Below are positions 1-64,000 of a stretch of DNA of 64,000 bases, piece by piece (positions within the stretch are counted from its first letter, which is position 1; the number at the start of each line of letters is the position of its first letter). The stretch comes from Arcticibacter eurypsychrophilus. GTDB taxonomy: Bacteria; Bacteroidota; Bacteroidia; Sphingobacteriales; Sphingobacteriaceae. A program made the translations under genes and the position numbers. The stretch is taken from the NCBI RefSeq assembly GCF_001730525.1, contig NZ_MDFN01000001.1:62001-126000 (forward strand), given 5' to 3'. The notes under the pieces are model-generated. The model made no database searches, was not told the origin of the DNA, and saw only the letters and a program-made list of their open reading frames with translations.

Positions 1-1
1 C

Positions 2-481
2 TTTGATCATACTCATGAAGAACTACTGGGTATGGATAATCCGTTTTCACTAATTATTCTGGCAGCACAGAAGGCCCTGCTTGAAGGGAAAATACCGGAA
101 GAAGAATTAGGTGAAGAGCGGCTTACCATTGCCCGGACTTTAATAGACAGTGGTAAATATAATCATGAAAAAATTGCACGTTTTATCATCTTTTTGAAAA
201 ATTTGGTCTATATAAAAGATCCGAAAATTAATCGTATTTTTGATATAGAAGTAGACACCTTAATGGGAAGGAGCAACGTTATGGGAATAATAGAAACAAT
301 AAACGAACTGAATAGGGAAGAAGGTTTTGAAATGGGCCTTGAAAAAGGCCGTGTGGAGGAAAAAGCTGAGTTTACTAAAAATCTACTATCTTCAACAGAT
401 TTAAGCGTCTCAAAAATTGCTGGTCTGGTTGGTGTTACAGAAGATTTTGTGAGAGAAATCAGTGCAAGCTTAAAAATATAA
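2..481 (+). CDS. Rpn/PD-(D/E)XK nuclease family transposase-like protein, C-terminal part (5' end outside window)
   Basis: The frame is open to the left edge, reading FDHTHEELLG before the first internal ATG at 32, so the gene begins before the window. The visible 159 residues show NPFSLIILAAQKA followed by helical sequence, a Glu/Lys-rich stretch (EMGLEKGRVEEKAEF) and a small helix-turn-helix-like end (ISKIAGLVGVTEDFV type). This layout is that of the C-terminal half of Rpn recombination-promoting nucleases, which are abundant in Bacteroidota. The catalytic PD-(D/E)XK core would lie outside the window, so activity cannot be judged. No inverted repeat or target duplication is seen on this side. 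Confidence 0.6.
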   Translation, partial: FDHTHEELLGMDNPFSLIILAAQKALLEGKIPEEELGEERLTIARTLIDSGKYNHEKIARFIIFLKNLVYIKDPKINRIFDIEVDTLMGRSNVMGIIETINELNREEGFEMGLEKGRVEEKAEFTKNLLSSTDLSVSKIAGLVGVTEDFVREISASLKI

Positions 482-567
482 ATAAATTCTTAGCTCCAAC
501 CTAACCGCTTTAGGGTCATAATCCGGTAAATAAAATTGTTTATCCGATTCGTTTTCTGTAGTTATAG

Positions 568-575
568 TAGCTTTG
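568..575 (+). promoter_or_regulatory. Candidate -7 element TAGCTTTG for the efflux pump
   Basis: TAGCTTTG matches the Bacteroidota -7 consensus TAnnTTTG. It lies about 80 bp upstream of the MFS start. No convincing TTTG -33 element is at the expected distance, so this is a weak call. Confidence 0.3.
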
Positions 576-656
576 CGGGTATACAAATACCTTATTCAGT
601 CATCAGTTAATCTATTATGTAGTTAATTGTTCTGGTTATCCGCAACATTATCTTAA

Positions 657-1871
657 ATGATCAAACAGAAAAATCAATCTATTTCTACACTTCTTGCGTT
701 TTCATTAATACCGCTTTCGGGTTTTGCAACAGATGTTTATATTCCATCCCTGCCAAGTATGGGTGCTGACCTGCATGTAAGCAGTATCCAGGTGCAAATG
801 ACATTGACTGTCTTTTTGATCAGTTATGGTGTTTCACAACTCTTTATTGGGAGTATTCTGGATAGTTTCGGGCGTTTTCGAATTAGTCTTGGTGCCTTAC
901 TGGTATTTATTATAGCTAGTCTGGTTATTGCTTTAACAGATCACATCTATTTAATCTATGCGATGCGTATCGTTCACGGGATATCAGTAGCCATCATTGT
1001 GGTATCGAAAAGAGCTTATTTTGTTGATTTATACACAGGAGAAAAGCTCAAACACTACCTGAGCCTATTTACGATCATCTGGTCGGCCGGACCTATTATA
1101 GCCCCATTTTTAGGAGGTTATCTACAAACGATTTTTGGATGGCAGTCAAACTTTTACTTTTTAGCTGCATTCGCATCGGTAATAGCAGTCCTTGAAGTGA
1201 TCTATAGTGGTGAAACGCTCAGTAATCCTGCTGAATTCCATTTAAAAAAGATTGTTGGGATCTACCTGAAAATGTTCAAAACAGTCAGTTTTAGCCTGGG
1301 GCTCTTTATGCTTTGTTTTGCCTATTCCATGGTTATGGTATATAACATGACAGGCCCTTATATCATTGAACACCAGCTTGGTTTAACACCAATTGTTGCA
1401 GGCACTTGTTCCTTAATTCTTGGATTAGCATGGATGTCAGGCGGATTCATCAGTAAAGCTTTGATCACACGACCGTTTTACAAAAAGTTAGCGATCAATA
1501 CCGGCTTGCAAATTGTATTTGTGCTAATTATGATCTTTAGTTTAAACTATTTCACCAGCATATATGCGCTTGTATTCTTTGCATTCCTCATACATGCTGG
1601 TGCAGGGTTTACGTATAATATCTATTTTACCTATTGTCTCAGTAAGTTTCCTAATAATGCGGGAATCGCTGGCGGTCTTAGTGGAGGGTTCGTCTACATT
1701 GTGCTGTCGTTTTTGACGTATGCAATTTTGAACGTATTCCCTGCGAAGGATGAACGCAATCTAAGTTTCAGCTATCTTATTCTCATTATTTTATCCGCGA
1801 TAGGAATGTATCTGGTTTATCTCATGAATAGAAAGCAAAAAAACAACAAACTGGAGATGAGTAAGATGTAA
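657..1871 (+). CDS. MFS multidrug efflux transporter, Bcr/CflA family
   Basis: A 404-residue protein with about twelve hydrophobic segments, the normal length for a 12-TM drug:proton antiporter in the inner membrane. TM1 ends in FATDVYIPSLPSM, the typical Bcr/CflA start with a membrane-embedded Asp followed by YxPxxP. The loop after TM2 has a motif-A relative (DSFGRFR). The family exports bicyclomycin, sulfonamides, chloramphenicol or dipeptides; the substrate here cannot be read from the sequence. The gene stands alone between the Rpn fragment and nrdD. No clear Shine-Dalgarno is seen, as is usual in this phylum. Confidence 0.85.
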   Translation: MIKQKNQSISTLLAFSLIPLSGFATDVYIPSLPSMGADLHVSSIQVQMTLTVFLISYGVSQLFIGSILDSFGRFRISLGALLVFIIASLVIALTDHIYLIYAMRIVHGISVAIIVVSKRAYFVDLYTGEKLKHYLSLFTIIWSAGPIIAPFLGGYLQTIFGWQSNFYFLAAFASVIAVLEVIYSGETLSNPAEFHLKKIVGIYLKMFKTVSFSLGLFMLCFAYSMVMVYNMTGPYIIEHQLGLTPIVAGTCSLILGLAWMSGGFISKALITRPFYKKLAINTGLQIVFVLIMIFSLNYFTSIYALVFFAFLIHAGAGFTYNIYFTYCLSKFPNNAGIAGGLSGGFVYIVLSFLTYAILNVFPAKDERNLSFSYLILIILSAIGMYLVYLMNRKQKNNKLEMSKM

Positions 1872-2027
1872 TCTTTTAACATCTTGATTCATCTTTCACA
1901 TTGTGCCCTACTCCTTTTAGGGGTCAAATGTTTACAATTTATGATATAAAGTTTCTCACCTCGTGTTGATAAGATGAGGATGTTTAAGCGGGCCATTTTC
2001 ATTAGTCTTGCATCCGAACTCAAAAAC

Positions 2028-4130
2028 ATGATCAACTACGTTATAAAAAGAAATGGCGATTACGAGCCTTACAAAGGATACAAAATTGAAGACGCCATTG
2101 AAAAAGGATTTTTAAGCGTAGGTGTACTTTGCGATAAAGCGATCTATGCAAAAGTTTTAGCCGATCTGAAGACGAAAGAAGTGTGGACGGTAGAAGAGAT
2201 TCAGGACATTATTGAAAAGGAGCTTTTCGACAAAGGCTACTTTGAAGTGATGCGTTCGTTTATGATCTACCGGCATACACGCAAAATGCAAAGAACGCAT
2301 ATTGGTGGGGTGGATGAGGATACGACGTTTATAAACAGCACGCAAACAATTGAAGAATACATCAGTCAGACAGATTGGCGGATCAATGCGAATGCGAATA
2401 CCTCCTATTCCAATGCCGGTATGGTCAACAATGTAGCGGGAAAGGTAATCGCAAATTACTGGCTGGATAAGGTATATTCGAAAGAGGAAGGTTATGCACA
2501 CCGGAATGGCGATCTGCACATTCATGACCTGGATTGTTTAACCGGATATTGTGCTGGATGGAGTTTAAGGGCCTTATTGAATGAAGGTTTTAATGGAGTC
2601 CGCAGCCGGGTGGGCAGTAAGGCTCCTTCGCATTTCAGGGAAGCTTTAGGACAGATGGCCAATTTCCTTGGCATTTTGCAAAGTGAATGGGCTGGAGCTC
2701 AGGCTTTCAGTTCATTTGACACTTACCTGGCTCCTTATGTTTTTAAAGATAAGTTGAATTTTGAGGATGTATTGAAGGCGATTCGAAGTTTTGTATATAA
2801 TTTAAATGTACCGGCACGTTGGGGACAATCGCCGTTTACAAATATAACGATTGACTGGACGATTCCTGAAGATCTTAAAGGACAGATTCCAACACGAAAT
2901 GACCGTCATCTATTTGAAGGCAGTACAGACGAAAAGTTGATCCTGTATGCGAAAGAGCGTGGGGTAACCAACTTGTTGGATTTATGTTACGGTCATTTTC
3001 AACCTGAGATGAACCTCATCAATAAAGCGTATTATACAGTGATGACGGAGGGTGATTCAAACGGACAACCTTTTACCTTCCCTATTCCTACGGTAAACAT
3101 TACGGAGGATTTTGATTGGTACTCTGAAAATACGGATCTGTTGTTCGAGAACACGGCCAAAATTGGATCATCGTATTTCCAAAACTTCATTGGCAGTCAG
3201 TATATGCAGGATGAAGAAGGTAACCGGATAGAGAACCCTCAGGCTTATAAGCCAAATGCGGTGCGGAGTATGTGCTGCAGACTACAACTCGATTTACGCG
3301 AACTGTTAAAAAGAGGAAATGGTTTGTTTGGCAGTGCGGAGATGACAGGCAGTGTGGGTGTAGTCACTATTAATATGGCCAGATTGGGATTTCTATACAA
3401 GGGGAATGAAAAGGGTCTATATGGCCGTCTGGATTTATTGCTGACGATTGCAAAATCAACTTTAGAGAAGAAAAGAGTATTTATACAGGAAATGTATGAC
3501 CGGGGATTATACCCTTACACGAAAAGATATCTGAGTCATTTCAGGAACCACTTCTCCACCATTGGGGTTAATGGGATGAATGAAATGATCAGGAACTTTA
3601 GCTCAGATGAATACAATATTGTATCGGAAAAAGGAAAAACCCTTGCTTTGGATATTCTGGAATTCATCCGTAAGCGGATGACGGTATTTCAGGAAGAAAC
3701 GGGTAACCTGTACAATTTGGAAGCTACTCCTGCTGAAGGCACTACTTATCGCTTTGCCAAAGAAGATAAAAAACGATTTGAAGGAATTATTCAGGCTGGC
3801 GAAGACGAGAACATCTACTATACGAACAGTTCCCAAATTCCTGTAGATTACACGGACGATCCTTTTGAGGCGTTGCTGCTACAGGATGAACTGCAGTGTA
3901 AATATACGGGCGGAACGGTACAACATCTGTACATGAGAGAAAAATTAAGCTCTCCGGAAGCGTGCCGTAACCTGGTTAAAAAGGTAGTATCTAATTTTAG
4001 ATTGCCCTATATTACGGTGACTCCGGTATTTAGCATTTGTCCGGTTCATGGGTACCTGAATGGAGAGCATGAGTACTGCCCTACCTGTGATGAAATTTTA
4101 CTAAAAGAATTAAAAACAGCAAGCATATGA
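2028..4130 (+). CDS. nrdD: Anaerobic ribonucleoside-triphosphate reductase, large part (lacks the glycyl-radical tail)
   Basis: Class III ribonucleotide reductase, reducing ribonucleotides to dNTPs without oxygen. An ATP-cone lies at residues 1-90 (VIKRNGDYEPYKGYKIEDAI). The catalytic barrel has DLDCLTGYCAGWSL near 166 and a CCRLQLDLREL segment near 415. The C-terminal metal site CPVHGYL...CPTC is near 670-688. The start at 2028 (MINYVIKRNG) fits the family better than the upstream ATG at 1974, which adds 18 unconserved residues. The oddity is that the protein stops 14 residues after the CPTC site, before the glycyl-radical motif that every active NrdD needs. That motif is encoded in the -1 frame by the next ORF, whose ATG overlaps this stop (ATGA, 4127-4130). 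Confidence 0.93.
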   Translation: MINYVIKRNGDYEPYKGYKIEDAIEKGFLSVGVLCDKAIYAKVLADLKTKEVWTVEEIQDIIEKELFDKGYFEVMRSFMIYRHTRKMQRTHIGGVDEDTTFINSTQTIEEYISQTDWRINANANTSYSNAGMVNNVAGKVIANYWLDKVYSKEEGYAHRNGDLHIHDLDCLTGYCAGWSLRALLNEGFNGVRSRVGSKAPSHFREALGQMANFLGILQSEWAGAQAFSSFDTYLAPYVFKDKLNFEDVLKAIRSFVYNLNVPARWGQSPFTNITIDWTIPEDLKGQIPTRNDRHLFEGSTDEKLILYAKERGVTNLLDLCYGHFQPEMNLINKAYYTVMTEGDSNGQPFTFPIPTVNITEDFDWYSENTDLLFENTAKIGSSYFQNFIGSQYMQDEEGNRIENPQAYKPNAVRSMCCRLQLDLRELLKRGNGLFGSAEMTGSVGVVTINMARLGFLYKGNEKGLYGRLDLLLTIAKSTLEKKRVFIQEMYDRGLYPYTKRYLSHFRNHFSTIGVNGMNEMIRNFSSDEYNIVSEKGKTLALDILEFIRKRMTVFQEETGNLYNLEATPAEGTTYRFAKEDKKRFEGIIQAGEDENIYYTNSSQIPVDYTDDPFEALLLQDELQCKYTGGTVQHLYMREKLSSPEACRNLVKKVVSNFRLPYITVTPVFSICPVHGYLNGEHEYCPTCDEILLKELKTASI

Positions 4131-4297
4131 AAAACACTAAGATCCAGGAAGAATTGATTAAGAACGAGTCAAAAAGAAGTAAATGTTTGGTTTATACACG
4201 TGTGATGGGTTATCATCGCCCTGTGGAAAGTTTCAATATTGGTAAAAAAGCGGAGCATAAACAACGGATCCATTTTATTGAATCGAAGTGTGCCTAA
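4127..4297 (+). CDS. nrdD: Stand-alone glycyl-radical segment of NrdD (56 aa)
   Basis: A 56-residue ORF carrying the NrdD C-terminus: CLVYTRVMGYHRP then ESFNIGKKAEHKQR. Gly28 in RVMGY is the expected radical-bearing glycine. The ATG overlaps the stop of the large nrdD ORF as ATGA, suggesting coupled translation and one-to-one synthesis. A 22-residue charged N-terminus precedes the motif. The following nrdG start lies inside the last codons of this ORF. Alternative explanations are a programmed -1 frameshift, for which no good slippery heptamer is seen before the stop, or a sequencing error. The start codon exactly at the overlap favours a real separate gene. Confidence 0.85.
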   Translation: MKNTKIQEELIKNESKRSKCLVYTRVMGYHRPVESFNIGKKAEHKQRIHFIESKCA

Positions 4298-4964
4298 CCC
4301 GATTTACAATATAACTCCATTTACGTTACTTGATTACCCTGATAAAACAGCCTGTATCATTTGGTTCGCAGGTTGTAATATGAAGTGCCCTTATTGCTAT
4401 AATCCGGAGATTGTTCTGGGAAAAGGGAAGATAAGTTTTAGTGATTCGCTTACTTTTATTGAGAAAAGAAGAAATCTGCTCGATGGAGTGGTTTTAAGTG
4501 GCGGGGAATGTACCATGCATCATGGTATAGAACAATATGCTGCTGAAATTAAAGGCATGCACATGCTCGTAAAGATCGATACGAATGGCGGTCACCCTGA
4601 AAAGCTAAGAGCACTGATTCAAAGGAATCTGGTTGACTATGTAGCGCTGGACTTCAAATCATTATCCTCCGGGTTTGACAAAGTAACTAAAAGCAATCTT
4701 TTTGCACAGTTTGAGGAAAGTCTGGAGTTATTAATTGTTTCAGGAATTCCTTTTGAGGTGAGAACTACGGTTCATTCTGATTTATTAAGTGCACATGACA
4801 TTCAGGAAATGACGAGTTTTCTTAAGAAAAAAGGATACAAAGGAAATTATTATATCCAGAATTTTGTAGGGGATACTCCTACTTTAGGTGGTATGAACTA
4901 TTCTGTTCCTCTACATTCTGAAGATTTTGCGGGAGGCGACATGGAAATCGTTATACGGAATTAA
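4290..4964 (+). CDS. nrdG: Anaerobic ribonucleotide reductase activating protein (radical SAM)
   Basis: A radical S-adenosylmethionine enzyme that places the glycyl radical on NrdD. The cluster motif CNMKCPYC gives Cys29, Cys33 and Cys36 (CxxxCxxC) counted from the GTG at 4290; SGGE follows later, the SAM-binding segment. The start is uncertain: homologs begin close to NPIYNITPFTLLDYP, so GTG 4290 (224 aa) is preferred over TTG 4278 or TTG 4239. There is no ATG in the region. The start overlaps the 56-aa glycyl-radical ORF by 8 bp, so the three genes form one tightly coupled unit. A strong hairpin terminator follows. Confidence 0.9.
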   Translation: MPNPIYNITPFTLLDYPDKTACIIWFAGCNMKCPYCYNPEIVLGKGKISFSDSLTFIEKRRNLLDGVVLSGGECTMHHGIEQYAAEIKGMHMLVKIDTNGGHPEKLRALIQRNLVDYVALDFKSLSSGFDKVTKSNLFAQFEESLELLIVSGIPFEVRTTVHSDLLSAHDIQEMTSFLKKKGYKGNYYIQNFVGDTPTLGGMNYSVPLHSEDFAGGDMEIVIRN

Positions 4965-4977
4965 TTAGATTTTTAAA

Positions 4978-5012
4978 AAAAAAGCGGGGATTATTTCTTA
5001 TCCCCGCTTTTA
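4978..5012. terminator. Bidirectional rho-independent terminator between nrdG and metE
   Basis: A perfect stem AAAGCGGGGAT (4981-4991) pairs with ATCCCCGCTTT (5000-5010) around an 8-nt loop, flanked by A-rich and T-rich runs on the two sides. It lies between convergent nrdG (+) and metE (-) and can serve both. Confidence 0.85.
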
Positions 5013-5075
5013 TAAAGAACGCTTTTTAAAGAGCACCTTTTTTTAAAAAAAAGCTTTCCTTCCCTGATTAACAGA

Positions 5076-7412
5076 TCAAATTGATCTTTCCAGGGGTGTT
5101 AGAGCCTTCTCCCTCATTTGTTTAGCCGCCTGCACCATATTGAGCAGCGCTTGTTTGGTTTCCGGCCAATTACGGGTCTTTAAGCCACAATCGGGGTTCA
5201 CCCATAAATTCCGGATCGGAATAGAAATTGCCGCTTTTTCTAATAACTGAACCATTTCCTGCACGGATGGAATACGTGGGGAATGGATGTCATATACACC
5301 TGGGCCAATTTCATTGGGGTAATTGAAATCGATAAAGGCATCCAACAATTCCATCTGCGAGCGTGATGTTTCAATTGTGATCACATCAGCATCCATTTCT
5401 GCTATATTTTTAATAATATCATTAAATTCGCTATAACACATATGGGTATGAATCTGGGTCTCATCTTTAACCCCTGAAGCACTGATGCGGAAGGCCTTAA
5501 TTGCCCAATCGAGGTAAGTTGCCCATTGGTTTTTTCGCAAAGGTAAACCTTCCCGAATAGCAGGTTCATCGATTTGAATGATACCGATTCCTGCCTTTTC
5601 AAGGGCAAGGACCTCATCGCGAATGGCTAGTGCGAGCTGAAAGGCAGTCTCAGAACGAGGTTGATCATTCCGCACAAATGACCATTGAAGAATGGTAATC
5701 GGTCCGGTTAACATCCCTTTCATCGGTTTACTGGTATGTTCCTGTGCAAATTTGCTCCATCGCACAGTCAGATCCTTTTCGCGTTTAATATCGCCAAAAA
5801 TGACCGGGGGTTTAACGCAACGACTACCGTAACTCTGTACCCAACCGTTACGTGTAAATACAAAACCTTGCAGCATTTCGCCGAAGTATTCTACCATGTC
5901 ATTACGTTCAAACTCGCCATGCACCAGTACATCTATATCGATTTCCTCCTGCCAGCGGATGCTTTCTAATGTAGCGATTTCGATGGCAAGGTCATAATCG
6001 GCCAGACTGATATTTCCCTTTTTGAGTTTTGCGCGTAATTGCCTGATGTCGGCGGTCTGAGGGAATGATCCTATAGTGGTTGTTGGAAAAAGAGGAAGGT
6101 TGAAGCGCTTTTTTTGAATTTGCTGGCGTACGGAGAAAAGGCTTTTTCTTGTAGCGTCTTTTTCTGAAATAGCATCCAGTCTTTCCCTGACATCTTTACG
6201 ATGGATCAGGCTGGAGGATTTCCGACTTTCCAAAGCCAGAATATTAGCAGATAAGAGTGCATTGTTTCCATTGGCAATTTCATAGAGATCACTAATTTCA
6301 TCCAGCTTCTGCCGGGCAAACGCCATCCAGTTTTTAATGACTGGATTTAAAGTGGTCTCCAAATCAAGATCACAAGGGCTATGTAAAAGGGAACAAGAGG
6401 CAGCAACCATGATCCTTTCGGATCCAAGTACGGCAACGGCCTTTTGAATGTGATAAAGGGACTTCAAATAATCGTTTTTCCAGATATTCCTTCCATCTAC
6501 TACACCTAGTGATAAATTCATAGTGGGAGGTGTATGTTTTAAAACTTCGTTCAGTTGTTCAGCACCACGTACCAAATCAATATGTACCGCTGCCACGGGC
6601 AAATGAAGCGCCAGAACAGTATTGTCGCCCAGTGATTCGAAATATGAAGTCAACAGGATTTTTATACCGTTGCATTTCTTACTAATTTCCCCGTAGGCAT
6701 ATTGGAATGCCTGTTTTTCAGGCTCGCTGAGGTCAAGTGATAGATAGGGTTCATCCAGCTGGATCCATTCGGCACCATAACTTTTAAAAGTGTTTATGAT
6801 CTCGACATATACGGGAACTAACTTTTTGATGAGATCTATTCGATTGAAGGTGACCCGATTTCCTTCCTGATCCGATTTCTCTTTTCCCAATAATAAATAA
6901 GTAACCGGTCCAGTTAATACCGGTTTTGGACTACTACCCAGGATTTGTTTGGCACTGTTAAATTCAGCAAAAGCTTTTTCAGAAAAGAGCTTAAATTCCT
7001 GATCGACGGTAAACTCAGGAACAATGAAATGGTAATTGGTATCAAACCATTTGGTCATTTCCATTGCCGGAATATCCAGTCCATCCTTTTGATACCCTCT
7101 GGCCATAGCGAAATACAAATCAATTTCTGCATTTCCTTTTACTGCTGTCAGAATTGGGGAATAACGCTTAGGGATTACTCCAAGCATTAATGACATGTCG
7201 AGGATGTGATCATAAAAGCTGAAATCGTTACATGGGATGAGGTCAATACCTGCCTCTTGTTGTAATTTCAGACTAGTTTCCCGAAGTTTCCAAGCAGTTT
7301 GATGAAGCTCATCTGTAGAAATTGTGCCTGCCCAGTACCGTTCACAGGCTTTTTTAAGTTGTCGGTTATCGCCTACACGAGGGTAACCAAGATTGTTTTT
7401 GAGCATACGCAT
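5076..7412 (-). CDS. metE: Cobalamin-independent methionine synthase
   Basis: 5-methyltetrahydropteroyltriglutamate-homocysteine methyltransferase, the last step of methionine synthesis without B12. At 778 residues it has the full two-barrel length. The N-terminal barrel begins NLGYPRVGDNRQLKKACERYWAG. The C-terminal barrel has the zinc ligands in IHTHMCYSEF (His and Cys), the Glu in HGEFERNDM and the Cys in NPDCGLKTR. The start may be the first ATG or the third codon (MLKNNLGYPR). The long leader contains a cobalamin riboswitch, so expression is expected to fall when B12 is available and a B12-dependent MetH can take over. Confidence 0.96.
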   Translation of the reverse strand: MRMLKNNLGYPRVGDNRQLKKACERYWAGTISTDELHQTAWKLRETSLKLQQEAGIDLIPCNDFSFYDHILDMSLMLGVIPKRYSPILTAVKGNAEIDLYFAMARGYQKDGLDIPAMEMTKWFDTNYHFIVPEFTVDQEFKLFSEKAFAEFNSAKQILGSSPKPVLTGPVTYLLLGKEKSDQEGNRVTFNRIDLIKKLVPVYVEIINTFKSYGAEWIQLDEPYLSLDLSEPEKQAFQYAYGEISKKCNGIKILLTSYFESLGDNTVLALHLPVAAVHIDLVRGAEQLNEVLKHTPPTMNLSLGVVDGRNIWKNDYLKSLYHIQKAVAVLGSERIMVAASCSLLHSPCDLDLETTLNPVIKNWMAFARQKLDEISDLYEIANGNNALLSANILALESRKSSSLIHRKDVRERLDAISEKDATRKSLFSVRQQIQKKRFNLPLFPTTTIGSFPQTADIRQLRAKLKKGNISLADYDLAIEIATLESIRWQEEIDIDVLVHGEFERNDMVEYFGEMLQGFVFTRNGWVQSYGSRCVKPPVIFGDIKREKDLTVRWSKFAQEHTSKPMKGMLTGPITILQWSFVRNDQPRSETAFQLALAIRDEVLALEKAGIGIIQIDEPAIREGLPLRKNQWATYLDWAIKAFRISASGVKDETQIHTHMCYSEFNDIIKNIAEMDADVITIETSRSQMELLDAFIDFNYPNEIGPGVYDIHSPRIPSVQEMVQLLEKAAISIPIRNLWVNPDCGLKTRNWPETKQALLNMVQAAKQMREKALTPLERSI

Positions 7413-7548
7413 AAAACTTTATTAAACATTAATGTGAATTAATGTTCCTTACGTTTTTGGTATGCTTTCGAAAAGGGTGTAGATAGAGCGTAAGAATAGA
7501 TACTTAAACTCCGGACTACTGCTTCAATCGCGAAAGCATTGGTCTCAA

Positions 7549-7679
7549 AACAGACGGCAAGTATCCTGGCTTGTAACCTGCTAGAGCAGATGTTACTTAC
7601 AGTTGCGCGACAGCCCGTGAATTGCACACGGTTCCTTTTTAATTCCATCCATAAAATTGGACAAAATAACCTGACTGTT
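7549..7679 (-). promoter_or_regulatory. Cobalamin (B12) riboswitch aptamer upstream of metE
   Basis: Read on the minus strand, the leader contains the B12-box pattern: AAAAGGAACCGTG, GCAATTCACGGGCTGTCGCG, CAACTGTAAG, then a GTAAC/GTTAC and CTGCT/AGCAG hairpin (about 7574-7600), and AAGCCAGGATACTTGCC. The ends AACAG (7675-7679) and CTGTT (7549-7553) can close the P1 helix. The order and spacing match the class of riboswitch found before B12-transport and B12-independent enzyme genes. About 137 nt separate it from the metE ATG; no clear terminator hairpin with a U-run was found there, so control may act on translation. Confidence 0.88.
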
Positions 7680-7704
7680 GGAAGAATGATGTAAAGAACT
7701 AGGA

Positions 7705-7712
7705 CAAATATA
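7705..7712 (-). promoter_or_regulatory. Candidate -7 element TATATTTG for the riboswitch-metE transcript
   Basis: On the minus strand TATATTTG fits TAnnTTTG exactly. A start a few bases downstream would put the RNA 5' end about 18 nt before the riboswitch P1 helix. TTTTG lies 14 bp upstream, closer than the usual -33 distance. Confidence 0.5.
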
Positions 7713-7738
7713 CATTCCAGTATTGACAAAAGCTACAA

Positions 7739-7945
7739 TTAGTTGAGTTCAGCCAGGAGTTGGTGTTCTGATTTAAGCGCGTTCAAGCAGGAAGCACAAA
7801 GGCATCCCTCGTATTTTTCGGCAATATACTCTACTTCTTTGGCACTCAGCTGAACGGCATTACACTGACACCTGGAGTATGTATTTGCCCTGCATTCAAT
7901 GCGGGCACCGCACCGTTCACAAGAAACCATCTCATGTTTTGTCAT
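7739..7945 (-). CDS. Cysteine-rich CWC family protein
   Basis: A 68-residue soluble protein with paired cysteines: CERCGARIECRA near the start, SRCQC in the middle and CLCASCLNAL near the end. This layout matches the small cysteine-rich CWC family, thought to bind metal; no biochemical role is established. It lies upstream of the metE riboswitch in the same direction, but its stop is close to the metE promoter, so the two are probably separate transcripts. Confidence 0.75.
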   Translation of the reverse strand: MTKHEMVSCERCGARIECRANTYSRCQCNAVQLSAKEVEYIAEKYEGCLCASCLNALKSEHQLLAELN

Positions 7946-8417
7946 ACTTTTTGGATAAAATCGAGATCAACTGATATCATTTGTAAATAAATTGATATTA
8001 TCTAGCTCTTATTTGGCACTAAAATAAGTTAAAATATACGTGATGCAGAAGAGTTAGGAAGATTGGACATAACAATCGCCTTTTCTGCAGGTACATTTTA
8101 CATTTGACCAACAGAAAGATTTAAAACCTTGTTTCTATTTAAGGTGAGGTATTAATCAGAAGCAGCTTAATTTGAGAGTTGGATGAGGAGCGGATAGAAA
8201 CGTCTGTATCGCAGGTACCGAATTCAATAGGAATAAAAGAGTAACCCATTTTTGGTTTGGCACATAACGGGATTATTGTATCGGGATTGTAGAAATGGAC
8301 AGGAATGTTCGGCTTGATACAAATTTAAACTAAAGCTCTGCATACCATTTACCTATTAGTTTTGCCCTATAGGAAGATGGAATGCAGAGTTTATATTATT
8401 GGTCGTTAAAGTTTAAT
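7946..8417. other. 472-bp intergenic region without a recognisable gene
   Basis: No ORF with family resemblance was found on either strand. The right part holds an imperfect hairpin (8336-8389, listed separately). The left part (about 7970-8010) has imperfectly palindromic AT-rich sequence (GATATCATTT ... AAATTGATAT) that may be promoter or operator sequence for the CWC gene. Confidence 0.5.
8336..8389. terminator. Imperfect hairpin downstream of the response regulator gene
   Basis: CTCTGCAT (8336-8343) pairs with ATGCAGAG (8382-8389); inside, CCAT pairs with ATGG and CCTAT with ATAGG, with small internal loops. On the minus strand it is followed by a moderately T-rich run (CTTTAGTTTAAATTTG), so a terminator for the regulator gene is the likeliest reading. 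Confidence 0.4.
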
Positions 8418-9104
8418 TTAAGCGTCGAATTTATAGCCAACCCCTTTAACTGTTGCGACATAATCATCACCTAATTTCTCACGAACTTTGCGGATATGAA
8501 CATCAATAGTACGATTAGTGACCACTACGGAGTCTTCCCAGATATTTTTTAAGATTACCTCCCTGGTGTATACTTTACCGGGTTTAGAAGCAAGCAAATA
8601 AAGCAATTCAAATTCTTTTTTAGCAAGAGTTACCTTTGCTCCGCGTTGGTATACCAGGTAAGTTTCCCTATCAATAACCAGATCGCCGATTTCAATTTTA
8701 TTTTCAATAACGTCTTCGGACTGGGTATTACGTCTTAAGATCGCATTGATCCGACTTACCAAAGCTCTTGCTTTAATAGGTTTTGCGATATAATCATCGG
8801 CGCCGACATTAAATCCTGCGATTTCAGAATACTCTTCACTGCGGGCAGTAAGGAATACCATAAAAGTTGATTTAAAATCATTCATGGATCGCATAATGCG
8901 GCAGGCCTCAATACCATCCATCTTGGGCATCATAACATCAAGAATAATTAAATCAGGATGAACTTTCTTTGCCTCAGCTATTCCTTCCTGGCCATTACTG
9001 GCTGTATAGACCTGATAGCCTTCTTTTTTTAGATTATACTCAATCAGTTCCCTGATATCAGGTTCATCGTCAACGACTAAGATCTTTTGTTTATTTGAAC
9101 TCAT
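8418..9104 (-). CDS. OmpR/PhoB-family response regulator
   Basis: Two-component transcription factor of 228 residues. The receiver (about 5-122) has the acidic pair Asp12-Asp13, phosphoacceptor Asp56 in LDVMMP, Thr86 and Lys108 in AKPIK. The C-terminal winged helix (about 135-228) has KEFELLYLLASKPGKVYTR and NRTIDVHIRKVREKLG, the OmpR recognition pattern. No histidine kinase is adjacent, so it is an orphan in this window. It resembles the PhoB/RprY type of the phylum, but the regulon cannot be told. Two 7-mers spaced 11 bp apart lie upstream and may be its own operator. Confidence 0.9.
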   Translation of the reverse strand: MSSNKQKILVVDDEPDIRELIEYNLKKEGYQVYTASNGQEGIAEAKKVHPDLIILDVMMPKMDGIEACRIMRSMNDFKSTFMVFLTARSEEYSEIAGFNVGADDYIAKPIKARALVSRINAILRRNTQSEDVIENKIEIGDLVIDRETYLVYQRGAKVTLAKKEFELLYLLASKPGKVYTREVILKNIWEDSVVVTNRTIDVHIRKVREKLGDDYVATVKGVGYKFDA

Positions 9105-9140
9105 GATTTTGTATTACGTTGCTAAAATAAAAGCTTAAAT

Positions 9141-9180
9141 GTACTTAATCATTAAGTTAATATTAAGTAATTGTTAATAC
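9141..9180 (-). promoter_or_regulatory. Direct-repeat operator candidate upstream of the response regulator
   Basis: ATTAAGT occurs at 9151-9157 and again at 9162-9168, an 11-bp period, and the first copy is part of the perfect 15-bp palindrome ACTTAATCATTAAGT (9143-9157). OmpR/PhoB-type proteins bind tandem half-sites with an 11-bp period. The repeats lie 37-80 bp upstream of the regulator start, consistent with autoregulation. Confidence 0.4.
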
Positions 9181-9207
9181 TTACTTTATCTTAACAGTAT
9201 AATCAGT

Positions 9208-10305
9208 TTATTTCAACGTTTTCTTTAAGAACTCTTCAAGAGCGGCACCCCTAAGGTTCTTAGCTACAATGATTCCAGAAGGATCAATTAGGAAAGAAGC
9301 AGGGATCCCTTCCACTTGATACTGTCTTGCAATTTCACTATTCCATTGTTTCAGATCAGATACATGGTTCCAATCTAATTGATCATCCTTGATTGCTTTT
9401 AGCCAGGCGGCTTTATCATTATCCAGAGAAACACCAAGAATGGTAAAGTTCTTATTCTTATACGCCTGATATTGCTTTACAATATTAGGGTTCTCCTGGC
9501 GACAGGGTCCACACCACGATGCCCAAAAGTCGAGTAACACATATTTACCCTTAAAATCTGATAATTTTACAAGATGTCCGTTAGGCGCCTGACTTTGGAA
9601 ATCTATTGCGGGCTGACCTTTGGCAATAGGTTTTATCTTATTCATTTTAGCAATAAATTCCTGAACCGGTTTATTGGTAGAAAATTTGCCCTTTAAACTC
9701 TCTGCATATTTGAGTAATTGATCTTCATAATCGACAGGATCGAGCATGCTCATGGCATAAAAGCCAGCAAGATTATCACTATTCTTTGCGGCAAAAGAGA
9801 GAGACTCTTTTGCAAATGCCTTCATATTGGCATCAAACTGAGGGGTAAGTTTTTGCGAGATGGCATCTTTCTGTTCCGGATGAGCAGTTATCATTTGGTC
9901 ATATTGCGTTTTCAAATCCACAAAAACCTTCCCATATTTATTATTAATTGCGTTGAACTCCTTTAGGTTTTCAGCGTCCTCAGAGCCTTCGATGGAGTAT
10001 CCTCCAATAGTACTTGTATAATCAGCGTTGAATTTCAATTCATCCCCATCCTGGGCAAGTAAAAGGTAATTCTTTGCATCTGCTACCAGGTAAAAAAAGT
10101 CAGGATCAGGTGAGGGAATTTGGAAACGAAATTCACCTTTATCACTCAACACTGCAGAATCGACCAGCACATCGCCTTTATAGATCAACACTTTTTTAAG
10201 ATTTTGAGCATTTTCGAGCTTGCCATCGATAGTAAATGCAGTTTTATTTTTACAAGCGGAAAAAAGAGCAATGATGCTCAGGAGGAGTAGCAGGATACGT
10301 TTCAC
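9208..10305 (-). CDS. TlpA-like thioredoxin-fold lipoprotein with N-terminal DUF4369-type domain
   Basis: A 365-residue envelope protein. The N-terminus MKRILLLLLSIIALFSAC is a lipoprotein signal with lipobox Cys18. Residues about 25-120 form a beta-rich domain of the DUF4369 type, followed by a helical linker and, from about 225, an AhpC/TSA-TlpA thioredoxin fold. WCGPC lies at about residues 264-268 in DFWASWCGPC, and a cis-Pro segment (EGIPASFLIDPSG) is near the end. It likely reduces or isomerises disulfides outside the cytoplasm. Its start overlaps the gatB stop by 4 bp, so the two are co-transcribed. Confidence 0.85.
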   Translation of the reverse strand: MKRILLLLLSIIALFSACKNKTAFTIDGKLENAQNLKKVLIYKGDVLVDSAVLSDKGEFRFQIPSPDPDFFYLVADAKNYLLLAQDGDELKFNADYTSTIGGYSIEGSEDAENLKEFNAINNKYGKVFVDLKTQYDQMITAHPEQKDAISQKLTPQFDANMKAFAKESLSFAAKNSDNLAGFYAMSMLDPVDYEDQLLKYAESLKGKFSTNKPVQEFIAKMNKIKPIAKGQPAIDFQSQAPNGHLVKLSDFKGKYVLLDFWASWCGPCRQENPNIVKQYQAYKNKNFTILGVSLDNDKAAWLKAIKDDQLDWNHVSDLKQWNSEIARQYQVEGIPASFLIDPSGIIVAKNLRGAALEEFLKKTLK

Positions 10306-11765
10306 TTTAATGATTTTAATTTTTCAAGAAGAAGTTTGTTTGCTGATTTGGGATCGATCTTTCCTTTAGAAATTTTCATAATGTCACCCATAAACAAGCC
10401 TAAAACGCCTTTTTTCCCTTTATGGTATTCCATTACTTTTTCGGGGTAGCGACTTACCACTTCATCAATAAAACCGGTAAGCTCGTCATCATCGGTATCG
10501 ATAGAAAGATTTAAATCAAGAACGAGCTGCGGTACAGATTGATTTTCTTTAGCCATTAAGGCGGGAAAAAGTTGTTGAACAGCAGCTGTATAATTTATTT
10601 TAAGCTCTTCAACCAATTTTATTATTTCAGAAATGGGCTTTAAGCTGCTCCGCAAGATGGAAAGATCTTTCCCATTCTCATTCGCATAAGATTGAAGAGG
10701 ACCAGTAACCCAGTTAGCTGCAGATTTGTAGTATGGGGTATGCTGGACCAGCTCTTCAAAAAAGTCAGCTACACTCCTATCTGCGGTTAACAAGGACGCA
10801 TCGTATTGAGAGAGAGCAAAATCTTTCAAGTAATGTTTAATTCGTTGTTCGGGTAATTCTGGAAGTTCTGCTTTTAGCTTTTGAATCCACTCCTCTGCCA
10901 ATTCCAAAGGAGGGAGATCGGGTTCGGGGAAATAGCGGTAATCATTAGCCATTTCTTTGGACCTTAAAACTGAGGTTACTCCCGTAGAGGCATTAAAATT
11001 GAGCGTATTTTGTTCTATACGTTCGCCCTTTTCAACCAACTTTACCTGACGTTTAAACTCATAGTTCACTGCTCTTTGTAAATTCCTGATCGAGTTTAAG
11101 TTCTTCACTTCACAACGGGCACCATATTCTTCAGTTCCTTTAAGTTTGACCGAGATATTGGCATCACAGCGCATACTTCCTTCTTCCATATTCCCATCGC
11201 AGATATCCAGATAACGAACCAACTTTCTTACTTCAGTAACATAGGCAGCGGCTTCTTCTGCAGAGCGGAGATCAGGTTCGGATACAATCTCAATAAGAGG
11301 AACACCTGCCCGGTTCAAATCGATCAGGGAATATTTATCATCCCGGTCGTGCATACTTTTGCCGGCATCCTCTTCCATGTGAATACGGTTGATCCGGATA
11401 TTCTTTTCGGGATTATCTTTAACCTGAATGGTGATGTACCCCTTTTGACAAATCGGAAGTTCATCCTGTGTGATCTGATATCCTTTTGGCAAATCAGCAT
11501 AGAAATAGTTCTTACGGTCAAAGCGATTATGTTTATTAATGGTGCAGTTGGTAGCCCAGCCCATTTTAACAGCATATGCTACTACTTTTTCATTGACTTT
11601 AGGTAATGTCCCTGGTAAGCCAACAGATATAATGCTGGTATGATCATTAGGATCGCCACCAAATGAAGCAGAATCAGATGAAAATATTTTAGTTTTTGTT
11701 AAGAGTTGGGCATGTATTTCAAGACCAATAACGAGATCATATTTCGCCAGAACCTTCTCTGTCAT
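10302..11765 (-). CDS. gatB: Aspartyl/glutamyl-tRNA amidotransferase subunit B
   Basis: GatB activates the misacylated Glu-tRNA(Gln) or Asp-tRNA(Asn) for amidation in the GatCAB complex. The 487-residue length is normal. The N-terminus has VIGLEIHAQLLTKTKIFSS, followed by DLPKGYQITQ and the family signature GNMEEGSMRCDANIS near residue 185; the C-terminal YqeY-like tail domain runs from about 330 to 487. The gatA and gatC genes are not adjacent. A TAnnTTTG element lies 36 bp upstream of the start. The stop overlaps the TlpA-like lipoprotein start. Confidence 0.96.
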   Translation of the reverse strand: MTEKVLAKYDLVIGLEIHAQLLTKTKIFSSDSASFGGDPNDHTSIISVGLPGTLPKVNEKVVAYAVKMGWATNCTINKHNRFDRKNYFYADLPKGYQITQDELPICQKGYITIQVKDNPEKNIRINRIHMEEDAGKSMHDRDDKYSLIDLNRAGVPLIEIVSEPDLRSAEEAAAYVTEVRKLVRYLDICDGNMEEGSMRCDANISVKLKGTEEYGARCEVKNLNSIRNLQRAVNYEFKRQVKLVEKGERIEQNTLNFNASTGVTSVLRSKEMANDYRYFPEPDLPPLELAEEWIQKLKAELPELPEQRIKHYLKDFALSQYDASLLTADRSVADFFEELVQHTPYYKSAANWVTGPLQSYANENGKDLSILRSSLKPISEIIKLVEELKINYTAAVQQLFPALMAKENQSVPQLVLDLNLSIDTDDDELTGFIDEVVSRYPEKVMEYHKGKKGVLGLFMGDIMKISKGKIDPKSANKLLLEKLKSLK

Positions 11766-11801
11766 TATAGTATGTACTTATTTTTAAAATTAAAGCTAAT
11801 C

Positions 11802-11809
11802 CAAATATA
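11802..11809 (-). promoter_or_regulatory. Candidate -7 element TATATTTG for gatB
   Basis: Exact TAnnTTTG match on the minus strand in the 63-bp gap between kdsA and gatB, predicting a leader of about 30 nt. Confidence 0.5.
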
Positions 11810-11828
11810 CTGTTTAAAGGCAAAAAAG

Positions 11829-12641
11829 CTATATAATAGCTTGCCTGATTCGTATTAACTTCTCTAATAAATGTTCCAAAGAATCAAGATGAAGCATATT
11901 TGCACCATCAGATTTAGCATTTAAAGGGTCGGGATGGGTTTCAATAAACAAACCATCCGCACCTACAGCAATGGCTGCTTTAGCGATCGTAGCAATAAGG
12001 CCGGGTTTCCCTCCTGTAATTCCATTTGGCTGATTAGGCTGCTGCAATGAATGAGTACAATCCATCACTACAGGAACGCCAAAAGACCTCATTTCAGGAA
12101 TCCCCCGAAAGTCTACGATAAGGTCCTGGTAACCAAATGTATTTCCCCTGTCCGTTAAAATAATATTGGAGTTTCCGGAGTCCCTGACTTTTTCTACTGC
12201 AAATTCCATTGCAGAGGCGGAAAGAAACTGTCCCTTTTTAATGTTGATCGTTTTACCAGTTTGGGCAGCAGCAATAAGCAGATCAGTTTGGCGGCATAAG
12301 AAGGCGGGGATCTGTAAAACATCTACATAACAAGCTGCCATGGCAGCTTCATGACTTTCATGAATATCGGTAACTGTGGGAATTCCAAATTCACTGCCTA
12401 CCTTAGCCAGGATTTTGAGTGCTTTTTCATCACCGATACCTGTAAATGCATCGGATCTGGAGCGGTTTGCTTTTCGGTAGGACCCCTTGAATATAAAGGG
12501 TATTTTCAGCTTTTCGGTAATAATTACGATCCGTTCAGCTATTTTAAGAGCCATGTCCTCCCCTTCTATTGCACAGGGGCCAGCCATAAGAAAAAAATTA
12601 TTGGTATCCGTGTTACGGATACGAGGAATTTGATTGATCAT
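11829..12641 (-). CDS. kdsA: 3-deoxy-8-phosphooctulonate synthase (KDO-8-P synthase)
   Basis: Condenses phosphoenolpyruvate with arabinose-5-phosphate to KDO-8-phosphate for LPS inner core. The 270-residue DAHP/KDO8PS barrel has AGPCAIEGEDMAL at the start, FKGSYRKANRSR (phosphate binding), DVLQIPAFLCRQTDLL and IETHPDPLNAKSDG. KdsD, which makes its arabinose-5-phosphate substrate, is encoded just beyond recQ on the other strand. The start overlaps the recQ stop as TAATG, so translation is probably coupled. Confidence 0.96.
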   Translation of the reverse strand: MINQIPRIRNTDTNNFFLMAGPCAIEGEDMALKIAERIVIITEKLKIPFIFKGSYRKANRSRSDAFTGIGDEKALKILAKVGSEFGIPTVTDIHESHEAAMAACYVDVLQIPAFLCRQTDLLIAAAQTGKTINIKKGQFLSASAMEFAVEKVRDSGNSNIILTDRGNTFGYQDLIVDFRGIPEMRSFGVPVVMDCTHSLQQPNQPNGITGGKPGLIATIAKAAIAVGADGLFIETHPDPLNAKSDGANMLHLDSLEHLLEKLIRIRQAII

Positions 12642-14830
12642 TAGTTTCCTAATTCAGATAAAAATTTAATTCGCATGAGCTGAAGTTCTTCACGTGTATA
12701 GTCATCGGTTCCCAGCTCTTTTAAGGCGTTGTCGATAGAATCTACTTCCGCAGTCTTAAAGTAATCATATACTTCATCCTGGCGATCCTCATCGATCATC
12801 TCGTCGATATAATAGTTCAGATTCAGCTTCGTACCTGAGTTCACGATAGATTCTACTTCACGAAGGATATCTTCATACGAGATTCCCTTGGAAGAGGCGA
12901 TATCATCCAGAGCGATATGGCGGTCTATATTTTGTATGATAGAGACTTTAAGAGCAGATTTATTGGCAGCACTCTTAATGATAAGATCGATAGGCCGGTC
13001 TATTTCATTCTCTTCTACATACTTACTGATGAGGGCAACAAAAGGAGCACCGAACTTCATTGCTTTCCCTTGTCCAACACCTTGAATTTGTTTCAATTCT
13101 TCTAATGAGATTGGATAGTGCGTGCACATTTCATCAAGAGAAGGATCCTGAAAAATAACAAATGGCGGCAGAACCTTTTGCTTTGCCATCTTCTTACGAA
13201 GATCCTTCAGCATTTTTAAGAGTTCCACATCAATAGTTCCTCCTCCCTGTTGTGCGGCATCATCTGAATCATCTTCAGCTAATTCCATTTGTTTATTTAA
13301 TACAAACTTAAGTGAATGCGGATTGTCGATAAAACCATTTCCTGATTTTGTTAAGCGCAGTAAACCATAGTTATCGATATCCTTAGACAGGTAATTATTT
13401 AACAATGCCTGACGCATCAAAGATTTCCAAACTTGAAGACCGTCATTCTTACCACTTCCAAAATAAGGAAGTTTATTATGATTATAAGCGGTGATCTGTG
13501 AAGTATCAACTCCCATCAATATATTGATAATATGCTGATCGTCAAATTTCTCACCCAACTCACGGATCATAATCAGGGTATTCCTTAATTTCTCACTGGC
13601 ATCAAAGAAAGTACGTTGGGAACGGCAGTTGTCGCACATGCAATTACAACCTGCATCATCGAAGTTTTCACCGAAATAATGCAGGATCTGCTTGCGTCTG
13701 CATACTGCTGATTCGGCATAATCAATTACTTCTTTTAAAATCTGTGTACCAATTTCTCTTTCGGCAACAGGTTTGTCCTTCATGAACTTGGCCAGTTTAT
13801 CGACATCTTTTTCAGAGTAAAATGCGACACAAACGCCTTCGCCACCATCCCTACCTGCGCGCCCTGTTTCCTGATAGTATCCTTCCATACTTTTGGGGAT
13901 GTCATGATGAATAACAAACCGTACATCAGGTTTGTCTATTCCCATACCAAAAGCGATGGTTGCCACAATGACATCTACATCTTCCATAAGAAATTTATCC
14001 TGTGTATCGGCTCTTGTTTTAGGGTCAAGACCAGCATGATACGGAAGTGATTTTATACCATTCAGATTTAAAGCTTCTGAAATTTCCTCTACCTTCTTAC
14101 GGCTTAAACAATATATAATTCCAGACTTACCGGCGTGGGTGTTGATAAACCGTACAATTTCCTTTACGACATTCCTTTTGATACGCACTTCGTAATAAAG
14201 GTTTGGTCTGTTGAAAGATGATTTGAATAAGGTTGAATCATTCATTTGAAGATTCTTAACAATATCCTGCTGTACTTTTGGAGTTGCGGTGGCTGTGAGT
14301 GCTATAATTGGTATATTGTCGCCAATATTACTAATTACCTGACGGATCCTTCTATATTCGGGACGAAAATCATGTCCCCATTCAGAAATACAATGCGCTT
14401 CATCTACGGCTACGAAAGAGATCGTAATCAAACGCAAGAAATCGATGTTCTCAGGTTTGGATAGTGATTCCGGAGCGACGTATAATAATTTAGTCTCTCC
14501 ACTTAAAACGTCTTGCTTCACCTTTATGATCTCAGACTTATTAAGCGATGAGTTCAAAAAATGGGCGATACTTTCTGTGCCACCAAATGCTCTTAACTGA
14601 TCTACCTGATTTTTCATCAGTGCTATTAGTGGTGAAATGACAATAGCAGTACCTTCACTCATTAATGCCGGTAACTGATAACATATTGATTTGCCGCCGC
14701 CCGTGGGCATAATTACGAAGGTGTCCCTTCTTTGTATGATATTAGTGATTATCGCTTCTTGCTCGCCTTTAAAATTATCAAAGCCGAAAAAATTCTGTAA
14801 ATTATCAAATAATGATTTTTTAATCTCCAT
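12641..14830 (-). CDS. recQ: ATP-dependent DNA helicase RecQ
   Basis: A 3'-5' DNA helicase for recombination and fork repair, 729 residues. Motif I is MPTGGGKSICYQLPAL (about 40-55), motif II DEAHCISEWGHDFR, motif VI QETGRAGRDGG. A zinc-binding region (CRRKQILHYFGE...CDNC) follows near 380-410, then a winged helix and an HRDC domain (about 525-600). The C-terminus extends about 120 residues past HRDC, a longer tail than the E. coli enzyme. It is the first gene of a unit with kdsA, which it overlaps by 1 bp. Confidence 0.95.
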   Translation of the reverse strand: MEIKKSLFDNLQNFFGFDNFKGEQEAIITNIIQRRDTFVIMPTGGGKSICYQLPALMSEGTAIVISPLIALMKNQVDQLRAFGGTESIAHFLNSSLNKSEIIKVKQDVLSGETKLLYVAPESLSKPENIDFLRLITISFVAVDEAHCISEWGHDFRPEYRRIRQVISNIGDNIPIIALTATATPKVQQDIVKNLQMNDSTLFKSSFNRPNLYYEVRIKRNVVKEIVRFINTHAGKSGIIYCLSRKKVEEISEALNLNGIKSLPYHAGLDPKTRADTQDKFLMEDVDVIVATIAFGMGIDKPDVRFVIHHDIPKSMEGYYQETGRAGRDGGEGVCVAFYSEKDVDKLAKFMKDKPVAEREIGTQILKEVIDYAESAVCRRKQILHYFGENFDDAGCNCMCDNCRSQRTFFDASEKLRNTLIMIRELGEKFDDQHIINILMGVDTSQITAYNHNKLPYFGSGKNDGLQVWKSLMRQALLNNYLSKDIDNYGLLRLTKSGNGFIDNPHSLKFVLNKQMELAEDDSDDAAQQGGGTIDVELLKMLKDLRKKMAKQKVLPPFVIFQDPSLDEMCTHYPISLEELKQIQGVGQGKAMKFGAPFVALISKYVEENEIDRPIDLIIKSAANKSALKVSIIQNIDRHIALDDIASSKGISYEDILREVESIVNSGTKLNLNYYIDEMIDEDRQDEVYDYFKTAEVDSIDNALKELGTDDYTREELQLMRIKFLSELGN

Positions 14831-14880
14831 TGTCCTCTTAGGAAAAATTTAGAAAACCTAAACTTAACCCCAAAATAACA

Positions 14881-14888
14881 TATTTTTG
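14881..14888 (+). promoter_or_regulatory. Candidate -7 element TATTTTTG for kdsD
   Basis: Exact TAnnTTTG match 37 bp before the TTG start of kdsD, within the 94-bp divergent region shared with recQ. No good -33 match is seen. Confidence 0.45.
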
Positions 14889-14924
14889 CCGTTAAATAGT
14901 ATCTATTTCTAAAATAATTTCCAA

Positions 14925-15890
14925 TTGAAAGCTACTGAGAACATATTACAGATTGCAAAAAGAACACTTCAGACTGAACTTGAGGGAGTTTCCGGACTTT
15001 TAGCCAAATTGAATAATGACTTTTGTGTTATTATCCAAACTATATTAATAAGCAAAGGGCGCGTAATAATTACAGGTGTAGGCAAAAGTGCATTAATTGC
15101 ACAAAAGATTGTTGCTACACTTAATTCTACGGGGACACCAGCTATTTTTATGCATGCAGGAGATGCCATACATGGTGACCTTGGAATCATTCAGGATGAT
15201 GACATTGTAATCTGTATTTCAAAAAGCGGCAATACGCCAGAGATTAAAGTTTTGATTCCGTTATTAAAACTAGCAGGTAACAAACTTATTGGCATGGTTG
15301 GTGACTTGGATTCCTTCCTGGCACACCAGGCTGATCTTGTACTAGACACTACGGTTGAAAAAGAAGCCTGTCCGCTTAACCTTACCCCTACCTCAAGCAC
15401 TACTGCTCAAATTGTTATGGGTGACATTCTTGCCATTTGCCTACTGGAAACAAGAGGGTTCAGCCGGGCAGATTTTGCCCGTTATCATCCTGGAGGATCA
15501 TTAGGAAAACGGTTATACTTAAAGGTATCTGACCTCTATATCCATAATGAAAAGCCATGTATAAGTCCGGAAGCTTCAGTGAAAGAAGTGATAATAGAAA
15601 TTACTAAAAATCGTTTAGGAGCTGTCACTGTTATTGAGGATCAAATCATTAAGGGTATTATTACAGATGGTGATATCCGGAGAATGATGGAGAAATATGA
15701 ATCAGTAAATGGAATAAAAGCAAAAGACATTATGTATGATTCGCCCAGGACAATAGAAAGTGATGAATTAGCTGTTAATGCCCTCGCGCTGATGCGCACA
15801 AATAATATCACACAGTTAATCGTTGTGGAGGCAAATATCTATAAAGGTATTATACATTTGCATGATTTATTAAGAGAAGGTATTATTTAA
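14925..15890 (+). CDS. kdsD: Arabinose-5-phosphate isomerase (KpsF/GutQ family)
   Basis: Converts ribulose-5-phosphate to arabinose-5-phosphate, the first committed step to KDO. The 321-residue protein has a SIS domain (about 35-170; GVGKSALIAQKIVATLNSTG and CISKSGNTPEI) and two CBS repeats (about 205-320; LGAVTVIED, TDGDIRRMM). The only start that keeps the N-terminus is TTG at 14925; the next Met is beyond residue 70, inside the SIS core. The mannose-1-phosphate guanylyltransferase gene follows 14 bp downstream, so the two are probably one operon for surface-glycan sugars. Confidence 0.93.
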   Translation: MKATENILQIAKRTLQTELEGVSGLLAKLNNDFCVIIQTILISKGRVIITGVGKSALIAQKIVATLNSTGTPAIFMHAGDAIHGDLGIIQDDDIVICISKSGNTPEIKVLIPLLKLAGNKLIGMVGDLDSFLAHQADLVLDTTVEKEACPLNLTPTSSTTAQIVMGDILAICLLETRGFSRADFARYHPGGSLGKRLYLKVSDLYIHNEKPCISPEASVKEVIIEITKNRLGAVTVIEDQIIKGIITDGDIRRMMEKYESVNGIKAKDIMYDSPRTIESDELAVNALALMRTNNITQLIVVEANIYKGIIHLHDLLREGII

Positions 15891-15904
15891 CCTATATAGC
15901 GAAG

Positions 15905-16987
15905 ATGAAGAACTATTATGCCATTATAATGGCAGGTGGAATCGGAAGCAGATTCTGGCCAATCAGTCAATCTGCACATCCAAAACAATTTCTGGATATT
16001 CTGGGAACAGGTAAAACGCTTATTCAACAAACTTATGAGCGCTTTTTAAAGATAATTCCAGCGGAAAATATTTACATAGCCACTAACGATATTTATATAC
16101 CATTGGTTAGGCAGCAATTACCTGGCATATCTCCAGATCAAATTCTTGGAGAACCTATTATGAAGAGTACCGCTCCTTGCATTGCCTATGCGAGTCATAA
16201 GATCAGTTTATTAAATCCGGATGCAGCAATAGTAGTATCTCCATCAGATCACTTGATTCTGGACATTGAAGAGTTTACAAAAAACATTCTTCTTTCGTTG
16301 GAGGTTGCATCCAGAAATAACTGTTTAATCACATTGGGAATTAAGCCTTACCGTCCGGATATTCACTACGGTTATATTCAATATACATCGCAGACTATCG
16401 AGAGTGATTATCATAAGGTTAAAACGTTTACTGAAAAGCCTAATATGGAATTGGCAAAAACGTTTGTTCAGAGTGGCGATTTCCTATGGAATGCAGGTAT
16501 TTTTGTATGGTCAGTGAATTCAATTCTGCTGGCATTTGATGAGTTCTTGCCTGAATTGAATGATATTTTCAAGGAGGGTGCCGATAAATTGAATACTCCA
16601 ATGGAAAACGCATTCATCCATCATGCTTATTATCAATGTACCAATATTTCCATTGATTATGGAATTATGGAGAAGGCACCTAATATGTATGTGCTTCCTA
16701 CTGACTTTGGCTGGTCAGATTTAGGTACCTGGTCTTCAGTTTATGAATTGGCAGAAAAAGATTATTTAGGAAACGCAGTAATTCCATCAGACAAGGTGAT
16801 GATGTATGATTCATCCAATTGCATGGTTAAAGTACCTAAGAATAAACTGGTGATATTACAGGGACTGGATGATTACATTGTTGTGGAATCGAATAATACC
16901 TTATTAATTTGTCAAAAGACGCATGAAGAAAGTATCAAGCAGATCTTATCAGATGTGAGATCAAAATTTGGAACGGTATATAATTAA
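15905..16987 (+). CDS. manC: Mannose-1-phosphate guanylyltransferase
   Basis: Makes GDP-mannose from GTP and mannose-1-phosphate for glycan synthesis. The 360-residue length fits the form without a fused isomerase domain. The N-terminal nucleotidyltransferase signature is MAGGIGSRFWPIS with the following PKQF; VVSPSDHLI, TFTEKP and FLWNAGIFVW lie in order downstream, and GWSDLGTWSS is the typical late motif. Co-directional with kdsD, 14 bp apart. A perfect 16-bp hairpin terminator follows. Confidence 0.93.
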   Translation: MKNYYAIIMAGGIGSRFWPISQSAHPKQFLDILGTGKTLIQQTYERFLKIIPAENIYIATNDIYIPLVRQQLPGISPDQILGEPIMKSTAPCIAYASHKISLLNPDAAIVVSPSDHLILDIEEFTKNILLSLEVASRNNCLITLGIKPYRPDIHYGYIQYTSQTIESDYHKVKTFTEKPNMELAKTFVQSGDFLWNAGIFVWSVNSILLAFDEFLPELNDIFKEGADKLNTPMENAFIHHAYYQCTNISIDYGIMEKAPNMYVLPTDFGWSDLGTWSSVYELAEKDYLGNAVIPSDKVMMYDSSNCMVKVPKNKLVILQGLDDYIVVESNNTLLICQKTHEESIKQILSDVRSKFGTVYN

Positions 16988-16990
16988 AAC

Positions 16991-17027
16991 AAAAAACCAT
17001 GTCTTACTTTTTAAGACATGGTTTTTT
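16991..17027. terminator. Bidirectional rho-independent terminator after manC
   Basis: Perfect 16-bp stem: AAAAAACCATGTCTTA (16991-17006) with TAAGACATGGTTTTTT (17012-17027), loop CTTTT. The A and T ends of the stem provide U-runs in both directions for the convergent genes. Confidence 0.9.
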
Positions 17028-17029
17028 AA

Positions 17030-17629
17030 TTATATATGTTTGTGACGGCGATGCCCGTCTATAAATTTACTAACACCAAATCCGAGGATCCAGGTGTCGT
17101 AAGATTTCCATTTTACATCATAAGAAAGCTCTGCTCCTACTTCCCATCCTCCTTTTAAGTGCCAGCCATAGTCTAATCCTGCAGTGGAAAGAAAAAGATT
17201 TTCCTCTTTAGCAAATTCCTCACCAGCGCCTAACATAAAACCAAGGTGCTTACCTGGTTTATAAGTGCCCACAACTTTTGTTGAAATTGGAGTAGATCGT
17301 TCCAGCACCATGTTATCTTCATTATTCAGGTGCTCTTCAACAGCAAAGTCTTCCAGAATAAGGTCATTATGTAACCCTACTGCCCAGTGCGAGTTGAGTA
17401 CATAGTCCACATTCATTGCCCAAGAAGCCATTACTAACCACTTTTTATCACCCTCTGCAATCCCTTCATGAACATGGGCATGGCCCATTGCTACGGTAAT
17501 CTTATATCCTTGCTCTTTTTCTGTTTCTTCTTTTTCGACAGTTTGGGCAAAAACTTGGCCAGTAATTCCAGGAAAAGCTAGAAGGATTAAAGCGAGCAAT
17601 GTACATTTTAAATAAAAAATTCTCATCAT
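17030..17629 (-). CDS. Secreted outer-membrane beta-barrel candidate, unknown function
   Basis: About 199 residues from MMRIFYLK; a longer start at 17647 adds six residues before the signal peptide and is less likely. The signal peptide is hydrophobic (LLALILLAFPGITGQVFA) with a probable cleavage after VFAQ. The rest alternates short polar and hydrophobic stretches with aromatic ends (WAVGLHNDLIL, KVVGTYKPGKHLGFMLGAG, GLDYGWHLKGGWEVGAELSYD), as in a small eight-stranded barrel. His-rich points (GHAHVHEG near the start, HRRHKHI at the end) might bind metal, which is a guess. No named family was recognised. Confidence 0.7.
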   Translation of the reverse strand: MMRIFYLKCTLLALILLAFPGITGQVFAQTVEKEETEKEQGYKITVAMGHAHVHEGIAEGDKKWLVMASWAMNVDYVLNSHWAVGLHNDLILEDFAVEEHLNNEDNMVLERSTPISTKVVGTYKPGKHLGFMLGAGEEFAKEENLFLSTAGLDYGWHLKGGWEVGAELSYDVKWKSYDTWILGFGVSKFIDGHRRHKHI

Positions 17630-17691
17630 TTCTTGTATTTGATGCAAAAGAACAGTTTTGCTCCTTGTATAAAATGATGAGGATCATTATT

Positions 17692-19029
17692 CTAGATCGT
17701 ATAATTCATATCCCAGTTTTCGAGATACTCTGCTACCCTTTTAATAAACATTCCACCCAATGCACCGTCTACCACACGATGGTCATAGGACATGGATAAA
17801 AACATTTTATGACGGATTGCTATTACATCTCCAAATTCCGTTTCCATGACAGCTGGCTTCTTCTGAATAGCACCTACAGCCAATATAGCGACCTGTGGTT
17901 GATTAATAATAGGCACACCCATTACATTGCCAAATGAACCGATATTAGTCAAGGTAAACGTTCCATCCTGAACATCATCAGGTAATAGTTTATTTGCACG
18001 GGCCCTACTAGCAAGGTCATTCACCGCGCGTGTTAATCCAATCAGACTAAGTTGGTCTGCATTTTTAATCACCGGAACAATTAAGTTTCCTGATGGTAAG
18101 GCAGCCGCCATTCCAATATTAATATTTTTCTTTTTTATGATTTGAGTTCCTTTAACCGATACATTGATCATAGGCATTTCACTGATCGCCTTTGCAACAG
18201 CCTGGATGAAGATAGGTGTATAGGTCAATTTCTGTCCTTCGCGCTTTTCAAAAGAGGATTTAATCCTCTCTCTCCATTTGACTATGTTAGTTACATCTGC
18301 TTCTATGAAAGAGGTTACATGAGGTGCAGTTTGTTTACTCATGACCATATGCTCTGCAATCATTCGGCGCATACGATCCATTTCAATTATTTCATCGCCA
18401 CCTGAAAATGAAGCAGTCTGAAATACCGGAGATGGGGCATCAGAGAGAGAATCTGGTTTAACTTCTGTTGTTGGTTGTGCCTCGACTTGCTGTTGATAGA
18501 TTGCAGGCTTTTTATGCTCCTTGATATAATCTAAAATATCTTGCTTGGTTACCCGGTTCTCTAAACCAGTTCCTGTAATTTCATCAAGCTGTTCCAGAGA
18601 TATTCCTTCTTCAGCAGCAATACTTTTGACTAGAGGAGAGTAGAATCGGGAGGCATTTTCAAAATTAATATGTACTGATTTTTCCGGAAATACCTGATCA
18701 ATTCCAGGCGCTTTAATTTCTGCTTCATCCGGTACGGGAGCAGTATTTTGAAGAGGTTTCGCTATTTCTGATACAGGAGGGGTAATTTCTTCCGTTTCAA
18801 TCAAAGCTAAAACAGCTCCAACATTAACAATATCATCTATTTTAAATGATTGAGATATTAACTTGCCTGAAATGGGAGAGGGAACTTCAGAATCGACCTT
18901 ATCTGTAGCAATCTCTACCACAGGTTCATCTTCTTGGATCATATCACCAGGATTTTTAAGCCATTTTATGATAGTGGCTTCGGCAACACTTTCACCCATT
19001 TTCGGAAGAACTAATTCAAATTGAGCCAT
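17692..19029 (-). CDS. 2-oxo acid dehydrogenase complex E2 component (dihydrolipoyl acyltransferase)
   Basis: Transfers an acyl group from lipoate to CoA in a 2-oxo acid dehydrogenase complex. From MAQFELVLPKMGES (start chosen at 19029; an earlier ATG adds nine residues) the protein is 445 aa. A lipoyl domain spans residues 1-78 with Lys44 in EIATDKVDSE; a peripheral subunit-binding domain lies near 135-172; the catalytic domain has SYDHRVVDGALGG with the active-site His. A single lipoyl domain and GDEIIEMDRMRRMIAEHM fit a branched-chain-type E2, but the substrate cannot be fixed. E1 and E3 genes are not adjacent. Confidence 0.9.
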   Translation of the reverse strand: MAQFELVLPKMGESVAEATIIKWLKNPGDMIQEDEPVVEIATDKVDSEVPSPISGKLISQSFKIDDIVNVGAVLALIETEEITPPVSEIAKPLQNTAPVPDEAEIKAPGIDQVFPEKSVHINFENASRFYSPLVKSIAAEEGISLEQLDEITGTGLENRVTKQDILDYIKEHKKPAIYQQQVEAQPTTEVKPDSLSDAPSPVFQTASFSGGDEIIEMDRMRRMIAEHMVMSKQTAPHVTSFIEADVTNIVKWRERIKSSFEKREGQKLTYTPIFIQAVAKAISEMPMINVSVKGTQIIKKKNINIGMAAALPSGNLIVPVIKNADQLSLIGLTRAVNDLASRARANKLLPDDVQDGTFTLTNIGSFGNVMGVPIINQPQVAILAVGAIQKKPAVMETEFGDVIAIRHKMFLSMSYDHRVVDGALGGMFIKRVAEYLENWDMNYTI

Positions 19030-19075
19030 ACGAGTTGTAATTGGGAATAGCTGCAAAATTACACCTTTTTAGCAC

Positions 19076-20323
19076 TTAAGCGTATTCTTCCCGAACTAAT
19101 TTAAGAAGTAAGATAATTGAATTTATAGCGGCACGCTCAATGTTTTGAATCCGCCTTCCTGGAAATTTATACTTTTGAGTGATTGTTTTTGATTTACCTG
19201 AAACTGCAACCCACACTGTACCAACCGGCTTGTCTTGCGTTCCACCGTCCGGACCTGCGATTCCGCTTATGGCAATAGCGTAATTTGAAGCATAATTACG
19301 GAGGGCACCCTGAGCCATTTCTATAACTGTTTCCTCACTTACAGCGCCATATTTAACCAGTGTTTCAGTCTTAACACCTAGCATTTTTTCTTTTAACTCA
19401 TTCGAATAGGTTACTGCTCCGCCTAAAAACACGGCACTCGAGCCACTATGTTGAGTAAATAAATGAGACAAATAACCTCCGGTGCAGCTTTCAGCAATTG
19501 AAAGTTTCAGGTTCTTTTCTTTCAAAACATCCAATACAGCCTTCTCCAGAGGTTTATCTTCACTGATGACCACATATTCGGGAATAAGCGCGACGATTTC
19601 ATCGACAAATTGCTGAACTTCTACCTTTAGTAGGTCTTTATTTTCCCCATAAGCACTTAAGCGTAATCTAACTTGTCCAAGTTTAGGAAGATAAGCCAGT
19701 TTGATATGAGCAGGAAGTTTATTTTCGATAGATGCAATGGTTTCTGCAAGGAAAGATTCCCCGAGCCCAGCAGTCAGAATAGTATGATGCACGATTGCAG
19801 AAAGCTGGAAGAAGGCTTTCACTCTAGGCAAGACCTCTTCTTCGATAAGATACATCATTTCAAATGGTACGCCGGGCAGGGAGACATAAATTTTAGATTG
19901 ATCCTCAAACCACATCCCTGGTGCTGTACCATTTTTATTTCTTAAAACGGTACAGTTATCCGGAACATCAGCCTGTTGTTCGTTAATAGCAATCAGGGGG
20001 CGATTATGGGCTGCAAAGACCCTTTTAACATCTTCAAGTGCCCCTTCATCTCTTTTGAATCCTACATTAAAATACCCAGCTAATGTCTTCTTTGTAATGT
20101 CGTCATTTGTAGGCCCCAGTCCCCCTGTGATAATAATAAGATCTGCCCTTTTTGACGCCGCATGCAAGGCCTCTAATATGTGTTCTTTTTCATCCGAAAC
20201 AGATGTAATTTGCTTAATGCGTACGCCATTCTCATTTAGCTTTGTAGCGATCCATGCGGAATTCGTATCCACAATCTGACCGATTAGTATTTCATCACCT
20301 ATTGTAATAATCTCTGCAAGCAT
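19076..20323 (-). CDS. cinA: CinA-like protein (nicotinamide-nucleotide amidase)
   Basis: A 415-residue protein with an N-terminal MoCF/COG1058 domain (about 1-170; IITIGDEILIGQIVDTNSAW and ITGGLGPTNDD) and a C-terminal CinA domain (about 255-415; LSIAESCTGG and AISGIAGPDGG). The C-terminal domain deamidates NMN in NAD salvage; the N-terminal domain is linked to ADP-ribose pyrophosphatase activity. It follows lptD with a 1-bp gap, so it is in the same transcript. Confidence 0.93.
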   Translation of the reverse strand: MLAEIITIGDEILIGQIVDTNSAWIATKLNENGVRIKQITSVSDEKEHILEALHAASKRADLIIITGGLGPTNDDITKKTLAGYFNVGFKRDEGALEDVKRVFAAHNRPLIAINEQQADVPDNCTVLRNKNGTAPGMWFEDQSKIYVSLPGVPFEMMYLIEEEVLPRVKAFFQLSAIVHHTILTAGLGESFLAETIASIENKLPAHIKLAYLPKLGQVRLRLSAYGENKDLLKVEVQQFVDEIVALIPEYVVISEDKPLEKAVLDVLKEKNLKLSIAESCTGGYLSHLFTQHSGSSAVFLGGAVTYSNELKEKMLGVKTETLVKYGAVSEETVIEMAQGALRNYASNYAIAISGIAGPDGGTQDKPVGTVWVAVSGKSKTITQKYKFPGRRIQNIERAAINSIILLLKLVREEYA

Positions 20324-20324
20324 G

Positions 20325-22982
20325 TTAATAATTTAGTGGTAGTGCACTTCTTTTTTTCAATTTCAGATCCTGAAGAATGGAGGCTCTGACCCTTATATCA
20401 AAACTGTAACTCTTGTACATTCCAAAAGGAGTCCAGCCAAATGACATATCCCAGCAATGCAAGTCACGGTTTATTGTAAATCGTGTTAAACTTATTTCCT
20501 TTGCCCGAAAGTCATAACCTGAGTTGAACTGAACTTTCCACTTCGGGGTAACACTTAAATCACCGTTAAAATTTAAAGTATTGGTGATTACTGATCTCAA
20601 CCCAGCATTAGAGTAATTGAAGCTATACGACGCGCTGAAGTTCCAAGGCACTGTAAAGTCAACATAATAATTAGGGTTATTTAAAATATTACGGATGTCC
20701 TGCTGCTGCGAAGGCGTTATATTGGGGTCATCCTCTTTCTGTCTAAGCTCGTCATTCCTTTTTTTCATTGCGGCGGAATTAAAACTAAAATCAGTAGACA
20801 TAGTAAAGCTGGTCAACCTGGCTAACTTTCCATTTTCAAACATATATTTATTAATTCGAATTGGATTTCCTTCAATATTGACGACCTGGTAGGGATCAAA
20901 TACACCCGAAAAGTTTAGACCTATTTTTTGTTTAAAAAATGCTGTTCGGCCACCAAAGCTGATGGTAGACAGATTCATCGAGTCGGCAACAAAATTATAA
21001 TTCCCAGAAAAAGACAAACCTTGTATAATTGGAATCTTTTCATAAGCGGTACTTGTATCACTCTTGGATTTAACTTTAGCTTCAATGTTGTTATCAATTG
21101 AAAATCCGATTGATGCACTTCGGCCTATACCAGGGCCACCATAAACAGTACCTTCAAACCGGGAATATCTTAATGCTCTTCTTACTGAATCGGAAAGCGC
21201 TGCACCAGTAGATTTGGTGATGTCTTCATAGAAACCATATTTAGAATCGCTGAAATCAGGTGTATAGTTAAAATTAACAGAAGGCGTCATTACATGTCTC
21301 AATGCAACGAGATTGCCTTTTTTGAAAGTTTTCATTCCATAAACCTTTGTTGAAAACCCACCGTTAAAGCTATAATTATAGTTACGGGCAAAACCCTGTA
21401 CCGTATCGGTGACAATTTTGTTGCTGACATCCAATGATTTGTGCACGGTTTGGAAAGACCACCTTTCTGCATAGGACACGCTAGTATTGAACTGCAGAAC
21501 TTTTAGTGCATTTAATGATAAGCTAACAGGGATATTATGGCTGATACCATTTTGAAACTTTTTGAGATTTTCCTTTTTAAATAATCCGGTTTCCTGACCG
21601 TTGAAAGAATTTGATCCTTCAGAACTATAGCCTACAGCAATCTTCTGATACCATTTCTGCTCTCCAACCCGATCTTTTGAATCGAAGGGATTCAAAGTAG
21701 TCATACTTAAACTATACTGAGGTAAGGTAAGACTGACTGTTTTAGCGCTTATATCCTGATTACTTCTTAAGGCAGATGTAAAATTAAATAAACCATCAAA
21801 AAATGTTCTGCCATAAGCTACACTGGACGACATGCTATTCTTAATCAAAGAGTTATAGTCATACGTTCCGGCGGCACCTGTCTGCTGAAAGTAAGAACTA
21901 GTTCCAAAATTAACATTCGCGCTTAATGTTGTTCCAGGATTGGCAGATTGATCCTGTGAGTGCGTCCATTGAACATTAAATTGTTTTGAGGCACTGTTGC
22001 TAGGTGTTCCTTCCACCCCATTAGGATCTCTTATAGAAGAATAACTCAGGTTTACGCTTCCACTGTATTTATAATTTACCTTATACCTAGCAGCTGTAGT
22101 TAAGTCATAGGAACCTTTACTGTAAATTGTTCCCAAAATATCTGCATCCCAATAATCGTTCAGACCTAAATACCAGCCTATCCCCTGCATATAAAAGCCC
22201 CTGTTTGCATCTTCACCAAAACTGGGAAACCGGAAACCGGAAGCGCGTTTATTCATTTTTGGGAAAAACCCAAAAGGGAGGCCTATTGGTAGTGGAATAT
22301 GCTCAATTTCTAAATATGCCGGACCACTGATTACTTGTTTATCAGTAATCAGCCCCTTTGTAATATGTATGCCAAAATGGGTATAAGGTTCAGGAAGACT
22401 ACAAGTACTGTAAATTCCATTTTTTATAGATACTTCATTGTATTGATTCTTTTTTGATTGACGAGCCTGTATAAACCCACCATCCATAGAAGTTGCTGTC
22501 CCATACAGTTTCCCTTTTTTGGTTTCAAAATTAAAAAACAAAGAATCTGTTGTAACCGGTTCATCTGTGCCCTGTTTAAATATAGGACGCCCACGGTAAA
22601 CACCATTCTTATCTTTTATACCACGCGCAAACAATAATTTATTTTTCTGATCAATTCTGATATAATCAGCGTCAAGTTCCAAATCCTCATATGAGACACG
22701 ACCTTTACCGAATAAATAGATCGTATTTCCATCAATACTAAAACGAATTGAGTCTTCAGCTGAGTACTTGATTTCAGAATTTAAATCTGATTTAGAATTT
22801 TTTTCTAAACTGTCCGTTTTAGTGGTGTCAGTTATGCTGGAATCGATTTTTACCGTATCGGAACTAATAGTTCGGTTAGGTTTGATAGTAGGTTGAGCGA
22901 TTAGTTTTACACTAACCAGCAATGAAAAGAGAATGAATATATATCTCACAAAATAGCTTCTGACGAATTTCAAATCTAACAA
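20325..22982 (-). CDS. lptD: LPS-assembly protein LptD, Bacteroidota type
   Basis: Outer-membrane translocon that inserts lipopolysaccharide. At 885 residues it has a signal peptide (about 1-29, ending KLIAQ), a periplasmic OstA-like beta-jellyroll (about 70-230: FGKGRVSYEDLELDADYIRID) and a long barrel with many aromatic-ended strands to the C-terminus. The N-terminal Ser/Thr/Asp-rich linker (about 35-65) is of low complexity. The signature cysteines of the proteobacterial protein are not evident. It is transcribed divergently from a peptidoglycan amidase and overlaps functionally with kdsA, kdsD and the MsbA-like gene in this window. Confidence 0.85.
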   Translation of the reverse strand: MLDLKFVRSYFVRYIFILFSLLVSVKLIAQPTIKPNRTISSDTVKIDSSITDTTKTDSLEKNSKSDLNSEIKYSAEDSIRFSIDGNTIYLFGKGRVSYEDLELDADYIRIDQKNKLLFARGIKDKNGVYRGRPIFKQGTDEPVTTDSLFFNFETKKGKLYGTATSMDGGFIQARQSKKNQYNEVSIKNGIYSTCSLPEPYTHFGIHITKGLITDKQVISGPAYLEIEHIPLPIGLPFGFFPKMNKRASGFRFPSFGEDANRGFYMQGIGWYLGLNDYWDADILGTIYSKGSYDLTTAARYKVNYKYSGSVNLSYSSIRDPNGVEGTPSNSASKQFNVQWTHSQDQSANPGTTLSANVNFGTSSYFQQTGAAGTYDYNSLIKNSMSSSVAYGRTFFDGLFNFTSALRSNQDISAKTVSLTLPQYSLSMTTLNPFDSKDRVGEQKWYQKIAVGYSSEGSNSFNGQETGLFKKENLKKFQNGISHNIPVSLSLNALKVLQFNTSVSYAERWSFQTVHKSLDVSNKIVTDTVQGFARNYNYSFNGGFSTKVYGMKTFKKGNLVALRHVMTPSVNFNYTPDFSDSKYGFYEDITKSTGAALSDSVRRALRYSRFEGTVYGGPGIGRSASIGFSIDNNIEAKVKSKSDTSTAYEKIPIIQGLSFSGNYNFVADSMNLSTISFGGRTAFFKQKIGLNFSGVFDPYQVVNIEGNPIRINKYMFENGKLARLTSFTMSTDFSFNSAAMKKRNDELRQKEDDPNITPSQQQDIRNILNNPNYYVDFTVPWNFSASYSFNYSNAGLRSVITNTLNFNGDLSVTPKWKVQFNSGYDFRAKEISLTRFTINRDLHCWDMSFGWTPFGMYKSYSFDIRVRASILQDLKLKKRSALPLNY

Positions 22983-23016
22983 TGAATTGTACTTTTACAA
23001 TTGTATCTTACAGCTC

Positions 23017-23024
23017 CAAAAATA
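23017..23024 (-). promoter_or_regulatory. Candidate -7 element TATTTTTG for lptD
   Basis: Exact TAnnTTTG match on the minus strand, predicting a leader of about 27 nt before the lptD ATG. It abuts the ATG of the divergent amidase. Confidence 0.45.
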
Positions 23025-23831
23025 ATGAAAATAATGCCATTGAAGAGATCGATTTACGCTTTACTATTATTGTTCCTGGTTTACCCACTTGTTTCATTTC
23101 AATATAACTCTGAACATCCCTCTTATCGTATAAAGACCATCGTAATTGATGCAGGTCATGGTGGAAAAGATGGAGCAACAAGAGGGTTAACTGCTAAAGA
23201 AAAAGACGTTGCACTGCAAGTTGCACTACGATTAGGCAAAGCTTTAACCGATAGCAACAGTGATATCAAGGTTGTTTACACGCGTCAAGACGACGTTTTT
23301 ATACCTTTATATGAACGAATAGGGATGGCTAACCGCATAAAAGCAGATATATTTATCTCTATTCATTGCAATTCCATGCCCTATAATATGAGAAACAGAG
23401 CTGCCACAAAGGGTGTAGAAACTTTCGTATCCGGATTTAATAGATTAGGCGAACAAAATACAGCCGTACGAGAGAACGCCTCTATTTTACTTGAAAATAA
23501 TTATCAGGAAAACTATGGAGGATATGATCCCAAGGATCCCGAAAGTTTCATTATTTTATCGTTGTTAAAAAACTCTTACCGCGATCAAAGCATTCGACTT
23601 GCGTCTTTAGTGCAGCAAGAGTATGCCGCAACAGGAAGAGTTGACCGTGGAGTTAAGGAACAAAGTCTGGCTGTTTTAGCTAAAGCAGGTATGCCAGCGA
23701 TTCTGACAGAAATAGGATTTATAAGCAATCCGGAGGAAGAAGAATACATAACTTCCGAAAATGGTCAAAACGAAATTGTCTCTTCTTTGTTAAAAGCAAT
23801 TCAGGCTTATAAAAAGCACGTCGAACTTTGA
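23025..23831 (+). CDS. N-acetylmuramoyl-L-alanine amidase (Amidase_3)
   Basis: Zinc-dependent cleavage of the MurNAc-L-Ala bond in peptidoglycan during cell separation. From ATG 23025 (268 aa), chosen over the TTG at 23001, a signal/anchor segment (YALLLLFLVYPLVSF) precedes the catalytic domain. The metal ligands are visible in VIDAGHGGKD (His), YERIGMANRIKADIFISIHCN (His) and the catalytic Glu in PAILTEIGFISNPEEE. The mlaD-like gene follows 33 bp downstream. Confidence 0.92.
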   Translation: MKIMPLKRSIYALLLLFLVYPLVSFQYNSEHPSYRIKTIVIDAGHGGKDGATRGLTAKEKDVALQVALRLGKALTDSNSDIKVVYTRQDDVFIPLYERIGMANRIKADIFISIHCNSMPYNMRNRAATKGVETFVSGFNRLGEQNTAVRENASILLENNYQENYGGYDPKDPESFIILSLLKNSYRDQSIRLASLVQQEYAATGRVDRGVKEQSLAVLAKAGMPAILTEIGFISNPEEEEYITSENGQNEIVSSLLKAIQAYKKHVEL

Positions 23832-23864
23832 TTAAATTAAATATATAAAAATACCTTATTACTT

Positions 23865-24809
23865 ATGAAGATTACTAACGAGACCAAAGTTGGAATCCTT
23901 GCCACTGTTTCAATTGCTGTTTTAGTTATTGGATATAGCTTTCTAAAAGGAAATGATGTCTTTTCAAGTGAAAAGCTATTTTATACAAGTTATGATAATG
24001 TAGAGGGATTGGTAGTATCCAACCCTGTTTTAGTAAATGGTTTCGAAATTGGCCGTGTATCTAAACTTTCGCTGAATAAATCCGGAAAGATTGAGGCACA
24101 ACTTAAAATCAATTCGGATTATGATATTCCGATCAACACAATTGCTCGACTTGAAAGCACAAGCCTTCTTGGAGGGAAAGCCATTGTATTTGCTATAGGA
24201 AATAGCAACACCTATGCAGAGACCGGTGACACTTTGAAAGGAAATATTGAACAGAATCTAATGCAACAGGTAAAACCTGTACAGGAGAAAGCCGAACAAT
24301 TGGTAACAAAACTAGATTCAATTTTAACTTCTTTGAACAATACAATTAACCCAGAATTCCAAGGTAACTTCAATAAAAGCTTCGCTAGTATCGCAAATAT
24401 TATGCACACATTGGAAACTACAACACAAAGAGTGGATGGTATTGTAGGAAGTCAAAACAATCGCCTTAACGCTATTTTCGCTAATGCAGAGTCCATTTCA
24501 GCAAACTTCAAAAGCAACAATCAAAGAGTAAGCAATATAATGACGAATCTGGAAAACATAACAGATCAGGTTGCACGATCAAATTTTGAGCAAACCGTAC
24601 ACAATGCGGATAAAGCTATATTGGATTTACAAACCGCAATCAATAAGGTTAACTCAGGAAAAGGCTCAATAGGAAAACTTGTCAATGATGATAGCTTGTA
24701 TAACAATTTAAACAATGCGTCTAAAAATCTGGACAACCTTATGATTGACTTAAAAACACATCCTAAAAGATATGTAAGCTTCTCTGTTTTCGGAGGCAAA
24801 AAAGACTAG
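23865..24809 (+). CDS. MlaD/Mce family lipid-transport protein
   Basis: A 314-residue protein with one N-terminal membrane anchor (VGILATVSIAVLVIGYSFL) and an Mce/MlaD beta-barrel domain at about 35-115 (FYTSYDNVEGLVVSNPVLVNGFEIGRV). A long helical, coiled-coil-prone C-terminus follows (about 125-300). Such proteins bind phospholipid in the periplasm as part of an ABC system keeping outer-membrane asymmetry. The ATPase and permease partners are not adjacent. It likely shares a transcript with the upstream amidase and ends 5 bp from the convergent RNase Z gene. Confidence 0.88.
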   Translation: MKITNETKVGILATVSIAVLVIGYSFLKGNDVFSSEKLFYTSYDNVEGLVVSNPVLVNGFEIGRVSKLSLNKSGKIEAQLKINSDYDIPINTIARLESTSLLGGKAIVFAIGNSNTYAETGDTLKGNIEQNLMQQVKPVQEKAEQLVTKLDSILTSLNNTINPEFQGNFNKSFASIANIMHTLETTTQRVDGIVGSQNNRLNAIFANAESISANFKSNNQRVSNIMTNLENITDQVARSNFEQTVHNADKAILDLQTAINKVNSGKGSIGKLVNDDSLYNNLNNASKNLDNLMIDLKTHPKRYVSFSVFGGKKD

Positions 24810-24814
24810 TTCGT

Positions 24815-25726
24815 TTAGATCACGAAAGTTTGGCCTTCCAAGGCTAATCTGGAATTAGCAAAAACTGTACGAGCCTCATCTTGTAAAGGCTCCAGCTCCC
24901 TGTAACGCGCAGAAAAATGCCCGAGAAGCAATTGTTTAACACCAGCGAACCTAGCCACTTCCGCAGCTTGTAAAGCTGTAGTATGGAACGTTTCGGCAGC
25001 CCGGTCTGCCATATCATTCATAAATGTAGCTTCATGATATAAAGTATCAACGCCCCTTATCTGATCGATATATTTCCAGTTACAAACTGTATCTGAACAA
25101 TAGGCATATGATTTTGGTGCATCCGCTGCAAGAGTTAAATCACTTGCCTTATAAACTACACCAGTCTCATCTGTATAATCAGCACCCTTTTTAATTAGAG
25201 GAATAACATCGACAGGAATATTTAATTCTTCTACTTTCTCTCTTATAATTTTGGGTAGACGATTCTTTTCACTGAATCTAAAACCTGTACAGGGAATACG
25301 ATGTTCTAATGGAAAACTCTCTACTCTGATGTCAGGATTTTCATAGATCAAAGCAGACCTTTCTGTTTGAGTAGCGTAAAATTCAATAGGATAACGCAAG
25401 TTAGTTTGCGAATATTTAAACTGGATATCCAAAATTTCTTTTAGTTCCGGAGGGCCAAAAATTTCCATTGCACGTATTCTTCCATATAAATGCAGCGAAG
25501 ATAGCAATCCTACCAAACCAAGATAATGATCGCCATGAAGATGACTTATAAAAATATGATTTATTCTTTGTGCTTTGATACCATTTTTAAGAAGCTGCTG
25601 CTGAGTTCCTTCGCCACAGTCAATCAAAAAAAGACGCTCATTAATATTTAATACCTGCGCACTCGGATTTCTATTGAAAATGGGAGTCGCTGAACTACTT
25701 CCTAGGATCGTTACGTCAAACCTCAT
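24815..25726 (-). CDS. rnz: Ribonuclease Z
   Basis: tRNA 3'-endonuclease of the metallo-beta-lactamase fold, 303 residues. The zinc motif is FISHLHGDHYLGLVG (HxHxDH) near 58-72, preceded by LGSSSATP at the N-terminus typical of RNase Z; YCSDT and the late LLLGHFSARY segment supply further ligands. It lies 15 bp after a STAS-domain gene and is probably co-transcribed with it. Confidence 0.95.
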   Translation of the reverse strand: MRFDVTILGSSSATPIFNRNPSAQVLNINERLFLIDCGEGTQQQLLKNGIKAQRINHIFISHLHGDHYLGLVGLLSSLHLYGRIRAMEIFGPPELKEILDIQFKYSQTNLRYPIEFYATQTERSALIYENPDIRVESFPLEHRIPCTGFRFSEKNRLPKIIREKVEELNIPVDVIPLIKKGADYTDETGVVYKASDLTLAADAPKSYAYCSDTVCNWKYIDQIRGVDTLYHEATFMNDMADRAAETFHTTALQAAEVARFAGVKQLLLGHFSARYRELEPLQDEARTVFANSRLALEGQTFVI

Positions 25727-25741
25727 GCATGTATACAGTAC

Positions 25742-26122
25742 TTATTCTGCCCCTCTGTTTAAATCTCTTTCCATTTCTTCCATATATAATAAATCTATTC
25801 CTTCTTCAACAGAAGGCGTTAAACTTAAAACAGTTTGAAGTTGCGAAATATTAATCAAGCGTTCCACATGCTCGCTTATGCCGGTTATAATAAAACTACC
25901 CTCAGAATTTTTACACAACCGGTTCCCCACTAACAAGCTGCTTAAACCGGAAGAATCCGAATATAAAACTACGGACAGATCCAATATAATATTTCGAATT
26001 CCCTGTTTATTGATGAGTATAAGTTCAGACTTTAGTTTTGGTGAAATAAGGCTATTTAGCCTCGGTTCATCCAATTTAAATAATATATACTTTTCTTGCT
26101 TGTCAATTGTAAATTTCATCAC
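25742..26122 (-). CDS. STAS-domain protein (anti-sigma-antagonist type)
   Basis: A 126-residue single STAS domain: KYILFKLDEPRLNSLISPKLKSEL, then NIILDLSVVLYSDSSGLSSLLVGNRLC, in which the SDSSGLS segment holds the phosphorylatable serine position of SpoIIAA/RsbV. The last 20 residues are charged. No kinase or phosphatase is adjacent; it sits before the RNase Z gene. It may interact with another partner-switch system, but the partner is unknown. Confidence 0.85.
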   Translation of the reverse strand: MMKFTIDKQEKYILFKLDEPRLNSLISPKLKSELILINKQGIRNIILDLSVVLYSDSSGLSSLLVGNRLCKNSEGSFIITGISEHVERLINISQLQTVLSLTPSVEEGIDLLYMEEMERDLNRGAE

Positions 26123-26162
26123 TATTATGGTTAGAGGTACTATTGCTCTATTGTTGATACGA

Positions 26163-27113
26163 TTAACTTAAACGTTTTAAGCTTTCGATTACATTCGCTT
26201 CAATACGTTCATTGATTTGGTCTGTACTACCTTTCCTGAATTTATCCCCTGTAATCTGTTCATAAAGTTCCACATACCGATCAGAAATGGACTGGATTAC
26301 TTCTGCTGACATAAAAGGCACCTTCTGCCCTTCCTTACCCTGAAAGCCATTTTCTATCAGCCATTGTCTTAAAAACTCTTTAGATAACTGACGTTGAGGT
26401 TTTGTTTCATCCTGAAGCTGCTGATAAGTATCTTTATAAAAATACCTGGATGAATCTGGAGTATGAATTTCATCGATCAGATAAATCTTACCATCAATGG
26501 CTTTCCCAAACTCATATTTAGTATCAACAAGAATTAAACCACGTTCTGCGGCAATATCTGTTCCCCTTTGAAACAGTCTACGCGTAAATTGTTCAATCTG
26601 CAAATAGTCATCTTCTGCTACAATTCCTCTGGTAATAATATCTTCTCTTGAGATATCTTCATCATGACCTATTGAAGCTTTTGTAGTAGGTGTAATAATT
26701 GGCGCTGCTAATCTGTCATTTTCTTTCAAGCCTTCAGGCAAAGATACACCGCAAACAAACCGCTTTCCGTCCTGGTATTCTCTTAATGCATGTCCGGCAA
26801 GGTATCCACGAATCACCATTTCTACTTTAAACGGGTCGCATATTTTTCCAATGGTAACATTGGGATCCGGAATATCAATCAACCAATTAGGTAAAATATC
26901 CTCTGTAGCTTTTAAAGATTTTGCAGCAATTTGATTTAACACCTGACCTTTATAAGGTATAGCATCTGGCAGAATTACATCGAATGCAGAAACACGATCA
27001 CTAACGATCATGACTATATAATGGTCACCTATTGTATATACGTCACGAACTTTACCTTTGTAAAATTTCGTTTGTCCTGGAAAATTAAAGTGAGTTTCAT
27101 TTATTACAGTCAT
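26163..27113 (-). CDS. purC: Phosphoribosylaminoimidazole-succinocarboxamide synthase
   Basis: SAICAR synthase of purine synthesis, joining aspartate to CAIR with ATP. From [11 protein letters not shown] (316 aa; an upstream ATG at 27128 adds five residues) the protein shows [47 protein letters not shown] and the C-terminal [12 protein letters not shown] motif. The length fits the larger bacterial form. It stands between phoH and the STAS gene. Confidence 0.95.
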
Positions 27114-27159
27114 CTGAATAGAAATCAAGTTTAAATAAAGTTCTGGAGTTTTGTAAACT

Positions 27160-27167
27160 CAAAATTA
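27160..27167 (-). promoter_or_regulatory. Candidate -7 element TAATTTTG for purC
   Basis: Exact TAnnTTTG match on the minus strand, about 47 bp before the chosen start. The small hairpin GAGTTTTGTAAACTC (27146-27160) lies between this box and the gene. Confidence 0.35.
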
Positions 27168-27223
27168 TTAAATATTGTCAAATAATCTAACGGAAGAGCA
27201 ATATAGTTTGCAATAAAAAGTCT

Positions 27224-28192
27224 TTATTGTTTCTGAATATCCCCGTATGCCTCAAGAATCCGCCTTACAAGCTTATGTCGAACCACATCATCCCCATTTA
27301 AATATATGATCTCAATCCCTTTGATATCAGTAAGAATCCGCAAAGCACTAGTTAATCCCGATTGCATTTTTTTAGGTAAATCCACTTGTGTGATATCTCC
27401 TGTCACTATAAATTTCGCAGTGGGACCCATTCGTGTTAAAAACATCTTAAGCTGCATATCCGTTGTATTCTGAGCTTCATCCAGAATAACAAAACAATTA
27501 TCAAGCGTTCTGCCTCTCATAAATGCCAGCGGGGCAACTTCAATTGTACGATTTTCTATGTACAGCTTCAATTTATCCGCAGGAATCATATCATCCAGTG
27601 CGTCATATAAAGGACGCAGATAAGGATCAATTTTCTCCTTCATGTCCCCTGGAAGAAAACCAAGGTTTTCACCGGCTTCAACTGCGGGCCTTGTTAATAT
27701 AATTCGCTTAATTTCCTTATTCTTCAAAGCTCTTACCGCCAGAGCTACTGCTGTATACGTTTTACCTGTTCCAGCAGGTCCAATAGCAAATAAGATATCA
27801 TTCTTATTAATACTTTCCACCATACGTCTCTGATTAGCCGTACGCGCTTTAACCACTATTCCATTTGGCCCGAAAACGATGGGTTCAGATCCTGCTAAAG
27901 GTGTCTCCAGTATCGATGAAGCACTTGAATCAGCGAAAAGACTAGCACCCAATAACGTCTCCAAATCGTTAGCGCTAAGGGCATCGAACTTCTCTACATG
28001 ATTATAGACCTTCTCAAAACGGTTTTTAAATAGCATCAGCTCCGTTTCATCACCTAACACTTTCAATTCCGATCCTCGTGCAACCATCTTGACTTTAGGA
28101 AATTGCCTTTTAATAAGCTCTAAATAGTCGTTATTAGGTCCCCAAAGCACTACGGGGTTTATGTTTTCAAGATCAATCCTTAATTCGTTCAA
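27224..28192 (-). CDS. PhoH family ATPase (PhoH-like/PhoL)
   Basis: A 322-residue ATP-binding protein linked to RNA metabolism. An N-terminal KH-like part (about 10-100) precedes the PhoH P-loop FAIGPAGTGKTYTAVALA (about 132-149), RPAVEAGENLGFLPGDMKEK, the Walker B FVILDEAQNTT and VTGDITQVDLP. The start codon is TTG, preceded by a rare strong Shine-Dalgarno for this genome (AAAGGAG, 3 nt from the start). Often paired with ybeY, which is not here. Confidence 0.92.
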   Translation of the reverse strand: MNELRIDLENINPVVLWGPNNDYLELIKRQFPKVKMVARGSELKVLGDETELMLFKNRFEKVYNHVEKFDALSANDLETLLGASLFADSSASSILETPLAGSEPIVFGPNGIVVKARTANQRRMVESINKNDILFAIGPAGTGKTYTAVALAVRALKNKEIKRIILTRPAVEAGENLGFLPGDMKEKIDPYLRPLYDALDDMIPADKLKLYIENRTIEVAPLAFMRGRTLDNCFVILDEAQNTTDMQLKMFLTRMGPTAKFIVTGDITQVDLPKKMQSGLTSALRILTDIKGIEIIYLNGDDVVRHKLVRRILEAYGDIQKQ

Positions 28193-28294
28193 GTTCTCCT
28201 TTTTTTAAAGTTTCCTGGTTTGATTATGCAATTAAAATTCAATATTTGCAGATACTATCGTATCACAAGAATAATAATAAATATTCACATTTTA

Positions 28295-29074
28295 ATGGCT
28301 GTAATTACTTTAACAACCGATCTCGGTGACAAAGATTTTTATCAGGCTGCTCTCAAAGGAAGCATCCTCTGTATACTGCCAAATGTAAACATTGTCGATA
28401 TTACACATAATATTGCAGCCTTTAACATTCCGCAGGCCGCTTTCGTTTTAAAAAATGCATTTCATTATTTCCCAAAAGGAACCGTACATCTTATTGGTAT
28501 AGATTGCGTGTATAATGAAAACATGCGTTATCTTGCCCTTCAGTATCATGGACATTACTTTGTGGGCTCTGACAATGGTATATTTTCCCTTATGTTTGAA
28601 GAAGCACCTACTGAGATTGTGGAAATAAATATTATTCAGGACTTAAAACATCTGCACTTCCCGCTAACAGATATTTTCACTAAAGCATGCTGCAGCGTTG
28701 CAGCCGGATATCCACTAAAAAGTATCGGAATTCCGGTGGAACATCTTCAGGAGAAGGTTAATTTACATCCGGTTATTGAAAAGAACATCATCCGGGCCAG
28801 CGTCATCTATATTGACTCCTTCCAAAACGTGATCACCAACATCTCAAAAGATCTTTTCTCTAAAGTTCAGGGAAACAGGAAGTTTAAATTAAATTTCAAA
28901 AGAAGTGAATCCATAACGCAATTAAGCTGGCATTATAATGAAGTTCCTGAAGGCGAAAAACTTTGCCTATTTGGTATCAGCAACAATCTTGAAATCGCTA
29001 TAAATAAAGGAAATGCAAGTCGTTTGCTTGGATTGTACCTCAATGACATCGTTACTGTAGAGTTTTACCCATAG
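28295..29074 (+). CDS. S-adenosyl-L-methionine hydrolase (adenosine-forming), DUF62 family
   Basis: SAM hydroxide adenosyltransferase, splitting SAM to adenosine and methionine. The ATG at 28295 (259 aa) gives MAVITLTTDLGDKDFYQAALKG, matching the family N-terminus; an upstream TTG adds 25 residues with no similarity. Other motifs are DITHNI, HLIGIDCVYN, VGSDNGIFSL and YIDSFQNVITNI. The family is related to fluorinase/chlorinase enzymes, but most members use water. The gene is divergent from phoH. Confidence 0.88.
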   Translation: MAVITLTTDLGDKDFYQAALKGSILCILPNVNIVDITHNIAAFNIPQAAFVLKNAFHYFPKGTVHLIGIDCVYNENMRYLALQYHGHYFVGSDNGIFSLMFEEAPTEIVEINIIQDLKHLHFPLTDIFTKACCSVAAGYPLKSIGIPVEHLQEKVNLHPVIEKNIIRASVIYIDSFQNVITNISKDLFSKVQGNRKFKLNFKRSESITQLSWHYNEVPEGEKLCLFGISNNLEIAINKGNASRLLGLYLNDIVTVEFYP

Positions 29075-29148
29075 CGAGAAGAAGAAGTTTGAAGTTTAAA
29101 TATGACGTGCAGGTGATTCTTTACTGATTTCATCTTTTTGATAATTTG

Positions 29149-29156
29149 TATTTTTG
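29149..29156 (+). promoter_or_regulatory. Candidate -7 element TATTTTTG for the MsbA-like exporter
   Basis: Exact TAnnTTTG match. It overlaps the upstream candidate start at 29154, which supports ATG 29190 as the true start with a leader of about 28 nt. Confidence 0.5.
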
Positions 29157-29189
29157 CACACCTATTTTAGGTTATCATATACAAATTCA

Positions 29190-31013
29190 ATGGCTCGAAA
29201 TAGATTTAACAGTGGTACTACTCCTGAACAGGAACTTAACAAAGCCAAAATAAATAAACAATCCATCCAAACAGCTTCCGGTCTCCTGTCTTATATCAGG
29301 CCATATCGTTTGAAGTTCATTTTCGGATTGGTCTTTCTCCTACTTTCCAGCTTAACAGGATTAGCTTTTCCTGCTTTGTTGGGAGCAATGATCGATGCAG
29401 CGAAAGGGGAGCCGACAAAGTGGTTCATGCCAAAAAGTATCAACGCAATAGGACAGATCTCTTTTGTCATTCTTTTCTTTCAGTCTATAGTATCTTTTTT
29501 TCGTATCCGCTTTTTTGTTGAGGTAGCAGAAAAGACCATTGCAGATATCAGGAGAAATACTTTTTTTAAATTGATTACCTTACCCATGGATTTTTTCGCA
29601 AGTCGAAGAGTAGGCGAATTAAACAGCCGCTTGTCGGCAGATTTATCACAAATTCAAGATACGATAACTACAACACTTGCAGAAATGATTCGACAGATCA
29701 TCCTGCTTGTAGGTGGCATTACACTTCTTATCCTGGTTTCACCAAAACTTACCCTATTTAACCTTGCCATTTTACCTCTGCTGGTTATATCTGCAGTATT
29801 GTTTGGAAAACAAATACGCAAGATATCCAGACAAGCTCAGGACAAATTGGCCGATTCAAATACCATAGTAGAAGAAACACTGCAGGGAATAGGTTCCGTA
29901 AAAGCATTTGCAAATGAAGCTTATGAGGCTGACCGATACGATAAAAGTCTAAGAGAAGTAGTAAAAATTGCACTTAGAGGTGCTACACTACGAGGTGGAT
30001 TTGCATCCTTTATCATATTTTGCTTATTTGGAGCTATTGTAGCTGTAATCTGGTATGGATCGCTGTTGGTTTCAGGAGGGAGCATGACTCCAGGAGGTCT
30101 CACTACTTACATTTTATATTCGATATTTGTAGGTGCAGCCATGGGAACATTCCCGGAGTTGTATGCAAATGTTCAAAAAGCACTTGGTGCTACTGAAAGA
30201 GTAATTGAGATTTTACAGGAAAAAAATGAACCGGTGTCTATCATCGCATCCGAAAATGCAACTAAAACAAAACTCAAGGGTAACCTGACGTTTAAAAATA
30301 TTCGCTTCTCTTACACTACCCGTAAAGAAATCACCGTTCTTGAAGATGTTTCCTTTCAAGCCAGAGCGGGAGAGCGTGTCGCTATTGTAGGTCCAAGCGG
30401 TGCAGGTAAATCAACTATCGCTTCTTTAATCTTACGATTTTATGAACCTCAGGGTGGAGAAATCTTATTTGACGAAAAACCATCCCAACTTTACCCACTT
30501 ACCGACATCCGGAATCAAGTGGCTATTGTACCACAGGATGTCATTTTGTTTGGTGGATCTATCCGCGAAAATATCGCTTATGGCAAATTAACCGCTTCGG
30601 ATGCTGAAATCATTGAATCAGCCAAACAGGCAAATGCACATAACTTTATTTCTGGTTTACCCGAGGGATACAACACATTGGTAGGGGAACGAGGCATTAA
30701 ATTATCGGGCGGACAGCGTCAACGTATCGCTATTGCCCGGGCATTACTGAAGGATCCCGCTATATTAATTCTGGATGAAGCGACTTCTTCCCTTGATTCC
30801 GAATCCGAACGTTTAGTACAGGAAGCGTTGGAAGTACTGATGAAAAACCGCACCTCGATTATCATTGCACATCGGTTGTCTACCATCCGTGAAGCTGACA
30901 CTATTCTGGTACTTGAAAAAGGAAAAGTTGTAGAAAGTGGCTCCCATGTAGAGTTGATGACTAAGGAAAATGGCCTATATAAGTATCTTAGCAATCTTCA
31001 ATACGAAGCCTAA
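29190..31013 (+). CDS. ABC transporter, fused permease/ATPase (MsbA-like lipid A exporter type)
   Basis: A 607-residue half-transporter that flips substrate across the inner membrane as a dimer. Six membrane helices fall within about 45-325, followed by the nucleotide-binding domain: Walker A VGPSGAGKSTIA, Q-loop VPQDVILFGGSIRENI, signature LSGGQRQRIAIARAL, Walker B ILDEATSSLD and the His in IIAHRLST. The overall type fits MsbA (lipid A-core) but the substrate is not certain; drug exporters have the same layout. The -7 element at 29149 fixes the start. Confidence 0.88.
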   Translation: MARNRFNSGTTPEQELNKAKINKQSIQTASGLLSYIRPYRLKFIFGLVFLLLSSLTGLAFPALLGAMIDAAKGEPTKWFMPKSINAIGQISFVILFFQSIVSFFRIRFFVEVAEKTIADIRRNTFFKLITLPMDFFASRRVGELNSRLSADLSQIQDTITTTLAEMIRQIILLVGGITLLILVSPKLTLFNLAILPLLVISAVLFGKQIRKISRQAQDKLADSNTIVEETLQGIGSVKAFANEAYEADRYDKSLREVVKIALRGATLRGGFASFIIFCLFGAIVAVIWYGSLLVSGGSMTPGGLTTYILYSIFVGAAMGTFPELYANVQKALGATERVIEILQEKNEPVSIIASENATKTKLKGNLTFKNIRFSYTTRKEITVLEDVSFQARAGERVAIVGPSGAGKSTIASLILRFYEPQGGEILFDEKPSQLYPLTDIRNQVAIVPQDVILFGGSIRENIAYGKLTASDAEIIESAKQANAHNFISGLPEGYNTLVGERGIKLSGGQRQRIAIARALLKDPAILILDEATSSLDSESERLVQEALEVLMKNRTSIIIAHRLSTIREADTILVLEKGKVVESGSHVELMTKENGLYKYLSNLQYEA

Positions 31014-31149
31014 TCTGTTTTTCATCAGCAGTATTATCGGCTTAATAACGCATTTTTTACAAAATAACGGCCATCCAAGCCTTTATGAATAAAAATGCTT
31101 TAATATATTTACCTGAATTGACTCTACAATATTATTTATAATTCTGGAC

Positions 31150-32541
31150 ATGAAATTAACAATATGGGGTGCGGCAAAACAGGTTACCGGAAGCATGCAT
31201 TTATTAGAAGTTGATAAATATAAAATCCTAATTGACTGCGGTTTAGATTACGAGCGCAGTACACGAGTGGAAGATAATGAAGCATTTCCTTTCAACCCTG
31301 CACAAATTGATGTCGTCATCTTAACTCATGCCCACATCGACCATTCAGGCAATCTTCCTACTCTAATACGTATGGGTTTTGAAGGACAAATTCTATGTAC
31401 TGCTCCTACTGCAGACCTGGCAGAGCTCCTATTACTTGATTCAGTAAATATCTTCCTTGGAAAGCAGCGTAAAAGATCACACCGTCATTCCCGTGGAGGT
31501 TCAAGTGGTCCCCGCCCCCTGTATCTACAGAAACATGTTATGGAGACAGCCGAACAATTTGTCACCATTGCTTTCAATAAACCATTTCGATTAAACGGAG
31601 ATGTGGAGGTTGAGCTCATCCCTTCAGGACATTTACTTGGAGCAGCCTCCGTTATCTTTACCGTATCAGAGTTTGGACAAAAGCGGAAAATAGCATTCTC
31701 TGGAGATCTCGGCCGTAAAAACTACCCGGTCATTATTGATCCGCAACAACTTCCAGCAGTAGATTTCCTTGTTTGCGAATCGACCTACGGCGGTCGTTAT
31801 CATTCCAGGGATGAAACAATTGAAGAAGTTCTTATCAGGACGATTGAAGAAACCTGTATTAAAAATCCGGGAAGACTAATTATTCCAGCATTTAGTATTG
31901 GCCGTACTCAAGCGCTGGTTTACACCCTGAACAAGATTTTTTCCATTGGCAAACTTCCACCTGTAAAGATTTTCGTAGACAGTCCCATGGCCAATTATGC
32001 CACTGAAATCTTTCGCAAGCACCATGACATGCTCAATGAAGAGGCTACATCATTTTATAAGCGCAATGGAGATGAGTTTGAATTCGATAATCTCTATTAT
32101 GTGCAAAGCATGAAAGAAAGTAAGACCATATCGAATTACCTTGAGCCCTGTATCATCGTCTCTTCAGCAGGAATGCTTGAAGGAGGCCGAATTCAGGATC
32201 ATCTGTATCACAATATTCAAAATTACTATTGCACCATTTTATTTGTCGGTTATAGCGCAAAAGGAACGCTAGGGCATCGTTTATTGCGGGGCGATCCATT
32301 TGTACACCTGCGGGATAAGGAGTTAGCGGTTTATGCAACTATAAAACGAACCGATAATTTAAGCGGACATGCAGACCATACTGATTTAATCAATATCATA
32401 GAAGCCCAGGATAAAAAACAATTAAAAAATATTTTCCTTGTCCATGGAGAGCCTGAGAGTATGGAGGTTATGAAAGATCAATTGGAACAGGATGGCTATT
32501 CAGTTACTATTCCTGAAAAAGGACAAACCTTTATCATTTAA
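31150..32541 (+). CDS. MBL-fold RNA-processing exonuclease (beta-CASP family)
   Basis: A 463-residue metallo-beta-lactamase with beta-CASP and RMMBL parts, as in CPSF73-related nucleases and bacterial YSH1-like proteins. Visible motifs are LTHAHIDHSGNLPTLIRMGF (HxHxDH), IPSGHLLGAAS, FSGDLGR, a beta-CASP segment with IIPAFSIGRTQALVY, SSAGMLEGGR and C-terminal SGHADH plus FLVHGEPE. It probably processes RNA. The following HAD phosphatase starts 22 bp after its stop. Confidence 0.9.
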   Translation: MKLTIWGAAKQVTGSMHLLEVDKYKILIDCGLDYERSTRVEDNEAFPFNPAQIDVVILTHAHIDHSGNLPTLIRMGFEGQILCTAPTADLAELLLLDSVNIFLGKQRKRSHRHSRGGSSGPRPLYLQKHVMETAEQFVTIAFNKPFRLNGDVEVELIPSGHLLGAASVIFTVSEFGQKRKIAFSGDLGRKNYPVIIDPQQLPAVDFLVCESTYGGRYHSRDETIEEVLIRTIEETCIKNPGRLIIPAFSIGRTQALVYTLNKIFSIGKLPPVKIFVDSPMANYATEIFRKHHDMLNEEATSFYKRNGDEFEFDNLYYVQSMKESKTISNYLEPCIIVSSAGMLEGGRIQDHLYHNIQNYYCTILFVGYSAKGTLGHRLLRGDPFVHLRDKELAVYATIKRTDNLSGHADHTDLINIIEAQDKKQLKNIFLVHGEPESMEVMKDQLEQDGYSVTIPEKGQTFII

Positions 32542-32563
32542 AAAAACCGGAACTTTACACCTG

Positions 32564-33196
32564 ATGAAAAAGCCTGATAGTATCATTTTTGATATGGATG
32601 GAACCCTTTGGGATCCAACAGATTTATATTTGCAAGCCTGGAACAGTGGTCTTAAAAAATTGGACATAGACCGGACATTAACTGCCGAAGAGTTAAAACC
32701 CCTTATGGGTGTAAACGGGAAAAGTGCTATGGAGCTGTTATTCCCTAGCTATAGTGATGAAGTACGTCAGCAGATTTCAGATACGGTAAATCAACAGCGA
32801 TGGGAACTGATTAAACAAGGTGGTGGAACCCTATATCCAGGAGCACAGGAAGGATTAAAGGAGCTTTCGAAAAATCATAAATTATTTATAGTGAGTAATT
32901 GTTCCAAGGGAACGATCGCCTTGTTCATGGAAAGAGCCGGAATAAAGTCTTATATAACAGACGAGATGGCTTATGGAGTCAATTTAATGCCTAAACACCA
33001 TAACATGCATCTGCTCATTGACAAGTATCAGCTACAAAATCCTATATATGTTGGAGATACAGACATCGACCGGGTTGAAAGCGAAAAAGCTGGGATTCCT
33101 TTCGTGTATGTAAGTTATGGATTTGCCATCGCAAAACGATTTGATCTGAGCTTTTCTAATTTCCATAGTCTTACTCAACATTTCACGAATCTATAA
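32564..33196 (+). CDS. HAD-superfamily phosphatase (phosphoglycolate phosphatase-like)
   Basis: A 210-residue hydrolase from ATG 32564; a longer frame from 32492 would overlap the nuclease gene and lacks similarity. Motif I is FDMDGTLWDP with the nucleophile Asp and acid-base Asp, motif II VSNCSKG, the cap lies between, and motif IV YVGDTDIDRVESEKAGIPF. Substrate unknown; likely a small phosphate ester. Probably co-transcribed with the upstream nuclease. Confidence 0.88.
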   Translation: MKKPDSIIFDMDGTLWDPTDLYLQAWNSGLKKLDIDRTLTAEELKPLMGVNGKSAMELLFPSYSDEVRQQISDTVNQQRWELIKQGGGTLYPGAQEGLKELSKNHKLFIVSNCSKGTIALFMERAGIKSYITDEMAYGVNLMPKHHNMHLLIDKYQLQNPIYVGDTDIDRVESEKAGIPFVYVSYGFAIAKRFDLSFSNFHSLTQHFTNL

Positions 33197-33225
33197 TAAA
33201 GTTTTTTCTTCACAGATTGCTAACA

Positions 33226-33340
33226 AAATAGACTCTATTTATTAAGCCATTCATCACCACAACTTAAAACAAGTTACATATCTTTCCCTTATCCTGGTTC
33301 TTTCTATCAGATTTCCTGAAGGTTAGCGGTAATGAATGGC
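33226..33340. repeat. Palindrome and long-range inverted repeat downstream of the HAD gene
   Basis: AAATAGACTCTATTT (33226-33240) is a perfect palindrome about a central C. Next to it GCCATTCATCACC (33246-33258) pairs with GGTAATGAATGGC (33328-33340) with one mismatch across 69 bp. A short hairpin AACTTAAAACAAGTT (33261-33275) lies inside. The arms could form a folded RNA of about 95 nt, but no promoter or U-run terminator was found, so function is open. Confidence 0.5.
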
Positions 33341-33378
33341 CTTATGCAACAAAAACGTTATTATATTGTTGAAGTAGT

Positions 33379-33552
33379 ATGATTAATGATAATATTTATA
33401 AAACTTATGTATTTACAGATCGGAATACCAACCATTGGATCCATCAATTAACAGTAAAAAAAACACCAGGAATACATGAACTGGTTAAATTAACAATTCA
33501 AGAGCTAACAGAAAAGCATTCCTTGCCCGAACAAGATATCATCGTTGAATAA
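33379..33552 (+). CDS. Small hypothetical protein (57 aa)
   Basis: A 57-residue ORF that begins MINDNIYKTYVFTDR and ends EKHSLPEQDIIVE, with mixed charge, no signal peptide and no cysteines. The amphipathic stretch ELVKLTIQELTEKH suggests a helix after two short strands. No family was recognised. It is the only reasonable ORF in an 870-bp gap; the composition looks protein-like, but there is no clear ribosome site or exact -7 box, so it may be non-coding. Confidence 0.4.
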   Translation: MINDNIYKTYVFTDRNTNHWIHQLTVKKTPGIHELVKLTIQELTEKHSLPEQDIIVE

Positions 33553-33820
33553 CGTGATCAGTTTTACGATCGGCTCTAACTCTATTTTTAAAATTTCGAA
33601 ATAAGAGTTCAATCCCGGCGAATAGGTTCTCTATTCCCTTTTACAAATCCCGATTTATTTTTAAAATACAACCAATTCCTCTTTGAAATGAAACACCTTC
33701 TTTTCTTAGGGGATGATTTGCCCCTTTCATCGCGAAAGTTCGAACCGGTATAAGCCTTAGCCTTTCATTCCATTATAAATATTTCCCTCCGATTTTAGTA
33801 CATTATCCCAACGATACAGC

Positions 33821-33856
33821 AGTGGTAATTAAGCAGCCAATTACTTAATTACCACT
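33821..33856. repeat. Perfect 13-bp inverted repeat with 10-bp loop
   Basis: AGTGGTAATTAAG (33821-33833) pairs with CTTAATTACCACT (33844-33856). No U-run follows in either direction, so it does not look like a normal terminator. Confidence 0.7.
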
Positions 33857-33902
33857 TATCTGCATTCAATTTATGCCGAATATATACTAATAAGAATCTA
33901 GC

Positions 33903-33938
33903 ATAAGTCCGACTTAAACCAGCTAAAGTGGGACTTAT
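33903..33938. repeat. 13-bp inverted repeat with one mismatch and 10-bp loop
   Basis: ATAAGTCCGACTT (33903-33915) pairs with AAGTGGGACTTAT (33926-33938), one mismatch. Stem and loop lengths equal those of the repeat 82 bp to its left. Confidence 0.65.
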
Positions 33939-33987
33939 ATGGGAATCTTACCGGAATCTTATTGGAATTACTATATATCATAGACAT

Positions 33988-34014
33988 AAAAAAAGCCATC
34001 CTCATGAGGATAGC
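33988..34014 (-). terminator. Rho-independent terminator of dps
   Basis: On the minus strand GCTATCCT-CATG-AGGATGGC forms an 8-bp stem with one G-U pair, followed by seven T residues. It lies 51 bp after the dps stop. Confidence 0.8.
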
Positions 34015-34064
34015 TTCTTTAGATTAGAGATGTAGGGCCAAGAAGGTCCTGAGTAAATACTTAA

Positions 34065-34544
34065 TTAACTTTTACCACAAAATGCTCTTAACATCCAGGT
34101 ATTTTTTTCTTTAAACTGCATAAAGCGATTGATCATATCATTTGTGCCATCATCCCCATGTGTTGCAGTAGATTCCATCAGTTTTCGTTCCATTTCAATT
34201 AGCGCAGTGAAATCTTCCAGAATGGCTTCAACTAATTGAACATCTTCCACTCCTATTGTGTTAATCTCTTTAATTGTAGCGGTATTAATATAATCCTTAT
34301 AAGTACTTAAAGGAGCCTTACCCAACGTTAGAATGCGTTCTGCTAATTCATCAATAGTAGCGACGGCATTGGTATATAATTCTTCAAACTTTACATGAAG
34401 AGTGAAAAAGCTTTTACCTTTAACATTCCAATGTGCACCGCGCAATTTTTGATAATGAATGTGATAGTTTGCTAAAAAATCGTTAAGCTCGTCAACGATT
34501 GGCCTTACTTCTGTATCAACCAATCCAATTTGTTCTGCTTCCAT
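34065..34544 (-). CDS. dps: DNA-protection during starvation protein (Dps/ferritin-like)
   Basis: A 159-residue four-helix Dps subunit that oxidises and stores iron in a 12-mer and shields DNA. The ferroxidase residues are in NYHIHYQKLRGAHWNVKGKSFFTLHVKFEELY: the His in AHWNVKG, the His in TLHVKFEELY, then Asp and Glu on the next helix (ATIDELAERIL). A short N-terminal tail lacks a Lys/Arg-rich DNA-binding patch, so DNA binding is uncertain. A TAnnTTTG promoter element and a strong terminator bracket it as a single-gene transcript. Confidence 0.93.
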   Translation of the reverse strand: MEAEQIGLVDTEVRPIVDELNDFLANYHIHYQKLRGAHWNVKGKSFFTLHVKFEELYTNAVATIDELAERILTLGKAPLSTYKDYINTATIKEINTIGVEDVQLVEAILEDFTALIEMERKLMESTATHGDDGTNDMINRFMQFKEKNTWMLRAFCGKS

Positions 34545-34571
34545 AATATTGTTACTGTTTTATAATGTAAC

Positions 34572-34579
34572 CAAAGTTA
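34572..34579 (-). promoter_or_regulatory. Candidate -7 element TAACTTTG for dps
   Basis: Exact TAnnTTTG match on the minus strand, 28 bp before the dps ATG, giving a leader of about 20 nt. Confidence 0.5.
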
Positions 34580-34595
34580 TTGTGTTAGGTTTGCC

Positions 34596-35939
34596 TTAAA
34601 GAATCTTTTTTCTCACGAAAAGGTTATAGTTTTCCTCTTTCTCTACATATATCTGGGTTCCTTTATCCAGGTATCCATCCATTGCAATAGCATCGTACCA
34701 CTTCCCTTCTATTTCAACTTTGCCGGAGGGACGCATGTACGTAGTTGTAATGCCGATTTTGTCTACCAGGCTTTCTACCTTTCGGCCTGCTACATAACCT
34801 AAATCAGAACGCTGTTCGTCCTCTAACACCAACCGCTTAAAAACAGGAGTGTTCATAATGGATTTTCCGAGGACAACAGAGAGTACAATAGAGCCTATCA
34901 TAGAACCAATCACTATAATCAGGGCGGTGGTGAGTTGTTCTGATCCGGTAACGGTAAAGTCAAAAAAGTCATTTAGTACCATACTCAATGCCAGACCTAG
35001 TATGATAAATACAATTCCAAGTATTCCTGCAACACCAAAACCAGGAATAACAAACACCTCCAGCATGAGTAGAATAATTCCTAGAATGAACAATCCGATT
35101 TCCCAATGTGCCGCTAATCCTTCTAAATACAAAGGAGCAAAAAACAGGGCGGCAGCAACAATGGAAACCAGTAAGGCAAAACCTATTCCGGGAGCCTGCA
35201 TTTCGAAATAGATCCCTCCAATAATGAGCAGAATTAAGATTCCGCTTACAAAGGGAGATATTAAAAAGGCGATAAGCCGATCGGTTAAAGTGACGACATG
35301 ATCAACACGATTATTCATATCCAGTCCTTCAGCTTTAAAGATTTGATCGATGCTGGTTACTTCCGCTTTACAGTAGCCTACCTTTAAGGCCTCTTTGCTG
35401 GTTAAAGTAAGCACCTTTCCTTTAGCATTTAAATTAGGAATTTCAACATCCGGATCTACAAATGCTTCAGCTATCTTCGGATTTCGACCCTTTGCCTCTG
35501 CAGTAGAGCGCATGAGTCCGCGCATATAAGACTGGTATTTTTCGGGCATTATAGCACCTTTGGTATCTACTACACTAGCCGCTCCGATACTTGCCCCTTT
35601 TTGCATATATATTACGTCACATGCAATAGAAATCAAGGCGCCTGCAGAAGCTGCGTTATTATCTATAAAAACAATTGTTTTCATAGGTGAATTCAGAATT
35701 TTTGAGCGGATAGAATCAGCATACTCCACCATGCCGCCAAATGTGTTCATCCTGATGATAATGGTAGATGCTTTTATCTCGGTAGCCTTTTCAAAGGCTT
35801 TTCTGGTTTGTCGCCAGGTTGCAGGCCCTATTTCATCATTCAAGTTAAAGACATAGACCTTAGAACTTTGGCAATATGAAAACGTGGGAAATAATAATAG
35901 GACGGCCAATAATGTTAAAAAAACAGGAGAACGGTACAT
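34596..35939 (-). CDS. NfeD-family membrane protein with ClpP-class serine protease domain
   Basis: From MYRSPVFLTLL (447 aa; an upstream start adds nine residues and would overlap the divergent gene). A signal peptide (to about 24) precedes a ClpP/SppA-like domain (about 25-230) with IIIRMNTFGGMVEYADSIR and the nucleophile segment DNNAASAGALISIACD. Four to five membrane helices (about 230-365) and a soluble OB-fold NfeD domain (about 385-447) follow. Related 1510-N proteases cleave stomatin partners; no stomatin gene is adjacent. Divergent from the DUF4905 gene with only 17 bp between starts. Confidence 0.88.
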   Translation of the reverse strand: MYRSPVFLTLLAVLLLFPTFSYCQSSKVYVFNLNDEIGPATWRQTRKAFEKATEIKASTIIIRMNTFGGMVEYADSIRSKILNSPMKTIVFIDNNAASAGALISIACDVIYMQKGASIGAASVVDTKGAIMPEKYQSYMRGLMRSTAEAKGRNPKIAEAFVDPDVEIPNLNAKGKVLTLTSKEALKVGYCKAEVTSIDQIFKAEGLDMNNRVDHVVTLTDRLIAFLISPFVSGILILLIIGGIYFEMQAPGIGFALLVSIVAAALFFAPLYLEGLAAHWEIGLFILGIILLMLEVFVIPGFGVAGILGIVFIILGLALSMVLNDFFDFTVTGSEQLTTALIIVIGSMIGSIVLSVVLGKSIMNTPVFKRLVLEDEQRSDLGYVAGRKVESLVDKIGITTTYMRPSGKVEIEGKWYDAIAMDGYLDKGTQIYVEKEENYNLFVRKKIL

Positions 35940-35945
35940 AATTAC

Positions 35946-35953
35946 TAATTTTG
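35946..35953 (+). promoter_or_regulatory. Candidate -7 element TAATTTTG, next to the DUF4905 start
   Basis: Exact TAnnTTTG match that ends only 3 bp before ATG 35957. If used, the RNA would begin at or next to the start codon, a leaderless message. Confidence 0.3.
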
Positions 35954-35956
35954 GAA

Positions 35957-36727
35957 ATGTCTTCAACCACTAAATATACATTAAAACCTTCCCTTCAGGA
36001 AAAATTTAAGGGAATAATTTGGAAAATAGAGACGAATAATACAAACGGAGTGATCGCTATTGAAACCCGGAGTTCGGATAATAAGGAAGCTTTTTATTCG
36101 GCCTTTAATTTTATAACAGGCGAAAAGCTGTTTAAAGAGATCACTGTAGAGGATAGTTGGCACTGGGGTCTGGATAAGGCCTTCAATGATTTCGTGTATT
36201 TGAATGGGTATGTAAGCGAAAAGAGTCCCGAACATAAAGGTGTCATCGCCCTTAATCATCAAGGTACTATTGCTTGGGCCGCTTATAATAAGACCCTGGA
36301 AACGGTTGCAGAAGAAGGACTGATTTTATACAACCCTACCTTTCAACAGAAAGAACTGGAGTTGGCAGATGCGGCTACCGGAAAAATCATGCAAAACAAA
36401 GTATCCCACTACACTCAACTGAACAGGAAAATATATTTTCCGGAGGCATTGGAAGATATATTGCTTTTTCCTGATGAGATTGGGAGTACTTTGGTTGGTC
36501 CGGTTTCTTATTTATCCTATAAAGAGAAGGATTGTTATTCGTACCATAGTCAAAACGACTTGATTATATCGCAGTATCTGCTTATTAAACAGGATAACAA
36601 GACGCTTCACAAAGAAATTTTAGAGGATAATATATCTAAATTGAATCCTGAACCGTTCTTCATTGAGGAAAATCATTTATTCTGCATACGTAATAACAAA
36701 CGTGAAATTGTTGCGTATTTTGTATAA
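35957..36727 (+). CDS. DUF4905 domain-containing protein
   Basis: A 256-residue cytoplasmic protein without signal peptide or membrane helix. Repeated short strands with Trp/Tyr and turns (GIIWKIETNN, AFNFITGEKLFKEI, GVIALNHQGTIAWAAYN, KIYFPEALEDILLFP) suggest a beta-propeller-like fold. The pattern resembles the DUF4905 family of Sphingobacteria-type Bacteroidota; function unknown. The start at 35957 is preferred to TTG 35951. The LysM gene follows 37 bp later and may be co-transcribed. Confidence 0.7.
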   Translation: MSSTTKYTLKPSLQEKFKGIIWKIETNNTNGVIAIETRSSDNKEAFYSAFNFITGEKLFKEITVEDSWHWGLDKAFNDFVYLNGYVSEKSPEHKGVIALNHQGTIAWAAYNKTLETVAEEGLILYNPTFQQKELELADAATGKIMQNKVSHYTQLNRKIYFPEALEDILLFPDEIGSTLVGPVSYLSYKEKDCYSYHSQNDLIISQYLLIKQDNKTLHKEILEDNISKLNPEPFFIEENHLFCIRNNKREIVAYFV

Positions 36728-36764
36728 TTGCAACCTTAAATAATTTAACATATAGAAAAAACAG

Positions 36765-37694
36765 ATGCGTTTTATACTAGCAATTAGTTGCAGCCTCTTT
36801 TCCACAGGGCTTTTCGCCAATAACCGCTTAGATTCTGTTGGAAGTGAGAATAACAATGGAAAATTGGTCATCATTCATTCCGTAAGTTCAAAAGAATCAT
36901 ATTATTCCATCGGCAGATTATATCATGTTTCAGCAAAAGACATATCTGCATTAAATAAGGTCAAAATTCTTCAGCCGGGAGCTTTAATAAAAGTTCCGAC
37001 AGACAGGCCTTTTATGAATAGCATACCTGTTGTTCCAAAGAAAGAAGCGAGCAGTAGGGTGATAAGCAAAAAGGGTAAAAAGAACGTTGAAGCTTCTAAA
37101 AATGAAGATAACTCACCCGTTATATTCAGAAAAGATGCGCTTGACGCTGTTCAGGAAGGATTGGTTAACTATAAGGTTGGCCCCAAAGAGACGCTCTTTG
37201 CAATTGCTAAGCGCTTCAACACCCATGTGGAATCAATCATCGAAATTAACAACCTGAAAGGGAATAATTTAAAAGTGGGGCAGATTATTAAGGTTAAACC
37301 CGGTGCTGGAGCACCTTTGCCACCAGCATCACCTATAATTTTAGCACCTGCACCAGATACAGATACTAATGCCGTCAAATATAATATGCCGGCAAACAGG
37401 TATGGGCTGAAGGAAAAGACAGAGAAAGGAATTGCGGTATGGATATCGGATGAGAATCTGGATGGTACAAAGATGCTGGCATTGCATAAAACAGCACCGA
37501 TCGGTACCGTGGTTAGAATAACAAATCCAATGACGGGCAAGACCACCTTTGCTAAGGTGGTAGGTAAATATACGGAGAATGAATCGACAAAGGATGTGAT
37601 CATTGTGATCTCTCAGGCGACTGCAAACATGCTGGGCATGCTTGATAAAAGATCATTATTAACTATTGATTACGGCGTTCCCTATGAACAATAA
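36765..37694 (+). CDS. Secreted LysM protein with C-terminal RlpA-like barrel
   Basis: A 309-residue cell-wall protein. The signal peptide is FILAISCSLFSTGLFA (cleavage near residue 18). Two LysM repeats bind glycan: SKESYYSIGRLYHVSAKDISALNKV (about 43-80) and GPKETLFAIAKRFNTHVESIIEINNL (about 138-178). A Pro/Ala linker leads to a double-psi barrel-like end (about 220-305) with APIGTVVRITNPMTGKTTFAKVVGKY. RlpA barrels can be lytic, but the catalytic Asp/His pair was not clear. The stop overlaps the uridine kinase start by 11 bp. Confidence 0.85.
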   Translation: MRFILAISCSLFSTGLFANNRLDSVGSENNNGKLVIIHSVSSKESYYSIGRLYHVSAKDISALNKVKILQPGALIKVPTDRPFMNSIPVVPKKEASSRVISKKGKKNVEASKNEDNSPVIFRKDALDAVQEGLVNYKVGPKETLFAIAKRFNTHVESIIEINNLKGNNLKVGQIIKVKPGAGAPLPPASPIILAPAPDTDTNAVKYNMPANRYGLKEKTEKGIAVWISDENLDGTKMLALHKTAPIGTVVRITNPMTGKTTFAKVVGKYTENESTKDVIIVISQATANMLGMLDKRSLLTIDYGVPYEQ

Positions 37695-38325
37695 GCCGTT
37701 TGTGATTGGCATTGCCGGTGGCAGTGGCTCTGGTAAAACTTTTTTTCTCAACTGTTTCCTGCACCATTTTACATCTGGACAAATCAGCTTGGTGTCGCAG
37801 GATGATTATTACAAGCCTATGGCAATTCAGCCTAAAGATGCAAATGGATGGATTAATTTTGACCTTCCTGAATGTATTGATGATGAAAAGCTGTACAATG
37901 ACCTATCTGTTCTTTTAACAGGGGAAACTGTATTTAAGAAAGAATACACGTTCAATACAGCAGAAGAGAGTGCTAAACTGCTGACGATTAACTCTGCTCC
38001 GATTATAATTGTAGAAGGCTTGTTTATATTTCATTTCCAAGAGATTGCTTCGCTTTTTGATATGAAGATTTTTATGGATGCGAACGAGGAGATTACTTTA
38101 AACCGAAGGTTAAAGCGTGATATTGCTGAACGCGGGTATGATCATAGCATGATTATGTACCAATGGGTAAATCACGTTCTTCCAGCTTACAATGCTTATT
38201 TATTGCCCTATAAAAATAGCGCGGACAAGATAATCATGAACAACACACATGTTGCGGATGATATAATTGAAGTCACAAAATGCCTGGCTGAAGAATTAAA
38301 AGCGAACGTTCTGCTTGATTACTAG
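37684..38325 (+). CDS. udk: Uridine kinase-like P-loop kinase
   Basis: A 213-residue phosphoribulokinase/uridine kinase family member. The Walker A is IGIAGGSGSGKTFFLN (about 8-23); VSQDDYYKPM, a segment with FDLPECID, IIVEGLFIF and RRLKRDIAERGYD are the family motifs in order. It probably phosphorylates uridine/cytidine for salvage. The ATG at 37684 lies within the end of the LysM gene; the reading frame upstream of it is not conserved-looking. Confidence 0.85.
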   Translation: MNNKPFVIGIAGGSGSGKTFFLNCFLHHFTSGQISLVSQDDYYKPMAIQPKDANGWINFDLPECIDDEKLYNDLSVLLTGETVFKKEYTFNTAEESAKLLTINSAPIIIVEGLFIFHFQEIASLFDMKIFMDANEEITLNRRLKRDIAERGYDHSMIMYQWVNHVLPAYNAYLLPYKNSADKIIMNNTHVADDIIEVTKCLAEELKANVLLDY

Positions 38326-38333
38326 TACCTTTG
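38326..38333 (+). promoter_or_regulatory. Candidate -7 element TACCTTTG for the short Cys-rich gene
   Basis: Exact TAnnTTTG match starting immediately after the uridine kinase stop and 24 bp before ATG 38357. Confidence 0.5.
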
Positions 38334-38356
38334 CATCATAAAAAACAGGATTTGTG

Positions 38357-38512
38357 ATGGAGAATATATTTGGCGAAGAAAAAACAATACCTACAGACCC
38401 TGCCCTATTTAAGGGAATTGGAGCATGTTTATTGTGTTGCATTCATAAGAAATGTTGCAAGAAATATAAGAAGGGAAAACGCTGCAGCGATTGTCCGGGT
38501 AAAAAGAAATAA
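38357..38512 (+). CDS. Small cysteine- and lysine-rich protein (51 aa)
   Basis: The ORF starts MENIFGEEKT and ends in a basic Cys-rich half: GACLLCCIHKKCCKKYKKGK then RCSDCPGKKK. Seven cysteines in pairs and the heavily basic tail suggest metal or nucleic-acid binding. A TAnnTTTG element sits 24 bp upstream, just right for a short leader. The overlapping 67-residue frame (38370-38573) has no such features and is rejected. I recall similar short proteins in related genomes but could not check; function unknown. Confidence 0.65.
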   Translation: MENIFGEEKTIPTDPALFKGIGACLLCCIHKKCCKKYKKGKRCSDCPGKKK

Positions 38513-38527
38513 GGTTTCTTATTCTAA

Positions 38528-38585
38528 TTTGACTGTCAAATTGTCAATAAATGAATTTTGGAACACACCTTGATCTGTACTATTG
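38528..38585 (+). promoter_or_regulatory. Promoter and palindrome candidate for htpG
   Basis: TTTG (38557-38560) and TACTATTG (38578-38585) are 17 bp apart, a one-mismatch match to the TTTG/TAnnTTTG promoter, with a leader of about 25 nt. Upstream lies the perfect palindrome TTTGACTGTCAAA (38528-38540), followed by TTGTCAA, which could be a heat-shock operator. Confidence 0.4.
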
Positions 38586-38616
38586 AAAAATACTAAACAT
38601 AAAGTTTCAATATATT

Positions 38617-40500
38617 ATGCAAGAAAAAGGAAACATTTCGATTCATACCGAAAACATCTTCCCCATTATTAAGAAGTTCTTATATTCTGATAATGAAATA
38701 TTTTTAAGAGAGCTGGTTTCTAATGCCGTTGATGCCACTCAAAAAATCAAACGTTTATCATCATTAGGCCAGTTTAATGGTGAACTGGGTGATCTTCAAG
38801 TTGAAATCTCTTTTGATGAGGAGAAAAAGACTTTAACGATTTCTGATCCCGGTTTAGGGATGACTGCCGAAGAGATCAAGAAGTACATCAATCAGATTGC
38901 TTTCTCGGGTGCTACTGAATTTGTAGAAAAGTTTAAAGATGCTAAAGATGCAAATGAACTGATCGGTAAATTTGGTATGGGATTCTATTCCGCCTTTATG
39001 GTTGCTGATCAGGTTGAAATTCACACCCTTTCTTATCAGGATGGTGCGGAGTCTGCCAGATGGATCTGCGATGGCAGCACGGAGTTTGAAATCACTGATG
39101 GAACTCGTACTGAAAGAGGTACTGATGTTATTTTACACATCAACCCGGATGCTGAAGAATTTTTGAATAAGGGTAAATTACAGGAAATACTAGACAAATA
39201 TTGCCGCTTCCTGCCTGTACCAATTAAGTTCGGAACGAATACAGAGTCTGAACCAGATGGCGAAGATGAAGAAGGAAAGCCTAAATACACTTCAGTTGAA
39301 GTAGATAACATTATCAACAACACTTCTCCGATCTGGACTAAAGCACCTGCTGATTTAACAGACGCAGATTATCTTGCCTTCTATAAAGAATTATACCCTT
39401 ACACTGAAGATCCTTTATTCTGGATTCACCTGAATGTGGATTATCCTTTTAACCTGACTGGTGTTTTATATTTCCCTAAGGTGAAGAATGATTTTGAGAT
39501 TCAACGCAACAAGATCAAGTTGTTCTCCCGTCAGGTATTCATAACAGATGAGGTTAAAGATATCGTTCCTGAATTTTTGATGCTATTGCATGGAGTGATT
39601 GATTCACCTGATATTCCATTGAATGTTTCCCGTAGTTTCCTACAGGCAGATAGCAATGTGAAAAAAATCAACAGTTATATCACACGTAAGGTTGCTGATA
39701 AACTAGGCGAATTGTACAAGAAAGACCGTACAGGTTACGAACAAAAATGGCAGGACATAGGTCTTTTCATCAAGTACGGTATGGTGAGCGAAGAAAAGTT
39801 TTACGATAAAGCTAAAGACTTTGCACTGTTGGTGAATACTAAGAATGAGTATTTTACTTTCGACGAATACAAAGAAAAAGTAAAGGACTTACAGACTGAT
39901 AAAGAAGGAAACCTGGTTTATATCTATACCAATGATGCATCTAAACAAGATGCATACATCCAATCTGCCAACAGAAAGGGTTACGATGTGTTGGTTATGA
40001 ACTCTCCTATTGACAACCATTTTATTAATCAGTTAGAGCAGAAGCTAGAGAAGACCTCTTTAAAACGTGTAGATGCTGATGTAGCAGACAAGCTGATCAC
40101 TAAGGATGAAAATCCTGCATCAGTTCTTACAGAAGATCAAATCACGAAAGTGAAAGCTGTTTTCGAAAAGGCTATACAAAAACCAAATATGAAGGTTGAG
40201 GTGGAGAGCATTAATCCGGAAGAACTTCCTGTTCATGTTTCTATGGACGAGTTTATGCGGAGAATGAAGGATATGGCACAAATGGGAGGTGGAATGAATT
40301 TCTACGGATCATTACCTGAAAGCTATAAGGTTGCCATTAATGGAAATCACCCTTTAATTAGTCGTATTGCTGGAATAGAAAATGAAGAAGAACAGTTAAA
40401 TCTGGCTAAACAGGCTGTAGATTTAGCCATGTTGTCTCAGGGTTTATTGGCAGGAGCTGATTTAACGGAATTCGTTAGAAGAAGCGTTCAATTAATATAA
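38617..40500 (+). CDS. htpG: Molecular chaperone HtpG (Hsp90)
   Basis: A 627-residue dimeric ATP-dependent chaperone. The N-terminal GHKL domain (about 1-215) has IFLRELVSNAVDA (Glu and Asn for ATP/Mg), ISDPGLGMT and GKFGMGFYSAFMVA. The middle domain (about 230-450) contains the catalytic-Arg segment NVSRSFLQAD, and the dimer domain ends FVRRSVQLI. There is no MEEVD tail, as is normal in bacteria. Single-gene transcript: its own promoter upstream and a 28-bp perfect hairpin after. Confidence 0.96.
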   Translation: MQEKGNISIHTENIFPIIKKFLYSDNEIFLRELVSNAVDATQKIKRLSSLGQFNGELGDLQVEISFDEEKKTLTISDPGLGMTAEEIKKYINQIAFSGATEFVEKFKDAKDANELIGKFGMGFYSAFMVADQVEIHTLSYQDGAESARWICDGSTEFEITDGTRTERGTDVILHINPDAEEFLNKGKLQEILDKYCRFLPVPIKFGTNTESEPDGEDEEGKPKYTSVEVDNIINNTSPIWTKAPADLTDADYLAFYKELYPYTEDPLFWIHLNVDYPFNLTGVLYFPKVKNDFEIQRNKIKLFSRQVFITDEVKDIVPEFLMLLHGVIDSPDIPLNVSRSFLQADSNVKKINSYITRKVADKLGELYKKDRTGYEQKWQDIGLFIKYGMVSEEKFYDKAKDFALLVNTKNEYFTFDEYKEKVKDLQTDKEGNLVYIYTNDASKQDAYIQSANRKGYDVLVMNSPIDNHFINQLEQKLEKTSLKRVDADVADKLITKDENPASVLTEDQITKVKAVFEKAIQKPNMKVEVESINPEELPVHVSMDEFMRRMKDMAQMGGGMNFYGSLPESYKVAINGNHPLISRIAGIENEEEQLNLAKQAVDLAMLSQGLLAGADLTEFVRRSVQLI

Positions 40501-40511
40501 CCACAATAGGT

Positions 40512-40573
40512 AAAGCTTAAAACAAAGAAAGGCTGAATCTTTTACGATTCAGCCTTTCTTTGTTTTAAGCTTT
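40512..40573. terminator. Very long perfect hairpin terminator between htpG and the porin gene
   Basis: Twenty-eight base pairs without mismatch (40512-40539 with 40546-40573) and a 6-nt loop TTTTAC. The arms contain AAACAAAG/CTTTGTTT. It lies 11 bp after htpG and ends 24 bp before the stop of the convergent gene. Confidence 0.85.
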
Positions 40574-40597
40574 GTTTTTAAGAGCTAGGGTGCAAGA

Positions 40598-41737
40598 TTA
40601 AAAGCGTACTTGTAGTTGTGCAACTGCCATGGTATGCGAGTACTGTGCTGTAAGGGGTACATCATGATCATAAATATCGACGGTACAACCTAATTGAAGG
40701 CGGGCGAAATAGTCATCGGTAAATTCCAGACTTACCATAGGGGTTAAGGTTTGTCTTAAGTTCTTTTCCAACTTGTAATTTTCGTCCAGATATTCATAGC
40801 GGCAAGAAAACTCGATAGATCTTAAGCGGGGGTGTTTATAGTCATAACGAATATTTGGAAAGACATAAAACCCACGATTTTGATATTTGCTTATATTGGT
40901 GCCAGTACTAAGTCCATTAAGTTCATATTCGGCAAAGTTAGTGCCTTGTTTATACTCTGTTAACAGCTCCAGCTGAAGCTTACTATTCAGAGGCACAACC
41001 ATACTAAAATCGGCACCTAAAGCAGATCCTTCTGCTTTAGCAGAGGTACCATAAGCTGCATTTAGACCTAGACGAATCTTTTTTGACATATCAGTTTCTA
41101 ATCTGGCATACATATCCTTTCCGTTATCGTTATCGACAGCTTTATTCCTTCCATTCCCATTATAAATACCGGCATAATACCTTAAAGGCAAAGTTCCTTT
41201 AGAAACAATATCACCATAAGCAGCTAAGCCCATCTGAAAACTTTGCCATCCGCTATTTCCGAATAAATAATACTGATTGGAGTAATCTAGAGATTTGATA
41301 ATATCAACGGGCAAAAGATCTTCGGGACCAAAGAAAGGTCTAAACTGTCCCATTTGAAGGTTTAAATGTTTATTATAATGATAGCGGATAAAGGCATTTT
41401 CAAGGACCTTATTTTGAGGATTCCCAGAGAAGTCAGCTAAATTAAGCAGGATACTAGCGTCAAAGTGATCATTAATGTTGGCTCTGGCCATAAGACGAAC
41501 CCTTTTAAGAGCAAAACTATTGTTTACTCCATCTCCAGTATAATTTGATCCGTTTACGTTGACGCTATCCGTGAGTGAGTAGGTATATCTTAATTGGAGG
41601 AGGCCACTAAGCTGAAAGCTACGTTTAAAGTTAGAATAATTTTGAACAGTTGTGTCGCCGGGTTCCATTGAGGAATCAGCTTTAGAAGCCTTAATTAATG
41701 CAAATGATAGGATTAAAACAAGCAGGGAGTAACGCAT
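40598..41737 (-). CDS. Outer-membrane porin, phosphate-selective OprO/OprP type
   Basis: From MRYSLLVLILSFALI (379 aa) with a signal peptide ending near KASKA. The mature protein has regular amphipathic strands (FQLSGLLQLRYTYSL, LKRVRLMARANINDHFDASILLNLAD, LNLQMGQFRPFFGPEDL) and ends in a Phe-type strand, AVAQLQVRF, as outer-membrane barrels do. The pattern fits the OprO/P family, but specificity for phosphate or pyrophosphate cannot be read. No pst or pho gene is near. Confidence 0.82.
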   Translation of the reverse strand: MRYSLLVLILSFALIKASKADSSMEPGDTTVQNYSNFKRSFQLSGLLQLRYTYSLTDSVNVNGSNYTGDGVNNSFALKRVRLMARANINDHFDASILLNLADFSGNPQNKVLENAFIRYHYNKHLNLQMGQFRPFFGPEDLLPVDIIKSLDYSNQYYLFGNSGWQSFQMGLAAYGDIVSKGTLPLRYYAGIYNGNGRNKAVDNDNGKDMYARLETDMSKKIRLGLNAAYGTSAKAEGSALGADFSMVVPLNSKLQLELLTEYKQGTNFAEYELNGLSTGTNISKYQNRGFYVFPNIRYDYKHPRLRSIEFSCRYEYLDENYKLEKNLRQTLTPMVSLEFTDDYFARLQLGCTVDIYDHDVPLTAQYSHTMAVAQLQVRF

Positions 41738-41836
41738 AAAAACAAAATTTAATTTTATATGCAAGTATAAATCCTACTGTTATTAATAAAAATGTTCAGG
41801 ATCACCGCAATAAGTAATCAAGCTGCAGAACGTAAT

Positions 41837-42193
41837 TTACTTTCCTGTATAAATAACTCCTGAGGAAGAAGTTTCGTTGATTTCAATTTTTGAGAGCAAA
41901 GGCATCACAGGCTTTATCTTGTCCCAAAACCATTCAGCCAAACGTTCACTGGTAGGGTTTTCCAATCCGGGAATTTCATTGAGCAGCCGATGGTCAAGTC
42001 CTTTAACTAAAGGATCTACAGCTTCTTTAAGATCTGTGAAATCGACAAGCCAACCGCTATAGGGATCCACTTCTCCTTCTAAAAAGACGGTTAGTGTGTA
42101 CGTATGACCATGCATTCTTCCACATTTATGATTTTCGCTTACATGAGGAAGAAAATGAGCGGAATCGAAAGAAAACTGTTTGTAAATGATCAT
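41837..42193 (-). CDS. queD: 6-carboxytetrahydropterin synthase (QueD)
   Basis: A 118-residue tunnelling-fold enzyme, second step of queuosine/preQ0 synthesis from dihydroneopterin triphosphate. Zn ligands are in FDSAHFL and CGRMHGHTYTL; the catalytic Cys is in HKCGRMHGH, Asp/His in DHRLLNEIPGLENPTSERLAEW. The length fits QueD better than eukaryote-type PTPS. queC and queE are not adjacent. The gene is downstream of ald in the same direction. Confidence 0.93.
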   Translation of the reverse strand: MIIYKQFSFDSAHFLPHVSENHKCGRMHGHTYTLTVFLEGEVDPYSGWLVDFTDLKEAVDPLVKGLDHRLLNEIPGLENPTSERLAEWFWDKIKPVMPLLSKIEINETSSSGVIYTGK

Positions 42194-42252
42194 AGTTGAA
42201 TAGAAATAGGGTCAAAGATAAGACAAAAGCTTCCGATGACCCTATAAAATGT

Positions 42253-43368
42253 TTATTGTAAAAGTCTGATTGCATCTTCAAACGCCAATGCATGAGAGTC
42301 TGCAACAGCCTTATAGGTTACAAAACCGTCTAATGTATTGATGCCTTTTAGTAAAGCTTCATTTTCCAAACAGGCTCTTTTATATCCTTTATTAGCAATT
42401 TGAATAGCATAAGGCACAGTAACATTTGTTAAGGCCAGTGTAGAGGTATGAGGAACTGCACCTGGCATGTTTGCAACAGAATAATGAACAATACCATGCT
42501 TGATAAAAACAGGCTTGTCGTGGGTAGTGCTATGATCAGATGTTTCAAATATGCCACCTTGATCAATTGCAATATCTACGAGTACAGATCCGGCTTCCAT
42601 AGATTTGACCATTTCTTCAGTGACTAAAACAGGTGCTTTAGCACCAGGAATAAGCACTGCACCAATGACAAGGTCTGATTCTCTAACAGCTTCAGCAATG
42701 TTATGAGGACTCGACATCAATGTATTAATCTGATTTCCAAAAATATCATCAAGCTGACGCAGACGGTCGGGATTTAAATCAATAATTGTTACGTCGGCAC
42801 CTAAACCAATAGCTATTTTAGCTGCATTAGTTCCAGCTACACCACCACCAATGATAGTTACTTTACCACGTTTAACTCCTGGAACGCCAGCAAGAAGAAC
42901 GCCTTTACCACCTTCTATTTTTTCTAGAAAACGGGCACCAATCTGAGCAGCCATTCTACCGGCAACTTCACTCATGGGTACTAATAAAGGCAATGATCCA
43001 TTTTCTAATTGTACGGTTTCATATGCAATGCCAATAACCTTATGGTCAGTTAAAGCCTTTGTCAGATGAGGCTCTGCTGCAAGGTGGAGATAAGTAAACA
43101 AGATTAGGCCCTCTCTGAAGTAGTGATACTCGGAAGCAACAGGTTCTTTAACCTTCATCACCATATCCATTGACCAGATTTCGCGAGTCGATTCCAAGAT
43201 AACAGCCCCCGCATCCTGGTACTGTTTATCGGAAAAACCGGAACCCAGACCAGCACCTTTTTCTATAAAAACCTCATGGCCAAAACCAACTAGATAAATA
43301 ACTCCAGCCGGGGTCATAGCAACCCTGTTCTCGTTATTCTTTATTTCTGCAGGAACTGCAATACGCAT
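42253..43368 (-). CDS. ald: Alanine dehydrogenase
   Basis: Reversible NAD-dependent deamination of L-alanine to pyruvate. From [20 protein letters not shown] (371 aa, the standard length); an upstream start at 43419 adds 17 residues. The substrate Arg/Lys segments lie at the N-terminus (ENRVAMTP and MKVKEP), the active-site His in YLHLAAEP, and the NAD fold in [47 protein letters not shown] is the C-terminal signature. Confidence 0.96.
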
Positions 43369-43604
43369 AATTAAAGTTTTACAATTTAAATAATAGACCA
43401 TTTCTTTTGCTAAAAGCATTAGAAAGACGATGTAAAGATAAGGATATCATAATTTAGTATACTAGAAATACATTTTTATTTATCAAAACACGATAAAGAA
43501 ATGAGATATAGCTAAAACATTCGTTTTCATATGGTTTTGATCTATATTTTCAGAAGAATATTTGTTTATAGACCATAGATTCATTAATCAAGAGTAGAGT
43601 ATTT

Positions 43605-44141
43605 TCAAATAATCATAGTAACTATAAAATGATTCAATCCGGTTATCGGATCTATCCGATAAGAGACATGGTTAGAAGATTTAATTAGAATAAGCAAACC
43701 GTAATGTTCATATAAACTTGCCACTTCCTCTTTAAAATATAAGGGGTATTCCACTACTTTAAAAACAAGGGAATGAGCTGAATCAATTATACCGTATAAG
43801 CAATAGAGTGCATCTTTACGTATTTCTACTTGCTGCCCTTCGAAAGAGACATGTAATGGAAAACTTCCACATTTATTCAAGTAGAAAGAATTTCCGTTAT
43901 CTGTTTTCACGATAGTTACTTCCTTTTCGGTAATTTCGATCGAAAACAGACTACTATCAGCACCAGCATGTTTAACCGCATTTGTTAATAGTTCGACTAA
44001 AACATGCTGATAAGGAATTAATCTATCTTTGGTGGATAAAGCAGGGATATTATCTTTAATGTATGAAATAATTTCATTCATTAAAGAAAATATCTCCGCT
44101 GTCTTATTATTAAAATTAAAAGTTTTTTTTATTGACATCAC
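43605..44141 (-). CDS. HATPase-domain protein, RsbW/SpoIIAB-like serine kinase candidate
   Basis: A 178-residue protein with one GHKL-type ATPase domain. The N-box is HVLVELLTNAVKHAG, the G1 region TDNGNSFYL, and the last third (EHYGLLILIKSSNHVSYRID) matches the G2-like end of anti-sigma kinases, although the glycines are reduced. It lies 12 bp after a STAS gene and downstream of a PP2C phosphatase, the RsbU-V-W order. The expected sigma factor gene is absent next to it, so its target is unknown. Confidence 0.75.
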   Translation of the reverse strand: MMSIKKTFNFNNKTAEIFSLMNEIISYIKDNIPALSTKDRLIPYQHVLVELLTNAVKHAGADSSLFSIEITEKEVTIVKTDNGNSFYLNKCGSFPLHVSFEGQQVEIRKDALYCLYGIIDSAHSLVFKVVEYPLYFKEEVASLYEHYGLLILIKSSNHVSYRIDPITGLNHFIVTMII

Positions 44142-44153
44142 GACATATAAACT

Positions 44154-44495
44154 TTAGGCAATCCAGCCAGCTTGATAAGAGCCAGGTAAATCTTTAAAAA
44201 CTTTAAAGACCTTATTCATTCTTATTAATTCAAAAAGTTGGGAAATATTTTCATTCAAACCGTATACGGCAATATCCCCACCTATAGCCATGGCATGTTT
44301 TAAAGAAGTTACCAATGCACCTAAAAAAGAACTGTCTATATAATTTACCTCTTCAAATGAAATAAGAATATGAGTATGACCAGCATCGAGCTCGTTGATT
44401 AATTCTTGTTTAAAAAGATCAGACTGTTCCATATTAGCTTCTGCAAACTTAATTTTAGCAATATAGTAATTTTGATATGTTGTAATTTCAATCAT
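44154..44495 (-). CDS. STAS-domain anti-sigma-antagonist (RsbV/SpoIIAA-like)
   Basis: A 113-residue STAS domain: NYYIAKIKFAEANMEQSDLFKQEL and ILISFEEVNYIDSSFLGALVTSLKHA. The serine in IDSSFLG is at the phosphorylated position of SpoIIAA. The PP2C phosphatase is upstream and the candidate kinase downstream, so a phosphorylation switch is expected: kinase adds phosphate, the phosphatase removes it, and free STAS protein traps the kinase. Confidence 0.85.
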   Translation of the reverse strand: MIEITTYQNYYIAKIKFAEANMEQSDLFKQELINELDAGHTHILISFEEVNYIDSSFLGALVTSLKHAMAIGGDIAVYGLNENISQLFELIRMNKVFKVFKDLPGSYQAGWIA

Positions 44496-44505
44496 AATAT
44501 TTAAG

Positions 44506-44772
44506 TTAATATTGTTCTTCTACTTTCTGGATAAAAATAAGGCTTCGATCATCCACAACAGCCCTTTTGGGGCTATCCGAAAACATTTTCTTTTTTATTT
44601 GCATATATGTATCTTCTTTGCCAAGAACAGGTTTCAGTTTATTCAGAAATAGGTTATAATCAGTCTTCTTTCCATCCGATTCTTCAAAATCAATCATTCC
44701 ATCTGAAACAATAATCAATTGATCTCCTGTAGCTAATTTTAAAACGTCTTCTTCATATAATCCATCTTCCAT
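44506..44772 (-). pseudogene. 3' fragment of the receiver-PP2C phosphatase gene, displaced by a 122-bp duplication
   Basis: An 88-residue frame that starts MEDGLYEEDVLKLATG inside the second half of the duplication and continues through TDYNLFLNKLKPVLG to DDRSLIFIQKVEEQY. The first 41 residues repeat the end of the upstream frame; the last 47 are the missing C-terminus, including DDR with the last metal-binding Asp of PP2C phosphatases. The ATG at 44772 overlaps the upstream frame by 34 bp, so re-initiation could make this piece, but a working enzyme from two parts is unproven. Confidence 0.8.
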
Positions 44773-44894
44773 AGGTTATAATCAGTCTTCTTTCCATCCG
44801 ATTCTTCAAAATCAATCATTCCATCTGAAACAATAATCAATTGATCTCCTGTAGCTAATTTTAAAACGTCTTCTTCATATAATCCATCTTCCAT
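44651..44894. repeat. Perfect 122-bp tandem duplication inside the phosphatase gene
   Basis: Bases 44651-44772 and 44773-44894 are identical over the full 122 bp, with an AT dinucleotide shared at the joints. The length is not a multiple of three, so it shifts the reading frame of the gene on the minus strand. No mutation separates the copies, so the event is very recent, or it is an assembly or culture artefact. Confidence 0.95.
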
Positions 44895-45773
44895 AATTCC
44901 AAGAAGCAATCCATTTGACTGTATTGTACTCGTTATCCGTTCTGATTTTTGATAAAATATAATGGGTAAGTCGCCAGCACCAGCATAATAAACGCTGGAA
45001 GTAGTTTTATCTATGCGGAGGAGTGATAAAGTAGATAACACATCGCCCAAAACAGGATCCAAACAAACAATACGGTTTATTTTATTCAATATACTGGCTG
45101 GTGACAGGTTACCATCAAAAACGCAAAGGCGGATTGCTGAACGTATATAACTTAAAAAGTTAAATGAGAAGAACCATGCACCCCATTTTTTTCCCATTAC
45201 ATCGCCAAGAATAACAAATGTATCATTTTCATCTATGGCGATAAAGTCAATAAAGTCGCCACCCGGATAATGCTCATAAGTTTGATAAAGGAAATTTAAT
45301 TTAAAGCCATTTATTGCAGGGCTTTCCAAGGGAACAGATCTCAAGTTTAAGGCCTCTGCAGCAGCTCCGATTTCAAATAGAGATTTTTCATGTTGTTTAC
45401 GAATCGTATCCAATATGTTATTCAGCTTCGAAACAACAAGAGCAATAGGTGTATTTTTATCAATATAATCAATGGCCTGCATGTCCAACCCTTTTTGCAT
45501 TAAATCTTCATCAGCAAATGAGGTAAAAAACACAAAGGGAATATTTTTAAATTTATTATCCGTTAAGATCACTTTTCTAAATTCGAAACCATTCATTTCT
45601 GGCATGGAGTAATCAGATAGAATGATATCAGGAACATGATCAACAAGTATTTCCAAAGCCTCTTTTACAGAGTTGGCCGTGAAACATATAAAACCTTTAA
45701 GTACTAATGCCCTGCATATTAACTGAAGTATAAACCGATCATCGTCAACCAATAATATCTTCTTTACTATCAT
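44739..45773 (-). CDS. Response-regulator-fused PP2C (SpoIIE/RsbU-type) phosphatase, C-terminus cut by frameshift
   Basis: The receiver (about 1-120) has Asp10-Asp12 and phosphoacceptor Asp54 in LSDYSMPEM. The SpoIIE phosphatase domain (from about 165) has GGDFIDFIAID, GDVMGKKWGAW (a variant of GDVxGHG), YAGAGDLPIIFY and IIVSDGMIDFEE. After residue 334 the duplication throws the frame into WKMDYMKKTF and a stop. Joining the frames by removing one copy gives a 381-residue protein. The product shown lacks the final DDR metal motif and is probably inactive. Its start overlaps the coiled-coil gene stop (ATGA). Confidence 0.85.
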   Translation of the reverse strand: MIVKKILLVDDDRFILQLICRALVLKGFICFTANSVKEALEILVDHVPDIILSDYSMPEMNGFEFRKVILTDNKFKNIPFVFFTSFADEDLMQKGLDMQAIDYIDKNTPIALVVSKLNNILDTIRKQHEKSLFEIGAAAEALNLRSVPLESPAINGFKLNFLYQTYEHYPGGDFIDFIAIDENDTFVILGDVMGKKWGAWFFSFNFLSYIRSAIRLCVFDGNLSPASILNKINRIVCLDPVLGDVLSTLSLLRIDKTTSSVYYAGAGDLPIIFYQKSERITSTIQSNGLLLGIMEDGLYEEDVLKLATGDQLIIVSDGMIDFEESDGKKTDYNLWKMDYMKKTF

Positions 45774-46312
45774 TTCGATCTTTTTAAGCTTACCATGGAG
45801 TGAATGAATAAATATACTCCTGTAAACACGATTAATAAGGCTATTAAATCCATAAGGGTGACTCCATCATTTTGGCTAAAATAGAATACTGTAAACATTT
45901 CAAAATAGGGTGGAGCAGGCATAATTATCATAGCAAAACCGAGAACAATTAAAACCAAAGCTATAGCAATCAAGCTGATATTAGCCCCTCTATCCTTTAT
46001 TATAATTTTTTTTGAGTCATTACTGTCCAATTTATACTTAGATAAAAGCTTTTCCAGATCGTCTGCTATTTCAAACCTAGACATGGAAGAATCATCAAAT
46101 TTTTTAAATTCTTCAATCTCCTGAATAAAATTAGATTTTCGTTCAACAGCTTCATTGAACTTATTATGTATGTTTTTAATACTATCACTATCCAGTTCAC
46201 TATTTTCAAGCAAATTGATCAATTCTTCAAGTTTCTGATCTACAGAGACTTGAACATCATCAAGTTCCTGAAATTTCTTAATCTGATCATTTATACGCTT
46301 TGATTTTCCCAA
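45770..46312 (-). CDS. Coiled-coil membrane protein of the partner-switch operon
   Basis: A 180-residue protein of unknown function. Residues about 1-105 are charged and helical (KKFQELDDVQVSVDQKLEELINLL, NKFNEAVERKSNFIQEIEEFKKF), likely a coiled coil. Two membrane helices follow (ISLIAIALVLIVLGFAMIIM about 111-130, and LMDLIALLIVFTGVYLFIHS about 153-172). It overlaps the receiver-PP2C gene by 4 bp (ATGA) and so is the first gene of that operon. It might be the sensor or anchor of the switch, but this is inference from position. Confidence 0.7.
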   Translation of the reverse strand: MGKSKRINDQIKKFQELDDVQVSVDQKLEELINLLENSELDSDSIKNIHNKFNEAVERKSNFIQEIEEFKKFDDSSMSRFEIADDLEKLLSKYKLDSNDSKKIIIKDRGANISLIAIALVLIVLGFAMIIMPAPPYFEMFTVFYFSQNDGVTLMDLIALLIVFTGVYLFIHSMVSLKRSK

Positions 46313-46397
46313 TGTTCAAATATTAGTATAATTTTAACCATGCTGATTATATGATCAGGAATAAAAATCTTCACAATAGCATTAAATAAATGGTCCA

Positions 46398-47324
46398 ATG
46401 AAAAAAGTTTCTGTCATAACCGTAAATTATAATCAGCCTGAAGTTACGGAAACTATGTTAAAGTCCATTTTCAGATTGAATAAATATGCTAATCTGGAGA
46501 TTATAGTGGTTGATAATGGCAGTCGTGACGATCCAACTCCTAAATGGAGGCAAAATCATCCCTCTTCCATAACCTTTATAAGGTCGCAAATTAATTTAGG
46601 CTTTGCAGGCGGAAATAACTTAGCTGCGGCTGTAGCTACAGGAGATTATTTATTCTTTGTTAATAATGATACCGAATTTACGGAGGGACTTATTGAATCA
46701 TTAGTATATATATTGGACAGAAATCCGAAGGTTGGAATAATATCGCCAAAAATTAAGTACTTTGATGACCCAAGCACCATCCAGTATGCGGGATTTAGTG
46801 AAATGAATTATTTTACAGCAAGAAACAAATGCATTGGTGCGTTCGAAAAAGATGCTGGTCAATATGACCACTTAACCGGAAAAACAGGTTTTATTCATGG
46901 AGCTGCCATGATGATTACACGATCTGCTATTGATGCGGCAGGTCTGATGTCTGAAATTTTCTTTTTATATTATGAAGAAATGGACTGGTGCGAGCGGATA
47001 AAAGCAGCTCAGTATGAAGTATGGATAGAACCAAAGGCCGTAATCTATCATAAGGAGTCTATGTCAGTAGGGAAGAAAAGTGCATTAAAAGAATACTTTA
47101 TGAATCGGAACCGGATACTTTTTATTCGCAGAAATACTACGAATTTTACTAAATGGATCTTTTATGTCTATTTTTCTTTATTAGTTTTCCCTAGGAATAT
47201 GTTGAAATACTATAAGGAGAAACGTCCCGATCTGGCTTCTCAATTTATGGAAGCCATCAAATGGAACATCAGAAATAATAAGAACAGTACCGTATTGGGA
47301 TACCCTATTAACGATATTAAATAA
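46398..47324 (+). CDS. Family 2 glycosyltransferase (rhamnosyltransferase-like)
   Basis: A 308-residue soluble GT-A enzyme with VSVITVNYNQPEVTETMLKS at the N-terminus, VVDNGSRDD (UDP/dTDP-sugar binding), NLGFAGGNNLAA and FFVNNDTEF (DXD-like acid). GFIHGAAMMITRSAIDAAG and YYEEMDWCERIK follow, as in rhamnosyl/galactosyl transferases of the WcaA/RfbN type. Likely adds a sugar to a surface or exported glycan. It is divergent from the coiled-coil gene and followed by a second glycosyltransferase. Confidence 0.88.
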   Translation: MKKVSVITVNYNQPEVTETMLKSIFRLNKYANLEIIVVDNGSRDDPTPKWRQNHPSSITFIRSQINLGFAGGNNLAAAVATGDYLFFVNNDTEFTEGLIESLVYILDRNPKVGIISPKIKYFDDPSTIQYAGFSEMNYFTARNKCIGAFEKDAGQYDHLTGKTGFIHGAAMMITRSAIDAAGLMSEIFFLYYEEMDWCERIKAAQYEVWIEPKAVIYHKESMSVGKKSALKEYFMNRNRILFIRRNTTNFTKWIFYVYFSLLVFPRNMLKYYKEKRPDLASQFMEAIKWNIRNNKNSTVLGYPINDIK

Positions 47325-47409
47325 TTGAATTCTTTTTATGTGGATAAATGAAACCAATCTGCAATTTATAAAGTAAAAATACATTGTCATTGATCAAATT
47401 ATACACCCC

Positions 47410-48585
47410 ATGAAAGTTACCTTTTGGCTATCCATATTCATCGTTTTTTATACTTTCTTAGGGTATGGAATACTATTATTCCTGATGGTGAGGATTAAAA
47501 GATTGTTTAGTAAAAAAATCACTGAATCGATTATTGATATCGACAAATTACCCACCTGCACATTAATTGTTGCCGCCTTTAACGAGCAGGATTACATGCG
47601 CGATAAAATAAAAAACACGCTTCAGCTCAACTACCCGGCAAAAAAGCTCCAAATACTATTTGTAACAGATGGATCAACTGACCAAACTCCTGAAATAGTT
47701 TCTGAATATAAAGAGATCAAGCTTTTGCACTCACCATTACGAAAAGGGAAAATTAACGCAGTACACCGTGCGGTAAAGGAAGTAGATACGGAAGTGATTG
47801 TCTTTACAGACGCCAATACCTTTTTAAATACAGATGCACTGCAAATTATATGCAGCCACTATAAGGATAAAAATGTAGGAGCTGTTGCGGGAGAGAAACG
47901 TGTATTTTCAGATACGCTTGCCGATGCAAGTGCTGCAGGTGAAGGATTTTACTGGAAATATGAATCTGTTTTAAAGAAGTGGGATTCTGAAATATATTCA
48001 GTAGTTGGAGCTGCGGGTGAATTGTTCAGCATTAGGACGTCATTATATGAACCAGTAGGACCTGACATCATTCTGGATGATTTTATGATTTCCATGCTTA
48101 TTGCCATGAAGAATTATCGGATTGTTTATGAACCTAATGCATATGCAACTGAAAATGCTTCAGCTAATGTAAAAGAAGAGCTTAAACGAAAAGTAAGGAT
48201 TGCAGCAGGAGGCATTCAATCCATTATTAAGCTATTACCGTTATTTAACGTATTTAAATATGGTATGCTCAGTTTCCAATATATCAGTCACAGGGTTTTA
48301 CGTTGGACCATTTCCCCATTCCTGCTGATACTGATATTTTTCATAAATGCGTCCTTAGTATTCTCTGGATCCGGATGGCTATACTCCTTAGTCCTGTTTA
48401 TGCAAATACTATTTTACTGTGCTGCTTGCCTGGGATACCTGCTTGAAAAAAAACAGTTAAGGATTAAGGCTCTTTTTATCCCTTACTATTTTTGTGTCAT
48501 GAACTATGCCGTATTTGCTGGTATTTACCGTTATTATATGAAACAGCAAAGTGCAACCTGGGAAAAGTCTTTAAGAAAGCAATAA
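47410..48585 (+). CDS. Membrane-bound family 2 glycosyltransferase (processive-type layout)
   Basis: A 391-residue protein with an N-terminal membrane helix (about 3-27), a GT2 catalytic domain (about 45-280) and three C-terminal helices. Catalytic-region motifs are TLIVAAFNEQDYM, FVTDGSTDQTPEI, VFTDANTFL (DXD) and ILDDFMISMLIA (TED-like acids); KRKVRIAAGG stands near the usual QxxRW place. The layout resembles cellulose/poly-N-acetylglucosamine synthase relatives, so polysaccharide synthesis is likely, but QxxRW is not exact. It lies 85 bp after the first glycosyltransferase. Confidence 0.85.
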   Translation: MKVTFWLSIFIVFYTFLGYGILLFLMVRIKRLFSKKITESIIDIDKLPTCTLIVAAFNEQDYMRDKIKNTLQLNYPAKKLQILFVTDGSTDQTPEIVSEYKEIKLLHSPLRKGKINAVHRAVKEVDTEVIVFTDANTFLNTDALQIICSHYKDKNVGAVAGEKRVFSDTLADASAAGEGFYWKYESVLKKWDSEIYSVVGAAGELFSIRTSLYEPVGPDIILDDFMISMLIAMKNYRIVYEPNAYATENASANVKEELKRKVRIAAGGIQSIIKLLPLFNVFKYGMLSFQYISHRVLRWTISPFLLILIFFINASLVFSGSGWLYSLVLFMQILFYCAACLGYLLEKKQLRIKALFIPYYFCVMNYAVFAGIYRYYMKQQSATWEKSLRKQ

Positions 48586-48678
48586 TTTTGAAACACATTT
48601 CCTGTGTACTACGTTATATATAGTTGTATTTATTAAATTAATCCTACGAGATTATAATTATATAACAGTTCGAAAACA

Positions 48679-48686
48679 TATATTTG
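48679..48686 (+). promoter_or_regulatory. Candidate -7 element TATATTTG for the phosphorelay operon
   Basis: Exact TAnnTTTG match, 26 bp before the ATG at 48712. It is the only strong promoter-like signal before the run of five signalling genes. Confidence 0.5.
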
Positions 48687-48711
48687 ACATCAAACGGAAC
48701 TTATACTCATA

Positions 48712-50208
48712 ATGATTTTAATAGTTGATGATAAACCAGAAAATATATTTTCATTAAAAAGGATTTTAGAGATTAATAGCTTTGAAGTTGATACAGCCCT
48801 TTCTGGTGAAGAAGCACTGAAAAAAATTCTCAAACGTTCCTATTCATTAATCATTCTTGACGTACAGATGCCGGGAATGGATGGCTTCGAAGTTGCTGAG
48901 AATATATCAGGCTACAGTAAATCTAAAGATATTCCTATTATATTTCTTTCTGCTGTTAACACTGATAAGCGTTTTATAACCAAGGGTTATGCTTCCGGAG
49001 GTGTAGATTACATTACAAAACCGGTAGAACCTGAAATTCTTATCCTCAAGGTAAAAACCCTTCATCGAATATATGAGCAGACCAGAGATCTTAATGATGC
49101 ACAACTTGCATTGCGTGCTGAGATTGAATTCAGAAAAGAAGCACAAACCGAATTAAAGGAACGCGTTCAGGAATTAAGGTCCATTTTAGAAAGCATACCA
49201 CAAATCGCTTTCACAGCAAAAAGCAATGGTGTTATTGAATTTGTTAATCAACATTGGTTAAATTACAGTCCCGCCCAGGAAAAATTCCCTGTTGCTCATC
49301 CTGATGATCCAAATATTGAAGAAAGATGGAAGGATGCTATTTCAAGGAATGTCCCACTAGAAATGGAAGTTCGGATCAAAAAATTACATGAAGACGAATA
49401 CCACTGTCATTTATTGAGAACTACCCCAATAAAAGAAGCTGAGGTTATTGTGAAATGGGTTGGGACGTTTACTGATATTGAAGATCAGAAAAAAGCTGAA
49501 ATGCGCAAGGATGAGTTCTTAAGCATCGCAAGTCACGAATTAAAAACTCCTCTAACTAGTATTAAAGCTTATATGCAGTTATTAGAGCGGGCATTTTCAT
49601 CCGAACTTAAAACTTCTAAAGTAAGTGCAAACTACCTCCAAAGAGCACAATTTCAAGTTGATAAATTACACAGCTTGATTGCAGATTTGCTGGATATATC
49701 AAAAATTGAAAGCGGCAAATTAAAGTTCAATGAAAAGGTATTTAACTTTGAGAACTTGCTTGCTAATTCGATTGACATCATCAGGCAAACAAATCATGAA
49801 GTGACCATTATCAGAAAAGGGACCGTGGATAAATTTGTTTACGGTGATGAAATAAGAATAGAGCAGGTAATTTTAAATTATTTGACCAATGCTATAAAGT
49901 ATTCGCCGGATAACAAAGAAGTAATTGTTGAAAACAGTCTTACACCTGAAGGAGACATTATAGTAAGGGTGATCGATTCAGGTATTGGAATCTCAGCCGA
50001 TAAACACGCAGAGATATTTAATAAATATTACAGGGTTGATGAAACCTCTAATCGCTTTCAAGGGCTAGGGATAGGTTTATATATTTGCTCAGAAATAATT
50101 AAAAGACACCATGGAAGCTTCGGCGTTGAAAGCTCTCCGGGTAAAGGGTCTTCATTTTATTTCTGTATCCCTGTACATACCCCTGAAACCACACTCATAA
50201 AACCCTAA
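48712..50208 (+). CDS. Sensor histidine kinase with N-terminal receiver and PAS domain
   Basis: A 498-residue cytoplasmic kinase. Receiver at 1-120 with phosphoacceptor Asp50 in LDVQMPGMDGFE and Lys in ITKPVEPE; a helical linker (about 120-150); a PAS domain (about 150-265: LRSILESIPQIAFTAKSNGVIEFVNQHWLNY); HisKA with the phospho-His in IASHELKTPLTS (about 277); HATPase with NYLTNAIKYSP, VIDSGIGIS and GLGIGLYICSEI. It lacks membrane helices. The input is probably phosphate from a partner kinase, with output to the next genes. Confidence 0.92.
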   Translation: MILIVDDKPENIFSLKRILEINSFEVDTALSGEEALKKILKRSYSLIILDVQMPGMDGFEVAENISGYSKSKDIPIIFLSAVNTDKRFITKGYASGGVDYITKPVEPEILILKVKTLHRIYEQTRDLNDAQLALRAEIEFRKEAQTELKERVQELRSILESIPQIAFTAKSNGVIEFVNQHWLNYSPAQEKFPVAHPDDPNIEERWKDAISRNVPLEMEVRIKKLHEDEYHCHLLRTTPIKEAEVIVKWVGTFTDIEDQKKAEMRKDEFLSIASHELKTPLTSIKAYMQLLERAFSSELKTSKVSANYLQRAQFQVDKLHSLIADLLDISKIESGKLKFNEKVFNFENLLANSIDIIRQTNHEVTIIRKGTVDKFVYGDEIRIEQVILNYLTNAIKYSPDNKEVIVENSLTPEGDIIVRVIDSGIGISADKHAEIFNKYYRVDETSNRFQGLGIGLYICSEIIKRHHGSFGVESSPGKGSSFYFCIPVHTPETTLIKP

Positions 50209-50227
50209 GTTAAACAAGAATTTACTC

Positions 50228-53200
50228 ATGTATAATAAGGTTAATAATAACTTAAGGATCGGTTACGGTCTATCCATTTTACTACTACTAATAAGCTCCT
50301 TAGCCTCCTATTTAAGTATAAATAGCTTAGTTAAAAGCACCGATATGGTTAACCATACGAATACGGTTATATTGGAACTAGAAAATACGCTTTCTCTCTT
50401 AAAAGATGCGGAAACGGGACAAAGAGGCTATTTAATAACAGGAATGAATCAATTTCTGGATCCTTATAAATATGCCAATATTAAAATATCGGGTCATATG
50501 CAACGGGTCAAACAATTGGTAAACGACAATCCGGCGCAGATTATAAAGTTTGACCATCTTAAGGAAGCAATAAGCAAAAGGTTGAATCACTTAGCACTGG
50601 TTATTGAATCAAAGGATCGAAAAGGACTTGTTGATCCCAAAGAAATGGTGCTAGGAAGATCATATATGAGCGAAGTTCGGGCCGTTGTTTCGTCCATGGA
50701 AAACACCGAAAGAATTCTTTTAGCACAGCGTACTAAAAGAATGGATATCTTTTCAGTGTATACTCCAGTTCTTATCATTATTGCTGCTTTATTATCCCTA
50801 ATAATTACGATCATTTCTTATATGAGGGCGCAAAAGGACCTTGTTCAAAGATCTAAACTTTATGATGAGCTGAAAGAAATCGATGATCATACAGCAAGAA
50901 GGCTTACTATAATTGAAGATATTGCCAAAAAAATAGCACTTGGCGACTTTTCAACACGAGTGGAGGATGAAAATGATGCCGATAGCCTGGGCAGCTTAAG
51001 TCTATCTCTTAATAAAATGGCGGAGTCTTTAGATGCCTCATTTAAGCTATTATCAAATAAAGAATGGTTACAAGCTGGCATTGCCTCTTTAAATGATAGA
51101 ATAATAGGCGAAACAGATACCAAACCTTTAACACAAGCAATTCTTGAGCATATTATTAAATATACCAACAGTTCTGTTGGTGCACTTTACATCTTACAGG
51201 ATGAAGAAAACCTGGAATTAACGGCTAGTTATGCTCTTTCTTCTGATTATAAAAAACAGGTTGTCAAGATTGGCGATGGAATAGTAGGTCAATGTGCAAC
51301 TAATAAAGAAAAAATATTTCTTTCTGATATTCAGGAAACAGACATGATCATTAGTTTTGCGAGCAGCACGATCAGGCCTAACAACATTGTCGCATTTCCG
51401 GTTCTTTTTGAAAACCATATTAAAGGGGTAATTGAACTGGGTTCAGTTAATACTTTCTCCGATTTAGATTTTGAGTACTTCAACTCAGTTTCTCATAGTT
51501 CAGGAATAGTTATAAATACGACTCAAAACAGGTCAAAGCTGCAGGAACTACTCGAAGAAACACAGGCACAGACAGAGGAATTACAAGCACAGCATAGTGA
51601 GCTTGAAAATCTAAACACTGAACTGGAAGCTCAGGCACAAAAACTTCAAGCCTCAGAAGAAGAACTTAAAGTTCAGCAAGAAGAACTATTACAAGCCAAT
51701 CAGGAGCTGGAAGAGCGCAGCAAGGTCCTTGAAGAAAAGAACCAGCTCATTGTGGAACGGAATCTTGATATCCAAAAGAAATCGGAAGAGCTTGAACAAA
51801 GCACTAAGTATAAATCTGAGTTTTTAGCTAACATGTCTCATGAACTAAGAACTCCCCTAAACTCAATTTTACTGTTATCCAGACTATTATCAGAAAACAC
51901 AGAGCAAAATTTAAATGAAGACCAAATAGAATACGGGCGCGTAATTCATAGTTCAGGCAACGGACTCTTAAGCCTTATTGATGAAATACTGGATCTTTCA
52001 AAAATAGAGGCAGGAAAAATGGAGCTCGAATATCAAGATACAGCTGTAAAAGATATCATGCTCGATTTAAAATCTCTTTTTGGCCCAATAGCAAAAGAGA
52101 AATCTCTGGAACTAAACATGCACGTCGATTCTGAGATTCCAGAAATTATCCGAATTGATAAGATGAGATTTGAACAGGTGATTAAAAATCTGCTTTCTAA
52201 TGCTTTGAAATTTACTGCTAGAGGTTCAGTTTTAATAAATGTAGTTTCCGCGAATAAAAAAGGATTTATAAACTTTTCTGTTAAAGATACTGGTATCGGC
52301 ATTGCTAAGGATAAGCAGAGTCATGTATTTGAAGCATTTCAGCAAGCTGATGGTTCAACAAGACGTAAATATGGAGGTACAGGATTAGGTCTGTCTATTA
52401 GCCGTGAACTTGTAAAGTTACAAGGAGGCGAGTTACTCATAACAAGCGAACCAGGTAAAGGAAGTGAATTTACTGTAGTTATCCCTATCCATCCTGAGCA
52501 TATTATTAATGAAGACAATGATACCGTTGAGACCTATGAGGAAAAAATTTCCGCTAATATTCCTGAGAAAATAGCTCAACAAAAATCTGAAATAAATGAC
52601 AATGAACGTAAAAAATACCTATCTGCGGTTATTCCCCATGACTTAGAGGATGACCGAAATGCCATAACAAATCAAGACAAGGTCATTTTGATTGTGGAGG
52701 ATGATACAAACTTCGCAAAAGCACTCCTGGAATATACCCGTAAAAATAAATACAAAGGTATAGTTGCAGTTCGGGGAGATCAGGGAATAACATTAGCCCA
52801 ACAATACAAGCCTTTAGCCATTCTGTTAGACATTCAACTTCCAATAAAAGATGGATGGGAAGTTATGGAAGAGCTTAAAGCTAATCCGCAGACCAAGCAT
52901 ATTCCGGTGCATATCATGTCATCCATGCAGGTAAAAAAAGAAAGTTTACTTAAAGGAGCTATCGACTTTATCAACAAACCTGTTGCATTAGAACAAATGC
53001 AGCAAATGTTTGCAAGCATAGAACATGCTTTGACCAAACCTTTAAAAAAGGTACTCATCATTGAAGAAAACTCCCAACATGCACGTGCATTAGCTTATTA
53101 CCTTGATACATATCAAATAAACTCCGAAATCAAAGAGTCAATAGCAGAAGGCGTCAATGCACTACAGAAAAAAGAAATAGATTGTGTAATTTTAGACATG

Positions 53201-53863
53201 GGCATTCCCGATATGAATGCATATGTAACATTGGAAACAGTAAAAAAGACTCCTGGTCTCGAAAACCTTCCTATCATTATTTTTACAGGGAAAAATCTTT
53301 CGAAAGCAGAAGAGAGTAAAATAAAGCTATATGCGGACAGTATAGTAATAAAAACTGCCCATTCTTATCAAAGAATATTAGATGAGGTCGCCCTATTCTT
53401 ACATCTTGTTGAAAATAAACATCCTTTAACAAATGCGAGTGCATCAGGTATAAAAAATGCTGTTGCTTTAAATGAAATATTAAAAGATAAGACCGTTCTT
53501 ATTGCAGATGATGATGTTCGAAATATCTTCTCTTTAACTAAGGCTTTAGAAAAACTTAAGATGAAAGTAGTATCTGCAACAGATGGTAAAGAAGCCTTAA
53601 TCGTACTAAAGGAAAACCCTCAGACTGACGTTGTGCTCATGGACATGATGATGCCGGAAATGGATGGTTATGAATCTATAATACAGATCCGTAGGGATCA
53701 AAAATTTAAAAGTCTGCCTATTTTGGCAGTAACTGCTAAAGCCATGGTTGGCGATAGAGAAAAATGTATCAACGCTGGGGCTTCCGATTATATATCCAAA
53801 CCAGTAGATATTGATCAGCTCATATCGCTGTTGAGAGTATGGCTTTATGATAAATACTTATAG
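50228..53863 (+). CDS. CHASE3-HAMP-GAF hybrid histidine kinase with three receivers
   Basis: A 1211-residue membrane phosphorelay protein. TM1 is at about 11-33; a periplasmic CHASE3 domain at 40-175 with LLKDAETGQRGYLITG; TM2 at 176-198; HAMP at 200-275; GAF at 290-430; a long coiled coil at 437-535 built of heptads rich in Gln and Glu; HisKA with His in NMSHELRTPLNS (about 538); HATPase with LLSNALKFTARG, DTGIGIAKDKQ and GTGLGLSISREL. Receivers lie at about 818-935 (Asp near 866), 940-1055 (Asp near 989) and 1092-1205 (Asp near 1138). The middle receiver begins with EE rather than DD, so its metal site is altered. Confidence 0.93.
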   Translation: MYNKVNNNLRIGYGLSILLLLISSLASYLSINSLVKSTDMVNHTNTVILELENTLSLLKDAETGQRGYLITGMNQFLDPYKYANIKISGHMQRVKQLVNDNPAQIIKFDHLKEAISKRLNHLALVIESKDRKGLVDPKEMVLGRSYMSEVRAVVSSMENTERILLAQRTKRMDIFSVYTPVLIIIAALLSLIITIISYMRAQKDLVQRSKLYDELKEIDDHTARRLTIIEDIAKKIALGDFSTRVEDENDADSLGSLSLSLNKMAESLDASFKLLSNKEWLQAGIASLNDRIIGETDTKPLTQAILEHIIKYTNSSVGALYILQDEENLELTASYALSSDYKKQVVKIGDGIVGQCATNKEKIFLSDIQETDMIISFASSTIRPNNIVAFPVLFENHIKGVIELGSVNTFSDLDFEYFNSVSHSSGIVINTTQNRSKLQELLEETQAQTEELQAQHSELENLNTELEAQAQKLQASEEELKVQQEELLQANQELEERSKVLEEKNQLIVERNLDIQKKSEELEQSTKYKSEFLANMSHELRTPLNSILLLSRLLSENTEQNLNEDQIEYGRVIHSSGNGLLSLIDEILDLSKIEAGKMELEYQDTAVKDIMLDLKSLFGPIAKEKSLELNMHVDSEIPEIIRIDKMRFEQVIKNLLSNALKFTARGSVLINVVSANKKGFINFSVKDTGIGIAKDKQSHVFEAFQQADGSTRRKYGGTGLGLSISRELVKLQGGELLITSEPGKGSEFTVVIPIHPEHIINEDNDTVETYEEKISANIPEKIAQQKSEINDNERKKYLSAVIPHDLEDDRNAITNQDKVILIVEDDTNFAKALLEYTRKNKYKGIVAVRGDQGITLAQQYKPLAILLDIQLPIKDGWEVMEELKANPQTKHIPVHIMSSMQVKKESLLKGAIDFINKPVALEQMQQMFASIEHALTKPLKKVLIIEENSQHARALAYYLDTYQINSEIKESIAEGVNALQKKEIDCVILDMGIPDMNAYVTLETVKKTPGLENLPIIIFTGKNLSKAEESKIKLYADSIVIKTAHSYQRILDEVALFLHLVENKHPLTNASASGIKNAVALNEILKDKTVLIADDDVRNIFSLTKALEKLKMKVVSATDGKEALIVLKENPQTDVVLMDMMMPEMDGYESIIQIRRDQKFKSLPILAVTAKAMVGDREKCINAGASDYISKPVDIDQLISLLRVWLYDKYL

Positions 53864-53868
53864 AAGTA

Positions 53869-54252
53869 ATGAGAGACAAGATATTGATCATCGATGATGA
53901 CCCACGAAATATATTTGCCCTTGTGGCTGTTTTAAAAGCCAATAAGTACCATTGTGTAACTTCCGTATCTGCTATCGCAGGTATCAGTCTTCTTCTGAAC
54001 CAGGATGATATTGGAATAGTTCTTTTGGATATGATGATGCCAGAAATGGATGGTTATCAAGCTATAGCAGAAATTAAAAACAACAAACAAATTTCTGAAG
54101 TTCCTGTAATAGCTGTTACTGCACAGGCTATGATGGGCGATCGAGAAAAATGTTTGGAAGCTGGGGCTGATGCCTACCTGTCCAAACCCATAGATATCGA
54201 TGCTCTTTTAAAGGTATTGGAGCATTATATGAAACGTGATGTTAGAGTATAA
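53869..54252 (+). CDS. Single-domain response regulator (CheY-like)
   Basis: A 127-residue lone receiver: IIDDDPRN with Asp9-Asp11, phosphoacceptor Asp54 in LLDMMMPEMDGYQ, Thr in AVTAQAMMGDREKC and Lys in YLSKPIDIDAL. It has no DNA-binding domain. It is highly like the third receiver of the kinase upstream, from which it may have arisen. It starts 5 bp after that gene and overlaps cheR, so it is probably a shuttle between the kinase and CheR/CheB or another output. Confidence 0.9.
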   Translation: MRDKILIIDDDPRNIFALVAVLKANKYHCVTSVSAIAGISLLLNQDDIGIVLLDMMMPEMDGYQAIAEIKNNKQISEVPVIAVTAQAMMGDREKCLEAGADAYLSKPIDIDALLKVLEHYMKRDVRV

Positions 54253-55063
54253 CTTTGTTCAGGATGAAGATGTAGATATTATTTTAAATGATATACTCGA
54301 AAGTTATGGTTATGACTTTACGGAATACTCCAAAGCTTCTATAAAAAGACGAATAAACCGCTTGTTTACCCTTGACCGGTTTATGAGCTTTGCAGAATTC
54401 AGATATCGTTTAAGAAGTGACCCTGATTATATGCATCGCTTTATAGAACAAGTTACAGTAACTGTTACTGAAATGTTCAGGGATCCTCAATTCTACAAAG
54501 TATTACGCGAACAAGTTTTACCTACACTAGGCACATATCCTTTTATTCGAATATGGCATGCCGGGTGCTCTACAGGTGAAGAAGTTTATTCGATGGCTAT
54601 CTTACTCAAAGAAGCGAATTTGTATCATAAAGCACTGTTGTATGCTACTGATCTAAATCATGACGTACTTGAAAAAGCAAGAATGGGAATCTTCCCCCTA
54701 AGCCAAATGAAACAGTACTCCGAGAATTATATCCAATCAGGCGGTACGAAAGACTTTTCAGAATACTACACCGCAAATTATGATAAAGCTAAATTTGATG
54801 AAGAGTTAAGCAGAAAAATGATTTTTTCTACCCATAACCTAGTGTCAGACCGCTCATTCAACGAATTCCAATTAATTTTATGCCGCAACGTACTCATTTA
54901 CTTTGACAAAGATCTACAAGTAAAAGTTTTCAATTTATTTGAGCAAAGTCTGGATAACCTGGGATACCTGGCCCTGGGATCAAAAGAAACAATACGATTT
55001 TCATCACTAACCTCCAGATTTAAAAAACTGGACAATGAAAAGATATGGAAAAAGATAGCCTGA
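54239..55063 (+). CDS. cheR: CheR-type protein-glutamate methyltransferase
   Basis: A SAM-dependent methyltransferase of 274 residues from ATG 54239. The N-terminal helical domain (about 1-75) has DYTEYSKASIKRRINRL-like sequence; the SAM site is IWHAGCSTGEEVYSMAILL, and LCRNVLIYFDKDLQ is the later family motif. The substrate is normally Glu in a receptor cytoplasmic helix; no chemoreceptor gene is present. The start overlaps the receiver gene by 14 bp, so translation is coupled, and cheB overlaps its end. Confidence 0.9.
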   Translation: MLEYNFVQDEDVDIILNDILESYGYDFTEYSKASIKRRINRLFTLDRFMSFAEFRYRLRSDPDYMHRFIEQVTVTVTEMFRDPQFYKVLREQVLPTLGTYPFIRIWHAGCSTGEEVYSMAILLKEANLYHKALLYATDLNHDVLEKARMGIFPLSQMKQYSENYIQSGGTKDFSEYYTANYDKAKFDEELSRKMIFSTHNLVSDRSFNEFQLILCRNVLIYFDKDLQVKVFNLFEQSLDNLGYLALGSKETIRFSSLTSRFKKLDNEKIWKKIA

Positions 55064-55629
55064 AAGGGGCGATAGACCTTCTTCTTATTGCCGGTTCAGC
55101 AGGAAGTCTTGATGTATTACTCAAGGTTCTTCCTGCTATCAAGTCCAATTTAAGTTTTCCTATAATTATAGTGCTTCATAGAAAAGCTTCTTATGATTCT
55201 TCTCTCATTAATTTGTTCAACACTAAAGCAACACTCCCTGTTGTGGAAGCAGAAGAAAAAGACAGCTTGCAAAATGGGAAAATTTATGTGGCACCCTCTG
55301 ATTATCATCTATTGGTAGAAACAAATCGCTCCTTATCTCTTGATTACTCCGAGAAAATTCAATATTCCAGGCCTTGTATAGATGTTACTTTTGAAACCGC
55401 AGCTGAAGTATATAAGACCCGAATCGCTGCTATCTTATTATCGGGTGCTAATTCAGATGGCTCGGCAGGATTAAAATCAATTAAAAGTTATGGAGGCATT
55501 ACAGCAGTACAAAACCCGCAGTATGCTGAAGTTTCCTATATGCCTCAAAAGGCCATTCAAACCGCTCCCATTGATTATATATTAAACATTGAAGAGATAG
55601 CAAATTTTATCAATAAGCTATCTCTCTAA
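55045..55629 (+). CDS. cheB: CheB-type methylesterase catalytic domain (no receiver)
   Basis: A 194-residue protein that is the C-terminal half of CheB only. The triad is visible: Ser18 in IAGSAGSLD, His45 in VLHRKAS and Asp138 in SGANSDGSAG. The usual N-terminal receiver is absent; the single receiver encoded two genes upstream might act in trans. It would remove methyl groups set by CheR or deamidate Gln. It overlaps cheR by 19 bp and ends 4 bp from the stop of the convergent lysA. Confidence 0.9.
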   Translation: MEKDSLKGAIDLLLIAGSAGSLDVLLKVLPAIKSNLSFPIIIVLHRKASYDSSLINLFNTKATLPVVEAEEKDSLQNGKIYVAPSDYHLLVETNRSLSLDYSEKIQYSRPCIDVTFETAAEVYKTRIAAILLSGANSDGSAGLKSIKSYGGITAVQNPQYAEVSYMPQKAIQTAPIDYILNIEEIANFINKLSL

Positions 55630-55633
55630 GCTC

Positions 55634-56794
55634 TTATTCTCCGTAATAAGGATCAAGCTGTTCTCTCAGATTATATTTGGAAGACATAACATCTCCGTAA
55701 GCCCCTGCCGTTCTAATCCCGATGAGATCTCCTCGAAATGAGGTACCAATCTCTACCTCTTTACCAAAGCAATCCGTTGATTCACAAATAGGACCCACAA
55801 TATCATATTTCATGATCGGTTGCTCTAAATCCCCGTTCCTGGAAAGATTTTCCATTTTATGATAAGCCTGATACAGGGCCGGACGCATTAGTTCAGTCAT
55901 TCCTGCATCCAGAACCAAAAAATGTTTTTTTATACCATTTTTAACATAGAGAACCCGGCTGATGAGCGTTCCGCAATGTGCAACCAATGCTCTGCCCAGT
56001 TCAAAATGAACTTCCTGTCCGGGTTTACGATCCAGAAACTGACTAAATATTTCAAAATAAGCTTTAAAGTCCGCTATCTTGTTTTCATCAGGATGATAGT
56101 AATCAACACCTAACCCTCCCCCAACATTCAAAATTTTCAAATTAAAGCCCCGCTCTTCAAACCACAACTTGATTTCGTTTACCCGTATACACAAACTCTT
56201 GAATACAGTTAAATTGGTAATCTGAGAGCCTATATGAAAATGAATACCTTCCAACCAAATGTTCTGCGCACGATTCAAATATTCGGCACAAGCAGGTAAT
56301 TCCCATTGATTGATACCAAACTTATTTTCCTCTAGTCCGGTAGTAATATTATGATGCGTGTAAGCATCCACATTAGGGTTAATGCGTAGCGCCACACGAG
56401 CTCTTTTCCCAACCTTTGCCGCTAAATCATTAATAATTTCAAGTTCCTGAACCGACTCCACATTGAAACAATAAATATTGAGTTCAAGAGCCGTTATAAT
56501 CTCATCATCAGATTTGCCAACTCCGGCAAATACCACCTGATCCGATGGAAACCCTACCTCTACAGCCTTTTTAACTTCATTCCCACTCACACAGTCGGCG
56601 CCAAAGCCATACCCCTGAATGCATTTCAAAACCCTTTCGTTAAAATTAGCCTTCATTGCATAATGTACGTGAAAGCCATATTGATTGGCAGCATCTTTAC
56701 AGGCTGACAATGTTTCTTTCAACAAGTTCAAGTCATAATAATAAAAAGGTGTATTGCGTGCGTTAAACCCCGCCAAAGTTTCTTTAGAAAACAT
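55634..56794 (-). CDS. lysA: Diaminopimelate decarboxylase
   Basis: PLP enzyme making L-lysine from meso-diaminopimelate. From MFSKETLAGFNARNTPFYYYD (386 aa); a start at 56815 adds seven residues. The PLP Lys lies in HYAMKANFNERVL near residue 45. Other motifs are GIHFHIGSQI, LNVGGGLGVDYY and the substrate Cys/Glu segment GPICESTDCF. It follows lysC with a 45-bp gap and is probably its operon partner. Confidence 0.95.
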   Translation of the reverse strand: MFSKETLAGFNARNTPFYYYDLNLLKETLSACKDAANQYGFHVHYAMKANFNERVLKCIQGYGFGADCVSGNEVKKAVEVGFPSDQVVFAGVGKSDDEIITALELNIYCFNVESVQELEIINDLAAKVGKRARVALRINPNVDAYTHHNITTGLEENKFGINQWELPACAEYLNRAQNIWLEGIHFHIGSQITNLTVFKSLCIRVNEIKLWFEERGFNLKILNVGGGLGVDYYHPDENKIADFKAYFEIFSQFLDRKPGQEVHFELGRALVAHCGTLISRVLYVKNGIKKHFLVLDAGMTELMRPALYQAYHKMENLSRNGDLEQPIMKYDIVGPICESTDCFGKEVEIGTSFRGDLIGIRTAGAYGDVMSSKYNLREQLDPYYGE

Positions 56795-56839
56795 GCTTAT
56801 TAATATAAAGGCCATTTCAATAGAAAAGGCGAATAGAAT

Positions 56840-58150
56840 TTAAAATAATCTACTATGAAGACTTCTTAAAGCTTCAATTTTATCAGTCGTGTCTACCACT
56901 AAGGAAATATTGCAATCACTGGCTCCATAGGATATCATTCCGATAGATAAATGCTTTAATGACTCGAAAACACGTGAGGCGAATCCATGAGAGTGATAGG
57001 AAAAATCGCCCACCACACATATGATAGATTGATCAGAAACAGATTTAACCGTACCAAATACTTTCAGCTCCTGCAATATTTCAGCTAAGTACCGCGTATC
57101 ATCAATGGTTACTGAAACAGCCACTTCAGAAGTTGTAATCATGTCAATTGGCGTCTTGTAACGCTCGAAAACTTCAAATACCTTTCTTAAAAAGCCGTAT
57201 GCAAGTAACATTCTGCTTGATTGTATCCTGATTGAGGTAATATTATCCTTTGCAGCAATTGATTTAATTTTACCTCTTTCACTATCATCTGTAATCAATG
57301 TACCGGGAGCAGATGGTTCCATTGTGTTCAATAACCTGACCGGTATTTTGTACTTCTGTGCAGGAAAAACACTCTGAGGATGTAATATTTTCGCACCAAA
57401 ATAAGCAAGCTCGGCAGCCTCATCAAAAGATAATTGCGCAATAGGTTTAGTCCCTTGAACAATCCGTGGATCATTATTATGCATGCCATCTATATCGGTC
57501 CATATCTGAACCTCTTCTGCCATGATAGCTGCACCTATAAGTGAGGCCGTATAGTCACTTCCCCCTCTTCGCAGGTTGTCTGTTTCGCCAAATGAATTGC
57601 GGCAAATATATCCCTGTGTAATAAACAAATGATGATCTGGCCTGCTATCAATTAAAGGATGGATATGCGATCTCAAATAATCAACCATAGGCTCATTGTC
57701 CTCATCAATCCGCATAAAATCAAGAGCTGGCAGCAATATGGATTTAATCCCTAACTCTGTTAAATAAAAATGGTAAAGTGTAGTCGATAGTAATTCCCCT
57801 TGAGCAAGGATAACTTTTTCTTCTACTGGTGTAAACAGATCGGTTGAAAATGAACCTATAATAGAGAAATGATAATTAATTAATTCTGTACCATTTTTTT
57901 TACCTTCTTCAGTAGAGTACAGTGTTGATACAAATAGCTTGTATTTCTCGTATAATGAATCCAACAGCTGCTTTGCCTTTCGCTTATCTCCGCTCAGGTA
58001 TGATTGGGAGATTTCAACTAAACTGTTTGTCGTACCGGCTACTGCAGATAATACTACAATTTGCCTTTCTTCGGGTTGAATTATGGAGAGAAGGTTTTTC
58101 ATCCGTTCGGGACTTCCTACAGATGTACCTCCAAATTTTTTAATTTTCAT
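56840..58150 (-). CDS. lysC: Aspartate kinase
   Basis: First enzyme of the lysine/threonine/methionine branch. The 436-residue monofunctional form has the kinase N-terminus MKIKKFGGTSVGSPERM, then GGSDYTASLIGAA, IWTDIDGMHNNDPRIV, and two C-terminal ACT domains (about 300-436; MITTSEVAVSVTIDD and SIICVVGDFSYHSHG), where lysine or threonine feedback binds. No homoserine dehydrogenase domain is attached. Followed by lysA, supporting a role in diaminopimelate and lysine supply. Confidence 0.95.
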   Translation of the reverse strand: MKIKKFGGTSVGSPERMKNLLSIIQPEERQIVVLSAVAGTTNSLVEISQSYLSGDKRKAKQLLDSLYEKYKLFVSTLYSTEEGKKNGTELINYHFSIIGSFSTDLFTPVEEKVILAQGELLSTTLYHFYLTELGIKSILLPALDFMRIDEDNEPMVDYLRSHIHPLIDSRPDHHLFITQGYICRNSFGETDNLRRGGSDYTASLIGAAIMAEEVQIWTDIDGMHNNDPRIVQGTKPIAQLSFDEAAELAYFGAKILHPQSVFPAQKYKIPVRLLNTMEPSAPGTLITDDSERGKIKSIAAKDNITSIRIQSSRMLLAYGFLRKVFEVFERYKTPIDMITTSEVAVSVTIDDTRYLAEILQELKVFGTVKSVSDQSIICVVGDFSYHSHGFASRVFESLKHLSIGMISYGASDCNISLVVDTTDKIEALRSLHSRLF

Positions 58151-58755
58151 TATGTACTAAAATTCTATTATGAGTTTGCTTTTATCAGTTGCTAAAAATA
58201 ATTAAAACGAAGCTATAATCTACGGTTATTTATTGTTTTATAGCATTTGACTTCGGTTTTAATGAATTAGACCTGTTTTTGCGATTAAATATCATGGTAC
58301 GGCAAGAATTAGGTTCTGCTGAAGTACAGAAGCATCCTTTACTGACAACTCCCTGCTTAACCCGAATAAACTAAAAACTCCCCGCCCATCTTAACGATTT
58401 GGGTGTAATCATCCAGTTATATCAAACACAAGCTACTCCCTTGGTATGCTACGATTTAACCGAACTGTTTACGAAAAAAAAACACAATAAATATTGAATT
58501 TTTCTGCTCAGAAATTCAAATAGGGCCTAATAGCAAAAGATTTCAGATACAAATCTTCCTAATTATTCTCAAATACAGTGAATATTTATTTCATACGCTA
58601 CAATTAATTAATCGCAATCGTATATATGAGTTCATACATCTATTTTCTATTATTTCAAGCTTAATTACACCAATGTTAATTTTATACAAACATTCAGTTA
58701 AATCAAACATTTACTAAAACAATATCGAAATTATCACATTTTATTATACAAACTA
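58151..58755. other. 605-bp intergenic region between lysC and the DUF3606 gene
   Basis: No gene seen. On the minus strand the lysC side has TATTTTTA (58193-58200), a near match to the -7 element. Upstream of it GCTATAA (58212-58218) pairs with TTATAGC (58238-58244), with further GAAG/CTTC pairing outside, a weak hairpin. The rest is AT-rich with no repeat of note. Confidence 0.5.
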
Positions 58756-58950
58756 ATGATCATGAAAACTGCCAATAAATCTTATAAAGAAAAAACTCTC
58801 ATCAGTATGTATATTGATGAAGAAGTTGACTATTGGGCCAACAAATGGGGTGTATCTAAAGAGAGTATAAAGTCTGCTGTTAAGGCATTAAGATCCAACT
58901 CCATAACTGAAGTACACGATTACCTTTTCGGTAAAGAGTTCTCAAAATAA
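58756..58950 (+). CDS. DUF3606 domain-containing small protein
   Basis: A 64-residue protein. The core IDEEVDYWANKWGVSKESIKSAVKAL followed by VHDYLFG matches DUF3606, a short helical domain in which a Glu-rich helix and a W-x-K-x-F/W-G-V motif are conserved; function unknown. The start may be the ATG at 58756 or that at 58762. It stands alone, with long spacers on both sides, and is followed by a 25-bp perfect inverted repeat. Confidence 0.8.
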   Translation: MIMKTANKSYKEKTLISMYIDEEVDYWANKWGVSKESIKSAVKALRSNSITEVHDYLFGKEFSK

Positions 58951-58970
58951 AATAGAAAGCAATTTGGTTG

Positions 58971-59029
58971 TGTATAAAGTTTTCTATTAGCAGGAACAGC
59001 TTAATCCTGCTAATAGAAAACTTTATACA
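58971..59029. repeat. Perfect 25-bp inverted repeat after the DUF3606 gene
   Basis: Twenty-five base pairs without mismatch (58971-58995 with 59005-59029), loop ACAGCTTAA. It begins 20 bp after the DUF3606 stop. There is no U-run after the stem, so termination would depend on the stem itself; the arms do contain AAAGTTTTC/GAAAACTTT. Confidence 0.85.
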
Positions 59030-59180
59030 GAAAGCATAATCTAGAATACACCTATTTTTAAATTACTATGAATATCGACTGAACCGGTTGCCTAAATCAC
59101 CAGGAACAAGCTTGATCAAACAACCTATTAAATATTAATCTTTGAATTAAATAACTCAATGATCCCATTCTTCAAATAGA

Positions 59181-59798
59181 TCAGGCAACAATAAGCAATT
59201 CATTACTCTGAATCACATACCCGCCCTCTTTTATAATCTCTGCCGCCACTGCTGCAAATTTATCTGGAAACACTGATCGTACCGCATCATCAATAATAAA
59301 AGTCTCAAAACCTTCTTTTATCGCATCCTTGGCAGAGTAATAAACACAAAAATCACCTGCTAAGCCAACAATATAAACACAGGTAACTCCCCTACCTCTT
59401 AAATAATCCGCCAATCCGGTCGACTTCAAATGGCCATTATCAAAGAATGCACTGTAACTGTCTATATCTGGATTTGTCCCTTTTCTAAATATTGCTTCAA
59501 TTCGATGCTGACTAAGTTTTTCAGACAGAGTGGCACCTGGAGAAGCCTGAACACAATGATCCGGCCATAAAACCTGGGGTAAACCCTTAATGTCTATGGT
59601 GTCGTAAATCTCCTTGCCAGGATGATTAGAGGCAAAACTCTTATGAGAAATAGGGTGCCAATCCTGCGTAGCTACAACCAGTTTAAAGTGCTCTTGCAAT
59701 TTATTAATTACAGGAATAACTTCATCACCATGTTTAATTTCAAGACTTCCACCTGAAAGAAAGTCATTTTGAACATCAATAATTAATAATGCCTCCAT
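59181..59798 (-). CDS. pncA: Nicotinamidase
   Basis: Hydrolyses nicotinamide to nicotinate for NAD salvage; the same family converts pyrazinamide. The 205-residue isochorismatase-fold enzyme has the triad Asp8 (LIIDVQNDF), Lys106 (IFRKGTNP) and Cys151 (GLAGDFCVYYSAKDA). Metal-binding residues are Asp46 and His48 in TQDWHPISH and His81 in WPDHCVQ. It ends the group with the membrane unknown and the symporter. CinA, also linked to NAD salvage, is elsewhere in the window. Confidence 0.95.
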   Translation of the reverse strand: MEALLIIDVQNDFLSGGSLEIKHGDEVIPVINKLQEHFKLVVATQDWHPISHKSFASNHPGKEIYDTIDIKGLPQVLWPDHCVQASPGATLSEKLSQHRIEAIFRKGTNPDIDSYSAFFDNGHLKSTGLADYLRGRGVTCVYIVGLAGDFCVYYSAKDAIKEGFETFIIDDAVRSVFPDKFAAVAAEIIKEGGYVIQSNELLIVA

Positions 59799-59831
59799 AA
59801 AAACTATAATTAAAAGCTAAATAATTAACGT

Positions 59832-60347
59832 TTAAGCCGGTTTATTTGTTTCTGTACGCGCTTGGGCCTCATCTAAACTTTTATTGATCGTTTCAATCAA
59901 AACCCGCACAGCATCTTTCAACTTCGGATTACCATCGTAATTCAAATCAAAATACACTTCTTTAGATTTACGTTTATATTTGAATTTAATATAATAATGC
60001 GGCGAATTAACGCCAGCCTGATCTTTGCGGCCTCTTATCTGTGTTGGAAAATCCCAAAAGCCATAATCAGTCGCTTTTCTATGTAAGTAAAGAAGGTCAT
60101 CTTTAGTTAATTTCAATTTTGTTTTAACCAAGGAATCATCACTATCGATATATTGATAGTTCTGGGTTTTCGAATCATATTGATTCAACAGCGAATCACC
60201 CGTACCATACCTGTAGGTAAATGACTCAAACTCAGAAAACTTATACGGTGCATTCTTAACCATCATACCATAATAATACCCACAGTAGAGCATAAAAGGC
60301 ACAATAACACTTGCTGCAAGAAATATCTTTTTCCCTCTATCTTTCAT
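59832..60347 (-). CDS. Membrane-anchored protein of unknown function
   Basis: A 171-residue protein with one N-terminal membrane helix (IFLAASVIVPFMLYCGYYYGMMV) and a soluble domain. The domain has alternating strand-like segments (SFTYRYGTGDSLL, YYIKFKYKRKSKEVYFDLNYDG) and a final helix. No family was recognised. It starts 8 bp after the symporter stop and is 33 bp from pncA, so it belongs to their transcript. Confidence 0.75.
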   Translation of the reverse strand: MKDRGKKIFLAASVIVPFMLYCGYYYGMMVKNAPYKFSEFESFTYRYGTGDSLLNQYDSKTQNYQYIDSDDSLVKTKLKLTKDDLLYLHRKATDYGFWDFPTQIRGRKDQAGVNSPHYYIKFKYKRKSKEVYFDLNYDGNPKLKDAVRVLIETINKSLDEAQARTETNKPA

Positions 60348-60355
60348 ATTTATAA

Positions 60356-61714
60356 TTAGTCCTTTACCGGATGGAACTCATTCTCCCACTTCGCCACTAC
60401 GATTGTTGCCAAACAATTTCCAATCACATTTACCGACGTCCTGGCCATATCCATTAGTTCGTCAATACCCAAGATTATAAATATGGGCCAGGTTGGCATC
60501 CCAAAGGAAGCCGCAGTACCCAATAATATAACCAAGGAGGCTCTTGGCACTCCGGCAACACCCTTACTGGTCAGCATCAATGTAAAACCTATAATTACCT
60601 GATGTCCAAAGGTTAAATTCATTCCAGCGGCCTGTCCTACAAAGACAGTTGCTAAGGCCAAATATAACGTTGTTCCATCTAAATTAAAACTATATCCTGT
60701 AGGCATTACGAATGCGACAATTTTCCGGGGAACACCCATCTTTTCCAGGTTCTCCATTGCACGCGGGAGTGCTGCTTCAGAACTAGTTGTAGCAAATGCA
60801 ATGGACACAGGTCCTGCTATTGCCGCTAAAAACTGTTTAATCGGAACACCTACAATCAGTGCTATTGGCAACAAAACACCCAACAGAAAGACCAGTAATG
60901 CTACATAAAGCGTGGCTAAAAGCTGTATCAAGTTGACCAAAATGCCCAATCCCATATGCCCAACGGTATAAGCAATGGCTGCACCAACACCAATTGGCGC
61001 AAAATACATCACGATATTCGTAAATTTGAACATCACCTCAGAAAGACTTTCTACGAAGTTCAACATCGGCAACCGTTTATCTTCCCTAACCATGGCTAAC
61101 CCAATGCCAAATAAAATACTAAAAATAACGACTTGCAGAATCTGCCCTTCCGCGATAGATTTAGCAATGTTCTCCGGAAATATATGTAGGATAATATCTG
61201 TAGTGGTTTGTGCAGTAACAGCGGGTAACTCTTCATGAATTCCTGCAGGAATCTTAATACCTACGCCAGCCTGTGAAATATTAATAGCTGCTAATCCAAT
61301 AAACAAAGCAATCGTTGTAACTACTTCGAAATATAAAATCGACTTCCAGCCCATTCTGCCCACTTGCTTTAAGTCAGCATGCCCTGCAATACCATATACC
61401 AGCGTCGCAAATAGTAAAGGGGCCACAATGGTCTTGATCATTTTAAGAAAAATCTTACTTAGTACCTGTAGATCCATTCCGATCTGCGGATAATCATGCC
61501 CTATTTCAGCACCAATAACCATAGATACTAAAATCCAGGAGGTTAATGATTTCTTCATTATAGCATAAAAAACTAAGCCTGCAATAGCAAGCCATCTCGA
61601 GAAAATTAAGGCAACATCAGGTATAGTAAAAATGTTATACTGATTTAAAAACAATAGAATAGCGGCTATGGAAACCGTGATGAGAGCAGTATAACCCGAA
61701 TTATTTAACTTCAT
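60356..61714 (-). CDS. Dicarboxylate/amino acid:cation symporter (DAACS family)
   Basis: A 452-residue inner-membrane carrier with about eight helices and two re-entrant loops. The HP1 serine-rich loop is ATTSSEAALPRAMENLEKMG and the TM7 motif is YSFNLDGTTLYLALATVFV; HP2 and TM8 contain GVAGVPRASLVIL and IDELMDMARTSVNVIGNC. These are the GltP/DctA/GltT signatures for glutamate, aspartate or C4-dicarboxylates with Na+ or H+. Substrate not certain. A TAnnTTTG element lies 20 bp upstream. Confidence 0.92.
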   Translation of the reverse strand: MKLNNSGYTALITVSIAAILLFLNQYNIFTIPDVALIFSRWLAIAGLVFYAIMKKSLTSWILVSMVIGAEIGHDYPQIGMDLQVLSKIFLKMIKTIVAPLLFATLVYGIAGHADLKQVGRMGWKSILYFEVVTTIALFIGLAAINISQAGVGIKIPAGIHEELPAVTAQTTTDIILHIFPENIAKSIAEGQILQVVIFSILFGIGLAMVREDKRLPMLNFVESLSEVMFKFTNIVMYFAPIGVGAAIAYTVGHMGLGILVNLIQLLATLYVALLVFLLGVLLPIALIVGVPIKQFLAAIAGPVSIAFATTSSEAALPRAMENLEKMGVPRKIVAFVMPTGYSFNLDGTTLYLALATVFVGQAAGMNLTFGHQVIIGFTLMLTSKGVAGVPRASLVILLGTAASFGMPTWPIFIILGIDELMDMARTSVNVIGNCLATIVVAKWENEFHPVKD

Positions 61715-61733
61715 GAAGACATTTTAATCTTAA

Positions 61734-61741
61734 CAAATGTA
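61734..61741 (-). promoter_or_regulatory. Candidate -7 element TACATTTG for the symporter
   Basis: Exact TAnnTTTG match on the minus strand, 20 bp before the start. On the plus strand TAGCTTTA (61749-61756) is a one-mismatch element for the divergent gene at 61778. Confidence 0.4.
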
Positions 61742-61777
61742 ATTTTTTTAGCTTTACCACACAAATAATGATTTCTG

Positions 61778-62299
61778 ATGAAACCCGAAAGTCTAACTGA
61801 AATAAAAAAAGAGTTAAAAAGCATCAATCCCACCGAATTGGTTGAAATCTGTTTTAAACTGGCTAAATTTAAAAAAGAAAACAAAGAATTCCTTCATTAT
61901 TTGCTTTATGAGTCTGAATTTCCACTCGATTATGCCGAAAAAGTTAAATCATCCCTTCAACCCAGCCTGGAATCTTTGAATAAAAGCAATTATTTAAAGA
62001 TGAAAGAGCTTCGGAAACAGCTTCGTATTGTTACGAAACATATTCGTTATACGTCGTCAATTGAAGTTGAAATCACACTTCTTACCTGGTTTGCCACGAT
62101 GATGGTCAACTATGCAGACGTCAGATTGTCTAATAAAGCCCTATTTGCTTTATTTACCCGACAACTGGAGAAGATTCATAAATCATTCGCAAGGCTTCAC
62201 GATGACCTTCAATTGGATTATAGCGGGTCTTACATCGCCTTATTGGATCAAGCCGAAAAGTTCATTAGTGGCTTTCATAAAGAAAAGTATACTTTGTAA
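61778..62299 (+). CDS. Helical protein of unknown function upstream of the sigma factor
   Basis: A 173-residue cytoplasmic protein without membrane helix. It looks all-helical: ELVEICFKLAKFKKENKEFLHYLLY, YLKMKELRKQLRIVTKHIRYT, LTWFATMMVNYADVRL, LFTRQLEKIHKSFARLH. No family was recognised. It is 30 bp upstream of an ECF sigma factor in the same direction, so a role in that regulation is possible but only from position. Confidence 0.7.
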   Translation: MKPESLTEIKKELKSINPTELVEICFKLAKFKKENKEFLHYLLYESEFPLDYAEKVKSSLQPSLESLNKSNYLKMKELRKQLRIVTKHIRYTSSIEVEITLLTWFATMMVNYADVRLSNKALFALFTRQLEKIHKSFARLHDDLQLDYSGSYIALLDQAEKFISGFHKEKYTL

Positions 62300-62329
62300 C
62301 AAAAAACCACTCCTACTATCTAAATTTTA

Positions 62330-62827
62330 ATGACACATAAGGAAACTCTTTTTGGCGATATTTTCAAGGCGAATTCCAAAAAGATTTATCACCTATGTTA
62401 CGGTTATACCGGTGATGACGATGCTGCAAATGATCTGATGCAGGAAACCTTTATGAAGGTATGGCAAAACCTGGATAAATTCAGAAATCAAGCCATGATA
62501 TCCACCTGGATTTATAGAATAGCGGTAAATACATGCCTGTCCTGGCTCCGGGTAGAGAAACGCCAGGCTAAAGAACCATTAACAAACGATATCATTGAAA
62601 ACAGTACGGAAGAAGTTTCCGATAAAAATGAGCAGGTCGATAAATTATACAAATGTATTGCTCAACTCGAGGAACATGAACGCCTCATTATAACCATGGT
62701 TCTGGATGAACTGCCTTACGCTGAAATTGCCGATATCTCAGGAGTATCTGAAGGTAATTTACGTGTTAAAATACATCGCATTAAAAATAAGCTGACTGAA
62801 ATATATAATCGTTATGAAAGATTTTAA
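62330..62827 (+). CDS. ECF-type RNA polymerase sigma factor
   Basis: A 165-residue sigma-70-family factor with regions 2 and 4 only. Region 2 has IFKANSKKIYHLCYGYTGDDDAANDLMQETFMKVW and WIYRIAVNTCLSWLR; region 4 has EEHERLIITMVLDELPYAEIADISGVSEGNLRVKIHRIKNKL, a clear helix-turn-helix. A typical ECF anti-sigma gene is not present; the overlapping downstream gene encodes a membrane protein that may take that role. Confidence 0.93.
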   Translation: MTHKETLFGDIFKANSKKIYHLCYGYTGDDDAANDLMQETFMKVWQNLDKFRNQAMISTWIYRIAVNTCLSWLRVEKRQAKEPLTNDIIENSTEEVSDKNEQVDKLYKCIAQLEEHERLIITMVLDELPYAEIADISGVSEGNLRVKIHRIKNKLTEIYNRYERF

Positions 62828-63404
62828 CGCTTTGAAGGATTTGTGGAAGGGTCAGACAGATGAACCTAAGATGAACTATGAGGACATCCTAAAAGATGTC
62901 AGGAAATCGAATCGTAGTTTATCGAACAAAATACGCTTAGAAACGCTTGTCATGCTGGCAGGTATAATTCTATTTATCTGGATTTGGCTCAACTTTTCGT
63001 TCCTCATGTGGACGACTCACGTTTCCCTCGCCATCCTCATTAGTTGTTGCTTATATTATGTGATGGTTGAGTTTCTGGATTATAAAAGCCTGTCGCACTC
63101 TGATCAGGTATTACAAAAACCAGACGAGTATATCCATTATTTAAAAGAATACAGTAGTAGCCGACACCGGTTTAACACACGGAATTACTTAATATACAGC
63201 TTGTTTATTGGCTTGGCCATCTGCCTGTATTCCATCGAAGTATATTATGTATCGCCGCTGTGGCAGACTATTCTAGCTGCCGTATTCACCATAGGCTGGT
63301 TTCTCGTATGCTGGAAACTCATGATTGGTTACAGGAAACGCGAGCAGGAGCGGCTTGATGATATGATCAACAACCTGGAAAAATTAAAGAACCAGTTCCA
63401 TTAA
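62814..63404 (+). CDS. Four-helix membrane protein overlapping the sigma factor (possible anti-sigma)
   Basis: A 196-residue protein whose ATG lies in the last codons of the sigma gene (14-bp overlap), so translation is coupled. The N-terminal cytoplasmic part (about 1-38: FNALKDLWKGQTDEPKMNYEDILKDVRK) is followed by two pairs of membrane helices (about 43-85 and 123-170) and a charged tail. It lacks the zinc-binding HxxxCxxC of ZAS anti-sigma factors. Its stop overlaps the stop of the convergent gene (TTAA). Confidence 0.75.
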   Translation: MKDFNALKDLWKGQTDEPKMNYEDILKDVRKSNRSLSNKIRLETLVMLAGIILFIWIWLNFSFLMWTTHVSLAILISCCLYYVMVEFLDYKSLSHSDQVLQKPDEYIHYLKEYSSSRHRFNTRNYLIYSLFIGLAICLYSIEVYYVSPLWQTILAAVFTIGWFLVCWKLMIGYRKREQERLDDMINNLEKLKNQFH

Positions 63405-64000
63405 TCAGCTTTTTTATCTGCTTTAATCTCATTTACAGCAAAACTATTCCCCCGGATACTATACCCCAATAACTTTTTACCAGTTGGTTTTGTGCCGGCA
63501 GTATCACTTTCATCAAATAGAGAAAACTCTCTGAATAATGCACCATCCTTGATATAAAGCAAATCTTTCCCGCGGTATAATTTCTTTGTTGAATTCGTTA
63601 AATCCGGGAATTTAAGCTCTTTATAAGATCCGCTTTCAGAAAATTCATACACGTAAAGAGATAAGTAATGATCCTTTTCTGTACCTACTGCCTGTATGAA
63701 CAACTCCGGATTCCCATCCGAATCCATATCCATATTCCAGGCATCCGTGATCTTTCCATCCAGTTCACCAGTGATAGACTTATACTCATTATTCAACGAG
63801 TCGGAACGCAGAATAAGATATGCAGCCGACAATTTGGCTCCCCTACCCCAACTCAATATATCCAACGTTAAACCTGGTTTTATTTCGACGACCTTATGTA
63901 CATGGAAAGGTTGCGGAAGAACGACCTTTGCAACCGAGTCTTTCACCTGCTTCTGATCTTTAGTAGTTGAAGTACAGGACACCATGGAAGTAGTAGCCAC
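63401..64000 (-). CDS. Putative lipoprotein of unknown function (5' end outside window)
   Basis: The frame is open to the right edge. The visible N-terminus reads VATTSMVSCTSTTKDQK, the end of a lipoprotein signal with lipobox Cys in MVSC; the hydrophobic part of the signal lies outside the window. The mature part has strand-rich sequence (LTLDILSWGRGAKLSAAYLILR, MDMDSDGNPELFIQAVG, SLYVYEFSESGSYKEL), including an EF-hand-like DxDxDGxxE segment seen in VCBS/FG-GAP-type proteins. No family assigned. Confidence 0.75.
   Translation of the reverse strand: MATTSMVSCTSTTKDQKQVKDSVAKVVLPQPFHVHKVVEIKPGLTLDILSWGRGAKLSAAYLILRSDSLNNEYKSITGELDGKITDAWNMDMDSDGNPELFIQAVGTEKDHYLSLYVYEFSESGSYKELKFPDLTNSTKKLYRGKDLLYIKDGALFREFSLFDESDTAGTKPTGKKLLGYSIRGNSFAVNEIKADKKAD

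Follow-up and report, generated by a model that had tools for sequence, protein, structure and literature searches.

Class III ribonucleotide reductases (RNRs) of the NrdD family (TIGR02487/PF13597; P. copri 8p23, T. maritima 4u3e, phage T4 1h7a) are built from a catalytic domain with a Zn site and an RxxGY loop, and work with an NrdG partner. All five distinct matching PDB sequences are, to our knowledge, one-chain enzymes. Among class II RNRs, a split enzyme is known, namely NrdJab of P. aeruginosa. Like NrdJab, the split RNR genes of phages (PMC3653736) yield one RNR catalytic subunit from two ORFs; these systems differ from the locus reported here by another class and break point, or by intron, intein or endonuclease interruptions, and the passages available make no mention of a detached radical domain. 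For pyruvate formate-lyase (PFL), small stand-alone glycyl-radical proteins, GrcA/YfiD and the phage-encoded T4 Y06I, replace the O2-cleaved C-terminus of the enzyme (PMC8683613). In the passages available, Andorfer et al. (2021; PMC8683613) name validated spare parts for PFL only and consider spares for other glycyl radical enzymes possible.

The window analysed here, a stretch of 64,000 nucleotides from Arcticibacter eurypsychrophilus, carries an nrdD, a short ORF and an nrdG in succession (Table 1). The largest open frame of nrdD covers 1974-4130 (718 aa), relatives point to 2028 as the likely start, and the product ends with ...CPVHGYLNGEHEYCPTCDEILLKELKTASI directly before the stop. The core chain scores 1070 bits with NF006126, PF03477 matches residues 22-104 of the 718-aa reading, and the ATP cone is shared with P. 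copri NrdD. Its finger-loop motif, of a kind classified for class III enzymes (PMC9669993, in part), is invariant across alignment A1, and the four residues presumed by homology to bind Zn are invariant columns in alignments A1 and A5. The short ORF, at offset -4 and in the -1 frame relative to nrdD, begins with the ATG of the ATGA and encodes ...KRSKCLVYTRVMGYHRPVESFNIGKKAEHKQR...; in the family alignment its Gly28 coincides with Gly711 of P. copri NrdD (PcNrdD) and Gly580 of T4. The core chain covers profile positions 2-528 of 562 in PF13597 (NRDD) and the short ORF the remaining 530-562 (E 1.4e-7), so that one complete NRDD domain is distributed between two ORFs; NRDD is also the sole Pfam match of the short ORF at E up to 1, with no match to the PFL-type glycine radical domain. 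The nrdG frame is open from TTG 4239, although comparison with the L070 frame makes GTG 4290 the likelier start. The arrangement given in the initial annotation, with nrdD ending after its metal site, a tail in the -1 frame at ATGA and nrdG starting inside the tail ORF, was reproduced in its coordinates, the last point for both candidate starts.

Table 1. Features of the split nrdD locus and the adjoining nrdG (positions in the window)
Feature	Position	Strand	Remarks
nrdD core chain	2028..4130	+	700 aa: ATP cone, catalytic barrel, Zn site; without radical glycine
MCCR finger-loop motif	3270..3281	+	Met415-Cys-Cys-Arg418 (700-aa numbering); double-Cys class III type
Presumed Zn site, C671-x2-H674 ... 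C684-x2-C687	4038..4088	+	end of the core chain
ATGA, tail start codon overlapping the nrdD stop	4127..4130	+	
Separate glycyl-radical tail gene	4127..4297	+	56 aa; second NrdD chain; PF13597 530-562
Cys20 of the tail	4184..4186	+	eight residues N-terminal to the radical Gly
Gly28 of the tail, presumed radical glycine	4208..4210	+	RVMGY
nrdG, radical-SAM activase	4290..4964	+	TIGR02495 196.7 bits; likely GTG start overlaps the end of the tail gene

The sequence hallmarks of a class III RNR are present, the RxxGY glycine on the tail, the finger-loop Cys and Zn-site Cys/His on the core, and NrdG alongside, except that the radical glycine and the active site do not lie on one polypeptide; unlike in the 8p23, 4u3e and 1h7a enzymes, the radical part is a gene of its own. 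Since the radical glycine sits on a separate conserved ORF, the locus encodes a two-chain variant, and the class III RNR here almost certainly consists of two separate chains.

The split recurs far beyond chance, and the core chain has no radical glycine of its own in split loci. A recurrence in Bacteroidota relatives had been proposed as a check, and among 301 genomes of the same family (Sphingobacteriaceae) 32 of the 33 bearing NrdD carry the split, 31 as two matches and G285 by an in-frame stop; close relatives, with the one exception of the fused G041, are therefore not continuous. NrdD was present in 22 of 395 genomes of the same class and split in 11 of them, while the other 11 were continuous and of other types, one (G685) with stops in frame. 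Of 80 loci from named relatives, 71 are split, four are fused (L087, L088, L089 and L123), and five are undecided because nrdD is cut inside (L069, L085) or the fetched DNA holds no tail (L076, L078, L120). A tail match was obtained in 20 of 229 Gammaproteobacteria genomes, and the one read among those in long frames (L212) is split. By the phylum names in record titles, split forms occur in Bacteroidota, Campylobacterota and Pseudomonadota, with further phyla added by MAG titles. One record titled Thermoflexus (L093) groups among Betaproteobacteria and may be mis-binned.

The tails are strongly conserved. Across all 79 distinct bacterial split cores R17, C20, R25-V-M-G-Y29, R31, P32, N37, G39, K40, E43, R47 and F50 are invariant, and Cys20 is kept in 79/79 of these, in 90/97 distinct viral cores and in 4/8 fused chains of the clade. 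Conservation of the radical motif in the viral sets is partly by construction, because the scan patterns contain parts of it (YTRVMGY and ESFNIGK for the first set; E[VI]WTRVM and GY[HF]RP.. for the second). Estimates of dN/dS for the tails had 10 phage and 2 bacterial unsaturated pairs, too few for use.

Based on these findings, we propose, as the probable reading, a two-chain class III RNR whose radical subunit is exchangeable in trans and of which phages bring only the small chain. The initial annotation had suggested assembly from two chains, and this is backed, about as firmly as sequences permit, by the variable frame and spacing, the unlinked genes in two genomes, the repeated re-fusion and the stand-alone phage copies described below. 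The sequences show strongly conserved split genes, independent frames, unlinked genes, re-fusions and, both in viral contigs and in prophages, tails that stand alone; a physical complex of core and tail, its activation by NrdG, exchange after damage and the role in phages are what we infer from them. In this scheme, the ATP cone, the Zn site and the catalytic barrel, whose finger loop reads MCCR, lie on the ~700-aa core chain, and the strand, radical glycine and C-terminal helix of the ~56-aa chain would fill the position of the glycyl-radical domain over the barrel. NrdG would generate the glycyl radical while the small chain occupies its place on the core. With no covalent bond between core and tail, the small chain could act in trans: upon O2 cleavage at the glycine a fresh small chain could be swapped in without remaking the 80-kDa core, and phages carrying the small chain alone could keep or restore dNTP synthesis of the host.

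Lone tails are frequent in viral sequences. Of 130 IMG/VR loci, 126 are a short tail gene with neither NrdD nor NrdG beside it, and the fetched flanks are without NrdD in 47 of 50 first-set loci and 79 of 80 kept second-set loci. NrdG was found in a single viral locus (L151), which bears NrdD too; NrdD adjoins the tail there and in L179. The first NrdG profile included one row that is seemingly out of frame (L096); the second, made from eight other ORFs, some with non-coding lead-ins, recovered NrdG in the 12 loci where one had already been detected, besides the single one among the 130 viral loci. No NrdD core was found in 62 whole, possibly incomplete, viral records (30 + 32 scanned), and many orphan tails are flanked by phage genes. 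More than one tail match occurred in 13 of 249 genomes scanned, of which 10 were inspected (all but G1162, G1175 and G1225, and G1197 without its C20 pieces). At least seven Campylobacteria genomes hold lone-tail prophages; these prophage tails lie in genomes with the split enzyme, and each of the nine scanned genomes that carry an additional tail also encodes its own split NrdD. Searches of 50,697 deposited phage genomes, at tblastn sensitivity with four tail queries, yielded no lone tail, the matches being annotated NrdDs or one unannotated stretch (MT835493), so that the phage role is without support from a cultured phage. A further candidate spare, a 108-aa frame with Zn site and radical loop in a Bacteroidales genome (L052 in G450), was rejected as the apparent C-terminal remainder of an additional L049-type NrdD whose frame is broken.

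A possible but rather unlikely alternative is neutral fission, by which the enzyme would be truly two-chain but the tail a permanent subunit with no gain from repair or exchange, the phage tail only raising copy number. Drift would give one old fission and several re-fusions, and the phylogeny favours such a history, with one apparent re-fusion within the window's own genus: re-fused L003, L123 and L087/L089 sit nested in the split clade, and Campylobacteria hold further re-fused chains (L261-L263). The tree was a quick LG+G4 inference from 125 rows; long branches were flagged, the outgroup is very distant, and rows that were partial or duplicated others had been removed (L002, L021, L028, L053-L058, L069, L085, L088, L121, L125, L151, L179). 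Re-fused genomes moreover respire O2 as well. In 44 chosen genomes, the heme-copper oxidase COX1 (PF00115) was encoded by 29/29 of the split genomes taken from those found, by 4/4 re-fused genomes and by 0/11 with the Bacteroidales-type fused enzyme. An association of the split with O2 exposure was nevertheless rejected, since it sets one clade against another across one deep divide and the re-fused genomes break the contrast; as these also encode the oxidase, O2 exposure does not obviously require the split. Against neutral fission, 98 distinct viral cores occur as lone tails, and prophage tails, as well as the L203 tail beside a ClpB-like gene, are without the large chain, which suggests that the small part is used by itself.

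In a far less probable reading, the phage tails would not be spares but would tie up NrdD or NrdG of the host, as inhibitors or decoys. Inhibition of host enzymes is common among phages, and four distinct cores in the first viral set lack Cys20, one of them (L151) not an orphan. However, all ten orphan tails of Campylobacteria, which were found by profile with no exact motif, keep the glycine, nine as RVMGY and L251 as RCMGY (read from DNA), and the motif is kept in the viral sets too, though the scan patterns favour that.

Programmed -1 frameshifting or stop read-through, fusing both frames into one chain, would suit the -1 overlap in the window and L004, L072 and L090, where the tail is in frame past a stop, but we give it hardly any credence. 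Over 108 split loci, in which the script chose as tail start the ATG nearest the nrdD stop, the tails use every possible frame with respect to nrdD (26/55/27), and their starts overlap nrdD in 47, lie more than 100 nt away in 14 and reach beyond 1 kb. The ATGA overlap in its exact form is not general (13 of 108). In the in-frame cases L203, L252 and L128, two or three TAA separate the chains. In two Campylobacteria genomes no tail adjoins NrdD: G1150 has NrdD at C1:104221 and the tail with nrdG at C1:9453, ~95 kb apart, and G1283 has them at C7:184710 and C7:63368, ~121 kb apart. The variable frames and start offsets therefore exclude frameshifting and read-through for the clade. Sequencing error or a decaying pseudogene, which nothing beyond one junction favours, has a negligible probability and is ruled out for the clade by recurrence, taken in place of raw reads, in 32/33 family genomes and 71/80 named relatives with near-invariant tails.

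The exchangeable radical subunit that we favour resembles GrcA/YfiD in that both are small stand-alone glycyl-radical proteins, the tail being apart from its enzyme in phages and prophages and in G1150 and G1283. They differ by sequence, GrcA/YfiD being PFL-type and the tail NRDD, and by position, as the window tail sits in an nrdDG operon. The analogy to PFL/GrcA repair put forward earlier gains support, as a resemblance with repair as a putative function, from the orphan tails of phages and prophages; it does not extend to the operon tail, since GrcA serves as a spare next to a PFL that is itself intact and the bacterial tail is the sole radical site of its enzyme, leaving only phage and orphan copies spare-like. 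The chances seem about even for the wider proposal of a two-subunit class III RNR clade in at least three phyla, and more by MAG titles, with a consumable 6-kDa radical part supplied in trans and phages of diverse hosts carrying the spare. If true, RNR would be the first glycyl radical enzyme besides PFL to have a spare-part system, and the tail a phage metabolic gene not recognised before. As a natural detachable RNR radical subunit occurs in many genera, some cultured, and is carried alone by phages, the spare-part question is directly testable. NrdD cloned alone from split-gene bacteria would be without a radical site, and mixing the chains, which share no covalent bond, would open to study the Gly-Cys radical transfer, O2 damage and the way in which the radical domain becomes disordered allosterically.

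The small gene has been annotated before, as the initial annotation tentatively noted. In the named records opened, NCBI (PGAP) calls the ~57-66 aa gene 'nrdD, anaerobic ribonucleoside-triphosphate reductase' (e.g. WP_011154154.1), the name of the whole reductase with no note of a split or subunit role, and one GenBank record likewise calls it a reductase. The phage family phrog_4132, to which PHROGs gives no function, matches the tail at profile positions 110-163 of 179 (5/5 tails scanned) and differs by ~110 extra N-terminal positions; we propose the NrdD radical tail as its identity. As a lead only, the split clade may be RNRdb2 subclass NrdDd, exemplified by Rhodobacter capsulatus and Desulfovibrio desulfuricans in a passage that does not mention a split (PMC4493059). 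A detached NrdD radical domain likewise goes unmentioned in the passages available of PMC11528403, PMC9531940, PMC3019208, PMC2795772, PMC9669993, PMC3653736, PMC4390871, PMC2988022, PMC5645315, PMC7500135, PMC11226230, PMC8683613, PMC12288474 and PMC4493059; these cover few subscription papers, and the 1999 Cupriavidus (Alcaligenes) NrdDG paper might describe the split.

Structure models are consistent with the tail filling the place of the radical domain. When a Sulfurimonas pair was modelled as one read-through chain, its residues 78..752 aligned with 85..735 of P. copri NrdD, radical domain included (Z 32.7, rmsd 2.6, 556 residues), and with entries lacking an ordered radical domain the alignment ends at model residue 664/665. 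The radical domain of PcNrdD is mobile and is disordered by dATP, according to the passages available (PMC11226230). The naturally fused L089 has the same order of strand, Gly, strand and helix as the Sulfurimonas read-through model.

The arrangement described in the initial annotation, in which nrdD, a separate gene for the 56-aa radical tail and nrdG follow one another, is borne out by the ORF coordinates and by the two halves of the Pfam NRDD domain. The large (core) chain covers NRDD positions 2-528 and the small (tail) chain, which has KRSKCLVYTRVMGYHRPVESFNIGKK, positions 530-562; as judged from the profile, no part of the domain is therefore missing, and the break falls after the Zn site and before the strand that leads to the radical glycine. 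The large chain contains an ATP cone, an MCCR finger loop, which is of the double-Cys type as defined in the accessible text of PMC9669993, and C671-x2-H674...C684-x2-C687. Two PF02867 reductases and heme-copper oxidases are also encoded in the genome, and therefore NrdD is the anaerobic option of this organism.

Positions of the NrdD genes in the window and of a stand-alone tail in another genome
Feature	Position	Strand	Remark
nrdD core chain	2028-4130	+	ORF open from 1974
56-aa tail gene	4127-4297	+	
nrdG	ends 4964	+	TIGR02495 member
Stand-alone tail of G835 (Rhodospirillaceae MAG)	L203:8696-8902	opposite to nrdDG operon	~2 kb from operon

The split recurs in Bacteroidota. A profile search detected NRDD in 33 of 301 family genomes, 32 of them split (31 as two matches, and G285, in which a stop precedes an in-frame tail); continuity in all close relatives, which would have spoken against a genuine split, is not found, the only fused form among these 33 being G041, of the window's genus. 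An order-level draw of 400 genomes gave 37 with NRDD matches, two of these partial, and 22 of 395 class genomes carry NRDD, 11 split and 11 continuous, the latter being Bacteroidales-type or other kinds and including one with stops in frame (G685). In a named-genome scan with the core alignment as query, the 80 relatives taken in out of 571 comprised 71 split, 4 fused and 5 undecided forms. Among those listed, the split occurs in Flavobacterium, Algoriphagus, Parapedobacter, Sulfurimonas, Sulfurospirillum, Campylobacter concisus, several Pseudomonas, Janthinobacterium, Acidovorax, Undibacterium, Methylococcaceae and Devosia, and in MAGs titled Thermoflexus, Acidobacteria, Actinobacteria, Zipacnadia and Elusimicrobia; the Thermoflexus MAG, placed among Betaproteobacteria in the core tree, may be mis-binned. 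The small gene itself is known, being already in annotation pipelines: in all five split plasmid records opened it is annotated as a reductase by itself, and four of them give it the gene name nrdD. The NrdD of a sixth record, from Geoalkalibacter, is a fused chain with no more than 41% identity.

For the clade, a frameshift as the origin of the split is ruled out by the use of three frames, the variable spacing, the multiple stops and the unlinked genes. In the 108 split loci of the tree set, with tail starts picked by script, the tail shares the frame of nrdD (frame 0) in 26 cases and lies in frame 1 in 55 and in frame 2 in 27; its start overlaps the nrdD end in 47, and follows it by 0-30 nt in 27, by 31-100 nt in 20 and by >100 nt in 14, and the distance from the nrdD stop to the radical-Gly codon ranges from 38 to 1233 nt. 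The exact ATGA overlap is found in only 13 of the 108 and is no general rule. In three in-frame cases inspected closely, two or three TAA codons intervene between core and tail. Moreover, in two Campylobacteria the tail adjoins nrdG ~95 kb (G1150) and ~121 kb (G1283) away from nrdD, with no tail beside nrdD in either, so that these genomes, judging from their gene content, can make the enzyme from two chains only. Gaps of ~0.8-1.2 kb separate nrdD and tail in L077, L082 and L258; the genome of the last, G1294, has two nrdD-tail-nrdG loci (L257, L258), with nrdD as two overlapping frames in one.

The core chains were placed in a quick tree of 125 rows, of which 108 are split, 14 fused and 3 undecided; its outgroup is very distant and its long branches are flagged. 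Ten continuous enzymes of other types fall outside the split clade, and fused forms are nested within it, namely a Desulfovibrio MAG, Micavibrio+Megaira and, within the genus of the window, G041 (branches 97 and 96). Three further fused forms occur in Campylobacteria (L261-L263). One old fission followed by several re-fusions is the simplest reading, and that the same two genes have fused repeatedly is evidence for tail and core forming one enzyme. All 79 distinct bacterial split cores and 90 of the 97 distinct viral cores have a cysteine (Cys20) eight residues upstream of the radical glycine. Among fused chains, L003, L123, L261 and L262 retain Cys20; L087, L088, L089 and L263 have lost it, and the Geoalkalibacter chain has Ala there. 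The losses seem to follow covalent joining, although some orphan viral tails also lack Cys20; we therefore suggest that Cys20 could help to hold the tail on the core near the Zn site.

The Sulfurimonas pair (L072), folded as a read-through of its stop with a 28-row alignment, gave a mean pLDDT of 81.9 (86, 80, 77 and 72 in the ten-residue blocks from 711 to 750, and 50 for the last four residues). VIA-align superposed model residues 78..752 on P. copri NrdD 85..735 including the radical domain (Z 32.7, rmsd 2.6, 556 residues), and 123..736 on T4 NrdD 26..587; with the P. copri dATP-state entries, in which the radical domain is disordered, the alignment stops at model residue 664/665. The naturally fused L089 has the same predicted strand-Gly-strand-helix order (pLDDT 72.4, 8 rows only). 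The model thus shows that the tail fits the known radical-domain position, as joined chains from a predictor trained with one-chain NrdDs rather than as binding of free chains. Since the P. copri radical domain is mobile, and disordered with dATP, in the available text of PMC11226230, a detachable version is plausible by analogy.

Tails also occur alone in viral records. An IMG/VR scan with the tail gave 50 loci, 49 matching the tail profile; NrdD is absent from the retrieved flanks of 47 of these and present in those of two (L151, L179). A second scan with Proteobacteria-type tails, 80 of 128 being taken in, gave 79 short tail ORFs and one longer frame (L287), all without NrdD; NrdG occurs in L151 only among the viral loci of both scans. 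Flanks of at least 3 kb on both sides were present for 29 and 33 orphans (lone tails), respectively, some others lying near a contig end. A PF13597 search of 30 and 32 chosen whole viral records, 13-183 kb long, detected the tail in 29 and 32, respectively, and no NrdD core; G802 gave one weak partial match. By PHROGs, terminase, portal, tape measure, tail fibre, head-tail adaptor, head protease or DNA polymerase genes adjoin many viral tails, and some surrounding ORFs had no match. Because both viral scans ran on short patterns from the conserved core, the upkeep of the radical motif among viral tails is to some extent built in. Each of five tails compared with PHROGs matches phrog_4132, of 'unknown function', over its C-terminal third, which ~110 positions precede. 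Four tail queries found no lone tail in deposited phage genomes, which may explain why it went unnoticed.

In Campylobacteria, 109 of 249 genomes carry the tail, 13 with more than one match. Eight of ten genomes inspected hold ten orphan tails with no NrdD or NrdG in the fetched flanks (6 kb in most cases, shorter for L254 and L255, which lie near a contig end). Nine adjoin major head protein, tail fibres, tape measure, internal virion protein or transposition proteins, and the neighbours of the tenth (L259) had no PHROG match; all ten, found by profile, keep the radical glycine (L251 read by eye). In the Mu-like prophages L249 and L253 the tail gene follows the transposition genes and may belong to the early region. 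Each of the nine scanned genomes with more than one tail has a split NrdD of its own. One of them is the Alphaproteobacterium G835, in which the second tail sits between tRNA-synthetase-like and ClpB-like genes (named by eye) and is a candidate cellular spare part.

We propose that core and tail would be translated separately, often perhaps coupled via the overlapping genes, that the tail would seat on the core barrel, and that NrdG would generate the glycyl radical on the seated tail, catalysis then proceeding as in one-chain NrdD. Glycyl radical enzymes are cleaved by O2 at the glycine, according to the available passages of PMC3019208 and PMC8683613; such damage to a two-chain enzyme would cost one 6-kDa chain, and for phages needing dNTPs in microaerobic hosts this consumable part could be the largest gain per base carried. 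Both tail exchange and phage benefit are what we infer, and the main rival is a neutral fission of NrdD. For an exchangeable tail, GrcA/YfiD, the spare part of pyruvate formate-lyase (PFL), and T4 Y06I are functional analogues, but for PFL only in the accessible text of PMC8683613. In the text available, the literature searched describes neither an NrdD radical subunit as a separate chain nor NrdD tails carried by phages, and the analogues concern PFL; against that literature the two-chain form is therefore taken as a variant of the class III reductase, and a role of the phage tails as spare parts is possibly novel.

In the Bacteroidales genome G450, a minus-strand 108-aa frame with the Zn site and an RVIGY radical loop (L052) adjoins apparently frame-shifted NrdD sequence and an activase-like frame, and is probably a broken second NrdD. 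Five viral loci (L177, L178, L180, L181, L182) have an in-frame TGA in the tail gene at the position of the N-x-G glycine in other tails, and with TGA translated as a sense codon the ORF coverage rises from ~25-37% to 76-93%; these are probably tail-bearing phages reading UGA as glycine, a code (code 25) that occurs in Gracilibacteria/SR1. L169 and L172 have only short ORFs under code 11, yet their tail gene reads through, and L170 has the same tail; these three are possibly another recoded phage group.

Follow-up and report, generated by a model that had tools for sequence, protein, structure and literature searches.

The question raised by this locus was whether a 122-bp sequence, doubled in the deposited genome of Arcticibacter eurypsychrophilus at a point where a phosphatase gene is broken, is doubled in the chromosome as well. 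The locus lies in a stretch of 64,000 nucleotides, here called the window, and the following features were found at the break (window coordinates).

44649..44770, no strand: copy 1 of a 122-bp direct tandem repeat, 100% identical to copy 2
44771..44892, no strand: copy 2 of the repeat, the identity continuing as ATA at 44893-44895
44739..45773, minus strand: truncated receiver and SpoIIE/PP2C phosphatase gene, RssB/RsbU-like (ORF list; Pfam Response_reg and SpoIIE)
44506..44772, minus strand: C-terminal fragment ORF of 88 aa with the VVDDRS motif, corresponding to native codons 294-381

The sequence at 44649-44773 was found to be identical to that at 44771-44895, which gives an uninterrupted identity run of 125 nt at a period of 122 (sequence and repeat search of the window). 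The nucleotides ATA are common to both breakpoints as a microhomology of 3 nt, so that the copies can be written in any register from 44649 up to 44652. The exact tandem placed by a first-pass annotation at 44651-44772 and 44773-44894 was therefore confirmed in one of these equivalent registers. It was the only perfect tandem of such size found in the window by the repeat search, and chance cannot give 122 identical tandem bases.

The length of 122 nucleotides equals 3x40+2 and therefore shifts the reading frame. The ORF at 44739-45773 (minus strand) was found to encode 344 aa, comprising 334 native residues followed by 10 frameshifted residues (WKMDYMKKTF), and the removal of one copy restores a protein of 334+47 = 381 aa, the same length as that of the sister species A. 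svalbardensis. The cut after residue 334, the length not divisible by three, the loss of the DDR motif and the restoration of 381 aa had all been proposed in the first-pass annotation and were borne out. In an alignment of 28 relatives, Asp 173, 191 and 317 were conserved and Asp 367 and 368 nearly invariant; the window ORF retained the first three and lacked Asp 367/368 together with the final strand. The C-terminal DD of the PP2C metal site, missing from the window ORF, was present in 52/52 relatives, and the Asp pocket of the receiver (D10/D11 and D54, with T84 and K106) was invariant or nearly so in the aligned relatives. The intact protein of A. svalbardensis was modelled (mean pLDDT 85.5), and the part of the model past the break comprised the last three helices together with the final strand of the beta-sandwich, which begins at residue 369, directly after the DD pair. 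As deposited, the gene should not yield an active phosphatase.

The solved structure closest to the modelled phosphatase was found to be Pseudomonas RssB (PDB 3f7a/3eq2), a REC-PP2C protein that likewise joins a receiver to a PP2C phosphatase and gave the best match in both sequence and fold. The identity to RssB was however about 20%, the score for the RssB equivalog NF045505 (NCBIfam) was 76 bits, well short of the required 700, and the phosphatase described here, unlike RssB, shares a conserved operon with genes for STAS and HATPase proteins. The other members of this four-gene module were the following.

45770..46312, minus strand: first gene, uncharacterised 180-aa protein with hydrophobic C-terminal segments, present in 52/52 relatives
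44154..44495, minus strand: third gene, STAS, anti-sigma-antagonist-like (Pfam STAS; TIGR00377 score slightly under the cut-off)
43605..44141, minus strand: fourth gene, HATPase_c, candidate RsbW-like kinase (weak Pfam HATPase_c match, below the gathering score)

The module at 43605-46312 (minus strand) thus reads 180-aa protein, REC-PP2C, STAS and HATPase, and this order was kept in 52 Sphingobacteriaceae loci, at about 3440-6040 of the relatives' loci. Gene by gene, the STAS gene was also present in 52/52 of the relatives and the HATPase gene in 49/52, and no credible family match for the 180-aa protein was obtained by Pfam and profile search. The joint encoding of a PP2C phosphatase, a STAS protein and a HATPase resembles the partner-switching systems RsbU/RsbV/RsbW and SpoIIE/SpoIIAA/SpoIIAB, from which the operon differs in that no sigma factor gene was found inside the module. 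A paper search found no description of this four-gene module in the literature.

A comparison with relatives gave the single-copy form at 52/52 loci, all of them from other Sphingobacteriaceae species and not from strains of A. eurypsychrophilus. In each of these orthologues, A. svalbardensis included, the phosphatase gene was intact with the C-terminal DD conserved, and no duplication, remnant or break was found. The single-copy gene corresponds to the ancestral state. The closest relative at the locus was A. svalbardensis (about 95% aa identity in the phosphatase), against which dN/dS was 0.05 in codons 1-334 and 0.08 in the tail, with values of 0.04-0.12 in the neighbouring genes; dS was about 0.3-0.56, whereas the two 122-bp copies contained zero differences. 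By these values, purifying selection has acted on the tail past the break as it has on the remainder of the gene. The constrained tail and the identical copies therefore indicate that the gene is still in use or fell out of use only very recently, and an old duplication with a decaying pseudogene was rejected on the same values. A lineage-wide switch was likewise rejected, no orthologue being broken.

The copy number itself depends on how the sequence was assembled. The genome assembly contained 4,686,437 bp in 93 contigs, and A. eurypsychrophilus MJ9-5 was published with 4,687,084 bp in 97 contigs, assembled from HiSeq 2000 data by SOAPdenovo (K-mer 31) and then processed with SOAP GapCloser (PMC5435697). 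From the near-match in size, the sister species and K, we infer that the assembly analysed is that of MJ9-5. The gap of 647 bp and four contigs to the published figures fits the dropping of pieces below 200 bp, the smallest contigs seen being 209-278 bp. The identical prefixes common to the contig ends were at most 31 nt long, as K=31 predicts, and this overlap was found before the publication giving K=31 was read. Reads from the HiSeq 2000 have a length of about 100 bp, and in de Bruijn graphs built at K=31 from reads shorter than a repeat its copy number cannot be fixed. With reads shorter than the repeat, two copies within a contig can therefore come only from scaffolding or gap closing, and the tandem copy number in the deposited sequence is not a measurement.

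Similar stutters were found elsewhere in the genome. In a tandem scan of 2.32 Mb (49% of the genome), exactly four near-identical (at least 95%) two-copy tandems with a period of at least 80 bp were found outside a CRISPR array, with periods of 113, 122 (focal), 126 and 139 bp. Independent events would be unlikely to give four periods as close together as 113-139 bp: P was about 6e-4 when periods were modelled as log-uniform over 40-2000 and about 5e-3 over 80-500, in a test that was post hoc, the cluster having been noticed first. The three other tandems were found in multicopy genes, each with a single-copy paralogue in the same genome (gene names from reading the ORFs alone).

C11:7483-7734: perfect tandem of 126 bp within a restriction-subunit-like gene whose paralogue (C11:14405-15247) is single-copy
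C11:61654-61880, a short way left of the window: tandem of 113 bp (98% identity), which frameshifts a nuclease-like multicopy gene whose paralogue on C15 is single-copy
C3:40921-41198: near-perfect tandem of 139 bp at the end of a GtrA-like gene whose paralogue on C66 is single-copy

The paralogue at C11:14405-15247 contained 43 bp extra adjoining its single copy of the 126-bp unit, and the stretches that the gene at C11:7483 has exactly in common with it were found to end at the duplication boundaries. In 1.1 Mb of the relatives, no near-identical tandem array with a period of at least 40 was found; one array of 87% identity was read as an older divergence.

The CRISPR array at C44:32420-37000, with the repeat CCCTTAATCGCACCGTACTGGAATTGAAAT, was found to contain clipped and stuttered repeats and chimeric or mixed spacers, with a single spacer unit occurring up to about six times consecutively. 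This array is probably misassembled, and published spacer counts would therefore be unreliable. Two further repeats were recorded in the genome: an imperfect 66-bp repeat at C3:64612-64989, which has GTTTCAAACTCGTTAGTTTCGA as its core and about six units, and a 63-bp coding repeat of 16 units (79% identity, ANKEL-type heptad-like) at C11:250281-251290, adjoining sensor genes, which looks natural.

Taken together, the clustering of the tandem sizes, the paralogue context and the lack of such tandems in the relatives indicate a shared technical cause, and on balance the doubled 122 bp is probably a product of the assembly that is absent from the chromosome. The scaffolding or GapCloser step of the K=31 short-read assembly would have written an overlapping stretch twice, and the real gene would be intact, encoding an ordinary receiver-PP2C phosphatase of 381 aa in a conserved four-gene partner-switch-like operon. 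It is from the method, in which SOAPdenovo at K=31 with GapCloser on HiSeq 2000 data cannot resolve the repeat, and from the comparable duplications in the same assembly, the scrambled CRISPR array included, that we infer the falseness of the focal second copy itself. An assembly error had rightly been among the options of the first-pass annotation. Known faults of assemblers include sequence duplicated where overlapping flanks stay unmerged, and an incorrect number of repeat units (PMC7111523). On this reading the locus resembles such local errors in its short duplicate at a join, its wrong tandem number and the broken frame of a constrained gene; it differs from them in having no remaining N gap and in that its duplicated sequence occurs nowhere else in the genome. 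Our literature search found no report on GapCloser tandem errors in particular, the support being general, and in one benchmark GapCloser gaps, where fully closed, were accurate (PMC4515008), which speaks against an artefact.

The focal site also differs from the other three tandems, which have paralogues, in that no second copy of the 261-bp focal stretch was found in the whole genome, the longest other exact match being about 15 nt. A dispersed repeat therefore does not explain a graph break there and was rejected as its source. A strong hairpin was not found either, the DNA folding worse than its shuffles, and a hairpin-caused drop in coverage was rejected; the search of the site thus gave no source, repeat or otherwise, for a break in the graph. 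This unique context would suit a real recent tandem duplication, mediated by microhomology or slippage in the sequenced strain or culture and inactivating the phosphatase, since a genuine tandem would by itself make a cycle in the K=31 graph, and a gap, exactly at this point. Such an event is possible, though less probable than an assembly error. The loss of function would then be passive or selected in culture, and revertible by recombination incidentally, not as an evolved switch. Perfect identity with exact head-to-tail copies and 3 nt common to the breakpoints fits microhomology-mediated tandem duplication, although the junction is here known from the assembly alone. The low dN/dS of gene, tail and neighbours (0.04-0.12) since the split from A. 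svalbardensis is as a very recent event predicts, and real repeats of this size could be preferentially kept by the assembly. Against a real duplication, its period falls within the narrow 113-139 bp cluster whose other members lie in paralogous genes, K=31 with short reads cannot establish two copies, and it was seen in none of the relatives.

The first-pass annotation had further suggested a reversible off-switch, for which no positive evidence was obtained. It is very unlikely that copies come and go at a rate sufficient to toggle the partner-switch operon, with selection maintaining the duplication; that it is real in a part of the population, with gain and loss of the 122-bp copy toggling the operon, is judged slightly less likely still. 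Tandem repeats of about this size are expected to be unstable, and the exact loss of one copy would return the native 381-aa frame. However, there are two copies only, the site showed neither a recombinase gene nor a dedicated repeat, the duplication would seldom arise again from 3 nt of microhomology alone, and neither the repeat nor a seed of it was conserved in the relatives, whose 52/52 orthologues were unduplicated and intact; the published method moreover leaves the copy number unfixed. A split active enzyme, in which translation would restart at the ATG at 44772, 33 nt ahead of the end of the truncated ORF, and the 88-aa fragment bearing the lost motif would complement the truncated protein, is hardly credible, because the two pieces overlap by 41 residues, the lost part gives the last beta-sandwich strand and the sequence contains no sign of re-initiation.

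If the duplication is false, as is favoured here, a spurious pseudogene is removed, and the reference assembly is shown to be untrustworthy for short tandem repeats and for its CRISPR array. If it is real, it represents a recent loss, in a glacier isolate, of a regulator that is intact in the 52 relatives compared. Without the phosphatase the STAS protein would then stay phosphorylated, and the HATPase protein would, by analogy with RsbV/RsbW systems without RsbU, be free to hold its target.
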